Shown one piece after another: positions 1 to 37,842 of a DNA stretch of 37,842 nucleotides. A model generated the notes under the pieces. The model was given only the letters and a program-made list of their open reading frames with translations. It made no database searches and was not told where the DNA came from. The number at the start of each line of letters is the position of its first letter. Within the stretch, counting starts at the first letter, position 1. Both the position numbers and the translations under genes were made by a program. This DNA is from Chloroflexota bacterium. Lineage in GTDB: Bacteria > Chloroflexota > Dehalococcoidia > JACPQF01. Location: assembly GCA_016190625.1 (NCBI GenBank), contig JACPQF010000096.1, positions 1 to 37,842 of the forward strand, written 5' to 3'.

Positions 1-1278
1 GAGCAGGTCGTCAATGGCCTTGGCTCCTCTGTGGAGCTTGCAGCGCCGGCTCCGGAGCCTAATCTGAGGGACATAGTCTTCGCCGGCGGTCTGGACGAAG
101 TGGAGGACTACTTCTACAAGAAAGGTTGGACGGATGGGATGCCGGTAATCCCGCCGACGATAGCCAGGGTCGAGAAGTTTCTCCAGTTTACCGATAGGTC
201 GCCCTCAGATGTTATCGGCGCTCTGCTTCCTGAGAAGCGGGAAGCGACGGTATGGAACGTAGCGGTAAACGGGGTGATGTCAGGATGCCGGCCGGAGTAT
301 ATGCCAGTTCTGCTCGCCATAGTCGAGGCTATCTCTGAGCCCGAATGGCGAATTCAGGATGCGGGGTCTACGCCGGGTTGGGAGCCTATTGTTATCGTGA
401 ACGGGCCAATCGCCAAGGACCTTGACTTCAACTACGAGACGAGCGCTATGCGAGTGGGCAGGAAGGCAAACACGAGCATAGGGCGATTTCTGCGGCTGTA
501 CATGCGAAACATCGCCGGGTTGCGAATAGCGGCGAGCAATGCGGACAAGGCCTCCCAGACGGACAAAGCGACCATAGCCTACACGTTCAACGTGGCGCTG
601 GCCGAAAACGAGGACGCTGCAGCCAAGATAGGCTGGAAACCGTTCAGCGTGGAGCGGGGCTTTGCTGCGGGGGAAAGCGTGGTGACGGTCCAAAGCGTGA
701 TGAGCATCAGTCCGCCCATCTACGTTGGCGGCGGAGCGCAGGAGATCGCCCAGAAGATTGTCGAAGATTGGGGCCAAGGGGATGTCAAGTATTGGGCGTT
801 CACCGGGATAATGTTTCGCCAATGGCATCCGCTCCTTGTGCTGAGTCCGTGCATCGCCGAGGTGTTCGCAAAGGAGGGATGGTCGAAGGACGACCTCAAG
901 CGATACCTCTGGCAGAACGCCAAAATGCCCGCCTGGTATGCAGAGAGAGGCGTACATCTCAGACCTCAGCCGGTCCCGCCTATTTCGTCGCTCAACCTCC
1001 GCGAGTTGGTGGAGGCGGGGGAGATACCGAAGCACTACGCTCTCTCTGACGACATGATGCGAATGGTGCCGGTGTTTTTCCGGGCGGAGACGATAGGCAT
1101 CGTGGTGGCGGGTGACGCTGGGCAAGATCAGTGCAAAGGGTACACAGAAAACCACAAGCAAGGTCCGCCGATAAGCAAGGCCATCAAGCTCCCAGCCCGC
1201 TGGCAGGAACTGCTGAGCGAGGCTGGAGATAAGCGGGCAAAGCGCCGGGACGAACGTGCTGATGTATCTAGCCGATGA
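1..1278 (+). CDS. UGSC-family-like protein, C-terminal part (5' end outside window)
   Basis: The reading frame is already open at base 1. The first possible start (GTG at 31) has no Shine-Dalgarno sequence, so the gene most likely begins outside the window. About 425 residues are visible. Near residue 45 the protein has YFYKKGWTDGMPVIPPT, followed by NGVMSGCRPEYMPVLLA and later GGGAQEIAQ. As I remember the family, this WTDG(L/M)PV(I/V)PPT region follows the UGSC (Cys/Sec-Gly-Ser-Cys) domain in UGSC-type proteins; that domain itself would lie upstream and is not seen here. The catalytic role is unknown to me. There is no signal peptide or membrane segment in the visible part. A radical SAM gene follows on the same strand after about 280 bp. 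Family placement is from memory of sequence patterns, so confidence in the name is moderate; that it is a real gene is near certain. Confidence 0.6.
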   Translation, partial: EQVVNGLGSSVELAAPAPEPNLRDIVFAGGLDEVEDYFYKKGWTDGMPVIPPTIARVEKFLQFTDRSPSDVIGALLPEKREATVWNVAVNGVMSGCRPEYMPVLLAIVEAISEPEWRIQDAGSTPGWEPIVIVNGPIAKDLDFNYETSAMRVGRKANTSIGRFLRLYMRNIAGLRIAASNADKASQTDKATIAYTFNVALAENEDAAAKIGWKPFSVERGFAAGESVVTVQSVMSISPPIYVGGGAQEIAQKIVEDWGQGDVKYWAFTGIMFRQWHPLLVLSPCIAEVFAKEGWSKDDLKRYLWQNAKMPAWYAERGVHLRPQPVPPISSLNLRELVEAGEIPKHYALSDDMMRMVPVFFRAETIGIVVAGDAGQDQCKGYTENHKQGPPISKAIKLPARWQELLSEAGDKRAKRRDERADVSSR

Positions 1279-1559
1279 TCTAGCACGAGCGTCAGGGGAT
1301 GCCGCCGGTGGGCAAATGTGTCGCTCAGGGGTAGCGAGATGCCTTCACCATGAAAAAAGGCGATTAAGCCTCGCGCGGCGCGAAACCAACGGGCGCGCTG
1401 TCGAAAGCACGGTTGCTGTCACCAAAAGGCGCCAGCGGAAAGGAAGGTAGCATGGAAGCGGAGTCGCCCTAGTTTTCCGGATGCAACGGTAAGCGTTCGG
1501 TGTGAGAACTGAGCCAGTTCATGGCATTCACCAAGGGAACAAGACAGGAGGAAAATGCA
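1279..1559. other. Intergenic region, no gene seen
   Basis: About 280 bp between the UGSC-like gene and the radical SAM gene. Only very short open frames are present. I see no convincing promoter pair, terminator or RNA structure, apart from the ribosome binding site AGGAGG at 1546-1551 that belongs to the next gene. Confidence 0.5.
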
Positions 1560-2951
1560 ATGGCCCGAATCGACGAATTGGAGAAGAGGTATCCCACCCT
1601 TCCCAGAGACGTGATCATCAAATGGGATGTGTTCAAGCACGGCGTGAGAGACAACAAGGACATAGACGAAGTAAGCTACTGGAGACCGGCCGGCCATGGA
1701 AGCTACTTGAGCTACGACGAGGACTACACGATCGAGCGCTTGAAGCAGGAGACGCCGTGGCGGTTCAAGGAAGGCTACATGCTCGTTCCCGACATGAACA
1801 TCTGGATGAAAAGCGGCCTGGGTTTCCCTCTCTACCGCAAGGAGAATAGCCCTTACACCATCAGAGTGACAGGAACAGAGGGAAAATTCGCCCTTTACGA
1901 TGGGGAGGAGAAGGTCAACGTCGATCTCTATCGTGGTCCCCAGACAAACTTCATGCCGGGGTTGAAGACAAGCAAGGGAACGCTAGCGCAAGAGCTCATA
2001 ATGCTTTGGCGCCGTTGCTACTGTATATTTCCGGTGCGGTTCTGCGAGTATTTCACCACCGGGGAAGAGTGCAAGTTCTGCAACTACAACCACACGCAGG
2101 AGGACGCTCGCCGATCTGGCCTCAGCCGGCATGTCACCATCAACGCGGATGAGACGGCGGAGGCTTTGAAGCTTTATGGCTCCCAGCTTAGACTGCTCGA
2201 AGGGCAAATTGAGAGCGGCGGCTTCGCCAAGAGCGAGACGGAGGCGAGCGTCAACGTCCGGTTTGTGGACAGGTTGAGCAACGCCCTGCCGTACCGAACG
2301 CACATGAAGTTGATAGGCGAAGCGATGCCGCGGAAGGAATTGCAGAGACTGAGGGATTCCGGTCTAGCAGGGATCAGGATGGCATTTGAAACCATCGACG
2401 AGCGATTATTTCCCATTATAAACCCAGGCAAGACCAAGCATATGTCGTACCAGGGGTGGCTGGAGGCAGTGCAGGATGCGGTAGAGATCTTTGGCGTCGG
2501 CAACGTGGCCGCCAAGACTATCGGGGGAGTGACGATGCAAGGGCCGGAGGGCTATCCGACCTGGCAAGAAGCCCGTGATTCCCACGTCGAAGGGGATAGG
2601 TGGATGATCAGCCACGGCGTGTACCCCTGCATGGACTCCCTGCGGTGGGCACCGGGTTCTCCCTACTCGCGAGACCCAGGCAATCGAGACAAGTATCCCC
2701 CTTCGGAGTTCTTCCTCGACTGCATCGCGGCCCACGACAAGGCCATGGAGGAATATGGCTTCTACGAGAAACTGAACAAGTTCCTCTACTGCGGCCTTGA
2801 CTGTCAAATCCGCCCGTACGTTGGAGAAGTGGGGATAATCAAGCGGGCGGGGGATTTCGGGACTTGGATGGGTGAGGTGGTTCCCTACGAGCAAAACTGG
2901 ATGGCGCAGTTTCTCGACTCGATAAAACAAAAAGAGATGGCAAAGGTCTAG
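1560..2951 (+). CDS. Radical SAM protein with C-x8-C-x2-C cluster motif
   Basis: A 463-residue protein. The start is ATG at 1560, because AGGAGG at 1546-1551 lies 8 bases upstream; the in-frame ATG at 1521 has no such site. The key feature is CEYFTTGEECKFCN: Cys162, Cys171 and Cys174 give C-x8-C-x2-C instead of the canonical C-x3-C-x2-C that holds the [4Fe-4S] cluster of radical SAM enzymes. Two more cysteines (153, 155) lie just before. Further on, GLAGIRMAFETIDERLFPIINPGKTK resembles the later strands of a radical SAM barrel. A roughly 150-residue N-terminal region precedes the cluster and is not recognised. No membrane segment is seen, so it is probably cytosolic. The substrate is unknown; the neighbouring UGSC-like gene may belong to the same pathway. 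A family with a diverged cluster spacing is the best reading. Confidence 0.72.
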   Translation: MARIDELEKRYPTLPRDVIIKWDVFKHGVRDNKDIDEVSYWRPAGHGSYLSYDEDYTIERLKQETPWRFKEGYMLVPDMNIWMKSGLGFPLYRKENSPYTIRVTGTEGKFALYDGEEKVNVDLYRGPQTNFMPGLKTSKGTLAQELIMLWRRCYCIFPVRFCEYFTTGEECKFCNYNHTQEDARRSGLSRHVTINADETAEALKLYGSQLRLLEGQIESGGFAKSETEASVNVRFVDRLSNALPYRTHMKLIGEAMPRKELQRLRDSGLAGIRMAFETIDERLFPIINPGKTKHMSYQGWLEAVQDAVEIFGVGNVAAKTIGGVTMQGPEGYPTWQEARDSHVEGDRWMISHGVYPCMDSLRWAPGSPYSRDPGNRDKYPPSEFFLDCIAAHDKAMEEYGFYEKLNKFLYCGLDCQIRPYVGEVGIIKRAGDFGTWMGEVVPYEQNWMAQFLDSIKQKEMAKV

Positions 2952-2959
2952 CACATGGA

Positions 2960-3034
2960 ATTGGGCTTTCCTCTCCTATTACTGGTGCAATACGCATTAG
3001 GACTAGCAAGCGCATGCAATGAGGAAAGCCCAAT
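2960..3034. repeat. Perfect 14-bp inverted repeat downstream of the radical SAM gene
   Basis: ATTGGGCTTTCCTC at 2960-2973 is repeated as its exact reverse complement at 3021-3034, with 47 bases between. The element starts 8 bases after the radical SAM stop codon. It could form a long hairpin in the mRNA or be a small palindromic insertion. No other copy was noticed in this window. Confidence 0.7.
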
Positions 3035-3044
3035 GTACATTCTG

Positions 3045-3066
3045 CAGTCCTTCCGTAGAAGGACTG
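3045..3066 (+). terminator. Hairpin, possible terminator
   Basis: CAGTCCTTC (3045-3053) and GAAGGACTG (3058-3066) form a perfect 9-bp stem with a CGTA loop. It lies between the radical SAM gene and the gcvH promoter. The following sequence is not strongly T-rich, so intrinsic termination is only possible. Confidence 0.4.
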
Positions 3067-3188
3067 TTGGACTTCAGCCAGTTCTTCACTCTTGACGAAT
3101 CACGCCGCTTGGGGAGCCAAAGGCAGCAAAGAGGCTAGTTCTAAGAGGGGGATTCCTCATTAGGAACATGCTCTATGCCGGGTAGCCT

Positions 3189-3218
3189 TTGACAGCAGCC
3201 AGCCTCATTTGTTATACT
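3189..3218 (+). promoter_or_regulatory. Sigma70-type promoter of gcvH-lipM
   Basis: TTGACA at 3189-3194 and TATACT at 3213-3218 with an 18-bp spacer. The predicted transcript start near 3225 lies after the upstream TTG at 3223, which supports TTG at 3247 as the gcvH start. Confidence 0.75.
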
Positions 3219-3246
3219 GGTCTTGCTCAGCAAGGAGGAAAACAAG

Positions 3247-3630
3247 TTGTCCAAGGTTCCCCAAGATCTAAGGTATACGAAAGGTCATACCTGGGTAAAG
3301 GCGGATGGCGATGTGGCAACCGTTGGCATCACCGATTTTGCCCAGGACAGGCTCGGCTCGATTCTGTTGTTCGAGCTGGGTGGCGAGGGGTCGGCGACGA
3401 CGCAGGGACAGCCGCTCGGCACGGTCGAGTCCGACAAGGCCACCTCGGAGGTCATGGCCCCGGTCAGCGGCGAGGTCAGCGAAGTGAACGAGGAAACCGC
3501 CAACGCTCCCGAGCTGGCTAACGACGATCCCTATGGTGATGGATGGCTCGTCAAAGTGCGCATGAGCGATCCCAAAGAGCTCGACAACCTCATGGACGCC
3601 GAGGAGTTCGAGAGGTATATTTCGAGCTGA
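3247..3630 (+). CDS. gcvH: Glycine cleavage system H protein
   Basis: A 127-residue lipoyl carrier protein. It shuttles the aminomethyl group between the P, T and L proteins of the glycine cleavage system and, in organisms with LipM/LipL-type routes, is the entry point for lipoate synthesis. The lipoylation motif TVESDKATSEV is present, with Lys64 as the attachment site, and the fold signature KGHTWVKADGDVATVGIT is at the N-terminus. The start is TTG at 3247, with AAGGAGG at 3232-3238 eight bases upstream; the in-frame TTG at 3223 falls at the predicted transcription start. The stop codon is one base before the lipM-like gene, so the two are an operon. No gcvP, gcvT or lpd gene is in the window, so a mainly lipoate-relay role is possible. 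Confidence 0.95.
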   Translation: MSKVPQDLRYTKGHTWVKADGDVATVGITDFAQDRLGSILLFELGGEGSATTQGQPLGTVESDKATSEVMAPVSGEVSEVNEETANAPELANDDPYGDGWLVKVRMSDPKELDNLMDAEEFERYISS

Positions 3631-3631
3631 G

Positions 3632-4447
3632 ATGGATACCTGGCGCCTTCTCGACACTGGCAGGGCGACGGGCGCCCTCAATATGGCCATCGACGAGGCC
3701 GTGGCGACCCTGCACGGCCGGGGCGACTCCCCGCCGACGATTCGGTTCTATGGCTGGAATCCGGCCTGCCTATCGCTAGGTTATTTTCAGCCGGTAGAGC
3801 GAGAGGTCGAGGCTGACGCTTGCCGGGCGGCGGGAATCGATCTGGTCAGGCGCCCGACCGGCGGCAGAGCCGTGCTCCATGACGACGAGCTGACCTATAG
3901 CCTAGTCGCTCTGGAGGGCGAGCCGCGAGTCGGTGGTGGGGTTACCGAGTCCTATCGAAAGATCAGCGCGGGAATCGTCGCCGGGTTGGCTCGCCTCTCC
4001 GTCGCCGCCGATATGGCCCCCAGTCGGGCCAGCCAGCGCGATCATTTTCATTCCGCCGCCTGCTTCGACTCTGCTTCCAGCTATGAAGTCACCGTCGGCG
4101 GGAGGAAACTGGTCGGCAGCGCTCAAGTGCGACGGGGCGGCGTGGTTCTCCAACACGGCTGCCTTCTCCTTACCTTCGACAGCGCTAAGCTGCTCGACCT
4201 TCTGAAACTAACCGAGGCTGGTCGCTCGGTCCTGAAGAATGAGCTGGACGAAAAAGTGTCCGACTTGGCGTCGATCGTCGGCCGGCGCGTGGAGTTCGCC
4301 GAGGTTGCCGACGCGCTCCGCAGCGGCTTCGAGGACGCTTTCGACGTTCATCTGGCTCTCGGCTCGCTCACGGCAGAGGAGGAGGAGTTGTCCCGCCGGC
4401 TTCTCGCCGAGAAATACGCCAGCGCCGAGTGGAACTTCAGGCGGTAA
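3632..4447 (+). CDS. lipM: Octanoyltransferase LipM-type (biotin/lipoate ligase fold)
   Basis: A 271-residue member of the biotin/lipoate protein ligase family. RRPTGGRAVLHDDELTYS (residues 73-90) is the lipoyl/octanoyl binding loop. ACFDSASSYEVTVGGRKLVG follows, with Cys144 where Bacillus LipM has its catalytic cysteine and Lys159 in the GRKLVGSAQ motif. LipM moves octanoate from acyl carrier protein to GcvH; the cysteine and the gene lying one base after gcvH favour this over an ATP-using lipoate ligase (LplA). Length fits the family (Bacillus LipM is about 278). The final 22 codons were copied in the tandem duplication that follows. LplA activity cannot be excluded from sequence alone. Confidence 0.85.
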   Translation: MDTWRLLDTGRATGALNMAIDEAVATLHGRGDSPPTIRFYGWNPACLSLGYFQPVEREVEADACRAAGIDLVRRPTGGRAVLHDDELTYSLVALEGEPRVGGGVTESYRKISAGIVAGLARLSVAADMAPSRASQRDHFHSAACFDSASSYEVTVGGRKLVGSAQVRRGGVVLQHGCLLLTFDSAKLLDLLKLTEAGRSVLKNELDEKVSDLASIVGRRVEFAEVADALRSGFEDAFDVHLALGSLTAEEEELSRRLLAEKYASAEWNFRR

Positions 4448-4459
4448 GGGCTTTCTCTA

Positions 4460-4488
4460 TTGACAGCTTTCGCCCAATGCGTTATAAA
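4460..4488 (+). promoter_or_regulatory. Sigma70-type promoter, copy 1
   Basis: TTGACA at 4460-4465 and TATAAA at 4483-4488 with a 17-bp spacer, starting 13 bases after the lipM stop. It is a near-consensus promoter that drives the first small membrane protein gene. Confidence 0.85.
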
Positions 4489-4530
4489 GCAATTGGCAAA
4501 GGCAGTTAGTGCGAGATGAAAGGAGCAGAC

Positions 4531-4812
4531 ATGGACCTGGGCAGCATCCTGTTTATGGTGGCTCTTGCCTACGGTCTCGGCGTCCTCTGGTACGACCTCT
4601 TGCCGATAAGTGTGTCGTCCAAGGTCTGGCGATTGGCGGCTTATCCATTTCTTGGCATCTTCGCGGCCGAAGCGCTTCTCGCTCCCTCGTTTAAGACATG
4701 GGACTGGTCATTTGGGGGCATACATCTAGTCACCGTGCTGGTCGGCTCCCTTGTGGCAGTCGTGGTGGACTGGGCCATCCAGCAGGTGCGGCATCCTGCT
4801 GCGGAGTCCTAG
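4531..4812 (+). CDS. Small three-helix membrane protein, copy 1
   Basis: A 93-residue hydrophobic protein, not recognised as a named family. Three membrane segments are visible: roughly residues 4-24 (ILFMVALAYGLGVLWYDLL), 33-56 (LAAYPFLGIFAAEALLA) and 65-86 (HLVTVLVGSLVAVVVDWA). The start is ATG at 4531, with AAGGAG at 4520-4525; this matches the second copy, which lacks the upstream ATG at 4516. It has its own strong promoter and terminator, so it is a single-gene unit. It differs from copy 2 (5119-5421) at only a few residues and in the C-terminal tail, which is shorter here. Function unknown; strong promoters and retention of two copies suggest a dosage benefit. Confidence 0.85.
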   Translation: MDLGSILFMVALAYGLGVLWYDLLPISVSSKVWRLAAYPFLGIFAAEALLAPSFKTWDWSFGGIHLVTVLVGSLVAVVVDWAIQQVRHPAAES

Positions 4813-4881
4813 CCCCAACCGAGCGCATCCTAGTACTAGTCGATTGGTTTGGCCTGCCTTTGCCCCTTTGCCCTCATCAGA

Positions 4882-4920
4882 CGGGACGCTCGACCAAGGC
4901 GTCCCGCCTGTTTCGTTTCC
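4882..4920 (+). terminator. Rho-independent-type terminator, copy 1
   Basis: CGGGACGC (4882-4889) pairs with GCGTCCCG (4899-4906), an 8-bp GC-rich stem, followed by CTGTTTCGTTT. It lies 70 bases after the stop of the first small membrane protein gene. Confidence 0.7.
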
Positions 4921-5046
4921 ACCCGATACCGAAGCTTGAGGATCAGGGGCAAGCTCCGTTGTCATGAGTAGGAATTGGCCCGCCTGCTTCTCGCCGAGAA
5001 GTACACCAGCGCTGAGTGGAACTTTAGGCGGTAACCGCTTTCTCTA

Positions 5047-5075
5047 TTGACAGCTTGCGCCCAATGCGTTATAAA
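5047..5075 (+). promoter_or_regulatory. Sigma70-type promoter, copy 2
   Basis: TTGACA at 5047-5052 and TATAAA at 5070-5075 with a 17-bp spacer. Both hexamers are identical to copy 1, which suggests that the promoter is under selection. Confidence 0.85.
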
Positions 5076-5118
5076 GCAATCGGCAAAGGCAGTTGGTGCG
5101 AGCTAGAAAGGAGAAGAC

Positions 5119-5421
5119 ATGGACCTGGGCAGCATCCTGTTTATCGTGGCACTTGCCTACGGTCTCGGCGTCCTCTGGTACGACCTCTTGCCGGTAAGTG
5201 TGTCGTCTAAGGTTTGGCGGTTGGCGGCCTATCCATTCCTTGGCATCTTCGCGGCCGAAGCTCTTCTCGCTCCCTCGTTTAAGACATGGGACTGGTCATT
5301 CGGGGGCATACACCTGGTCACCGTGCTCATCGGTTCCCTTGTGGCAGTCGTCGTGGACTGGGCGATCCAGCAGGTGCGTCATCCTGCTATGGCGCCGCAG
5401 CCCCAACGGAGCGTAGCTTAA
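5119..5421 (+). CDS. Small three-helix membrane protein, copy 2
   Basis: A 100-residue paralogue of the protein at 4531-4812, about 95 percent identical over the first 88 residues, with the same three predicted membrane segments. The start ATG at 5119 is preceded by AAAGGAG. The C-terminal tail differs (MAPQPQRSVA) because the reading frame runs past the position where copy 1 stops. The gene sits between its own promoter and terminator. Family and function are not recognised. Confidence 0.85.
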   Translation: MDLGSILFIVALAYGLGVLWYDLLPVSVSSKVWRLAAYPFLGIFAAEALLAPSFKTWDWSFGGIHLVTVLIGSLVAVVVDWAIQQVRHPAMAPQPQRSVA

Positions 5422-5460
5422 CCCCAGTCGACTGGTTTAGTCTGCCTTTGCCCCAATGAG

Positions 5461-5500
5461 GCGGGACGCCCTGATCGAGCGTCCCGCCTGTTTCGTCTCC
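5461..5500 (+). terminator. Rho-independent-type terminator, copy 2
   Basis: GCGGGACGC (5461-5469) pairs with GCGTCCCGC (5479-5487), a 9-bp stem, followed by CTGTTTCGTCT. The stem is longer than in copy 1 while the loop sequence differs, so pairing has been kept. Confidence 0.75.
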
Positions 5501-5633
5501 ATGAAACCGCGGATGAGTGCGCCCAACCAAGGCCAATCTCATGAGACTAGAGGTTGTAAGTCTTGCGTGGATGTGCATCTATGTGCCAGAATGATACCAC
5601 TGGAGAGGGTTGTCACGACATGAGGGAGGAGCT

Positions 5634-5965
5634 ATGGCGATCGCGAAAGAATGGTTTACGGTTGACGAAGCTGCGGAGTATCTTTGCGTTTCCAAGAGAA
5701 CCATCTACAAGTTGACGCAATTGGGCCGATTGCCTGCCTTTCGCCTGTGTCCGACGCGCCATCCCGTTTTCGCAAAGAGGATCTGGACAAGGTGCCGCGA
5801 TCGAGCGAGGATGTCGAGGACGCGCCAGCCGAGATACATTCTGTTCTCAGCAGGCGGATTCACGCCCCATCTAAGGGAGCGGGCGTGCCAACAAGCCGTC
5901 CTACTGGTCGGACCCGGGGAACTGTTCCCGGAGATAGCCGTTGGGGAGCCTCATTTCCTCCGTAG
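5634..5965 (+). pseudogene. Excisionase-type HTH protein, single-base frameshift
   Basis: The start is ATG at 5634, preceded by AGGGAGGAG. The first 41 codons encode EWFTVDEAAEYLCVSKRTIY, a MerR-like helix-turn-helix of the excisionase family (DNA-binding subunit type). The expected continuation SRFRKEDLDKVP is not in this frame; it lies in the +2 frame from 5759 and runs to a stop at 5963-5965. One added base near 5757-5760 (the sequence reads ACGCGCCATCC) restores a protein of about 110 residues. In the unshifted frame translation runs on to 6083 with low-complexity sequence. Either the gene is broken or one C was lost from a C run in sequencing. If intact, it would be a small DNA-binding protein; no integrase or phage gene is nearby. 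Confidence 0.6.
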
Positions 5966-6012
5966 CGGCCGGCCGTCCGTGGCGGCCACGGGACAGGCAC
6001 GGCAGGGCGCGG

Positions 6013-7125
6013 TCAGAACTCCAGGCGTTTGTGGCGAAGGACAATGCTCTGGACGATGCCCAATGATAGGAGAATCGTCATGAGGGAACTGCCTCCCTGA
6101 CTGATGAAGGGGAGAGGGATGCCGGTGACGGGCAGCAGCCGCGTGTTCACGCCGACGTTGACGAACACCTGAAACAGAAGCTGGACGGTTACCCCCACGG
6201 CCAGAAGACGGCCGAAGGTGTCCTGCGATCGGGTCGCCGCTCGCAGGCAGCGGAACAGGAGGACGATGAAGAGAAAGAAGAGAACCAGCGCCCCGACGAA
6301 GCCGAGCTCCTCTCCCACCACGCTGAACACGAAGTCGGTGCTTTGAACCATGAGGAAGTGGAGCTGACTTTGGGTCCCCTGAGCGAAGCCCTTGCCTAGC
6401 AGCCCACCCGAGCCGACGCTAATCTCCGATTGCTGGACGTTGTAGCCCGCCCCCAACGGGTCGCTGGCCGGATCGAGAAAAGTGGCCAGCCGCTGACGCA
6501 TGTAACCGTGGAGTATCTTCTCGTAGACAAACGGGATAGAGGCAACCGCCGCCGCGCCTAGGCCGGCGAAGAAGGTGATGCGCATGCCGGACATGAGGGC
6601 CATGCCAAGCCAGATGCAGGCGAAGATGATGATGGTGCCAAGGTCGGGCTGGAGGTAGACCAGAACGACGGGAACGGCGACGATGGCAAAGGACCCGACG
6701 AGCGTCGACAGCTTTTTCACCTTGTCCTGTCGCGCTGCAATGAAGGCCGCCAAGGCGATAGTGAGAACCAGCTTGGCCAGCTCCGAGGGCTGGATCGGGA
6801 AGGGACCAAGGTCAACCCAGCGGCGGGAACCATGCGTCGCCGTGCCGATGGCGATGACGACGACCAAAAAGATCATGGTGAAGACATACAGGAACGGCGC
6901 CAGATGGCGAAAGACGCGGTAGTCCATGTAGACGGCGAGAGCCATGAAGACCAGACCCGTCGCAGCGTACAGCCCCTGTCTGACCGTGGGATGGCTCAGA
7001 TAGGGAGTGCCGGCGGGAACAGTGGTCAACGACGTGGAGTAGCTCATGGCCAGGCCAAAGGCGATGAGCAGAAGCGTCGTCAGCAGGAGGATGAAGTCGA
7101 AATTACGCCAGATCTGTGGCCGCAT
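6013..7125 (-). CDS. rodA: Rod shape-determining protein RodA (SEDS glycosyltransferase)
   Basis: A 370-residue polytopic membrane protein of the SEDS family, which polymerises lipid II glycan strands for side-wall elongation together with PBP2. Family signatures are visible: QPSELAKL near residue 120, FLDPASDPLGAGYNVQQSE and VGEELGFVGA in the middle, and PLPFISQGGSSL near the C-terminus. About ten hydrophobic segments are seen. The start ATG is 3 bases after the mrdA stop, so it is the last gene of the mreBCD-mrdA-rodA operon. The presence of mreC, mreD and mrdA next door makes RodA much more likely than FtsW. Confidence 0.95.
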   Translation of the reverse strand: MRPQIWRNFDFILLLTTLLLIAFGLAMSYSTSLTTVPAGTPYLSHPTVRQGLYAATGLVFMALAVYMDYRVFRHLAPFLYVFTMIFLVVVIAIGTATHGSRRWVDLGPFPIQPSELAKLVLTIALAAFIAARQDKVKKLSTLVGSFAIVAVPVVLVYLQPDLGTIIIFACIWLGMALMSGMRITFFAGLGAAAVASIPFVYEKILHGYMRQRLATFLDPASDPLGAGYNVQQSEISVGSGGLLGKGFAQGTQSQLHFLMVQSTDFVFSVVGEELGFVGALVLFFLFIVLLFRCLRAATRSQDTFGRLLAVGVTVQLLFQVFVNVGVNTRLLPVTGIPLPFISQGGSSLMTILLSLGIVQSIVLRHKRLEF

Positions 7126-7128
7126 ACC

Positions 7129-9012
7129 CTAGCTCCTCGGCGCCGGTGGCTTCGGTGTCTCTTCTTTGCCGAAGAAGTAGCGCAATATCTTGGTGGCGGC
7201 CGGCGCGGCCGTTAGGGCGCCTTGCCCGTCCGAGTGAAACACCGCCAGGGCGATCTGGGGATCTTCGGCGGGGGCGTAGGCGAGGAACCAGCCGTGATAG
7301 ATGACGCGGCCGGACGGGTCCTTCCTGCCCGATTCGGCGGTGCCAGTCTTGGCAGCCACCTTGATGCCCGGCACTATCACCGTATTGGCGGTGCCCCAGG
7401 GCCCGGTCGCCGTCTCCATTCCCTTCCGTATCCACGCCAGGTTCTCCTTTGATACGGCTACCTCCCTGATCACCTGCTTCTCGAACGGCCTGACCACGTT
7501 GCCGTTGGCGTCGAGCACCTCCCTGACTATCTGAGGCCGGTATAGCATTCCGCCGTTGGCAACAGTGGCTACGACATTGGCCATCTGCAGTGGAGTCACG
7601 TTGAGGTCCCCTTGTCCGATAGATAGGTTATAGGTATCGCCACCTCGCCACGGCTCCTTGCGCAGGTCCATCTTCCACTGGGGATCGGGGACGAGGCCGG
7701 GCACCTCGCCGGGGATGGCTATGCCCGTTTTCGCCCCGAGGCCAAACTCGCGAGCATACTTCGCCAACCGGTCGATCCCCAGGCCGACGACCCCCTGGTT
7801 TCCACCGCCGCCGACCGAGAAGAAGAACACGTCGCAGGAAACGGCGAGGGCCTTGACAATGTCGACCACACCGTGGGGGGCCCAGCAGGGATAGGTCCAG
7901 CCGCCGATACTGAGCGAGCCGGTGCAGAAGATGGTTGTCGAGGGTTTGATCACCCCCTCCTGCAGGCCGCCGGAGCCCGTGATGACCTTGAAGATGCTTC
8001 CCGACGGATACTGGCCGCCGACCGCATGATTGATCAGAGGATGCTTGGGATCGTTCAGCAACTGGGCGAGGTTCTGGTTGCTTATGCCACCCGAGAACAG
8101 ATTGTTGTCGTAGGTGGGGAGAGAAACCATGCCCAGGACTTCGCCGGTCTTGGGATTCAGCGCCACGGCGGCCGCCGACGTCGAGCTGCCCATCTCCTCG
8201 GCCAGGTACTCGGCCATTTTCCGCTGGAGGTTCAGGTCGATGGTCAGCACGAGGTTATTACCCGGCATTGGCGCCTCGCTTTCGAGAGTCTCGACCTTTC
8301 TCCCGCTCACGTCGAACTCCGCGTTCTCCCGTCCGGGGCGACCCCTTAGCTCGGTTTCGAAGGATCCCTCGACCCCCGCCTTGCCCAACCGGTCGTTCAG
8401 GTCGTAGCCCTCACCCTCCCGTTTGGCCAGCTCGTCTTCCGAGATGCGCCCGACGTAGCCCAGAAGGTGAGCGGTCAGCGGCCCATCAATGTATTGGCGT
8501 ATGGGCTCGATCTGGAGGGTGACACCGGGGAGGACTGGGTGCTGCTCCTCGATGGCGAAGGCGGTCCTCTGGTCCACGTTGGTCTTGATCGGCAGCGGCG
8601 TGAACAGTCTGATCTCCCGGCGCCGATCCTCGATCGCTTTGGCGATTTCCTCCGGGGGCGTGTTGAGCAGCTTGCTAAGCCGGCCAATCACCGCCGGCTG
8701 GTCGCTGTTCGGCAGGTCGGCGGGAACGATCGACACGGTGAAGCTGGGAATGTTGCGCACGAGCATGGTCTTGTTGCGATCGTAGACGATGCCACGTGGC
8801 GAGGGGACGGTGACCGTCCGCAGGCGGTTGTAGTCGGCCCTCTGCTTGTAATTCTTTCCCTCGACGATCTGCATCTTCCATAGTTGGCCGGCCAGGACCA
8901 GGAAGAGGACCAAGATGAGCATCCGGAAAAGAGTAAACCTTATCTTGAGGATCGTCTCCGGCTTGAGTCGTTTCTTTCGCGAGGAGCGCCAGCGCTTGTA
9001 GCTGCCAAACAT
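7129..9012 (-). CDS. mrdA: Penicillin-binding protein 2 (transpeptidase)
   Basis: A 627-residue class B penicillin-binding protein that cross-links peptidoglycan during cell elongation, working with RodA. It has an N-terminal cytoplasmic tail and one membrane anchor (about residues 27-45), then a PBP dimer domain (from about residue 65), then the transpeptidase domain. Active-site motifs are S339-IF-K342 (SxxK), S392-C-D394 (SxN position, with Asp as in Escherichia coli PBP2) and K555-T-G557. The C-terminus is short after the transpeptidase domain, with no PASTA repeats. The gene starts 9 bases after the mreD stop and ends 3 bases before rodA. Confidence 0.95.
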   Translation of the reverse strand: MFGSYKRWRSSRKKRLKPETILKIRFTLFRMLILVLFLVLAGQLWKMQIVEGKNYKQRADYNRLRTVTVPSPRGIVYDRNKTMLVRNIPSFTVSIVPADLPNSDQPAVIGRLSKLLNTPPEEIAKAIEDRRREIRLFTPLPIKTNVDQRTAFAIEEQHPVLPGVTLQIEPIRQYIDGPLTAHLLGYVGRISEDELAKREGEGYDLNDRLGKAGVEGSFETELRGRPGRENAEFDVSGRKVETLESEAPMPGNNLVLTIDLNLQRKMAEYLAEEMGSSTSAAAVALNPKTGEVLGMVSLPTYDNNLFSGGISNQNLAQLLNDPKHPLINHAVGGQYPSGSIFKVITGSGGLQEGVIKPSTTIFCTGSLSIGGWTYPCWAPHGVVDIVKALAVSCDVFFFSVGGGGNQGVVGLGIDRLAKYAREFGLGAKTGIAIPGEVPGLVPDPQWKMDLRKEPWRGGDTYNLSIGQGDLNVTPLQMANVVATVANGGMLYRPQIVREVLDANGNVVRPFEKQVIREVAVSKENLAWIRKGMETATGPWGTANTVIVPGIKVAAKTGTAESGRKDPSGRVIYHGWFLAYAPAEDPQIALAVFHSDGQGALTAAPAATKILRYFFGKEETPKPPAPRS

Positions 9013-9021
9013 AGCTATCCC

Positions 9022-9525
9022 CTACCAATCGTAATTCTTGATCGGTTTTACCCAAGCGGACATCCGACGGACGAGCCAGTACACGGCCGGCGTGAAGAGA
9101 GTGTTAATTACCCCCGCGGGAAGCAGCGTCGAGCGAAATGTGATGTCCCAATCGACAGCTCCTCCCGCCGCCTGGACTATCATCAGGAAAAAACCGTAAA
9201 AGACCATCGTTCCGCCGAACATGATAGTGAGCGGCAGAATCAGGCCACTTCTTATCAGGTTGAACTCGCCAATGCTGGTGAGAAAAGCCGTTGCCACCAG
9301 GGCTACGGTAGCCGCGCCGAAGGGTCCAGTTCCCAGCAGATCGAGAACGAGGCCGCCGATAAGGCCCCAGGCAATGCCCTCCTGAGACCCCCTGATCGTG
9401 CCCCAGGTAACCACGAGGAGCAGCACAAGGTCGGGCTTGACGTTCAGCAGCACGACGTGAGGCAGCATGGTGGCCTGCAATATTCCCGCGACCACGAGCA
9501 CGGGAACGGCGAGATAGTAATTCAT
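9022..9525 (-). CDS. mreD: Rod shape-determining protein MreD
   Basis: A 167-residue hydrophobic protein with about five membrane segments and the family-like stretch KPDLVLLLVVTWGTIRGSQE followed by GGLVLDLLG. It is the integral membrane part of the elongasome, linking MreC and MreB with RodA and PBP2. The ATG start is 4 bases after the mreC stop. Sequence conservation in this family is weak, but position between mreC and mrdA makes the call firm. Confidence 0.92.
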   Translation of the reverse strand: MNYYLAVPVLVVAGILQATMLPHVVLLNVKPDLVLLLVVTWGTIRGSQEGIAWGLIGGLVLDLLGTGPFGAATVALVATAFLTSIGEFNLIRSGLILPLTIMFGGTMVFYGFFLMIVQAAGGAVDWDITFRSTLLPAGVINTLFTPAVYWLVRRMSAWVKPIKNYDW

Positions 9526-9529
9526 GGCC

Positions 9530-10348
9530 TCACTGGAACGTGGCAGGCGTAAAATTCGTAATTACCATCACGGCTTCCAAACGGGAAAACTTGACCGCCG
9601 GCTCTATTTTGGCTTCCTGAAACATCTCCAGATCGTTTCGCACCACATCGGTGACTCTGCCGATGAACAACCCTTTGGGAAAGCCTCCTCCCAAGCCGGA
9701 GGTCACGATCAGGTCGTTGGTCTTCACCACCTCTGATTGGGGTAGGTACTTCATCTCCAGACCCTTCACCTTGCCGTTCGCCACTCCCAGAGCCCGAGAG
9801 TCGAGCCGCTGGACCATGCCGTTGACTGAGCTGCTGGGATCTGTGATCAGCAGTACCTTGGCGCTCGAGTTGTAAGCCTTGGTCACCTTGCCTACCAGGC
9901 CGCCAGGCGATACCACTACCATGCCCTGCTTGACGCCATGCTCCGTGCCCTTGTCGATCATCACCCCCTGAATCACGTTGCTCGGGTCGTGGTCGATTAT
10001 TGCGGCCGACACGTACTCCGTGCCCGGATACTGCTTCTTGTAATTAAGTTCGGCCTTAAGGCGCTGGTTTTCGACATCGACCTCCCGCAGGCGCACCACC
10101 TCGCCCGTCAGTTGGTCTATGGTCTTGCGATTCCGCTCGTTGCCCTCCCGCAACTGGTGGAGGTCCCTCAGGTCCACAAGGAGGCTGAAGAGCGGGTCGA
10201 ATATGCCGCTGCCAACCCGCTGCACCGGCGCCAGGCCTCTCATGAAGATATTCTCCACGGGGTACAGCCAACCACGCTGGGAGAGAAAAATGGCCCCAAC
10301 CCCAAGAACGAGGATCAACACTGTATAGAAGGTCGACCGCGCCCGCAA
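9530..10348 (-). CDS. mreC: Rod shape-determining protein MreC
   Basis: A 272-residue bitopic membrane protein of the elongasome. It has an N-terminal membrane anchor (about residues 8-25), a coiled-coil region (about 60-105, LREGNERNRKTIDQLTGE) and a C-terminal beta domain with GGLVGKVTKAYNSSAKVLLI and IVTSGLGGGFPKGLFIGRV. The start is TTG at 10348, preceded by GAGGT with 6-base spacing and 11 bases after the mreB stop. No better start is present nearby. Confidence 0.94.
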   Translation of the reverse strand: MRARSTFYTVLILVLGVGAIFLSQRGWLYPVENIFMRGLAPVQRVGSGIFDPLFSLLVDLRDLHQLREGNERNRKTIDQLTGEVVRLREVDVENQRLKAELNYKKQYPGTEYVSAAIIDHDPSNVIQGVMIDKGTEHGVKQGMVVVSPGGLVGKVTKAYNSSAKVLLITDPSSSVNGMVQRLDSRALGVANGKVKGLEMKYLPQSEVVKTNDLIVTSGLGGGFPKGLFIGRVTDVVRNDLEMFQEAKIEPAVKFSRLEAVMVITNFTPATFQ

Positions 10349-10359
10349 CGTCTACCTCG

Positions 10360-11430
10360 TCATCCCACCTTAGGTCTCTTGCCGTACTGAAGCTGGACCA
10401 AGACTTTTCGCAGCTTGCTAAGCTCTTCCAAGACCGAGCCGGTTCCCCGAACGACGCAGGTCAGGGGGTCATCCGCGACGAAGACGTGGAACTTGGTTTC
10501 GTGGGTGAGCCGCTCGTCTAGACCGCGCAGGAGCGCGCCCCCGCCTGCCAGAGCGATGCCCTGCTCCATCAGGTCGGCGACCAGCTCGGGTGGAGTAATC
10601 TCGATAGTGGTCTTCACCGCGTCGACGATGGCCGAGACGGAGCTCGAGATGGCCTCCCGGATCTCGATGGTGCTGACGTTGATTCGCTTGGGCAGGCCAG
10701 TGACGAGATCCCTGCCCCTCAGGGTAACTTCCCACTCCTCCTTGAGCGGATAGGCCGAAGCGGCGCCGATCTTTATCTCCTCGGCCATTCTCTCGCCGAT
10801 CAGGAGGTTGTGCTTTTGCCTGGCATAGACGATGATCTCCTGGTCCATCTCGTCGCCGGCGATGCGAATGGACTTGCTGGCCACGATGCCACCCAGCGCA
10901 ATGACGGCCACCTCGGTAGTGCCACCCCCGATGTCAACGATCATGCTGCCGTCCGGCTCCATCACCGGCGCGCCCGCACCAATGGCCGCGGCCATTGGCT
11001 CCTCGATAAGATAGGCCTCTCTGGCGCCGGCGTTGATGGCGGCGTCGTGAACTGCCCGTTTCTCCACCTCGGTGACACCGCTAGGGATGCCGATCACCAC
11101 GCGGGGGCGGGGGATAAGCGAGAAGCTGTATCGCTCGTGGACCTTGCGGATGAAATAATCCAACATTCTCTCGGTGGTATCGAAATCGGAGATGACCCCG
11201 TCCTTGAGAGGGCGGACGGCCACAATACTGGCGGGCGTTCGCCCTACCATGCGCTTGGCCTCTGCTCCCACGGCCTGCACCCTCCGGCCCTTCTTGTCTA
11301 TGGCCACCACGGAGGGCTCGTTGATGACGATGCCCTTGCCTTTGACCATAACCAGAGTGTTCGCCGTTCCCAGGTCTATCCCGATGTCGTGGGAAAAAAT
11401 CCCGAGCAATGCATTTATTGGATTGGCCAC
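10360..11430 (-). CDS. mreB: Rod shape-determining protein MreB (bacterial actin)
   Basis: A 356-residue actin-like ATPase that forms membrane-bound filaments and positions the elongasome. The phosphate-1 motif GIDLGTANTLVMVKGKG is at residues 16-33, the phosphate-2 motif MIVDIGGGTTEVAV near 160-175, and the adenosine motif LAGGGALLRGLDE near 290-305. The start is GTG at 11430, with GAGGAGGAA just upstream. It is the first gene of the mreBCD-mrdA-rodA run. A DNA ligase gene precedes it on the same strand, 156 bases away. Confidence 0.97.
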   Translation of the reverse strand: MANPINALLGIFSHDIGIDLGTANTLVMVKGKGIVINEPSVVAIDKKGRRVQAVGAEAKRMVGRTPASIVAVRPLKDGVISDFDTTERMLDYFIRKVHERYSFSLIPRPRVVIGIPSGVTEVEKRAVHDAAINAGAREAYLIEEPMAAAIGAGAPVMEPDGSMIVDIGGGTTEVAVIALGGIVASKSIRIAGDEMDQEIIVYARQKHNLLIGERMAEEIKIGAASAYPLKEEWEVTLRGRDLVTGLPKRINVSTIEIREAISSSVSAIVDAVKTTIEITPPELVADLMEQGIALAGGGALLRGLDERLTHETKFHVFVADDPLTCVVRGTGSVLEELSKLRKVLVQLQYGKRPKVG

Positions 11431-11499
11431 GATTCCTCCTCGGTTGTACGTCTACGTAGCTATCAGTCCTCTTATTCTTGAAGGAGCATCAGCCTTATT

Positions 11500-11549
11500 G
11501 GCAATGGTGTGATCGGTTTGATGCTATTGGACACTTAATAGCCATTGCC
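11500..11549 (-). repeat. Inverted repeat between the ligase gene and mreB
   Basis: GGCAATGG at 11500-11507 and CCATTGCC at 11542-11549 form an 8-bp stem with a 34-base loop. It lies in the 156-bp spacer between the DNA ligase stop and the mreB start. It could be a hairpin in the mreB leader. There is no T run, so it is not an obvious terminator. Confidence 0.35.
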
Positions 11550-11586
11550 TGAGATTTGCCTAGGCCTTGCCAGAGATCCCACATCC

Positions 11587-13341
11587 CTACGATGCTTCGG
11601 CTGTCTGTTTGCCCTGCAGGCTGAACATCCGGAGAATCTCCTCGACGGTAGTCGCTTCTTCCGGCTTCTTGTCGGCTCGAATGAAATTCACCGCCCGGGG
11701 AAAACGGAGGGCGTATCCCAGTCGTCGATCGTTGGTATCTTCCGGCCGGCCCAGCCCGCAGGTATGAACCGGGCTGCGGGTGATCTCGTCGGCCTGAATC
11801 TCCAGCACATGCACCGGCTCCGCCCACACGTCAGGGTTCAACACCGAATCAAGCCTGGCCGGCTGGTGAAGGGAGGACACGCCGTCGAGCGCCTCCCTCA
11901 TGGTGACCCACTCCTCCTCGCTCAGCCCGGTGCCCAGCTTGGCCACGGTGACAAAGCGATCCTGTGGGGAGTCGTAGACGGCCGTTAGCAGGGAGCCGAT
12001 GCCAAAGCGAGCCCGACCGCCCTTGCCGTACCAGTAGCCGACCACGACCGTATCCACGGTGTCGGTCAGCTTCCCCTTGATGCTTCGTTTCAGCTTGATC
12101 CAGTTGAAGTTGCGCGCTCCGGCCTGGTAGGGCGCGTCGAGCCGCTTGCAAACGATGCCTTCCAATCCCCGCTGTATCTTGTCGGCGAAGAACTCCTCCA
12201 GCCTCTGCGGATCCTCGGTAACGAGCACCTCCGCCAGGCCATAAACCTCGTCCCGAAGAATCGCCTCCTCGAGACGCTTACGGCGAACCATGTAGGGCTG
12301 GTGGGTGAGATCGACGCCATCGGCGTACAGCATGTCGAAGGCCATGAGCTTCAGCGGATACTTCTGCTGCATTTCCTCGATCCCGTGCTTGCGCTTCCGT
12401 TGAACCGTCACCTGAAACGGTAGGAAATCGCCGGTTGCTATGTCCACCGCCAGCGCTTCACCTTCGAGGATGGCCTGGTCCAGCGCCACCTGCCTTCGGG
12501 TTCCCTCGATGAGCTCGGGGAACATGTCGGAGAAATCCTCCAGATTCCGGCTGAACACCTTCACCTTGTCGCCGTCCTTGTGGATCTGGCAGCGAAAACC
12601 ATCGAACTTCGGCTCGGCGGCACAGCGACCGAGCTTCGCGATGATGGCCGCCGGGCTCGACACCCGCTCGGCGAGGGCCGGGCGCACTGGCTTGCCCACT
12701 TCGACGTCGATCTCGGTCAACGCCTCGGCGCCGCTCTCCCAAAAGAGCCTGGCAACCTGTCCGAGGTCGGATCGGATGTTATAGGCGCGCTCGATGTACT
12801 TGCGCAACGACTTGTTTTTCACCCGGGCGAAGCTGAGAGCATCCATCAGCGTGGGATCGCCGATGCCCAGTCGGAGCTGTCCGAGGGGAATGCGCATCAG
12901 CATTCTTCCCTCCAGCGCACCCATTCGCCGGAGAAGGCCGGCGAGAATGTCCGCTTTGGCCTGAACGCTGCCGCCCCCGGACGAGGTAGCGATACTGAAT
13001 AACTCGGCGAACACCTCGGACACCGAGAGGCCCAGACCCTCGGAGGGAAGCAGGCCGGCGACGACCTTGCCAAAATCACCCTTTTGGGCAAACAGCGACT
13101 TGACCTCTGTCCGGTCCCTATCGGTGGCTAGGGCGATGGCATCGGCCGTCAGGTTTTCACCCACCCCGAACTCCAGCTTCTCGTAGGCGGGCACTACCCT
13201 GCCCTGAGTGAGATAGACGATCTTGTCGATCTCTGTCACTTCGGCTTCGGTGAATAGTTGAGCGAGGATCTCCACCATCCGGTTTCGCGAGGTGGTATCC
13301 TCTAACTGGAGAAGGAACTCCGCCAGCCTGGAGAAGCGCAT
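11587..13341 (-). CDS. ATP-dependent DNA ligase (archaeal type)
   Basis: A 584-residue ligase that seals nicks in duplex DNA using ATP. The order is an N-terminal DNA-binding domain (about 1-215), the nucleotidyltransferase domain with motif I EPKFDGFRCQIH (Lys245 is the AMP acceptor) and later motifs such as ILEGEALAVD and EGIVCKRLDAPY, then an OB-fold with IKLKRSIKGKLTDTVD. Length and architecture match archaeal and eukaryotic ligase I-like enzymes, found in some bacteria alongside LigA. The start is ATG at 13341. The open frame extends to 13839, but that extension is the antisense of rplS and lacks ligase similarity. The gene is divergent from rplS and upstream of mreB. Confidence 0.93.
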   Translation of the reverse strand: MRFSRLAEFLLQLEDTTSRNRMVEILAQLFTEAEVTEIDKIVYLTQGRVVPAYEKLEFGVGENLTADAIALATDRDRTEVKSLFAQKGDFGKVVAGLLPSEGLGLSVSEVFAELFSIATSSGGGSVQAKADILAGLLRRMGALEGRMLMRIPLGQLRLGIGDPTLMDALSFARVKNKSLRKYIERAYNIRSDLGQVARLFWESGAEALTEIDVEVGKPVRPALAERVSSPAAIIAKLGRCAAEPKFDGFRCQIHKDGDKVKVFSRNLEDFSDMFPELIEGTRRQVALDQAILEGEALAVDIATGDFLPFQVTVQRKRKHGIEEMQQKYPLKLMAFDMLYADGVDLTHQPYMVRRKRLEEAILRDEVYGLAEVLVTEDPQRLEEFFADKIQRGLEGIVCKRLDAPYQAGARNFNWIKLKRSIKGKLTDTVDTVVVGYWYGKGGRARFGIGSLLTAVYDSPQDRFVTVAKLGTGLSEEEWVTMREALDGVSSLHQPARLDSVLNPDVWAEPVHVLEIQADEITRSPVHTCGLGRPEDTNDRRLGYALRFPRAVNFIRADKKPEEATTVEEILRMFSLQGKQTAEAS

Positions 13342-13455
13342 GGACACGACCTTACCATTAGGAGTCAACCCTGAACTTCGGCCATAGTATACCACAGGGA
13401 AGCGGGTTAGGGAAATCAGAAGTTTCGGTTTCGAAGCCTTGGAAGCAGGCGACGG

Positions 13456-13484
13456 TTGCTTACGAGATCTGCCTGTGCTATAAT
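13456..13484 (+). promoter_or_regulatory. Promoter of rplS-priA
   Basis: TTGCTT at 13456-13461 and the perfect -10 box TATAAT at 13479-13484 with a 17-bp spacer. Transcription would begin near 13491, leaving about 60 bases of leader before the TTG start at 13552. The in-frame ATG at 13483 lies inside the -10 box and cannot be the start from this promoter. Confidence 0.7.
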
Positions 13485-13551
13485 GCCTGGCGTGGCCCTT
13501 CCCGGGGTGCGAGGTGGCCACCAATGGCACAACGGAAAGGCGGTACAAGAA

Positions 13552-13902
13552 TTGAACGCAGATTCGGTGATCGAGCTGACGCCGAACCCCGATATTCAGG
13601 CTTTCGCCCCGGGGGATACTGTACGGGTGTACTCTAAGGTCATCGAGGGTGGCCGCGAGCGAACCCAGATGCTCGAGGGCGTGGTGATCAGGGTCAAAGA
13701 GGGAGGACCACAGGCGGCCTTCACCGTCCGGCGGGTCACTCATGGTGTCGTGGTAGAGCGGACCTTCCTCCCGACCTCGCCGCGACTCGAGAAGGTGGAG
13801 GTCGTGCGACGCGGCAAGGTCCGCCGGGCAGTGCTCCATTACCTGCGTGGACTCACCGGCAAGGCGGCGAGGATCAAGGAGAAGGGCAGAATCGCCCGAT
13901 AA
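13552..13902 (+). CDS. rplS: 50S ribosomal protein L19
   Basis: A 116-residue ribosomal protein at the 30S-50S interface. The family core is clear: [51 protein letters not shown] and the basic tail around [21 protein letters not shown]. The start is inferred as TTG at 13552 (AAAGGCGG at 13536-13543 is 8 bases upstream); this gives the usual L19 length of about 115 residues, whereas longer in-frame starts begin before the predicted transcript start. The C-terminal end is followed 17 bases later by priA. Confidence 0.93.
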
Positions 13903-13922
13903 AATCAGGTCTGCTTGGTGTG

Positions 13923-16463
13923 ATGGCAGAGGAAATGCGGTTCGCTGAGGTGGCGGTCGACGCCGGCCTAGCCCAGCGAACTTTTTCTTATTCGGTTCCG
14001 GAGGGCCAGGAGGTAGTCCCCGGACAACTGGTCCGGGTGCCCTTCGGCTCGCGCCTCCTTCAGGGAATCGTCTTCACTCTGAGTCAGACCCCCGCCTACG
14101 AGCCAACCAAAGACATTGCCGGCATTGTGAGCTCGGCGCCAGTTCTCACGGCTATCCAGCTCGGCCTGGCAGCCTGGTTCGGCGAGCACTATCTCTGCCC
14201 CCTGTTTGTGGCCGCCTCCCTAATGCTCCCGCCCGATTTTCGCCAGCGAATACGGACCTATTTCTCGGCTGCACCGGAGGCCAAGGCATCGCCACTCCCG
14301 CTGACCGGTCCGCAGGAGTTGATGCTGCAATACGTCCGCCGCCGGGGGAGCGTTGAGCTTCGCCAGTTGGAGAAAGCTTTCAAGAAGACGAGTGCGCTGG
14401 CGATAGCGGGTGGCCTAGTGCGGCGAGGTATGCTGCTCAAGACCAGCGACCTCGAGAGGCCGAAAGTCGGACCAAAGACCGTCTCTTATGTTCGCCTGAT
14501 CGTTTCTCACGAGGAACTGGAGAGCCAGCTCGGTGAATTGCGGCGGTCGTCTGCCGCGCCGGCCGACGAAGGGGATGCAGCCCCCAAGCGGCGATGGGGG
14601 AAGAGAGATGCCCGTCTCGCCTTGGCGCTGGCGGCTCTGCGCGACGGCGGCGGCCGCCTGGCTCATACGGAGATGCGGAAGACGACGGGCGCTACCAGCG
14701 CCGACGTCGAATTCCTCGTTGGGCGTAGTCTGGTGGCGCTGGAGCAAGAGCAGGTTTTTCGGGATCCCCTCGCCGGCGGACAGGTGACTTCTTTGTCAGC
14801 AGCGGAGCCGGCCCTAACCGAGGCGCAGGAATCGATCTGGCGGGAGATCGAGGGTGGCATGGCCGGAGCGAGGGCTGGAAGCCGTGAATCTCCCCCCGTC
14901 TTTTTGCTCCACGGCATTACGGGTAGTGGGAAGACCGAGATCTACCTGCGGTCTCTCTCCCTCATTGCGAAAACCGGCCGCCAGGCCATCGTAATGGTTC
15001 CTGAGATATCCCTCACTCCCCAAACCATCGGGCGCTTTGTCGCGCGCTTTCCTGGCAAAGTGGCGGTCCTCCACAGCCGGCTATCGCCCGGACAGCTGTA
15101 TGACGAGTGGCGGCGGATTAGGGACGGGGCGTTTGACGTGGTCATCGGCTCACGCAGCGCCATCTTTGCCCCGCTTCCGGACCTCGGGTTGGTCGTGCTG
15201 GACGAGGAGCACGAGTGGACTTACAAGCAGACCGAAGCCGAGCCGCGCTACCACACCCGCGACGTGGCGGTCAAACTGGCTAGCCTGGCTGGCGCCACGG
15301 TGATATTGGGCAGCGCCACCCCCGATATTGTAAGCTACTATCGGGCGCAGACGGGAGAGTACCGGCTGGTCGAGTTGGCCGAGAGGGTCACCTCTGCCGG
15401 CTGGGCCTCGGAGCCGGGGCCAAGCTCGCCCGGCCGGCTTTCCTCGGTGGAAGTGGTCGACCTCCGCCAGGAACTGCGCGCCGGCAACCGCAGTATCTTC
15501 AGCCGGTCGCTGCAAAATGCTACCAACGTGGCGCTGGCAGCCCGCGAGCAGGTGATCTTCTTCCTCAACCGGCGCGGCACCGCCACTTTCGTCAACTGCC
15601 GGGACTGCGGCTTTGTGCTCAAGTGCAAGCGCTGCGACGCCACGCTGACCTATCACGCGGCCGAGGACGATCTAGTCTGCCATCTTTGCAATCACCGGAC
15701 CATCGCCCCGGATATCTGCCCCAACTGCCTAAGCCCGCGCATCCGCTATCTGGGGGTGGGAACCCAGAAGGTGGAGGAGGAGGCGAAGAAGACGTTTCCC
15801 GGGGCGAGGCTCCTCCGATGGGACCGGGATGCCGCCAGGCGTCGTGGCGCGCACGCGGACATCCTTGCCAAGTTCACGGCGCACGAAGCCGACATCCTCA
15901 TCGGCACTCAGATGATCGCCAAAGGCCTAGACCTGCCGCAAGTAACATTGGTTGGCGTCATCTGCGCCGATATCGGCCTGCACCTGCCCGATTTCCGCGC
16001 CAGCGAGCACACCTTCCAGATCCTGACGCAGGTGGCGGGCCGGGCAGGCAGGGGGGTATTGCAGGGGAAAACCATCGTCCAGACTTACACGCCCGAGCAC
16101 TACGCCGTCGTCGCCGCCAGCCAGCAGGACTACCGCGCCTTTTACGAGCGGGAGGTCGGCTTCCGGTCACAGCAGGAGAATCCGCCATTCAGCCGCCTGG
16201 CCAAGCTTCTGTACGCGGCGGTCAACAACGAAAAGTGTCGGAAGGAGGCGAACCGGGTTAGCAAGCAGTTGAGGGAGATCATTGCCGGCGAGGGGATCCG
16301 GGATTATTCTCTGGTTGGCCCCGCTCCCGCCTACATTAGCCGGCTGAGGGGCCGTTATCGTTGGCAGATCATTGTAAGAGGACCGGAGCCGGAGAGGCTG
16401 GTCGGCGGCCTCGCCCTGCCGGGAGGCTGGAGCGTGGACGTGGACCCGGTGAGTCTGTTGTAA
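13923..16463 (+). CDS. priA: Primosomal protein N' (replication restart helicase)
   Basis: An approximately 846-residue superfamily 2 helicase that reloads the replisome at stalled forks. It has an N-terminal DNA-binding domain (about 1-110), Walker A HGITGSGKTEIYL near residues 331-343, the DEAH-type box DEEHEWTYK near 427, and a zinc-binding insertion from about 559 to 604 with the CRDCGF, CKRCDATLTYH, CHLCNHR and CPNCLSP pairs. The family signature ATPDIVSYY and the helicase motif GRAGRG follow. GTG at 13920 directly before ATG 13923 is an alternative start. The protein is longer than Escherichia coli PriA (732) because of an extended linker around 150-300. It follows rplS by 17 bases. Confidence 0.95.
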   Translation: MAEEMRFAEVAVDAGLAQRTFSYSVPEGQEVVPGQLVRVPFGSRLLQGIVFTLSQTPAYEPTKDIAGIVSSAPVLTAIQLGLAAWFGEHYLCPLFVAASLMLPPDFRQRIRTYFSAAPEAKASPLPLTGPQELMLQYVRRRGSVELRQLEKAFKKTSALAIAGGLVRRGMLLKTSDLERPKVGPKTVSYVRLIVSHEELESQLGELRRSSAAPADEGDAAPKRRWGKRDARLALALAALRDGGGRLAHTEMRKTTGATSADVEFLVGRSLVALEQEQVFRDPLAGGQVTSLSAAEPALTEAQESIWREIEGGMAGARAGSRESPPVFLLHGITGSGKTEIYLRSLSLIAKTGRQAIVMVPEISLTPQTIGRFVARFPGKVAVLHSRLSPGQLYDEWRRIRDGAFDVVIGSRSAIFAPLPDLGLVVLDEEHEWTYKQTEAEPRYHTRDVAVKLASLAGATVILGSATPDIVSYYRAQTGEYRLVELAERVTSAGWASEPGPSSPGRLSSVEVVDLRQELRAGNRSIFSRSLQNATNVALAAREQVIFFLNRRGTATFVNCRDCGFVLKCKRCDATLTYHAAEDDLVCHLCNHRTIAPDICPNCLSPRIRYLGVGTQKVEEEAKKTFPGARLLRWDRDAARRRGAHADILAKFTAHEADILIGTQMIAKGLDLPQVTLVGVICADIGLHLPDFRASEHTFQILTQVAGRAGRGVLQGKTIVQTYTPEHYAVVAASQQDYRAFYEREVGFRSQQENPPFSRLAKLLYAAVNNEKCRKEANRVSKQLREIIAGEGIRDYSLVGPAPAYISRLRGRYRWQIIVRGPEPERLVGGLALPGGWSVDVDPVSLL

Positions 16464-16491
16464 AAGTGAGTGCTCACACCAGCCCAGGGGT

Positions 16492-16622
16492 GCCCTCACC
16501 CTAACCCTCTCCCCCCGGAGAGAGGGAATTTGTCCTCAATCCGGCCGGATAAGTTATAACCCTTGAGGCTGCGGGGAGAGCGGCTGTTCCCTCTCCCTTT
16601 GGGAGAGGGTTAGGGTGAGGGC
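16492..16622. repeat. Large palindromic repeat (REP/MITE-like)
   Basis: A 22-base arm at 16492-16513 (beginning GCCCTCACCCTAACCC) is repeated as its exact reverse complement at 16601-16622. Inside it, GAGAGAGGGA (16518-16527) faces TCCCTCTCCC (16588-16597), and CCTCAA faces TTGAGG, so the whole 131-bp element can fold into one long hairpin. It lies between priA and the def promoter. The first 16 bases of the arm recur at 37332-37347. This class of sequence is common as dispersed palindromic repeats. Confidence 0.85.
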
Positions 16623-16654
16623 GCTTCCTCGCGTTGCTGGCGCTAGAGGCGCAC

Positions 16655-16684
16655 TGGCACAACTGATGCCAAATTGCTTATAAT
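16655..16684 (+). promoter_or_regulatory. Promoter of def
   Basis: A perfect -10 box TATAAT at 16679-16684, with a weak -35 candidate TGGCAC at 16655-16660 (18-bp spacer). The predicted start near 16691 leaves a short leader containing AAGGGAGG before TTG 16724. Confidence 0.55.
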
Positions 16685-16723
16685 TAGGTTGGACGTAGAG
16701 TTGTGGCAAGGGAGGCCCGTGAC

Positions 16724-17245
16724 TTGGCAGTACGACCCATAAGAACCTACGGCGACCCAGTGCTCCGCCTGAAGGCGAAGCGGGTGGCGAAAATCGATAG
16801 CTCGATCCAGCATCTCATCGACGATATGATCGATACGATGCGGGCGGCGCCGGGAGTTGGCCTGGCTGCCAACCAAGTCGGGATTCCCCTGCGCGTCGCA
16901 GTCATCGAGATGCCGGAGCGCGAGGGGGTCATCACCCTCATTAACCCGGAGATCGTCAAACGCTTCGGCGAGCGCATCCTCGACGAGGGCTGCCTGAGCC
17001 TGCCTGGCTATGTGGGCGAGATCAAGCGGTCGGTGCGGGTGATAGTCAAGGCGCGCGACCGGAACGGGAAAGAGATCCGTCTGAAAGGCGAAGGACTGCT
17101 CGCTCAGGCTCTCGAGCACGAGATCGACCATCTGGATGGAGTGCTCTACGTCGACCATCTGGAAAGTCCCGATAAGCTTCACAAGCAGGAACGCCCGAGC
17201 CCGGAGGACACCCAGCAGGAGGAGGTGGCGAGCGAGATTGCCTGA
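16724..17245 (+). CDS. def: Peptide deformylase
   Basis: A 173-residue metalloenzyme that removes the formyl group from the N-terminal methionine of new proteins. All three family motifs are present: GVGLAANQVG (44-53), EGCLSLPG (88-95, metal ligand Cys90) and HEIDH (132-136, two His ligands and the catalytic Glu). The start is taken as TTG at 16724, with AAGGGAGG at 16708-16715 and 8-base spacing; this gives the typical N-terminus AVRPIRTYGDPVLR. GTG at 16703 in the same frame is an alternative that adds 7 residues. The end overlaps the following HD-domain gene by 8 bases. Confidence 0.95.
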   Translation: MAVRPIRTYGDPVLRLKAKRVAKIDSSIQHLIDDMIDTMRAAPGVGLAANQVGIPLRVAVIEMPEREGVITLINPEIVKRFGERILDEGCLSLPGYVGEIKRSVRVIVKARDRNGKEIRLKGEGLLAQALEHEIDHLDGVLYVDHLESPDKLHKQERPSPEDTQQEEVASEIA

Positions 17246-18158
17246 GACCCAGCCCGAGCTCGGTTTCTCCTCGCCAGATGACGCCTCAGGCCCGCACACG
17301 GTCAGAGGTGTTTTTCTGTCGGCGCTGGCTGCTCCCGGCGCTGCGGCGCGGCTGCGCCAACTGGACGCCAGCGGCCTATTGACGCAGGTCATACCGGAGC
17401 TCGAGACCCTCAAGGGAGTGGCGCAGCCCAAAGAGCACCACTGGGACGTATTCGGACACTGCCTCGAGACCGTGGCCGCCGTGGAGTTCGTCGTCGAGCA
17501 GGCCGGCGGCGACTGGCCGGAGACCGGGCTCGACATTTATCTTTCGCAAGCCACCGACGGCGAACACAGCCGGCTCGTTCTCCTCAAACTCGCCGGCCTG
17601 TTACACGACGTTGCCAAGCCGCAGACCAAGTTCATCGAGCCTCAGGGCAAGATGCGCTTCTTCGGCCACTCCGAGTTGGGAGCGCAGACGGCACGCCGCG
17701 TTCTCGCTCGCCTGGGATTCTCTAGTAAAGCACAGCAGATGGTCGGACTCATGATTGAGCATCACCTAAGGCCTCCTATGCTGACGCTCGATCCGAAGCC
17801 TCCCACCGACCGGGCCATTCGCCGTTTCTTCCGCGACACCGCCGGCGTGGGGATCGAGACCTTCCTCCTGAACCTGTCCGACCACAAGGCCATGAGGGGC
17901 CCGATGTTGTCGCCAGAGGAATGGCAACAGCACATGGACCGGACGCGTGACATCCTGAGAAGGTATCTAGCCACACAGCAGGAGACAAAGATGGCGAAGC
18001 TGGTCGATGGCGACGAGATCATGAAAAGGTTTGGCCTGCAGCCGGGTCCCATTTTGGGCGAGCTTCTCGCCGCGGTACGCGAGGCACAGGGTAGAGGCGA
18101 CGTAACCAGCAAGGAGGAGGCTATGGCGCTGGTGGACCGGATGTTCAGCCGGCCCTGA
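17238..18158 (+). CDS. HD-domain protein related to the tRNA nucleotidyltransferase C-terminal region
   Basis: About 306 residues with a metal-dependent phosphohydrolase HD domain. His and Asp of the motif are in LLHDVAKPQT (about residues 121-130), preceded by HHWDVFGHCLETV and followed by GHSELGAQTARRVL and MIEHHLRP, the further His ligands expected for the fold. The layout resembles the HD part of CCA-adding/poly(A) polymerase-type enzymes, but the nucleotidyltransferase head (GGxVRD) is missing. The start is most likely TTG at 17238, inside the end of def, with AGGAGGAGG upstream at slightly long spacing. Substrate unknown; co-transcription with def suggests a housekeeping role in RNA or nucleotide metabolism. 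Confidence 0.75.
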   Translation: MPETQPELGFSSPDDASGPHTVRGVFLSALAAPGAAARLRQLDASGLLTQVIPELETLKGVAQPKEHHWDVFGHCLETVAAVEFVVEQAGGDWPETGLDIYLSQATDGEHSRLVLLKLAGLLHDVAKPQTKFIEPQGKMRFFGHSELGAQTARRVLARLGFSSKAQQMVGLMIEHHLRPPMLTLDPKPPTDRAIRRFFRDTAGVGIETFLLNLSDHKAMRGPMLSPEEWQQHMDRTRDILRRYLATQQETKMAKLVDGDEIMKRFGLQPGPILGELLAAVREAQGRGDVTSKEEAMALVDRMFSRP

Positions 18159-18259
18159 CCCCTGTCCCCTGACCCCCATCTATGGTATGTATCTTGCATG
18201 TCAGCCTGTGAAATGCCGGGTCTGCCGCCGGGCGAGACCGGAAGGAGGGCTGATTATCT

Positions 18260-19669
18260 ATGGAGAAAACGGGCAGGCAGCGAAGCCAACACGCCAACGA
18301 TAAGGCTCTCGACCTCGCTATCATTCATCTAACGTTCGAAGGAATCCAGACCTTTGGCGGGGGAGTCGCCTCGGTGATCCGGGGGCACCTTGGAGCCTTG
18401 CCCCAGATTCACGCTAGACTGGCGCAGGAAGGCATCCGGGTCACACCCTATTTCGCCGAGATCGCCTATTCGGCAGACCACGAGCGCCGGGACCCCAAGT
18501 TCCAGGCGCAGGCCGAGGCTGCGATCAGCTCCATGGGAGGCAGGTTCGAGTATCTGGTCAACTATTCGCCGGGCGAGCTACCTCGCGGTCCTTGGGGGGT
18601 TCCCGACCTTGGCACCATCGATAACTGGAAAACGGCCAGCGCTTCCGGCGCCGCCTTCGCTTTGAATGTGGCGCGGCGGCACGAGGTGACGGTGATGTAC
18701 GGGCACGACACGATCTTCGCCCTCGCGCCTCTCTATGCCACTCTTCAGGAGGTGGCATTCGGCGCCGACTTGACGGGAATCTACGTGATGCACGCCACGG
18801 CCCTGACCCACGAGCTGCCGCTGCCGAATCCCGAGCGTCTCATGGTCGAGAGCGCGGCCGTGCATTGGGCCAAGGTCACTCCCCGCTGCAAGCTGGGTTA
18901 CATTAGCAAGTTCATGGCGCGCCACGTCGCCCTGGACTACGGCGCCAAACCGGAGCACCAGGTTCCCACCGGCAACGGCATCAATCCCCTCGATCTGATG
19001 TTCCGTCTGCGGACGAAAGATACCGTCGTCAAGAAGCTCGATGAATACGGTATCCCCACCGACCGGCCTCTCGTTTTCAGTTGGGGCAGAGCAGTTGAGT
19101 ACAAGCGATACGACGTAGTGCTGCAGGCCGCGGCGAAGCTCAAGGGCCAGATTCACCCGGTGATAATGGTCACGCCCCGGTGGGACAAGCTCGTGGACCT
19201 CGATCGCCAGCTCGGCACCAACTGCACCTTTGTCTTCGCCTTCGACCCCGAGCTTGTGGCTTGCCTGCTCCAATGGGAAAGAACGGAGGCGGCCGCCAGC
19301 CTCGCCTATCTCGAGCCAGGTGGCTTGACGCCGATGGAGACGCGTATGCACGCCAGACGTAGCGGCGCACTGATGGTGGTTTCCGACACGGGCGGCCTCG
19401 TCGAGCAGATCGCCGATGGGGTGGACGGGTTTATCACCGCCCAGGACGACCCTGAGGATGTAGCCAGAGTCCTGAAACGGATTCTGGACATGCCGCGCTC
19501 GCAGAAGGACAAGATACGCAAGGCGGGATTGCAGACCGTTCTGAACAACTACACCTGGACCAGTCAGATTCTGAAGACCCTCTCAGCGGTGGTGCCGCAG
19601 GTCGATCGAACAGCCGATAGGGTGCGAGACCGAATAGTTCGCGAGGTGGCTGCCAAACTTCCAGTTTAG
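18260..19669 (+). CDS. GT-B glycosyltransferase (glycogen/starch synthase-like, GT4/GT5)
   Basis: A 469-residue two-domain retaining glycosyltransferase. The N-terminal domain starts with IHLTFEGIQTFGGGVASVIR, where the glycine-rich loop resembles the donor/acceptor loop of starch synthases. The C-terminal domain has VFSWGRAVEYKRYDVVLQAA (about residues 273-292) and the E-x7-E type motif EPGGLTPMETRMH (about 351-363), then SDTGGLVEQIADGVDGF. The start is ATG at 18260, with AAGGAGG at 18242-18248, an 11-base spacing. A glycoside hydrolase gene follows after 15 bases, suggesting a shared pathway of storage or compatible-solute glucan metabolism. Donor and acceptor cannot be read from the sequence. 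Confidence 0.78.
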   Translation: MEKTGRQRSQHANDKALDLAIIHLTFEGIQTFGGGVASVIRGHLGALPQIHARLAQEGIRVTPYFAEIAYSADHERRDPKFQAQAEAAISSMGGRFEYLVNYSPGELPRGPWGVPDLGTIDNWKTASASGAAFALNVARRHEVTVMYGHDTIFALAPLYATLQEVAFGADLTGIYVMHATALTHELPLPNPERLMVESAAVHWAKVTPRCKLGYISKFMARHVALDYGAKPEHQVPTGNGINPLDLMFRLRTKDTVVKKLDEYGIPTDRPLVFSWGRAVEYKRYDVVLQAAAKLKGQIHPVIMVTPRWDKLVDLDRQLGTNCTFVFAFDPELVACLLQWERTEAAASLAYLEPGGLTPMETRMHARRSGALMVVSDTGGLVEQIADGVDGFITAQDDPEDVARVLKRILDMPRSQKDKIRKAGLQTVLNNYTWTSQILKTLSAVVPQVDRTADRVRDRIVREVAAKLPV

Positions 19670-19684
19670 GCTCACATCTAAGAC

Positions 19685-21961
19685 ATGGATAGACTGCAGG
19701 CGATAGAGCTGGGGCCGATAAGGCACGAGAAGACCGAAACCGGCAACGCTCCCCTCTACTTTCTTTCTGGAAAGAAGATGTACGAGATCGGGGCCATGAG
19801 TGGTGAGTATCCACCACTCGGCTGGCGGCGCCCGGGATTCCTGGTGGGAAAGAGACTGGCGGAAATCGGTCCAGAAGATCGTCCTCAACTAGCTGCCCAT
19901 TTGCTGGGCGAAATGGGCGGCGTCTGGTCTCACCCCATTAAAGTAGTCGAAAGCCTCTATTTCGGCATCATCGAGGAGGGACAGCAGACCTGGTCTCTGG
20001 TTGAGAGCAGGAAGTTTGTTAACCACTTTGCCTACGCCGATTTCCTTTTCGAGGTCGGGGGAATGTCGATCGACCGAAGGGATTTCATCGTCGAGGACGA
20101 GCCGGCCTTGTTTATCACCCTGTTCGTGCACAGCAATTTGGACAGGCCGGTCCGGCTGGGCGTTACCTTCAACGTCACGGTCAACCTTCGACCCAGTTGG
20201 TTCAGCGGCTGGCCCGAGGGCCCGGACGAGCTGCTCTATCGTGACGGCCTGATTGCCGCCTACGACACCAAGTGGCCGGATCACTGGGGGTTGGCTTTTG
20301 GGTCAGATGCGGTTCCGAGCGGGCACTCCTTTTCTTTGGCGCCGAACCACATCCATAAAGTGGGAACGCTGAGCTATCAGGTTCACGTCGAGGCTGGTGG
20401 CACAACTGAGCTTCACTTCCTGTTGGTCGCCGAGCACGAGCCGCCAGGCTATCCGGCGGCGGTACAGCGATTTCACAGACTGATGGACAAGAGGCAACAA
20501 CTGTTTGTCGACAAAGTGGACCATTACGACCGGCGCGTCTTCGGTGGCACCACATTGGAGTGTTCGGACAAATGGTTCGCCGATGCGTTTCACATCGCCA
20601 AGGCCAATCTATTGTGGCTCATTTCCGAGCCCAGGCCCTATTTAGGGCAGTACCTCTATGGCGGCATCCCTGAGTACGTCCAACTCTTTGGCACGGATAC
20701 CGAGTATGCCATTCCCGGCGTCGTAGGGGTGAACTTCCGCGAGGTCGCCAGAGAGAGTCTCCTCAGCCTCGCCCAGTACGCCGACATACTTTGTGGGCGG
20801 GTGCCCCATGAGGTGACCACCAACGGCCACATCTTTCACCCGGGGAACACCCAGGAGACCCCAGGATTTGCCATCGCCGCCTGGAATTACTTCAAATGGA
20901 CGGGCGACTGGCTTTTCCTGGACAGGGTCTACCCACTATGCCATCAAGGAGTTTTGGACTACGTTCTGGCTCACTGGGATATGGACCTCGACTACTATCC
21001 CGACGGAAACTCGATGGTCGAGCGGCTGGGGATGGGCAGCGAGAAGCTCGACTCGGCCTGCTATTTCTGCAAAGCGATCTATTGTCTGGCGTCAATGGCC
21101 GAGGCGCTGGGGCATCCGGAAGAGCGCGACCGGCATCTGGAGCTCGCCAATGCCCTTAGGGCCGCCATCAACGTCGACTTCTGGCAGGAAGAGGAGTCGA
21201 TGTGGGCGGATTCCATCACGGAGGAACACGCCCAGAAGTTGGATGGCCACTGGATCGTCGCCGTGCCGATGGAGACCGGCATTGCCGAGCCGGCGAAGGG
21301 CCTGCGGTCCCTCGATCGGATCGAGCGGGAGTGGGTGAACCAGTGGGGCATGGTCCACACGCGAGAGAAGGAGAACCTGGTTTGGACGCTTCCGACCGGC
21401 GTTCTGGCTTTGGCCGAGTTCAGGTACGGCAGAGGAGAGTTAGGAACGAAGCTTCTCGCCAGCATAACGAAAACCCTCAACCACGGCCCCCTAGGCACCT
21501 ACAAGGAGCTGATTCCCGAGGGCCTGTGCTTTGTCCAGTTGTGGTCTCCGGCCATCTTCCTTCAGGGCACCATCGAGGGCATGTTTGGGGTGCAGCCGCG
21601 AGCCGATCTGGATCGCGCCGAGATCGTGCCGGCGATTCCGTCTGACTGGCAATTCGCGCAGTTGAACGGTCTGGTGATCGGCGAGCATGTGCTGGATATC
21701 CGCTTCGAGCGTGGCAAGACCAGGGAGTCACTGTCTGTGACCCACTCCTCGCAGGGCGCAAACTTCCACTGCAACATAGGGATCTTCTCCGAGGCAGACC
21801 TCACGCTGGCGCCAACGGTCGGTCGGCCGGTAGGCAGAGGAGAGGAGAAGCGGGGCCTCAAGCGCGTCCAGCTCTTCGAAGTCGAACTGGAACCGGGCCA
21901 GAGGCTCCTGCTAAAACGCACGGGGCGCCGGGTCATCCTCAGCCGCCAATCTGCATCCTGA
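19685..21961 (+). CDS. Six-hairpin glycoside hydrolase (debranching/glucoamylase-like)
   Basis: A 758-residue protein with an N-terminal beta-rich domain (about 1-290) and an (alpha/alpha)6 barrel (about 300-690), the arrangement of glycogen debranching and GH15-like enzymes. Recognisable barrel stretches are YGGIPEYVQLFGTDTEY, TNGHIFHPGNTQETPGFAIA, YPDGNSMVERLG and GPLGTYKELIPEG; the acidic residues in these are candidate catalytic groups. There is no signal peptide, so it is probably cytoplasmic. It follows the glycosyltransferase by 15 bases without a clear ribosome binding site, so translation may be coupled. It ends exactly where the stop codon of a convergent small gene begins. The exact substrate is not determinable here. 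Confidence 0.75.
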   Translation: MDRLQAIELGPIRHEKTETGNAPLYFLSGKKMYEIGAMSGEYPPLGWRRPGFLVGKRLAEIGPEDRPQLAAHLLGEMGGVWSHPIKVVESLYFGIIEEGQQTWSLVESRKFVNHFAYADFLFEVGGMSIDRRDFIVEDEPALFITLFVHSNLDRPVRLGVTFNVTVNLRPSWFSGWPEGPDELLYRDGLIAAYDTKWPDHWGLAFGSDAVPSGHSFSLAPNHIHKVGTLSYQVHVEAGGTTELHFLLVAEHEPPGYPAAVQRFHRLMDKRQQLFVDKVDHYDRRVFGGTTLECSDKWFADAFHIAKANLLWLISEPRPYLGQYLYGGIPEYVQLFGTDTEYAIPGVVGVNFREVARESLLSLAQYADILCGRVPHEVTTNGHIFHPGNTQETPGFAIAAWNYFKWTGDWLFLDRVYPLCHQGVLDYVLAHWDMDLDYYPDGNSMVERLGMGSEKLDSACYFCKAIYCLASMAEALGHPEERDRHLELANALRAAINVDFWQEEESMWADSITEEHAQKLDGHWIVAVPMETGIAEPAKGLRSLDRIEREWVNQWGMVHTREKENLVWTLPTGVLALAEFRYGRGELGTKLLASITKTLNHGPLGTYKELIPEGLCFVQLWSPAIFLQGTIEGMFGVQPRADLDRAEIVPAIPSDWQFAQLNGLVIGEHVLDIRFERGKTRESLSVTHSSQGANFHCNIGIFSEADLTLAPTVGRPVGRGEEKRGLKRVQLFEVELEPGQRLLLKRTGRRVILSRQSAS

Positions 21962-22189
21962 TCACTTGTTGCCAGGATTGGTGGCCGCCCAGGCCTGGCT
22001 GGCAGCAGGGGGATTGATCGGCGTGGTGACAGTGATGGCGCTGGCGCTGGCGTTGGCGACACCCTGCGTCGAGCGTGGCGGACAGCCATTGTCGGAGTCC
22101 TCGGCGCGGGCGAAGGCGACAGCCTGAGGAATGAAAGCCGCCGCAGCCACTAAGGCTATGACGAGGACACGGAAGAGCGAACGCTTCAT
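21962..22189 (-). CDS. Small secreted protein of unknown function
   Basis: A 75-residue protein with a typical Sec signal peptide: MKRS, a hydrophobic core FRVLVIALVAAAAFIPQAVA and a likely cleavage near AFARA-ED. The mature part (about 45 residues) is rich in Ser, Thr, Ala and Pro, with a single Cys. The start is ATG at 22189, with a strong AGGAGGTG site 6 bases upstream; the open frame upstream of it has no such site. It has its own promoter at 22336-22363 and a leader of about 140 bases. It is not recognised as a known family. Confidence 0.75.
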   Translation of the reverse strand: MKRSLFRVLVIALVAAAAFIPQAVAFARAEDSDNGCPPRSTQGVANASASAITVTTPINPPAASQAWAATNPGNK

Positions 22190-22341
22190 TATGGCACCTC
22201 CTGGTCGATTGACCGCTAAGCTAGGCCCACTTCGCAGATTTGCCTCCCCCGCCTCGTCCTTCAACAGAAGGACCGCCTCACTCAGGTCTGTGGGGAACCT
22301 CCTAGCCGGGGGCCGATCCTTCTCCCCCTAAGTAGAGTATA
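22190..22341 (-). promoter_or_regulatory. Promoter and structured leader of the small secreted protein gene
   Basis: On the minus strand TTGACC (22358-22363) and TATACT (22336-22341) are separated by 16 bp. The transcript would start near 22329 and have about 140 bases before the ATG. The leader contains the hairpin GTCCTTC-TGTT-GAAGGAC and several GC-rich blocks. I could not match it to a known riboswitch class. Confidence 0.5.
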
Positions 22342-22407
22342 AACCAGCACTGGAGCAGGTCAATAGCCCAATTGCCTACCTGATGGTCCTAAGCGAGATG
22401 ATCTAGA

Positions 22408-25400
22408 TCACAATCTATGTATCTTCCGAGCAATGGTCTTCGCTCTCTCGACCTGAGGTTGAGCATGCAGACGGCTGAAAATCGCCCTGGCCTCCGCTAC
22501 AAGCGCTTTGGCCTTGGCGAGGTCGGCAGATAGTCCGCTTTCGGCGAGAAAGGTGGCCAGGTCGAGCTGTAATTGAGCCTTGCCGTAGGCATCTTCCAAT
22601 CTGTCCATGCAGGCCTCTGCCCGCTCGAGATACTCGCCTGCTCTTTGGTGGTCCCCTCTGGCCAGCCAAACCCTGGCAAGAGCCCGGCTCGCGTTTCCGA
22701 TTTCCTCGTAGCCGTCGGGCTGGGGGGCCAGGTCCAGCGACTCCACTGCTGCCTGTTCAGCCTCGTCGAGCAGGCCCTGATCGGCACAAGCGTCGGCTTT
22801 CAACCAGAGCAGCTCCGACAGTCCCGTCTTGTGGCCCAACTGGCGGAGGGCTTGCTCCGCCTCGGCAAAGGCCGCCATAGCTGCCGCTGATTCGCCCTGC
22901 TGCGCCTTCAACTCGGCCATCCTCATCGTGGCGCGGGCCGCATAGAACCGGTGTCCTATCTCTCGAGCCAGAGCGAGCGCCTCTGCCAGCAGCTCCTCAG
23001 CCTGGTCCAACTCGCCGCGGCGTAGCCCAAGCAGACCAAGGTTCAGGTCATTCTGAACGATGCCCTGCAGGTAGTGAATACTATGGCTTATCTCGAGGGA
23101 GCGAAGCCAATTCTCCCTCGCCTCCTCCCAGCGTCCGAGCGCCCAAAGGGCAGTACCCAGGTTGAGATAGTTCCATTCTTGCCGGTAAATATCCCCGCGC
23201 CCTATCCAAATTTGGAGCGCCCTCTCCGTAAGTTTTCGAGCGCCATCCCAGTCGCCCCGCAGAGACTGGATCTTGTAGAGGATGGTGCAAGCCTGAGCTA
23301 TTTCTTCCTCGTCGCCCAACAATTCCGCGATTCCCAGGTCTCGCTCCGCGTGACTCAGGGCGAGGTCCATGTCGCCGCGACGGGTGTAGATGACCGCCAG
23401 TTGGCCGTGGAGGTAGGCGCTTTCGACCGTCTGCAACGCTCCTATTCCGGCCAGACCCTGCTGGAGCTGACGCAGCGCTTCATCATAATCACCCAGTCGC
23501 TCGTAGGCGGCCGATAGCTCTCCCCTGAGCTTCGCGACTCTGTTACCGGCAAGCGGCGCCTGCGATTCGATGTCGCGAATAGCCTGTTTGAAGGATTTGA
23601 CTGCTACGCCGAATCGACCCAGAATAATGGCCATACGCCCCAGTCCCTCCATGATATCGGCCGAAAGCCCTGTTTTCAGGCCGTGCTTCTCGACCAACTC
23701 CCGCGCGGCGTCGAAATACCGGAATGCCTCTTCGCTAGCATAAACGGCGGCCGCCTGCCGTCCGGCCAAGACGCCATATTCCGCGGCTTTTTCCGGCCGA
23801 CCCCCGCGCGAGTAGTGGTAGGCCAGCTCGCCGAAAGCCATCTCATTGTCAGCGTCGCAGCGCGCCTCCAGGGCCTGCGCCACCCGCCGATGGAGCAGGC
23901 GTTTTCGGGACGCCGGCAGGCCGGCATACAGGACCTCCCGAATTAGCCCGTGGCCAAAGTCAATCCCCCCGTCTTGGCCCTGCGACCGCTCCCGCAGCAG
24001 GCCCGAGGCGAGCGCCATATCGACGGTTGAGGCCAAACCGGCCTCTGGGCTAGATGAGGCCAATCTGAGCAAAGAAGGAGAGAAGGCTCGCCCGATGACC
24101 GCCGCCACGGCCAGAATCTCCCTCGCCGTACGGGAAAGATGACCCAATCGTCGTTCCACAATCTGTTTGACGCCGGGGCTGATCTGCAACTCTTGGGGAG
24201 CCGCGAACCGCCACCTGCCATCTTCTTTCACCAGTGAGCCGTCTTCCAACAAGTGCCTGATGGTCTCGACGATGAAGAACGGGTTTCCCTCTGTAGCGGC
24301 GTAGAGTTTTCCATGGAGCTCGCCAGTAATGGTGTCAGAGCCAAGGAGACATCTCATCAAAGAGCCGCTTTGCTCCGGCGAGAGCCCGGTCAGAGCAATT
24401 AGTCTGTGCAGTTGCTCGCTTTCCATCTGGCTCAGGAGATCGGCTAGCTGCGGGCTTACCTCGGCAGAGCGGTAGGTTCCTAAGATGAGGACCGGTAGGT
24501 CCAGGGTGTGCCTCCCAACATATCGCAGCATTTGGAGAGACGCGGTATCTGCCCATTGGAGATCGTCGATGAACAAGAGCACCGGCGACAACTGGCTGAT
24601 GGCCGAGATGAGCTGGCGAACCGCTTCGAAAAGGCGCGTTCTTTCCTGGTCCAGACCGCCGGCGAGCTTCTTGGCGGAGAGTGGCTCGCCATAGACGCGG
24701 GCTAGCTCTGGCACGAGTGAGAGGAGTTCGACCTCATAGCCAGCGGTGGCCTGGCGAAGAACCTCGAGGTCTTGCCAGTTCAACCCGTTAGCGTAGTCCC
24801 TGATGGCGTCGGTAAACGGCTGGTACGGAGGGCGGCCTTCCTGCTGGTAGCAGGTGGCGGAAGCAACCTGAAAACGGTGAAGGCGGGCAAAGGCGACGGC
24901 CTCCAGAGCCAACCGCGTTTTGCCGATTCCCTGCTCACCGGCGAGAAGCACGAAGCGGCCCGGTCCACCCCGCGCCTGGCGGATAGTCTCCGTCAATAGC
25001 CTGAGCTCATGTTCCCGTCCGACCAACGGCGCGCCGGTAGCGATTGGGCGGCTTGCGGTTTGGCTGGCAGGCGCATCTTGCGGACGAACTGCCGATGCCA
25101 GCTCTCTTTGAATGGCACTCAGGCTGGCGATGAGGTCCTCCGCCGATGCGAAACGCCCAGAGGGGTCCTTGCGAAGCAGGCGCAGGATGACCTGCTCCAG
25201 CGACTGGGGAACAGCGGGGTTGATCCCCCGTGGCGATGGCGGCGCCTCGTTGAGATGCTGGTAAATTACAGACACGAAGTTGTCACCCGGGAACGGGCAC
25301 TGGCCAGTTAGCATCTCGTAGAGCACCGCACCCAGAGAATAAAGGTCGGAGCGTGCGTCGATTCGGTGGCCAAGGGCCTGCTCCGGCGAGACGTAGGCGG

Positions 25401-25920
25401 CGGTTCCGACCAGCACCCCCGCTTCGCTGAGATCGAACTGGTCGCCCAGGCGGAGCGCCAGCCCGAGATCCATGACCTTGACGCGAAAACCCGGTCTCGT
25501 GTTGCCGGTCCTCGACACCATTAGATTGGCTGGCTTGATATCGCGGTGGATGATTCCCCGGCCGTGGGCGTGGGCGAGCGCGCTGCCGATTTGAACCGCT
25601 ATCTCGATCGCCTCGGGAACGGCCAGGGGAAGAATCTGTCGAAGGGGCGTGCCGGAGAGGTACTCCATGATGATGAAGCTAAGGTCGCCGTCCTGTCCGG
25701 CGTCGTAAACCTCGACGATGTGGGGATGGTGGAGGACGAGCATGGCCTGGGCCTCGCGCTGAAACCGGGCCCAGGCGCCGCGGTAGCCGGCGAGGCCAGC
25801 GACCTTGATGGCGACAACGCGATTCTCCGCCAGATCGAAGGCCCTGTATACCGTGCCCATTGTGCCTTCGCCCAATCGCTCGTCAAGCCTGTAGCGGTCC
25901 CTAACAAGGCGACCCTCCAC
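22408..25920 (-). CDS. Serine/threonine protein kinase fused to an AAA-type ATPase and TPR repeats
   Basis: About 1170 residues. The kinase domain comes first: glycine-rich loop LGEGTMGTVYRAF, lysine in VVAIKVAG, catalytic loop HRDIKPANLM, DLG in place of DFG in VMDLGLALRL, and SPEQALG. An ATPase of the PknK/MalT-like type follows (VGREHELRLL, Walker A LLAGEQGIGKTRLA, Walker B-like PVLLFIDDLQWAD). The last 450 residues or so are tetratricopeptide repeats. There is no transmembrane helix or C-terminal HTH, so it is probably a cytosolic signalling scaffold. The start is GTG at 25920, with AAGGAGG 8 bases upstream; the in-frame ATG at 25965 has no good site. It is divergent from a response regulator gene. 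Confidence 0.88.
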   Translation of the reverse strand: MEGRLVRDRYRLDERLGEGTMGTVYRAFDLAENRVVAIKVAGLAGYRGAWARFQREAQAMLVLHHPHIVEVYDAGQDGDLSFIIMEYLSGTPLRQILPLAVPEAIEIAVQIGSALAHAHGRGIIHRDIKPANLMVSRTGNTRPGFRVKVMDLGLALRLGDQFDLSEAGVLVGTAAYVSPEQALGHRIDARSDLYSLGAVLYEMLTGQCPFPGDNFVSVIYQHLNEAPPSPRGINPAVPQSLEQVILRLLRKDPSGRFASAEDLIASLSAIQRELASAVRPQDAPASQTASRPIATGAPLVGREHELRLLTETIRQARGGPGRFVLLAGEQGIGKTRLALEAVAFARLHRFQVASATCYQQEGRPPYQPFTDAIRDYANGLNWQDLEVLRQATAGYEVELLSLVPELARVYGEPLSAKKLAGGLDQERTRLFEAVRQLISAISQLSPVLLFIDDLQWADTASLQMLRYVGRHTLDLPVLILGTYRSAEVSPQLADLLSQMESEQLHRLIALTGLSPEQSGSLMRCLLGSDTITGELHGKLYAATEGNPFFIVETIRHLLEDGSLVKEDGRWRFAAPQELQISPGVKQIVERRLGHLSRTAREILAVAAVIGRAFSPSLLRLASSSPEAGLASTVDMALASGLLRERSQGQDGGIDFGHGLIREVLYAGLPASRKRLLHRRVAQALEARCDADNEMAFGELAYHYSRGGRPEKAAEYGVLAGRQAAAVYASEEAFRYFDAARELVEKHGLKTGLSADIMEGLGRMAIILGRFGVAVKSFKQAIRDIESQAPLAGNRVAKLRGELSAAYERLGDYDEALRQLQQGLAGIGALQTVESAYLHGQLAVIYTRRGDMDLALSHAERDLGIAELLGDEEEIAQACTILYKIQSLRGDWDGARKLTERALQIWIGRGDIYRQEWNYLNLGTALWALGRWEEARENWLRSLEISHSIHYLQGIVQNDLNLGLLGLRRGELDQAEELLAEALALAREIGHRFYAARATMRMAELKAQQGESAAAMAAFAEAEQALRQLGHKTGLSELLWLKADACADQGLLDEAEQAAVESLDLAPQPDGYEEIGNASRALARVWLARGDHQRAGEYLERAEACMDRLEDAYGKAQLQLDLATFLAESGLSADLAKAKALVAEARAIFSRLHAQPQVERAKTIARKIHRL

Positions 25921-25997
25921 TTTCGCGCCCTCCTTGCCGGGCCATTCTAACATCAAGCTGGCCATGCTTCAACAGCGCGACAGGCGCAGGATCGGGC

Positions 25998-26026
25998 TTG
26001 ACAAGGGTCAGAACGAGTTGTATCCT
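25998..26026 (+). promoter_or_regulatory. Promoter of the response regulator gene
   Basis: TTGACA at 25998-26003 and TATCCT at 26021-26026 with a 17-bp spacer. It lies in the 140-bp gap between the divergent kinase and response regulator genes. Confidence 0.7.
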
Positions 26027-26060
26027 TGGCTACACCTGATCGTTGTGGAGGAGAGCAGAA

Positions 26061-26429
26061 GTGAGCTCTGCGAGTTGTGTACTGGTTGTGGATGATGACC
26101 AGAGCATTAGGGAATTTGTCAACTTGGCTTTGGGCGAAGAAGGCTATAGGGTGGTCAGCGCGGCTGATGGCGTTTCTGCTCTCGACGTGGTCAGGCAGGC
26201 GAGGCCCGATCTGATACTCCTCGACATGTGGATGCCGGACATGAATGGTTGGGAGTTTTGCCATGCCTACCTGCAGACCCCAGAGCCACACGCACCGATC
26301 ATAGTCCTCACCGCCGGGCACCAAGCCGACGTCGATTCGGGCCAGTTGAAAGCATCTGCCTTCTTGGCCAAGCCCTTCGAATTAGACAGCTTGCTGAGTC
26401 TGGTCGAAAGGCACGTGCACCGGGGATGA
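26061..26429 (+). CDS. Single-domain response regulator (CheY-like receiver)
   Basis: A 122-residue receiver domain with no output domain. The acidic pocket DDDQ is at residues 11-14, the phosphoacceptor is Asp55 in LILLDMWMPDMNG, and the switch residues are Thr in IIVLTAG and Lys in FLAKPFE. It probably works by protein contact, downstream of a histidine kinase such as the one encoded at 31660-32855. The start is GTG at 26061, preceded by GGAGGAG at 26047-26053; the frame extends to 26043 without a ribosome site. Confidence 0.92.
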   Translation: MSSASCVLVVDDDQSIREFVNLALGEEGYRVVSAADGVSALDVVRQARPDLILLDMWMPDMNGWEFCHAYLQTPEPHAPIIVLTAGHQADVDSGQLKASAFLAKPFELDSLLSLVERHVHRG

Positions 26430-26467
26430 TCTGGTCCATGCGGGGCCAGCGGGCGCAAGAAAGCAGC

Positions 26468-26496
26468 TTGACTTCGGCCAAGGCATTTGGTACAAT
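26468..26496 (+). promoter_or_regulatory. Promoter of tRNA-Val
   Basis: TTGACT at 26468-26473 and TACAAT at 26491-26496 with a 17-bp spacer, 14 bases before the mature tRNA 5' end. Confidence 0.75.
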
Positions 26497-26510
26497 TCTT
26501 CTGGCGGCGA

Positions 26511-26584
26511 GGGCGGTTAGCTCAGTTGGTCAGAGTGCTGCGTTGACATCGCAGAGGTCACTGGTTCGAACCCAGTACCGCCCA
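26511..26584 (+). tRNA. tRNA-Val(GAC)
   Basis: A cloverleaf fits: acceptor GGGCGGT pairs with ACCGCCC (26577-26583), the D-arm contains TTAGCTCAGTTGGTCAGAG, the anticodon stem CTGCG/CGCAG holds the loop TTGACAT with anticodon GAC, and the T-arm has GGTTCGAACC. The discriminator is A26584. The bases that follow are CCC, so the CCA end is not encoded and must be added by a tRNA nucleotidyltransferase. Confidence 0.95.
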
Positions 26585-26615
26585 CCCTTCGACCGGCAAA
26601 CAAGGCCGGCGTAAT

Positions 26616-26876
26616 AGACGAGGCGTCGACTAGGACGAGTAGCTGAAATCAGGCTGCAGAGAATGGGGTGCGAGGATGTGAGCCCCTAGCCGAAGGTCAG
26701 CGAAAACCACCTACGAGCCTGATCCGGAAAGGGGAGGCGATTCCCCCAGTATGGACCTACGGAGGCACCCGTTAGCGGCCAGGAAAGCAGGCCGAGCCCT
26801 TGCGACTTGGCTGAAATTGGGGTGGAACCACGTGAGTTGTTGCCTCTCGTCCCGATGGGATGAGGGGCTTTTTTGT
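26616..26876 (+). promoter_or_regulatory. T-box riboswitch, threonine specifier
   Basis: The conserved T-box GGGGTGGAACCACG is at 26819-26832. It is followed by an intrinsic terminator: CCTCTCGTCCC (26843-26853) pairs with GGGATGAGGGG (26857-26867) and is followed by TTTTTT (26869-26874). In stem I, GCTGA (26642-26646) pairs with TCAGC (26696-26700), and TAGG with CCTA below it. The enclosed specifier loop contains GAAAACCA (26702-26709). The codon ACC at 26706-26708, followed by A, specifies threonine and agrees with the thrS gene that follows. Uncharged tRNA-Thr should stabilise the antiterminator and allow thrS transcription. TGGA in the bulge predicts a U discriminator on that tRNA. Confidence 0.92.
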
Positions 26877-26900
26877 TGAGGCTAGGAAGGAGACCCGCAT

Positions 26901-28643
26901 ATGGCACAACGCAAACCGAGCACGGTGGAAACCAAGGACTATCTGGAGAGAATGCGCCATTCGGCTTCCCACATCATGGCGCAGGCGGTTAGCGATCTCT
27001 ATCCGGGGACCAAGCTGGCTATTGGCCCGGCGATCGAGGACGGCTTCTACTACGACCTGGACGTGCCCCGCCCCATCACACCCGAGGACCTGGGCGCCAT
27101 CGAAAAAAAGATGCGGGAGATCGTCAACGCCAACCTGCCCTTTGTCAGGGAAGAGGTCAGCAAGGACGAGGCCAAACAGATATTTTCCGGTCAGCAATAC
27201 AAACTGGAGTTGATCGAGGAACTGCCGGAAGACAGCATCAGCACCTACCGCCAGGGAGAGTTCGTCGACCTGTGCCGTGGCCCTCACGTCGATTCCACGG
27301 GCGAGGTCAAGGCGTTCAAGCTACTCAGCGTGGCCGGAGCCTACTGGCGGGGCGACGAGCATAGTCCCATGCTCCAGCGCATCTATGGCACGGCTTTTCC
27401 CACGGATTCTGATCTCGAGGCGCACCTACAGAAGCTGGCCGAGGCGGTGAGGCGCGACCACCGGAGGTTGGGCAAGGACCTCGACATGTTCAGCGTTCAC
27501 GACGAGATAGGACCAGGCCTCATCCTCTGGCATCCCCGGGGCGCGCGCGTTCGCACGCTAATCGAGGATTTCTGGCGGGCGGAACACGATAAGCGCGGGT
27601 ACGAGCCGGTCTACACGCCACACATCGCCAGCGAACGGATATACGCCATCAGCGGCCATCTCGAGAATTACGCCGAGAACATGTACTCTCCCATGGACAT
27701 CGACACCATGCCCTACCGCGTCAAGCCCATGAACTGTCCGGGCCACATCCTGATCTACAAGTCCCGCCTTCGCAGCTATCGTGAGCTGCCGATCCGGTAT
27801 GCCGAGCTGGGCACGGTCTACCGCTACGAGAGAAGTGGCGTGCTCCATGGCATGCTGAGGGTCAGAGGCTTCACTCAGGACGATTCCCACATCTTCTGCA
27901 CGCCGGAGCAGCTCACGGACGAGATCATCGGCGTGCTCGACCTGATGGACCATATGATGAAAACGTTCGGGTACACCTACTCGGCCTACCTGGCGACGCG
28001 TCCGGACAAACACCTCGGCACCGACGAAATGTGGGAGAGGGCAACGAACGGGCTGAGACAGGCCCTCCAGCGACGGGGCATGTCCTACGAGGTCGACCCG
28101 GGAGGCGGCGTCTTCTACGGACCCAAGATCGACATCAAGCTGTGGGACGCCCTGGGACGGGAGTGGCAAGGGCCCACCGTCCAACTGGACCTGAACCTCC
28201 CCGAGCGGTTCGACGTGAACTACATCGGCGCCGACGGCGCCGAGCACCGGGTGGTTATGATCCATCGTACCGTTCTCGGCTCGATGGAGCGCTTCATCGG
28301 CGGTCTGATCGAGCACTACGCCGGCGCCTTTCCCGTTTGGCTGGCTCCGACCCAGGCGACGGTGATCCCCATCGCCGACCGGCATCTGGACTTCGCCAAA
28401 GGGGTGGGCGATCGATTGCGAGCGGCAGGGCTGAGGGCGGAGGTCGACGCGAGGGCTGAGCGAATGGCGCTCAAGATCCGCGACGCTCAGCTCCAAAAGA
28501 TCCCTTACATGCTGGTCGTGGGAGACCAGGAGGTGACTGCCAACTCCGTCTCCGTGCGGCTTCGCTCGGGAGAGAATCTGGGAGCCACGCCCGTAGACGA
28601 GTTCATCGCGATAGCGAAGAAAGCGGTCGAGGAGCGAGAGTAA
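26901..28643 (+). CDS. thrS: Threonyl-tRNA synthetase, without TGS domain
   Basis: A 580-residue class II aminoacyl-tRNA synthetase that charges tRNA-Thr. The protein begins almost directly with the editing domain motif HSASHIMAQAV (residues 21-31), so the usual 60-residue N-terminal TGS domain of bacterial ThrRS (about 640 residues) is absent. The catalytic core has NCPGHILIYK (zinc ligand Cys), RYERSGVLHGMLRVRGFTQD (motif 2) and HRTVLGSMERFIGGLIEHYAG (motif 3). The C-terminal anticodon-binding domain starts near residue 480 (QATVIPIADRHLDFA). The start is ATG at 26901, with GGAAGGAG upstream. Expression is controlled by the T-box before it. Confidence 0.96.
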   Translation: MAQRKPSTVETKDYLERMRHSASHIMAQAVSDLYPGTKLAIGPAIEDGFYYDLDVPRPITPEDLGAIEKKMREIVNANLPFVREEVSKDEAKQIFSGQQYKLELIEELPEDSISTYRQGEFVDLCRGPHVDSTGEVKAFKLLSVAGAYWRGDEHSPMLQRIYGTAFPTDSDLEAHLQKLAEAVRRDHRRLGKDLDMFSVHDEIGPGLILWHPRGARVRTLIEDFWRAEHDKRGYEPVYTPHIASERIYAISGHLENYAENMYSPMDIDTMPYRVKPMNCPGHILIYKSRLRSYRELPIRYAELGTVYRYERSGVLHGMLRVRGFTQDDSHIFCTPEQLTDEIIGVLDLMDHMMKTFGYTYSAYLATRPDKHLGTDEMWERATNGLRQALQRRGMSYEVDPGGGVFYGPKIDIKLWDALGREWQGPTVQLDLNLPERFDVNYIGADGAEHRVVMIHRTVLGSMERFIGGLIEHYAGAFPVWLAPTQATVIPIADRHLDFAKGVGDRLRAAGLRAEVDARAERMALKIRDAQLQKIPYMLVVGDQEVTANSVSVRLRSGENLGATPVDEFIAIAKKAVEERE

Positions 28644-28852
28644 GGTGAAAAGGCAAGAGGGGAAAAGGGATGGCTTGTCTTGGCTAAACTGGGCGTGGAC
28701 AATGAGGCTTCAGCCGGTTGCCTCGGATGAACCTGGCGGCTCGACTAGCGCCACCGGCTAAAGCCTCGACGTCCTGGCCCGGTTTTAGGTAATGGAGCCA
28801 AGCCATCTCCATTCTTGCCCCTTTTTGCCTTTCCCCTTTTTCCCCTCGCTAT
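28644..28852. repeat. Convergent intergenic region with two nested inverted repeats
   Basis: Between thrS and the convergent ferredoxin-type gene. The inner pair GAGGCTTCAGCCGGT (28704-28718) and ACCGGCTAAAGCCTC (28753-28767) matches with one mismatch and resembles dispersed REP-type palindromes. An outer imperfect pair, AAAAGGCAAGAGGGG to GATGGCTTG (about 28649-28677) against CAAGCCATCTCC to TTTTTCCCC (about 28802-28846), encloses it. The T- and A-rich arms may serve as a terminator for both genes. Confidence 0.6.
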
Positions 28853-29920
28853 CTATCCCGCCGGGATGAACTCCGGTGGCCTTACCGCCTTGAGGGCGAT
28901 GGCCTCGGGAGCGCAATCCAGGGCGCAGACGCCGCAGCCGAAGCACTTGTCTTCATCCATGACTGCCTTGTATCTCCGGCTACCCTGCGGCTTGACCATC
29001 TCGATGGCGTCGAACTGGCAGCGGTCGTAGCAGTTCTGGCAGCCGTTGCAGAGGTCGTCGTCGATCCGGGCGACGTAGCGGCTCTTCTCCCAGCGATAGC
29101 TGATGGGCACGTCGTTGCGCGTCAGGCGATCCCAGTCGACGCAGCAGTCATAGCAGCAGCTACACAGCGTCCCGCCAACCATGTTGGTGGAGTTGGCCCA
29201 GGAATGGACAAGTCCGTCTTGCTCGGTCTCTTCGAGGATCTTGATGGCCTCGTCGTAGGTGAGCCGGCGGCCTGACCCCTTCGCCAACTGGTACTCGGCC
29301 CCCCGGCCAAACTGGAAACAGTTCCCTTCATGGGACTTCTCGCATGTATGTCCGACTGCGTCGGCCCGCTTGCGGCAGGAACAGGCGGCTATGGCAATGA
29401 GGCTGGCTTTTTTGAGAACCTCTCTGATATCGTCGGCAGGGATCATGTCGGGGTTGTTCTTGATGGCCTGATAGGCCGGCACGACGCGAGAGCGGGGTTT
29501 TCCGCCGGTCTCTTCCCAACGTTTGACGTAGGTCATGGCGTACTGTCGGTCGCCGCCACCTTCCCGGGAGAACGCTTCCCAGAGGTCGTAGAGCTTCTTG
29601 TTGGCCTTGTTGTCCATGAACAGATTGGACTGCGTGGCGTCGTGCAGTTGCACGATATTGCGGGCAAAGCGGGAGCCCTCCCGGGCGTTGAAGTCCCGGG
29701 GGAAAACCAGGCCCCGGAAAAACATGTCGTCGATCATCTTGCGGACGGCTGCCACGTCCATGCCTAGCTTGCTAGCGATCTCTTCCGTTGGCGCCGGAAG
29801 CTCGGCTGCCACTCGTACCTCGTCCGGTGTCATCAGATACTCGAGCAGACGAATAAAGTACGGGTTGTCCTGATTGTCGAACTTCTCCGCGATTGCCCTG
29901 TAAGCCTCGTTCGCTTCCAC
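28853..29920 (-). CDS. Winged-helix and 4Fe-4S dicluster protein
   Basis: A 355-residue cytosolic iron-sulfur protein. The N-terminal part (about 20-80) reads as a winged-helix-like domain (PTEEIASKLGMDVAAVRKMI DDMFFRGLV, split here for clarity). The middle has extra cysteines: CSCRKRAD, HTCEKSHEGNC and CSCCYDCC. The C-terminal part has two ferredoxin motifs, CNGCQNCYDRC and CFGCGVCALDC, each C-x2-C-x2-C-x3-C for one [4Fe-4S] cluster. The start is GTG at 29920, with GAGGAGGAGGT upstream. Such proteins usually pass electrons for a partner oxidoreductase, but no partner gene is adjacent. DNA binding by the N-terminal domain is possible but not shown. Confidence 0.8.
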   Translation of the reverse strand: MEANEAYRAIAEKFDNQDNPYFIRLLEYLMTPDEVRVAAELPAPTEEIASKLGMDVAAVRKMIDDMFFRGLVFPRDFNAREGSRFARNIVQLHDATQSNLFMDNKANKKLYDLWEAFSREGGGDRQYAMTYVKRWEETGGKPRSRVVPAYQAIKNNPDMIPADDIREVLKKASLIAIAACSCRKRADAVGHTCEKSHEGNCFQFGRGAEYQLAKGSGRRLTYDEAIKILEETEQDGLVHSWANSTNMVGGTLCSCCYDCCVDWDRLTRNDVPISYRWEKSRYVARIDDDLCNGCQNCYDRCQFDAIEMVKPQGSRRYKAVMDEDKCFGCGVCALDCAPEAIALKAVRPPEFIPAG

Positions 29921-30162
29921 GATTTCGACCTCCTCCTCAATTGTCCCGTCCAGGACGGGAAAGGATCATAGACGACACCACATTCCTGCTGTCTTCGGGC
30001 ACAGTCTAACCTATCCCCGGCTCTCAGTCAAGTAGTCATCCAAAATAACTTGAAAGCCGCCCTTCGTTCGACATCCTAGTAGCAATCGTGGTAAGATGAC
30101 AGCGGGAGAGCGAACAGAGGAGGCGCTGCGAGAAGCCAAAACGTTGACAAGGAGACTCAAGA

Positions 30163-30593
30163 ATGGCAGACCAAGGTAGAGTGAAGATTGAGCGCCTGAC
30201 CACAGGCATACCCAGGCTCGACGACATTCTCGATGGGGGCTTCCCCCAAGGCTCTCTCAACATCATTGCCGGTGGGCCTGGGGTGGGAAAGAGCATCATG
30301 ACGCTTCAAATGCTCTTCCACCAAGCGCGCCAGGAAAACAAGTCGGTCTATTTCGTCACTATCTCAGAACCATCGATCAAATTCATTCGCTACATGCACC
30401 AGTTTGACTTCTTCGACCAAAGCCTTTTCCCGGACAAAGTGGAGTTCTTCGATCTGAGCGCCGAGGCGAAAAGCCAGAACCCACTGGCGGCTATCGAGAC
30501 CGTCCGGCGGGAAGTGACAGAGAAGGAGCACGCCATCGTCGCCATCGACTCCTTCAAAGCCTTGCGAGAGCGGTTTGCCGACGCCGCGGCAGC
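30163..30593 (+). CDS. KaiC-like ATPase 1, N-terminal part (frameshift at about 30593)
   Basis: The first 143 residues of a tandem KaiC-like RecA-fold ATPase. It has TTGIPRLDDILDGGFPQGS, Walker A GGPGVGKS (37-44), SVYFVTISEPSIKFIRYM and the Walker B strand HAIVAIDSFKAL. The start is ATG at 30163, with AAGGAG at 30149-30154. After ERFADAAA the frame becomes unrelated sequence and stops at 30681, while the expected [15 protein letters not shown] continues in the next frame from 30594. One missing base near GCAGCCAG (30588-30595) explains it. The restored protein would be about 504 residues with two ATPase domains. This may be a sequencing error. Confidence 0.8.
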
Positions 30594-31676
30594 CAGATCG
30601 GCGTTTACGGGCTGGTCACCGAACTTGCCGTCTGGGGCGTTACTGCCTTTCTGGTTGGCGAGTACGACGACCAGGAAATAAAACATCTCCCCGAGTTCTT
30701 CTCTGCCGATGGCATCATAAGCCTCTCGGTCGCCTCCGAAGGCTTCCGCGCCGTTCGCCAGTTGGAGGTGCTCAAGCTGAGAGGGTCACGCTACGTCTCT
30801 GGCATCCACTTCTTCGATATCACGCCGGCGGGCATCGTCGTCTATCCGCGGATCACCGTTCCCCCCGAACATGAGGTCAAACAGGCGCGGACCGGGGCGC
30901 CGCGATCGTGCATGGGTGTGTCCGGCCTTGACGAGATGCTGGGTGGCGGGCTTCCTCCTCGCAGCACCACTTTGCTCCAGGGCGCGAGCGGCACCGGCAA
31001 GACGCTTCTAGCCCTGAGCTTTCTGGTCCAAGGGGCGCGGAAGGGCGAGCCCGGCCTGTTTTTGACCTTGGAAGAAGCGCGCGAGCAGCTTATCGAGGTG
31101 GGGGCCAGTCGAGGCTGGCCCCTCGATCAGCTCGACCAGCAGGGGCTTCTCCGGATCGTTTACTTCTCGCCAGTAGAGCTGGCTGCCGATGCCCTGCTTC
31201 AGAAAGCGAAGGACTTCATAGATGAAGTGGGGGTCAGGCGTGCTGCTATCGACTCACTCTCGTCCCTCGATCTAAGCCTGGGTTCGCATGGCCGTTTGCG
31301 GGAGTTGGCTTACGCCCTCGTCAAGACATTCAGAATGAAGGGCGTCACCACCATCCTGACCCATGAGGTATTGGAGCTGGTGGGCACAGGCCAGCTCTCG
31401 GGCTTTGGCTTCAGCTCCATCGTGGACAACATCATCCTGTTGCGGTACGTAGAGGTGGAAGCCCGCCTGACGCGCGCAGTCTCGGTGCTGAAGATGCGAG
31501 GGTCGGGCCACGATCACGTCTTGCGAGAAATGCAGATCACCGCCGACAGCATACGGGTCAAGGAAGCCTTCCAGCAGTTCCGAGGAGTGCTCACCGGCGT
31601 GCCCACACCTGCAGAGAGCGACGTCGGACCCCGACGACGTGGTCCTTCCTCGAGAAGGACTACTGATGGGGGCTGA
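30594..31676 (+). CDS. KaiC-like ATPase 1, C-terminal part (continues 30163-30593)
   Basis: About 360 residues in the shifted frame. It completes domain 1 ([20 protein letters not shown], then [20 protein letters not shown]) and carries domain 2: [17 protein letters not shown], Walker [15 protein letters not shown], the glutamate pair in [28 protein letters not shown] (Walker B), then [17 protein letters not shown]. Where Synechococcus KaiC has the phosphorylated Ser431-Thr432, this protein has Ser-Ser ([15 protein letters not shown]), so autophosphorylation is conceivable. If read independently, a start at TTG 30762 is available, but the conserved sequence upstream argues for one gene. The last 17 bases overlap the end of the convergent histidine kinase gene. 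Confidence 0.82.
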
Positions 31677-32855
31677 GCGCCTGCTCAAGCGTAAAGTAAA
31701 ACGTGCTGCCCTTGCCGCGCCCAGAGGGCACCCGGCTCTCGACCCAGATTCGCCCACCGTGCGCTTCCACCAGCATTTTGGCGATGTATAGACCCAAACC
31801 GAGGCCGTGTCGCCCTTCCGAACGCCCTTGGCTCTGTAGAAGCGCTCGAAGATGTGGGTGAGGTCACCCGCAGCTATGCCGGTTCCCTGGTCGGATACCG
31901 ATATCCTTACTTCCTCATTTGTCTTCTCTGCCTCAACCAGGACCTCAGTCTCTGGCGGAGAGTACTTCAAGGCGTTGGTGAGCAGGTTCATGAAAATGCG
32001 CTCGAGGGCGTCCGGGTCGGCGCTGACCGGAGGCAGGTCTGGCGCGATGTCCAGTTTGACCCGCCCGATATCCATCGCAGCCCTGGCTCGCTCCAGCAGG
32101 TCGGACACGAACGCTCTCAGGTCCACAGGATTTCTCTCCAGCCTCAACTGCCCGGCCTCAAGGCGCGCCGACTCCACCATGTCCTGAATCATCGCGCCCA
32201 TTCGCTTGGCGCCGGTGAGGATGGCCGCCGAGCTCTTGCGCAAGATGTCGGGCTTGTCCAAGGATCGCTGAATCATTTGCGCCTGCCCCTGAATTATCGT
32301 TAGCGGGGCGCGTAGGTCGTGAGAGACCATGCTTACGAAATTCTCCCTCGCCTGCTCCAACTCCCGCAGCTCGGTCACGTCACGGAAGGCGTTCATCGAT
32401 AGCAGTATCTTGCCTCGGTCGTCTCGCACCGCGTTCCCGCTGAACGCAAGACGGCGCCGGGATCCATCGGGTCGCACGAGGATGACCTCCTGGTCAGTGA
32501 ACCGCTCGCCACGCTGAGCCCGGTTGGTCGGATACTCCCCAGGGGCCAACGGCTGTCCTTCCGCGGAAGGATCAGGCTGCCGCAGGTCGAGCTGGCAGAA
32601 GTCCGCCACCGTCCACCCGTCCTCCTTCTCGGGCAATCGTAGGATCTCCCGGGCCACCGGATTCATCAGAGTTATGCGGCCGGTGGCGTCTACCACCACC
32701 ACACCCTCTGTCAGGCTCTCCAGAAGAGCGACCATCTCCGTCGCCCGACGCTCAGCTTCCTCGGCTAATTCCTGCTGTCGGACACCGGCAAGTACCAGCC
32801 GCTGGTTGATCTCCCTTAGTTCGTCGAGCAGGCGTTCGCGCTCTCTTCCAGCCAT
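31660..32855 (-). CDS. Cytosolic PAS-domain histidine kinase, frameshift at about 31807
   Basis: The order is an N-terminal coiled coil (1-40), a PAS domain (about 40-165, [20 protein letters not shown] and [12 protein letters not shown]), the HisKA phosphoacceptor box [19 protein letters not shown], then the ATPase with N box [11 protein letters not shown]1 [11 protein letters not shown] and F box [10 protein letters not shown]. There is no membrane segment. At GDTAS the frame breaks: the G2 box [19 protein letters not shown] is in the next frame from 31806 and runs to the stop TAG at 31660-31662. One missing G (the sequence reads ACGGCCTC) explains it, giving a protein of about 398 residues. 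Without the fix the frame continues to 31272 as nonsense. The gene converges on kaiC-like gene 1 with overlapping ends. Confidence 0.82.
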
Positions 32856-32877
32856 ATGGTCTACCTCATGGAGAGCC

Positions 32878-32898
32878 GGGGCGACTGCCAGTCGCCCC
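32878..32898. repeat. REP palindrome, downstream of RAYT
   Basis: A perfect 21-base palindrome: arm GGGGCGACTG (32878-32887), a central C, and CAGTCGCCCC (32889-32898), followed by TACGG. Related copies are at 33262-33280 and 33618-33634. Confidence 0.85.
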
Positions 32899-32925
32899 TA
32901 CGGTTTGTAGCGCGATCAATACGTG

Positions 32926-33576
32926 TCACGCGTCTCGGTTATTCTCGTCCAGATGCCACTGCATAGGATTGTTCACGATGTATTGGCGAATGCTATCCAA
33001 ATCCCCTTGGTCACGAATGACGTGTTCGAAGTGATTGCGTTGCCAAACAACTAGCCCCGAAATAGCAGATAGCTCCCTCATCCGTCGGCTGACCGCGGAC
33101 TTGAAGCCGACGACGAATGATCCCAGAGATTTGCGCGCTACTCCTCGGGGAGGCGGCGCTGGAAATGGGACCGGTCCGTCAACTTGTAGGGCCCCGTCAA
33201 CTTGTAGGGCCCTGTCTATTTGTAGGGCCCCGTCTATTTGTAGGGCCCCGTCTATTTGTAGGGGCGACTGGCAGTCGCCCTTCCCCGAGGTCCCGCTATT
33301 CTGCGGCTCCCCAATGATCACAATGCCATGTACGTGATTGGGCATGACCACGAATTGATCCAGGGGGATCTCGCGGCGAATCCCCGCCGACCTTGTCCAT
33401 TCGTCGCGAACAATATCGCCGTAGGCACTGGTTTTCATCTGACCGTTTTCGATGTGGCCGAACAGGGATTGCCGTTCGTGGGTGCAGATGGTGATGAAAT
33501 ACGCCCCGGCCTGTGAGTAATCGTATCCCCGCAGGCGCGTGGAATGGCGCTGATGTTGCTCTGGATGATAGGTCAT
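32926..33576 (-). CDS. REP-associated tyrosine transposase (RAYT, IS200-like)
   Basis: A 216-residue single-domain HUH nuclease of the Y1/RAYT group, which is linked with spread of REP palindromes. Catalytic features are MPNHVHGIVI (His81, His83), WQRNHFEHVIR (from 178) and Tyr199 in RQYIVNNPMQWH. The N-terminal signature DYSQAGAYFITICTHERQ is typical. The start is taken as ATG at 33576, with a weak GGAAG site; TTG at 33585 is an alternative. Between the HUH motif and the Tyr helix lies an insertion (about residues 100-135) encoded by a REP palindrome and five 18-bp repeats, giving repeated QIDGAL/QVDGAL. The frame stays open, so the protein may still fold, with the insert as a loop. Confidence 0.9.
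   Translation of the reverse strand: MTYHPEQHQRHSTRLRGYDYSQAGAYFITICTHERQSLFGHIENGQMKTSAYGDIVRDEWTRSAGIRREIPLDQFVVMPNHVHGIVIIGEPQNSGTSGKGDCQSPLQIDGALQIDGALQIDRALQVDGALQVDGPVPFPAPPPRGVARKSLGSFVVGFKSAVSRRMRELSAISGLVVWQRNHFEHVIRDQGDLDSIRQYIVNNPMQWHLDENNRDA
33176..33265. repeat. Five tandem 18-bp repeats inside the RAYT gene
   Basis: Units at 33176, 33194, 33212, 33230 and 33248. The consensus on the plus strand is CCGTCTATTTGTAGGGCC, with CAACTT in place of CTATTT in the first two units. Because 18 is a multiple of 3, the reading frame is kept and each unit adds six residues. The last unit ends in GTAGGGGC and runs directly into the REP palindrome at 33262-33280. Confidence 0.95.
33262..33280. 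repeat. REP palindrome inside the RAYT coding sequence
   Basis: Arms GGGCGACTG and CAGTCGCCC with one central G. It is the same element as at 32878-32898, but here it is translated in the RAYT frame as part of KGDCQSP. Confidence 0.85.
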
Positions 33577-33617
33577 TTCTTCCAACCCATGATGTGCTTC
33601 AAGATCTCAAGGGCTTG

Positions 33618-33634
33618 GGCGACTGCCAGTCGCC
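33618..33634. repeat. REP palindrome, upstream of RAYT
   Basis: Arms GGCGACTG and CAGTCGCC around a central C, followed by TCTACTC. It lies 42 bases upstream of the RAYT start and 12 bases from the kaiC-like gene 2 stop codon (33646-33648). Confidence 0.8.
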
Positions 33635-33645
33635 TCTACTCATCC

Positions 33646-34533
33646 CTACTGCCCCAACGCCCTCACTGCGGATCGATAGATGGTCTTGCCTGCCTCCCCC
33701 TTCTTGATGGCGTAGTTGAGCGCCACTAGCCGGTCGAGAGAGCGCGTCAGGTCCTGGCGCCGCAGGCCCGTCGCCGCCGCCACCGCCTCGACCGTCCCCT
33801 CCTTCAGACCCGCTAGCGCCTGTAGCACGACGATCTCCTGGTCGGTCAGGCCAGGGTAGGCCGGCAGTCTCGCCGCACGCGGCTCGGGCACGCCGGTGAT
33901 GATGCCCCGGTACTCCTTGAGGGCCTCGCCCACCACCATCCCCCGCGGGGTTATCTCGTAGGCTCGCATGTCCTTGCTATGGCCGCTGCTGCGCATCTTC
34001 ACCACCGTGATCATCCGCCTGAGCTGCCCCTCGATCTCGACGTAGCGCATCAGAACGATGTCGTCGGCGAGGAAAGAGATGACGTGAGGGCTGAACCGCA
34101 ACTCAGAGTAAGACTCGGTCACTTCCACCGTCATAAGCACCGTGATGCCCGTGCCGGTCAGCGCTCCTACCATCCTGTACATCGACTCCCGGAAATCCTC
34201 GCGGAAGGTGGGAGCCAGGGCCAGCTCGAAGCCTGACAGGGAATCGATGACCAGCCGTTTCGCTCCTATCTGCGCCACCACATCGCCGATCTCCTTGAGT
34301 GCTTCGTCCACGGAGAGGTCCAACGGGCGCAAATAGATCACCCTCAGCTTTCCCTCGCCGACCATCTTCGCCAGGTCGAAGCCAAGCGCTTTGGCCCGTC
34401 TCAAGTACTCCGGGGGATGCTCCTCGAAGATGGCGATGACGCCGGGTTCGCCCCGCCGCACTCCCTCGACGATGAACTGCGTGCCCAACACGGTCTTCCC
34501 CGCGCCGGAAGGGCCGGCCACGAGGACCGCATC
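33646..34533 (-). CDS. KaiC-like ATPase 2, C-terminal part with winged-helix tail (continues 34534-35339)
   Basis: About 295 residues in the frame after a one-base deletion. It holds domain 2 with Walker A VAGPSGAGKTVLG, the glutamate pair in VIAIFEEHPPEYL, Walker B RLVIDSLSGFEL and KMRSSGHSKDMRAYEIT. The position equivalent to KaiC Ser431-Thr432 is Ser-Phe (VISFLADDIVLMRY). After about residue 220 a C-terminal extension, LTDQEIVVLQALAGLKEGTV followed by LRRQDLTRSLDRLVALNYA, reads as a winged-helix domain; it is absent from KaiC and from the other two homologues here. This suggests a link to DNA binding or a protein contact. Upstream sequence is in the other frame. Confidence 0.82.
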   Translation of the reverse strand, partial: DAVLVAGPSGAGKTVLGTQFIVEGVRRGEPGVIAIFEEHPPEYLRRAKALGFDLAKMVGEGKLRVIYLRPLDLSVDEALKEIGDVVAQIGAKRLVIDSLSGFELALAPTFREDFRESMYRMVGALTGTGITVLMTVEVTESYSELRFSPHVISFLADDIVLMRYVEIEGQLRRMITVVKMRSSGHSKDMRAYEITPRGMVVGEALKEYRGIITGVPEPRAARLPAYPGLTDQEIVVLQALAGLKEGTVEAVAAATGLRRQDLTRSLDRLVALNYAIKKGEAGKTIYRSAVRALGQ

Positions 34534-35339
34534 CCGGCCGGAACACCGCCGCCCGTCATCTCGTCCAGACCGGCCACCCCCGTGGAGACCAGTGCTTTTG
34601 TCAGAGCGACCTCCCGTTCCTCCCTTCGCTTGAGCATACGGGGGAAGACCTGGAGACCATCCTCGGTGATCCGGAAGGTATGCAGGCCCGGCAGCGACGC
34701 CTGCCCCCGCATCTTCATCACCTGCAGCTTGCGCACGATGGAGTTGCGCTCCAAACTCTGATACAGCCAGATGATCCCGTCGGCCACCGTGAAAACCGGG
34801 TTGTCGCGGATCTCGCTTTCCACATATTCGCCCACCAGAAATGTGGTCGCCTGCCAGCTCGTAAGATAGAGCGCCAGGCGTTGCAGGAAGTGCTGCAGAC
34901 CCATCTCCCCGGTCTCGATAGACGCCGCCGTCCGCACCACCGTGCGAAAGGAGTCCACCACCACGAGCCCCGGGGCGTATTGCTCGAGCTCTCGCACGAT
35001 TCTCTCCAAGACCTTGCTCAGGTCCTTTTCCATGACCTCCTGGCTCAGGTTGATGAAGCGGATGACCGAGTCTAGTTTACTGGAGTCAAAGAAGGACATC
35101 TGCTGCTGGTAGCGCAGCATCTTGAGCGGCGGCTCGCCCAGCACCGTGAAGTAGAGCGCCGGTCGGTCGGGAGTGGCGTTGGCGAACAGGATTTGGTGGG
35201 CCAGGGTAGTTTTGCCCGTCCCCGGCGCGCCGGCGATCAGGTTGAACGAGTACTCGGGCAGTCCATCCCCGAGCACCGGGTCGAGGCCCGGCACACCCGT
35301 GGGCAGCTTCCTAATGCTTACTCTTCGTGATTCCGTCAA
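34534..35339 (-). CDS. KaiC-like ATPase 2, N-terminal part (frameshift at about 34533)
   Basis: The first 268 residues of a tandem KaiC-like ATPase. It has KLPTGVPGLDPVLGDGLPEY, Walker A IAGAPGTGKTTLA, ALYFTVLGEPPLKMLRYQ, Walker B PGLVVVDSFRTVV and domain 2 up to GLDEMTGGGVPAG. There the expected DAVLVAGPSGAGKT moves to the next frame; one extra G in GCCGGGATG restores it, for a total of about 564 residues. The start is TTG at 35339, with GGAGGT 6 bases upstream. The TTG overlaps the stop codon of the helical protein gene (TTGA), indicating translational coupling. Unshifted, the frame runs to 34401. Confidence 0.82.
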
Positions 35340-35809
35340 TCCTTCACCTCCGTTGAGGCCGGACCCGTTCCGCCAACCTGAACATCCGGCCATATCTGAG
35401 CCATCTGGCGCTGGGCGATATCCTGGCCGACGAAGGTGCCCAGCAAAAAGATAAAGTTGGCGAGCAGTGCAGTCAGGCTGCGGCTTACCCCTGCCGGGTC
35501 TCGCCCTTTCACGCTCTCGTGCAGGCCCTTCAGACAGGCGCCGTCCTTGTGGGAAGGAATCGCCACCTCGACGCCGTCCAGGGCGCCCTTCTCCAGAGAA
35601 GGATCGACCTTGGCCAGGTGCAAGGCGCGGGCCATGAGAGCATTCACGCCAGCGGGGCCGATCAGGTCGGCCACCTGCTGGTGTATCTTCTGGCAAGCTC
35701 TCTCCGCCGCATCCGCCAGTACGCCAACGGAAGGACTCTCAACCCCTTTTGCCTCGTGCACAAGAAACCGTCGGGCCAGGTCGCGAAACTCGTCAGTGGG
35801 CTGTTGCAT
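35336..35809 (-). CDS. 157-residue helical protein between two kaiC-like genes, function unknown
   Basis: Not recognised. It is predicted mostly helical: an N-terminal amphipathic part (DEFRDLARRFLVHEAKG), a central part (VLADAAERACQKIHQQVADL, then GPAGVNALMARALHLAK) and a hydrophobic stretch at about 111-129 (LTALLANFIFLLGTFVG) that may be a buried or membrane helix. Two cysteines (39, 92) are present. The ATG at 35809 shares its A with the stop of kaiC-like gene 3 (TGATG), and the stop overlaps the TTG start of kaiC-like gene 2 (TTGA). Such tight coupling suggests a protein made in step with the ATPases, perhaps a binding partner. The frame is open further upstream to 36469, but that part is antisense-frame shadow of kaiC-like gene 3. 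Confidence 0.82.
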   Translation of the reverse strand: MQQPTDEFRDLARRFLVHEAKGVESPSVGVLADAAERACQKIHQQVADLIGPAGVNALMARALHLAKVDPSLEKGALDGVEVAIPSHKDGACLKGLHESVKGRDPAGVSRSLTALLANFIFLLGTFVGQDIAQRQMAQIWPDVQVGGTGPASTEVKD

Positions 35810-37281
35810 CAAGGATTCTCCTGCTGCCGACCTCCCGTCGTCCTTTTCACACGCATCTCGGAGGGCAGCCGGGCGATACCCGTGAGGATACCTTCGGCGC
35901 TCTCCATTCTTTCCAGAACCTTCATGCCCTTGTCGGTGATGACGTACTGCCGGATCGAGTGATCGTGGGCGCTGTCCCGCATCTTGAGGACGGAGAGAAT
36001 ACGAAATAGCTCGCCGCGAAACTCGACGTAGCGCATCAGCACCAGGTTCTCGGCTAGCCCGGCCAGTGGCGAACTCGAGAAATCCAATTCCGGCCCCACT
36101 ATCTGGGGGATCTCCTTGACGATCAAAGAGGTCACGTTCCTGGCCCGCAGCGTTGCCGTCAGACAGGCCATGTAGCCGAACTGTCGCTTGTCGTCGACGA
36201 AGGCCTGCTGCAGCTCGTCGACGCCGTCCAGCGCCAGCCGGTGTGGGGCAAAGCTCTCGACGCGGCACAAGATCTCCCAGGTGACCTCGTCGAGGACCAT
36301 GTCGACCGGGTCGCGATGCAGGATTTCCACTCTGCCATCCTCGATCGCCGCCGCCAGATCCATGCCGAGAAGGCGCGCCTTGTCGATCAACTGGCGGGGA
36401 GTCTCCCGAAACCCTACCAGGAGACTTTTCTGCCCCCGCCGGGCGCCCTCCAGGATGAACTGCAGGCAAGCCGTGGTCTTGCCCGTCCCTATCGATCCCG
36501 CCAGAACCGTGGCGCTGCCGCCAAGGAGGCCGCCCTCCATCATCCCGTCCAGCTCTGGCAGCCCCAGCGGTACCCTTTCGGCGCTAAGTCCGACATCCCG
36601 CAGCTCGCAGAGGGACTCGATCCGGGGAAAAACGGTGATGCCGTCGCCGTCGATGCGCATCGAGTGAAGCCCTAACAAGTTGGCGAGGCCGCGCATCTTG
36701 CTTGCCCTGATAGTGCGCACGGTCTGGGTGCCGATATCCAACTTCCCCATCTCCAGAATGCCGTCGGCCATGGTAAACTCGGCGTAGGGATGCTCGCCGG
36801 GGCGCTCTACCACGCTGCTCGTCACCACGGTGGTGGCGTTCAGAGCGGCGAGAGAAGGCCCCAGAGTGTACATGAACGTTCTCATCTCCGGCGCCTGGGG
36901 GTACAGGTCACGGATGGTCATTAGCCCATCGACGATGACAAGCGCGGCCTGGTGGTCCTTTGCCGCCTGGGTTAGCGCATTGGTAACCTGCGCCAGCCCC
37001 TGGACGATCAGGGGATACATGCTGAGGAGGAAGACTCGCTCCCCGACGACATCTTCGTCGAAGAAGGAGAAGGCCTTCATCCGCTGGATGAGTTTGGTCG
37101 GAGGTTCGGAGAGGGTGGAGACGTAGAGGACGTTATGGCCCAGCGATGCGGCGTGGAAGGCCATCTGCATGGTCAGCGTGGTCTTCCCGGAACCTGCCGG
37201 GCCGACCACCAGCAGCACGTCCCCTTCGGGGACCCCTCCCCCGAGGATAAGGTCGAGACTAGGGATGCCCGTCTCAAGCAT
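35809..37281 (-). CDS. KaiC-like ATPase 3 (tandem RecA-fold domains)
   Basis: A 490-residue intact protein, first of the three-gene operon. Domain 1 starts at residue 1 with ETGIPSLDLILGGGVPEGD, Walker A GPAGSGKT (27-34), VLYVSTLSEPPTKLIQRM and Walker B ALVIVDGLMTIRD. Domain 2 has ELDGMMEGGLLGGS, Walker A AGSIGTGKTTACL, VGFRETPRQLIDKA (Arg-Glu in place of the KaiC Glu-Glu pair), RLALDGVDELQ, and ends with LKMRDSAHDHSIRQYVIT. At the KaiC Ser431-Thr432 position it has Ala-Gly (SPLAGLAENLVLMRY), so that phosphosite is lost. The ATG at 37281 is preceded by GAAGGAAG. The stop overlaps the next start (TGATG). Confidence 0.9.
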   Translation of the reverse strand: MLETGIPSLDLILGGGVPEGDVLLVVGPAGSGKTTLTMQMAFHAASLGHNVLYVSTLSEPPTKLIQRMKAFSFFDEDVVGERVFLLSMYPLIVQGLAQVTNALTQAAKDHQAALVIVDGLMTIRDLYPQAPEMRTFMYTLGPSLAALNATTVVTSSVVERPGEHPYAEFTMADGILEMGKLDIGTQTVRTIRASKMRGLANLLGLHSMRIDGDGITVFPRIESLCELRDVGLSAERVPLGLPELDGMMEGGLLGGSATVLAGSIGTGKTTACLQFILEGARRGQKSLLVGFRETPRQLIDKARLLGMDLAAAIEDGRVEILHRDPVDMVLDEVTWEILCRVESFAPHRLALDGVDELQQAFVDDKRQFGYMACLTATLRARNVTSLIVKEIPQIVGPELDFSSSPLAGLAENLVLMRYVEFRGELFRILSVLKMRDSAHDHSIRQYVITDKGMKVLERMESAEGILTGIARLPSEMRVKRTTGGRQQENP

Positions 37282-37331
37282 GGGCGCACTTCCTTCTCAT
37301 CCTACCCTGAAGAATAACCCTGCGTCGGAGT

Positions 37332-37348
37332 GCCCTCACCCTAACCCC
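37332..37348. repeat. Half copy of the large palindromic repeat
   Basis: The first 16 bases of the arm at 16492 (GCCCTCACCCTAACCC) recur at 37332-37347, without the second arm. It lies 50 bases upstream of the kaiC-like gene 3 start. Confidence 0.7.
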
Positions 37349-37472
37349 AATGCCTTTCAAATAGCGTCTAGGACTGCCGTAGCACAACCATTTGCCGCAC
37401 CAGCGCAGCCCCAATTTTACAGGACCTACGCGGTGCGTTTCGCGACGAAGACGGCCTGTGTCCCTCGTCCGT

Positions 37473-37667
37473 AGGGGCGAAGCATTGGCGCTGGGACTCG
37501 GACTGCCCTTCACGCCCGTTCGCCAGTGCTTCGCCCGCCCCGGTTCTGTTTTCTCACCAAGCCTGTTCAGCGCTAACAGGCCAGAGCCAACAGTTGACCG
37601 GGCGGGCGAAGCATTCGCAAATTCTATTGAGAGCTCCGAATGAACTGGTTCTGCGAATGCTTCGCCC
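37473..37667. repeat. Cluster of REP-like palindromes (GGGGCGAAGCATT family)
   Basis: Three hairpins in a row. AGGGGCGAAGCATTGGCG (37473-37490) pairs with CGCCAGTGCTTCGCCC (37521-37536) with one mismatch. GCCTGTT (37561-37567) pairs with AACAGGC (37575-37581). GGGCGAAGCATTCGCA (37604-37619) pairs perfectly with TGCGAATGCTTCGCCC (37652-37667). The outer ends read GTAGGGGCGA and CGCCCCTAC, the same head as the REPs near the RAYT gene. An open frame on the minus strand through this region (37274-37747) is only translated repeat. Confidence 0.8.
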
Positions 37668-37842
37668 CTACATGAGGACGCCAACTCGCCGCAAAAACAA
37701 TGTGACTGCGTAGGTTCAGCCTTCTTCCAAGGCCTTGCGCAGTTCATTTGGCTAAGACTGCCACGGGGGTGGAATCGTTGCAGGAAAGGATGGGATTGCC
37801 GGAGCGCACGGTGGGTGCTGTAGAAAGGAGGCGTCCCCCCCC
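37668..37842. other. Right end of window, no complete gene
   Basis: No complete gene is seen. AAAGGAGG at 37824-37831 looks like a ribosome binding site for a plus-strand gene that would begin just outside the window. The window ends in a run of eight C. Confidence 0.4.

Follow-up and report, generated by a model that had tools for sequence, protein, structure and literature searches.

An in-frame REP and a half-REP tandem array in a RAYT gene of a Chloroflexota bacterium, with a probably old REP site of renewed sequence

Introduction

Subclass 2.4 of the TnpAREP proteins (Quentin et al. 2018, PMC6006769), equivalent to RAYT group 4 (Bertels et al. 2017), is described as having a highly variable insertion domain with short repeats between strand beta3 and helix alphaC, and REPs that lie in frame between the HuH motif and the catalytic Tyr are a feature unique to it (PMC6006769). 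Intragenic REPs in general have been treated by Di Nocera 2013 (PMC3733652). These, together with the Rickettsia palindromic elements (RPE), are likewise in-frame palindromes in protein genes, thought to be tolerated in loops, but they are found in many unrelated genes, whereas the REP considered here lies in the gene of its cognate transposase and at one recurrent site. Two further systems are useful for comparison. The E. coli TnpAREP (subclass 2.2, PDB 4er8) shares its fold and motifs with the RAYT (REP-associated tyrosine transposase) described below; in its 165 residues, however, the HuH and Tyr halves stand close together in the profile alignment, without a linker like the one found here. 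The S. maltophilia TnpAREP (PMC8266576) has REPs laid out in the same way as the 23-nt REP of this locus, with an 8-bp perfect stem and a 3-nt loop.

The window analysed, a stretch of 37,842 nucleotides from a Chloroflexota bacterium (contig JACPQF010000096.1), holds a RAYT gene that compares with subclass 2.4 as follows. First of all, it has the HuH and Tyr motifs and, between beta3 and alphaC, a long variable insert with short repeats, and it carries an in-frame REP between HuH and Y. Second, long REPs of the GTAG type flank the gene. Third, there is no C-terminal extension, and genes of this kind are scattered over phyla. On the other hand, the spacing between HuH and Y is about 116 aa against a published subclass median of 88, the insert contains a 4.9-copy array of 18-bp half-REP units that departs from the subclass as described, and the available genome contains few copies of the REP family. 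The assignment to subclass 2.4 rests on the described features, namely the variable beta3-alphaC insert, the in-gene REP and the missing C-terminal extension. Since in-gene REPs of subclass 2.4 are already published (PMC6006769), the core of the finding is known; what is particular to this gene copy is solely the 18-bp tandem array.

The gene and its predicted fold

The gene lies on the minus strand and encodes 216 aa from its ATG; an alternative TTG start at 33585 would give 32926-33585 and 219 aa. The features of the coding sequence are:

32926..33576, minus strand: RAYT / TnpAREP coding sequence (open reading frame; NCBIfam NF047646; profile match to PDB 4er8)
33328..33336, minus strand: HVH (HuH) motif, codons 81-83 (H81 and H83 invariant in 27 aligned homologues)
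32980..32982, minus strand: catalytic Tyr, codon 199 (Y199 invariant; W178, Q179, R188 and N203 conserved)
33127..33312, minus strand: linker from strand beta3 to helix alphaC, codons 89-150, largely disordered in the structure model (pLDDT)

As the preliminary description had it, both catalytic motifs are intact: HVH and Tyr199 align with those of the homologues, in a motif alignment of this gene with about 26-27 of them. The protein thus has what defines a RAYT, a HuH motif and a single catalytic Tyr (H81, H83, Y199) in a Y1 transposase fold, that of 4er8. This entry matches the protein by profile (E=4e-7) and, as the E. coli RAYT with a REP hairpin, is also the best solved structural match of the model, followed by the IS608 and ISDra2 transposases. 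The NCBIfam model NF047646 (REP_Tyr_transpos) matches in two stretches (E=3e-16), and its score of 59.5 bits stays under the curated cut-off of 80 bits, which is the NCBI threshold for naming and no biological feature of the family. The insert may well account for this shortfall; all 27 aligned homologues match NF047646 at E 0.001 or better. Pfam Y1_Tnp gives a weak match only, under its cut-off.

The model places a strand at residues 81-88, no regular structure at 89-150 and a helix at 151-170. Values of pLDDT fall below 50 at residues 101-127, 129-132 and 134-139, while most of the core is at 90 or above. The variable insert is thus seen between beta3 and alphaC, and its site, running from the HuH strand to alphaC, agrees with the published layout of subclass 2.4. 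The last helix spans residues 190-209 and the protein ends seven residues later, at 216, leaving no C-terminal extension.

A promoter scan found none, a single terminator-like site was at chance level, and a search for phage relatives gave no match. Neighbouring genes show frame breaks. A PAS-HisKA-HATPase histidine kinase (31272-32855, minus strand) is broken near 31800, with the C-terminal end of its HATPase_c domain (profile 75-109) in another frame at 31660-31797, and a double-domain KaiC-like ATPase (33646-35696, minus strand) is divided between two frames by a break near 34500, its second half beginning at profile position 25. These breaks suggest either indel errors of the assembly or decay around the RAYT. 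A further KaiC-domain protein (30762-31676, plus strand, E=5.6e-54) is encoded near the kinase, so that several KaiC-like ATPases are clustered here.

REPs in and around the gene

A scan for GTAG with a hairpin finds exactly three REPs in the gene and its surroundings:

33258..33280, plus strand: in-frame REP, GTAG foot with 8-bp perfect stem and 3-nt loop (GTAG and hairpin scan)
32879..32901, minus strand: downstream flanking REP, about 25 nt past the stop codon, oriented as the gene (palindrome match; GTAG and hairpin scan)
33617..33639, minus strand: upstream flanking REP with one mismatch, oriented as the gene (palindrome match; GTAG and hairpin scan)

The flanking pair of GT[AG]G hairpins that goes with a RAYT is thus present, as is the in-frame REP between HuH and Y that goes with subclass 2.4, and the two flanking REPs reported earlier are borne out. 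The inner REP is identical to the downstream copy at 23 of 23 positions and to the upstream copy at 22 of 23; it is inverted relative to both, and its coding strand translates as GDCQSPL(Q). Dinucleotide shuffles give an expectation of 0.01 palindromes per window; the six strand-wise matches observed are three places read on both strands. The genome-wide count of the palindrome proposed in the preliminary description has now been made on the available MAG (3.18 Mb, completeness 65%) and gives four good copies, among them one further exact REP on contig C69; all remaining matches are degenerate. A high-copy family would have more than 100 dispersed copies per genome; the family here is low-copy, with little sign of current spread.

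In-gene REPs and frame retention among homologues

Homologues were gathered from public genomes and from genomes of the same class. The nearest genomes compared share only the class with the source, and the nearest relatives, at about 55% core identity at most, are too distant to date the insertion or the birth of the array. With the linker bounded by profile-defined N and C domains for both hairpin and frame counts, 62 of 86 homologues have a GT[AG]G hairpin in this linker. An own REP in frame, taken at first to be unusual, is both a published hallmark of the subclass and the common state of the family. The density is 10.4 per kb in linkers, 1.39 per kb in flanks and 0.11 per kb in core coding sequence (4 in 36 kb), a contrast between linker and flank that is overstated per kb because the length of the linker is itself largely made up of REPs; shuffled linkers hold a hairpin in about 1 of 86 cases. 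Counted per gene, REPs are as frequent in the linker as in the first 100 bp upstream (53 in 82 genes), and the 100 bp on the downstream side have fewer (32). The preliminary description had reasoned that an insert common to all homologues would speak for an old protein feature. The identical insert is not present in all of them, but a REP of the gene's own type stands at the same site in most. In one case, L131 (G040:C349), two adjoining RAYT genes share the in-gene REP GTAGAGACGCCCGGGGCGGGCGTCT.

The reading frame is kept across these inserts. When N and C domains were paired with no open frame required, over linkers of 9-339 nt, they were in the same frame in 85 of 90 pairs, and 84 of 90 also had no stop in the linker. 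The chance expectation for a shared frame is about 1/3, which argues that insertions are filtered by selection on the protein. This bears on the reading of the gene as a decaying pseudogene whose frame runs open through insert and array by luck. The frame breaks in the neighbouring genes would fit such decay, as would the frameshifted paralogue on contig C111 of the same genome; against it stand the full conservation of the catalytic residues, the frame kept throughout the family and the array periods, seven of them, which are all multiples of three (see below), and we judge this reading to be very unlikely. The paralogue itself (L114) has its domains in different frames, a gap of 143 nt between them and remnants of GTAG/CTAC palindromes in its linker, and is likely a dead RAYT copy.

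Age of the REP site and probable renewal of its sequence

Two kinds of evidence bear on the history of the in-gene REP, namely its phase and its resemblance to the flanking copies. On a poorly resolved tree of the core domains (147 columns), the REP reading phase, F0 or F1, follows the tree, with 7 changes against a shuffled mean of 10.6 and only 1 of 300 shuffles as low. In L002, which belongs to the same genome, and in L047, L124 and L146 this site is occupied by a REP whose 3' arm shares the codon phase of this gene (TCG/GCG CCC C-A C in all five); L127, the fifth relative in this tree group, has no REP at the linker site. It is thus probable that a REP already occupied the site before this gene and its nearest relatives diverged. 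The REP sequence, on the other hand, resembles the gene's own flanks. The in-gene REP is nearer to the gene's own flanking REP than to the in-gene REP of the nearest relative in 28 genes, against 7 with the opposite result and 6 ties (sign test p=5e-4, in a count that takes the genes as unrelated); for this gene the values are 1.00 and 0.80. Exact matches of at least 16 bp between a linker and the gene's own 1.5-kb flanks occur in 26 of 70 genes, compared with 22 of 730 core windows of the same length and 13 of 1050 comparisons of linkers with foreign flanks. Since the phase follows the tree while the REP resembles its own flank, we conclude that the REP site is probably old in this group and that its sequence has been renewed.

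The main rival is repeated insertion. Here, a flanking REP would have entered this copy recently and independently, the site being hit time and again as the only tolerant place. The full identity of the inner REP to a flanking copy would be accounted for, and REP presence is distributed over the core tree without phylogenetic signal (20 changes, where shuffles average 20.1), so that repeated gain and loss also fits. Neither the nearest relatives with a REP at the same site and a 3' arm in the same phase nor the agreement of phase with tree would be expected from it, however, and the recent insertion envisaged in the preliminary description is doubtful; we regard this rival as unlikely, though it deserves more weight than the others discussed here.

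The 18-bp tandem array

The array overlaps the in-frame REP:

33176..33263, plus strand: tandem array of 4.9 x 18 bp (CCGTCTATTTGTAGGGCC), read as (LQIDGA)n (TRF)

With period 18, 4.9 copies and 94% matches it reaches a TRF score of 141; no other array in the window exceeds 41. An in-frame REP with five 18-bp units between the motifs had been described, and both are found, the units numbering 4.9. On the coding strand, the unit CCTACAAATAGACGGGGC begins inside the 3' arm of the REP, contains the CTAC foot and takes in about 11 nt of linker, in keeping with the earlier suggestion that the units derive from the in-gene REP; in make-up, the array is the REP's foot-side half repeated in tandem. 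The units had also been said to end in the REP head, which is true of the last one alone: it reads GTAGGGGC, whereas the others bear GTAGGGCC. Adjacent units are the most alike, as slippage would predict. The units contain the self-complementary GGGCCC, by which neighbouring units would be able to pair with each other. Searched elsewhere in the genome, the unit gave single scattered matches only, no more than the reversed-pattern control.

Arrays recur at this site. They are found in the linkers of 7 of 91 genes, with periods of 15, 15, 18, 18, 18, 24 and 42; the 38 kb of core sequence examined contain no array. Array units of L049, L117, L133, L142 and L051 are visibly derived from whole or half REPs, and the 42-bp pair in L119 contains the GTAGGGGCGGGT head of that gene's REP. 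L117, from a genome of the same class, has an independent 18-bp array of 4.4 copies (GGGGCGCGGAAACCGCGC) that ends in the REP foot. Unrelated assemblies (L049, L117) have comparable arrays in the same place, which speaks against the array being an artefact of assembly, as do its length of 88 bp, shorter than common reads, and the distinct substitutions by which its units differ. A MAG of 160 contigs with apparent frame breaks in adjacent genes does invite that suspicion, but we consider an artefact highly improbable.

Proposed mechanism

The reading that we favour, and hold to be quite probable, is that of a REPtron of the subclass 2.4 / RAYT group 4 type with an old REP site whose sequence is renewed and with an array that arose by duplication of half a REP. 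The encoded HuH-Tyr endonuclease would bind, cut and rejoin single-stranded REPs with a GTAG hairpin, its predicted cognate substrates being the two flanking REPs and the in-gene REP and its candidate substrate strand single-stranded GTAGGGGCGACTGGCAGTCGCCC. By analogy with the E. coli and S. maltophilia enzymes, the GTAG strand would be bound and cut at CT. The in-gene REP sits in the exposed, disordered beta3-alphaC loop, presumably the sole place tolerant of foreign residues, and selection on the transposase preserves the reading frame across the insert. We infer that the in-gene REP is re-matched to the flanking REPs by RAYT-mediated replacement or by gene conversion. Tandem copying of the foot-side half of the REP together with about 11 nt of linker (18 bp in total) would later have produced the roughly five units of this gene; replication slippage at the hairpin and aborted RAYT strand transfer are the most likely routes.

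A further reading makes the in-gene REP a functional cis-element, for example a binding site that lets the RAYT repress or attenuate its own gene or mRNA, or a means of keeping gene and substrate together on transfer. It is compatible with an old site, to which it would add a function. That in-gene REPs are about as regular as upstream ones and more so than downstream ones, that they match their own flanks and that the RNA of the insert folds better than its shuffled versions (z -3.3) would all be expected; yet roughly one gene in four lacks the REP, the losses being scattered, and any palindrome yields a hairpin as a by-product, so that the function is putative and the reading improbable as it stands. 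Combined with the old, renewed site that we favour, it leads to a bolder proposal: the in-gene REP may be a standing functional part of group 4 REPtrons, inherited in position and continually re-matched to the flanks by the enzyme. The substrate of the transposase would then be part of its coding sequence and might serve in self-regulation or self-targeting, and the half-REP arrays would be a by-product of this activity. We offer this as a speculative suggestion of low probability.

Conclusions

A remark made in the literature on subclass 2.4 is now quantified: the in-gene REP is about as regular as upstream REPs, the reading frame is kept across it, and its sequence tracks that of the flanking copies. 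If confirmed, each gene would record the REP specificity of its transposase inside its own reading frame, and the family would offer a natural assay for REP exchange.

Follow-up and report, generated by a model that had tools for sequence, protein, structure and literature searches.

A small helical protein, here termed hel, appears to serve a single clade of two-domain KaiC-family ATPases as its dedicated partner, the pair forming the core of a signalling module without KaiA and KaiB; we place the probability of this reading at roughly 0.6. To our knowledge, bacteria commonly carry KaiC-like ATPases in the absence of KaiA or KaiB, with partners and functions that are mostly unknown, and hel probably supplies the working partner so far missing for such clock-like ATPases in bacteria without KaiA and, usually, KaiB. 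Most likely, hel is translated together with a two-ring ATPase and regulates it at a fixed stoichiometry, and the ATPase signals to a PAS kinase and, in some Chloroflexota, perhaps to DNA; we infer both the binding and the direction of control.

The window, that is, the whole stretch of 37,842 nucleotides analysed here, belongs to a Chloroflexota bacterium (contig JACPQF010000096.1). Its sequence and open reading frames bear out the first-pass annotation of three consecutive minus-strand genes joined by overlapping stop and start codons: kaiC-like gene 1 (35809..37281; 490 aa), hel (35336..35809; 157 aa, a member of an unnamed family) and kaiC-like gene 2 (33646..35339). At the first junction, TGATG runs from 35811 to 35807, with TGA and ATG having one base in common; at the second, TTGA (35339 to 35336) combines the TGA of hel with the TTG of the next gene, a 4-base geometry that a spacing survey found to be the commonest type in other phyla. 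The annotation had also read the outer two genes as tandem KaiC-like ATPases, which holds for gene 1, with its two PF06745 domains (E=1.5e-65, two stretches), while gene 2, a hel-clade KaiC with two KaiC domains and a winged-helix tail, is split between two frames. One frame covers the first KaiC domain (35339 to about 34535) and a different one the second (about 34535 to 33646), owing to a one-base deletion at 34530..34540 (about 34535). At that site, which lies in the second domain immediately ahead of the Walker A motif, codon comparison with the homologues at loci L015, L050 and L053 finds the codon pair GG(G)GAT one base short.

Behind gene 2, a minus-strand gene resembling IS200/Y1-type (REP-associated) transposases (32926..33585; PF01797 E=9.4e-4, below the cut-off) separates it from a minus-strand PAS-HisKA-HATPase histidine kinase (31272..32855, by Pfam), which we propose as the final gene of the operon. 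The operon probably extends this far: the kinase is orthologous, at 63% identity over 328 aa, to the one that follows kaiC directly in the corresponding gene set of a second Chloroflexota genome (L134/L050). Four parts are thus recognisable in the window: a KaiC paralogue, hel, a KaiC with a winged helix and a kinase behind a transposase-like gene. Two further frameshifts lie nearby, in a plus-strand KaiC gene near 30600 and in the kinase near 31830. Errors near the contig end and recent decay are both possible explanations; the broken KaiC gene, the transposase-like neighbour and the kinase frameshift raise the possibility that this copy is in decay. Gene 2 was judged not to use programmed frameshifting, as the relatives examined are intact, no slippery motif was seen and two more frameshifts are close by.

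The coupling of hel to kaiC is far beyond chance, since stop and start codons likewise overlap, most often by 4 bases, at 63 of the 77 hel-kaiC pairs examined in other genomes. In a survey of 80 loci from 12 phyla, chosen by KaiC sequence alone and searched with a hel profile built without their own hel sequences (although L134 and L021 are one and the same contig), hel lies directly upstream of kaiC on the same strand at 78, and the other two are contig ends; because the survey was seeded with hel-adjacent KaiCs, these counts describe the linkage of this clade, not of KaiCs in general. Whole-genome searches starting from hel, covering 400 Chloroflexota, 299 Pseudomonadota and 247 Acidobacteriota genomes, likewise placed nearly all confident matches directly 5' of a kaiC-like gene. 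The first-pass annotation had named hel a candidate partner or regulator of KaiC-type ATPases and had asked whether its homologues sit beside them; both surveys support that candidacy, as does the lack of a match to any known family. Adjacency by itself never proves interaction, yet an operon-packing accident with hel functionally unlinked to KaiC is hardly credible when the order is conserved across 12 phyla, mostly with codon overlap. Pairwise distances of hel and KaiC are also correlated (Mantel r=0.77, against a highest value of 0.18 in 999 shuffles), a correlation that also reflects common species history.

Lone hel copies are few, namely L176, a second copy on contig C109 (which also carries a pair), the degenerate G181 and, in Terriglobia, a tandem copy at a distance of 10 kb. 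In Terriglobia, tandem hel paralogues carry an additional C-terminal region, and a rare receiver-hel fusion (L034/L059) adjoins a GAF-PAS-HD protein. Homology is supported (97.8%) for a divergent, mostly KaiC-adjacent group (L031, L032, L033, L035, L041, L047 and L048), equivocal (37%) for a hel-like group fused to another domain (L038, L042 and L049) and unsupported for a Ktedonobacteria-type group (L037, L039, L043 and L044; hhalign 6%). Weak hel-like matches at L040 (pantothenate-synthetase-like), L163, L164 and L173 were judged false.

The annotation's description of the middle gene product as an unrecognised helical protein also stands. Even with the threshold relaxed to E=10, Pfam gave nothing for the window protein, and the family has no match in Pfam, NCBIfam, PADLOC, PHROGs or the PDB. 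The AlphaFold model is confident (pLDDT 89.5, pTM 0.83) and mostly helical, with predicted helices at 6-19, 28-67, 96-100, 105-127 and 129-139, so that the modelled topology is a 40-residue helix, a short hairpin region and two further helices. Compared with PDB folds, the model gave no significant match (best E 1.3), and a 'viral' fold search found nothing. Matches to NagX (E=0.014) and v-FLIP (E=0.2) were taken as chance. A role as a phage or defence protein was rejected: neither PHROGs, PADLOC nor phage records queried with a single family member gave a match. When searched against PADLOC, KaiC itself gave short P-loop matches only, and no complete system model was matched.

The near-invariant positions of hel (A12, L42, L46, G51, G54, L58, R61, L63, L122, L123, G128 and W140) are mostly hydrophobic or glycine, R61 being the sole charged residue among them. 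This pattern looks more like packing or a protein interface than like a ligand pocket and so weighs against hel being an input sensor for a small ligand or cellular state, with KaiC a mere relay to the kinase. We consider such a sensor rather improbable, even though KaiC, hel and a PAS histidine kinase do form a chain of signalling parts and the receiver fusion stands beside a GAF-PAS-HD protein. A comparably small chance attaches to hel being an assembly chaperone or stabilising subunit, translated just before KaiC for its folding or hexamerisation and devoid of a regulatory role. A small, mostly helical protein by its model, whose gene always precedes kaiC and in most pairs overlaps it by its stop codon, is what would be expected of a co-translational assembly factor; however, the receiver fusion and the extended Terriglobia paralogues point to signalling, and other two-domain KaiCs in the same genomes do without hel.

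The KaiCs linked to hel cluster apart from those without it. As partners in the proposed module, they retain two PF06745 domains, each with a Walker A motif whose lysine is kept in both domains in all 83 hel-clade sequences, together with the CII glutamates E318 (83/83) and E319 (81/83). At the phosphorylation sites, T432 is replaced by F in 83/83 and S431 kept in 82/83, and CI E77 is replaced by G throughout (83/83); the KaiB-linked KaiC of L216 retains the S-T pair. The product of kaiC-like gene 1 has a modified CII catalytic pair (R-E) and A-G at the phospho-site positions, with no Ser or Thr, and falls with paralogues from L050, L052 and L053 in a clade of its own (support 99/99). This second, upstream kaiC is a Chloroflexota addition, outside the core hel-kaiC pair.

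KaiA (PF07688) was found in 0 of 17 hel-bearing genomes, with the control positive only in S. elongatus, and in 0 of 400 Chloroflexota genomes above the cut-off. KaiB exceeded the cut-off in 3 of the 17, and in both genomes checked (G154:C51 and G465:C115) it adjoins a different KaiC, not the hel-linked one. The annotated absence of kaiA and kaiB holds for the window's own genome, where KaiB was not found and which is 65% complete. We therefore rejected hel as KaiA or KaiB, given these counts and the lack of a Pfam or PDB fold match. That hel is a highly diverged KaiA C-terminal (or KaiB) domain in a distant KaiABC clock is very improbable: it would hold the same role by position, and the receiver fusion recalls KaiA3, which joins a receiver to a KaiA-like C domain (PMC11372060), but Pfam assigns none of 89 hel members to KaiA or KaiB, the PDB matches listed include neither protein, the modelled topology differs from the four-helix bundle described for KaiA, and hel-clade KaiCs do without the S431/T432 pair.

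The output usually appears to be a PAS histidine kinase. A same-strand gene follows kaiC within 200 bp at 45 of 77 loci, 36 of them with PAS_4 and 31 with HATPase_c; a kinase is absent or non-adjacent at about 40% of loci. In Pfam, kinases at hel loci have PAS, HisKA and HATPase_c, with no KaiB-like domain in the listed families, and the window kinase carries the motif NxxLxxxxxRQ(H/Q)EL. The first-pass annotation had suggested a transcriptional output from the winged-helix tail of one ATPase. The tail is present on gene 2 (MarR/TrmB-like, minus strand, 33673..33852, residues 224-274 of the 3' fragment; MarR_2 E=4.3e-6, 27.2 bits against a cut-off of 27; TrmB 6.4e-4), and homologous tails occupy the same place in L050, L052, L053 and C109, but it is confined to some Chloroflexota.

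Under the proposed hel-KaiC partnership, hel would be made in step with KaiC, bind the KaiC ring at a fixed stoichiometry and set its ATPase or autokinase state, the role of KaiA and KaiB in cyanobacteria. The PAS kinase would then receive its signal from the ring. Some Chloroflexota would add a second KaiC paralogue whose CII active site is altered, and the winged helix on the main KaiC would offer them a route to DNA. A bolder version, possible though unlikely, makes hel a second, KaiA-independent drive of KaiC, a timer or switch in at least 12 phyla with hel in KaiA's role, one phosphorylatable CII residue and a PAS kinase as readout.

Like the cyanobacterial KaiABC clock, hel systems combine a two-domain KaiC-family ATPase bearing the CII catalytic glutamate pair with a small partner gene beside kaiC; they differ in being without KaiA and mostly without KaiB, in having S-F for S431-T432 and G-E for CI E77-E78, and in their partner hel, which every test run set apart from KaiA and KaiB. 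KaiA3 of Synechocystis (Sll0485; Koebler et al. 2024, PMC11372060) is likewise a small KaiC-clade-specific partner beside kai genes, with a receiver joined to a helical domain as in L034, but its C domain is KaiA-like, whereas hel, usually a domain on its own, shows no similarity to KaiA. The accessible text of De Luca et al. (2011, PMC3164672) already catalogues KaiCs that have S-F at the phospho-sites and occur in heterogeneous contexts, and describes non-cyanobacterial kaiC-histidine kinase pairs (e.g., Ramlibacter Rta_04330/04340) in which, as at many hel loci, a kinase gene follows kaiC and kaiB is missing. The kinase of that class has a KaiB/SasA-like N-terminal domain, in contrast to the PAS and RQHEL helix of the hel-locus kinase, and the conserved feature here is the upstream hel, no description of which was found in that portion of the paper. 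Archaeal KaiC-family ATPases are similarly portrayed as signalling hubs with varied sensor and output domains (Makarova et al. 2017, as cited in the accessible part of PMC5847659), but with other partner domains (HalOD1, receiver fusions) and, in that part, no mention of hel.

Open-access literature searches returned no description of the hel family or the hel-kaiC pair. The family is absent from the family libraries searched, and no solved fold matches it. Hel is present in cultured genera, including Edaphobacter, Silvibacterium, Polaromonas, Zavarzinella and Paracoccus, and because the protein is small and tightly linked to kaiC, its role, that is, its effect on KaiC ATPase activity and phosphorylation, is directly testable.

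The first-pass annotation had placed three overlapping genes on the minus strand of the window, with the gene for a helical protein (hel) between two kaiC-like genes, and both the open reading frames and the sequence bear this out. Gene 1 (37281-35809, minus; 490 aa, two KaiC domains) meets hel (35809-35336, minus; 157 aa) at TGATG (35811-35807), and hel meets gene 3, which starts with TTG at 35339 (minus), at TTGA (35339-35336). The winged-helix tail proposed for one ATPase is found on gene 3, and the Chloroflexota KaiCs of loci L050, L052 and L053 and of C109, another contig of this genome, carry the same tail. Gene 3 is split: up to about 34535 one frame encodes the first KaiC domain, whereas the second domain and the tail are read in another. 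Relative to L015, L050 and L053, one base is absent immediately ahead of the second Walker A motif. Since the 3' part is otherwise intact, the frameshift is a recent event or an assembly error. Two neighbours are also frameshifted, a two-domain kaiC-like gene with no adjoining hel (30163-31676, plus; near 30600) and a convergent PAS histidine kinase (32855-31272, minus; near 31830); long genes inspected elsewhere in the window are single open frames. Three frameshifts within 30.5-34.6 kb suggest poor-quality sequence or a decaying locus. Upstream of gene 1, in the less than 200 bp of 37474-37668, GGGGCGAAGCATT recurs on both strands as four REP-like near-copies, a count not significant by itself (reached in 8/100 shuffles), and similar sequence seems to lie near the hel-kaiC locus of C109.

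Hel matches no known family in Pfam, NCBIfam, PADLOC, PHROGs or PDB sequences, and its 89-member set likewise lacks a Pfam or NCBIfam match. Linkage was assessed by searching 84,980 genomes with A3, a KaiC-only alignment chosen to avoid circularity, and then seeking hel at the A3 loci with a profile containing none of their hel sequences (L134 is the contig of L021). Under the check that the first-pass annotation had proposed, homologues sit beside kaiC: hel lies immediately upstream of kaiC, in the same orientation, in 78 of 80 loci from 12 phyla, a result that holds for the hel-linked KaiC clade from which A3 was built, and in the other two KaiC lies 56 and 179 bases from a contig end. Furthermore, the last codons of hel and the first of kaiC share bases in 63 of 77 pairs, exactly 4 being the commonest overlap. 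Profile searches found hel-like matches in 25 of 400 Chloroflexota genomes, the confident ones, barring a few, immediately preceding a double-KaiC gene. Samples of 299 Pseudomonadota, 247 Acidobacteriota and 246 Planctomycetota genomes gave a patchy distribution (1 to 10 genomes each), nearly all real matches adjoining kaiC. Eight whole genomes carry hel once or twice each, next to kaiC or another hel, apart from one stand-alone copy in Zavarzinella. Chance association is strongly disfavoured; within this clade the linkage is near-obligate, and hel and KaiC co-diverge.

In an IQ-TREE phylogeny of 51 KaiCs, whose long branches meet and whose deep joins are unsure, hel-linked KaiCs group together, and eight of nine KaiCs without hel fall apart from them, including both KaiB-linked ones; the ninth has a very long branch. 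Hel-clade KaiCs keep the Walker A motif of each domain and the Glu pair of CII. In 83/83, Phe stands at the position of T432 of the cyanobacterial clock protein and Gly at that of CI E77, and S431 is Ser in 82/83; KaiB-linked L216, from a genome that also carries hel, has E-E and S-T intact. Window gene 1 clades apart with the upstream kaiC of L050, L052 and L053 (support 99/99), has R-E in CII and lacks the Ser-Thr pair; it is a Chloroflexota paralogue whose catalysis may be altered. Among 17 hel-bearing genomes, KaiA was found in none and KaiB above cut-off in three. An AlphaFold2 model of hel with 87 homologues (pLDDT 89.5, pTM 0.83) predicts a helix of 14 residues and one of 40, followed by a short hairpin region and then two more helices; Foldseek returned no PDB match (best E 1.3) and none among viral models. 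That hel is a diverged KaiA is strongly disfavoured. Apart from R61 and W140, the positions that hardly vary hold hydrophobic residues or Gly. Rival readings make hel an assembly chaperone or a ligand sensor.

Hel also occurs in other arrangements. C109 holds two further copies, one of which overlaps an intact kaiC-wHTH gene; the genome's third copy (L015:6503-6937, plus), without its own kaiC, lies upstream of apparent B12-binding protein and methyltransferase genes. Acidobacteriota or unplaced loci (L084-L090, L092-L095, L098, L104, L118, L119, L121) and betaproteobacterial L081 carry an additional hel gene ahead of the hel-kaiC pair, on the same strand or divergent, which has a further conserved helical region at its C-terminus; L068 (G211:C27) has two divergent pairs consecutively on one strand (hel-kaiC-hel-kaiC). 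A receiver-hel fusion (L034/L059:8672-9391, minus) follows a GAF-PAS-HD protein on a contig where no kaiC was found, and its lower-confidence model (pLDDT 76.7) predicts a receiver followed by hel's element order. L038, L042 and L049 share a conserved N-terminal 'LRNTERFGLIHLYF' region with no Pfam name and a possible hel-like C-terminal domain, of possible homology.

No description of hel was found in the open-access literature that was searched. De Luca et al. 2011 (PMC3164672) give three kaiC gene contexts, S-F type KaiCs and, in a figure legend, 'HP' genes, and hel may be drawn in the figures as an unnamed gene. Kai homologues were surveyed by Schmelling et al. 2017 (PMC5520375), KaiA3 was described by Koebler et al. 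2024 (PMC11372060), and archaeal KaiC hubs are cited in PMC5847659.

In 45 of 77 loci kaiC is followed within 200 bp by a gene on its own strand that encodes 150 aa or more, with PAS_4 in 36 of these genes and HATPase_c in 31; 29 downstream proteins share a motif ending RQ(H/Q)EL. For example, L134/L050 (genome G126) has the window's kaiC-hel-kaiC-wHTH order with such a kinase directly after. Because the window kinase (32855-31272) carries this motif and shares 63% identity with the G126 kinase over 328 aa, the operon most likely ended in it before an IS200/REP-type transposase-like gene intervened (33585-32926, minus; PF01797 E=9.4e-4, below cut-off). Paracoccus and Caballeronia plasmids have hel-kaiC pairs followed by kinase and receiver or GGDEF-kinase genes. 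Overlapping codons, ATPase motifs and a kinase neighbour are the observed parts of a model in which hel and KaiC would be synthesised in equimolar amounts and hel would bind the KaiC ring and control its nucleotide or phosphorylation state, which may be read out via the PAS kinase, or on DNA where the wHTH tail is present.
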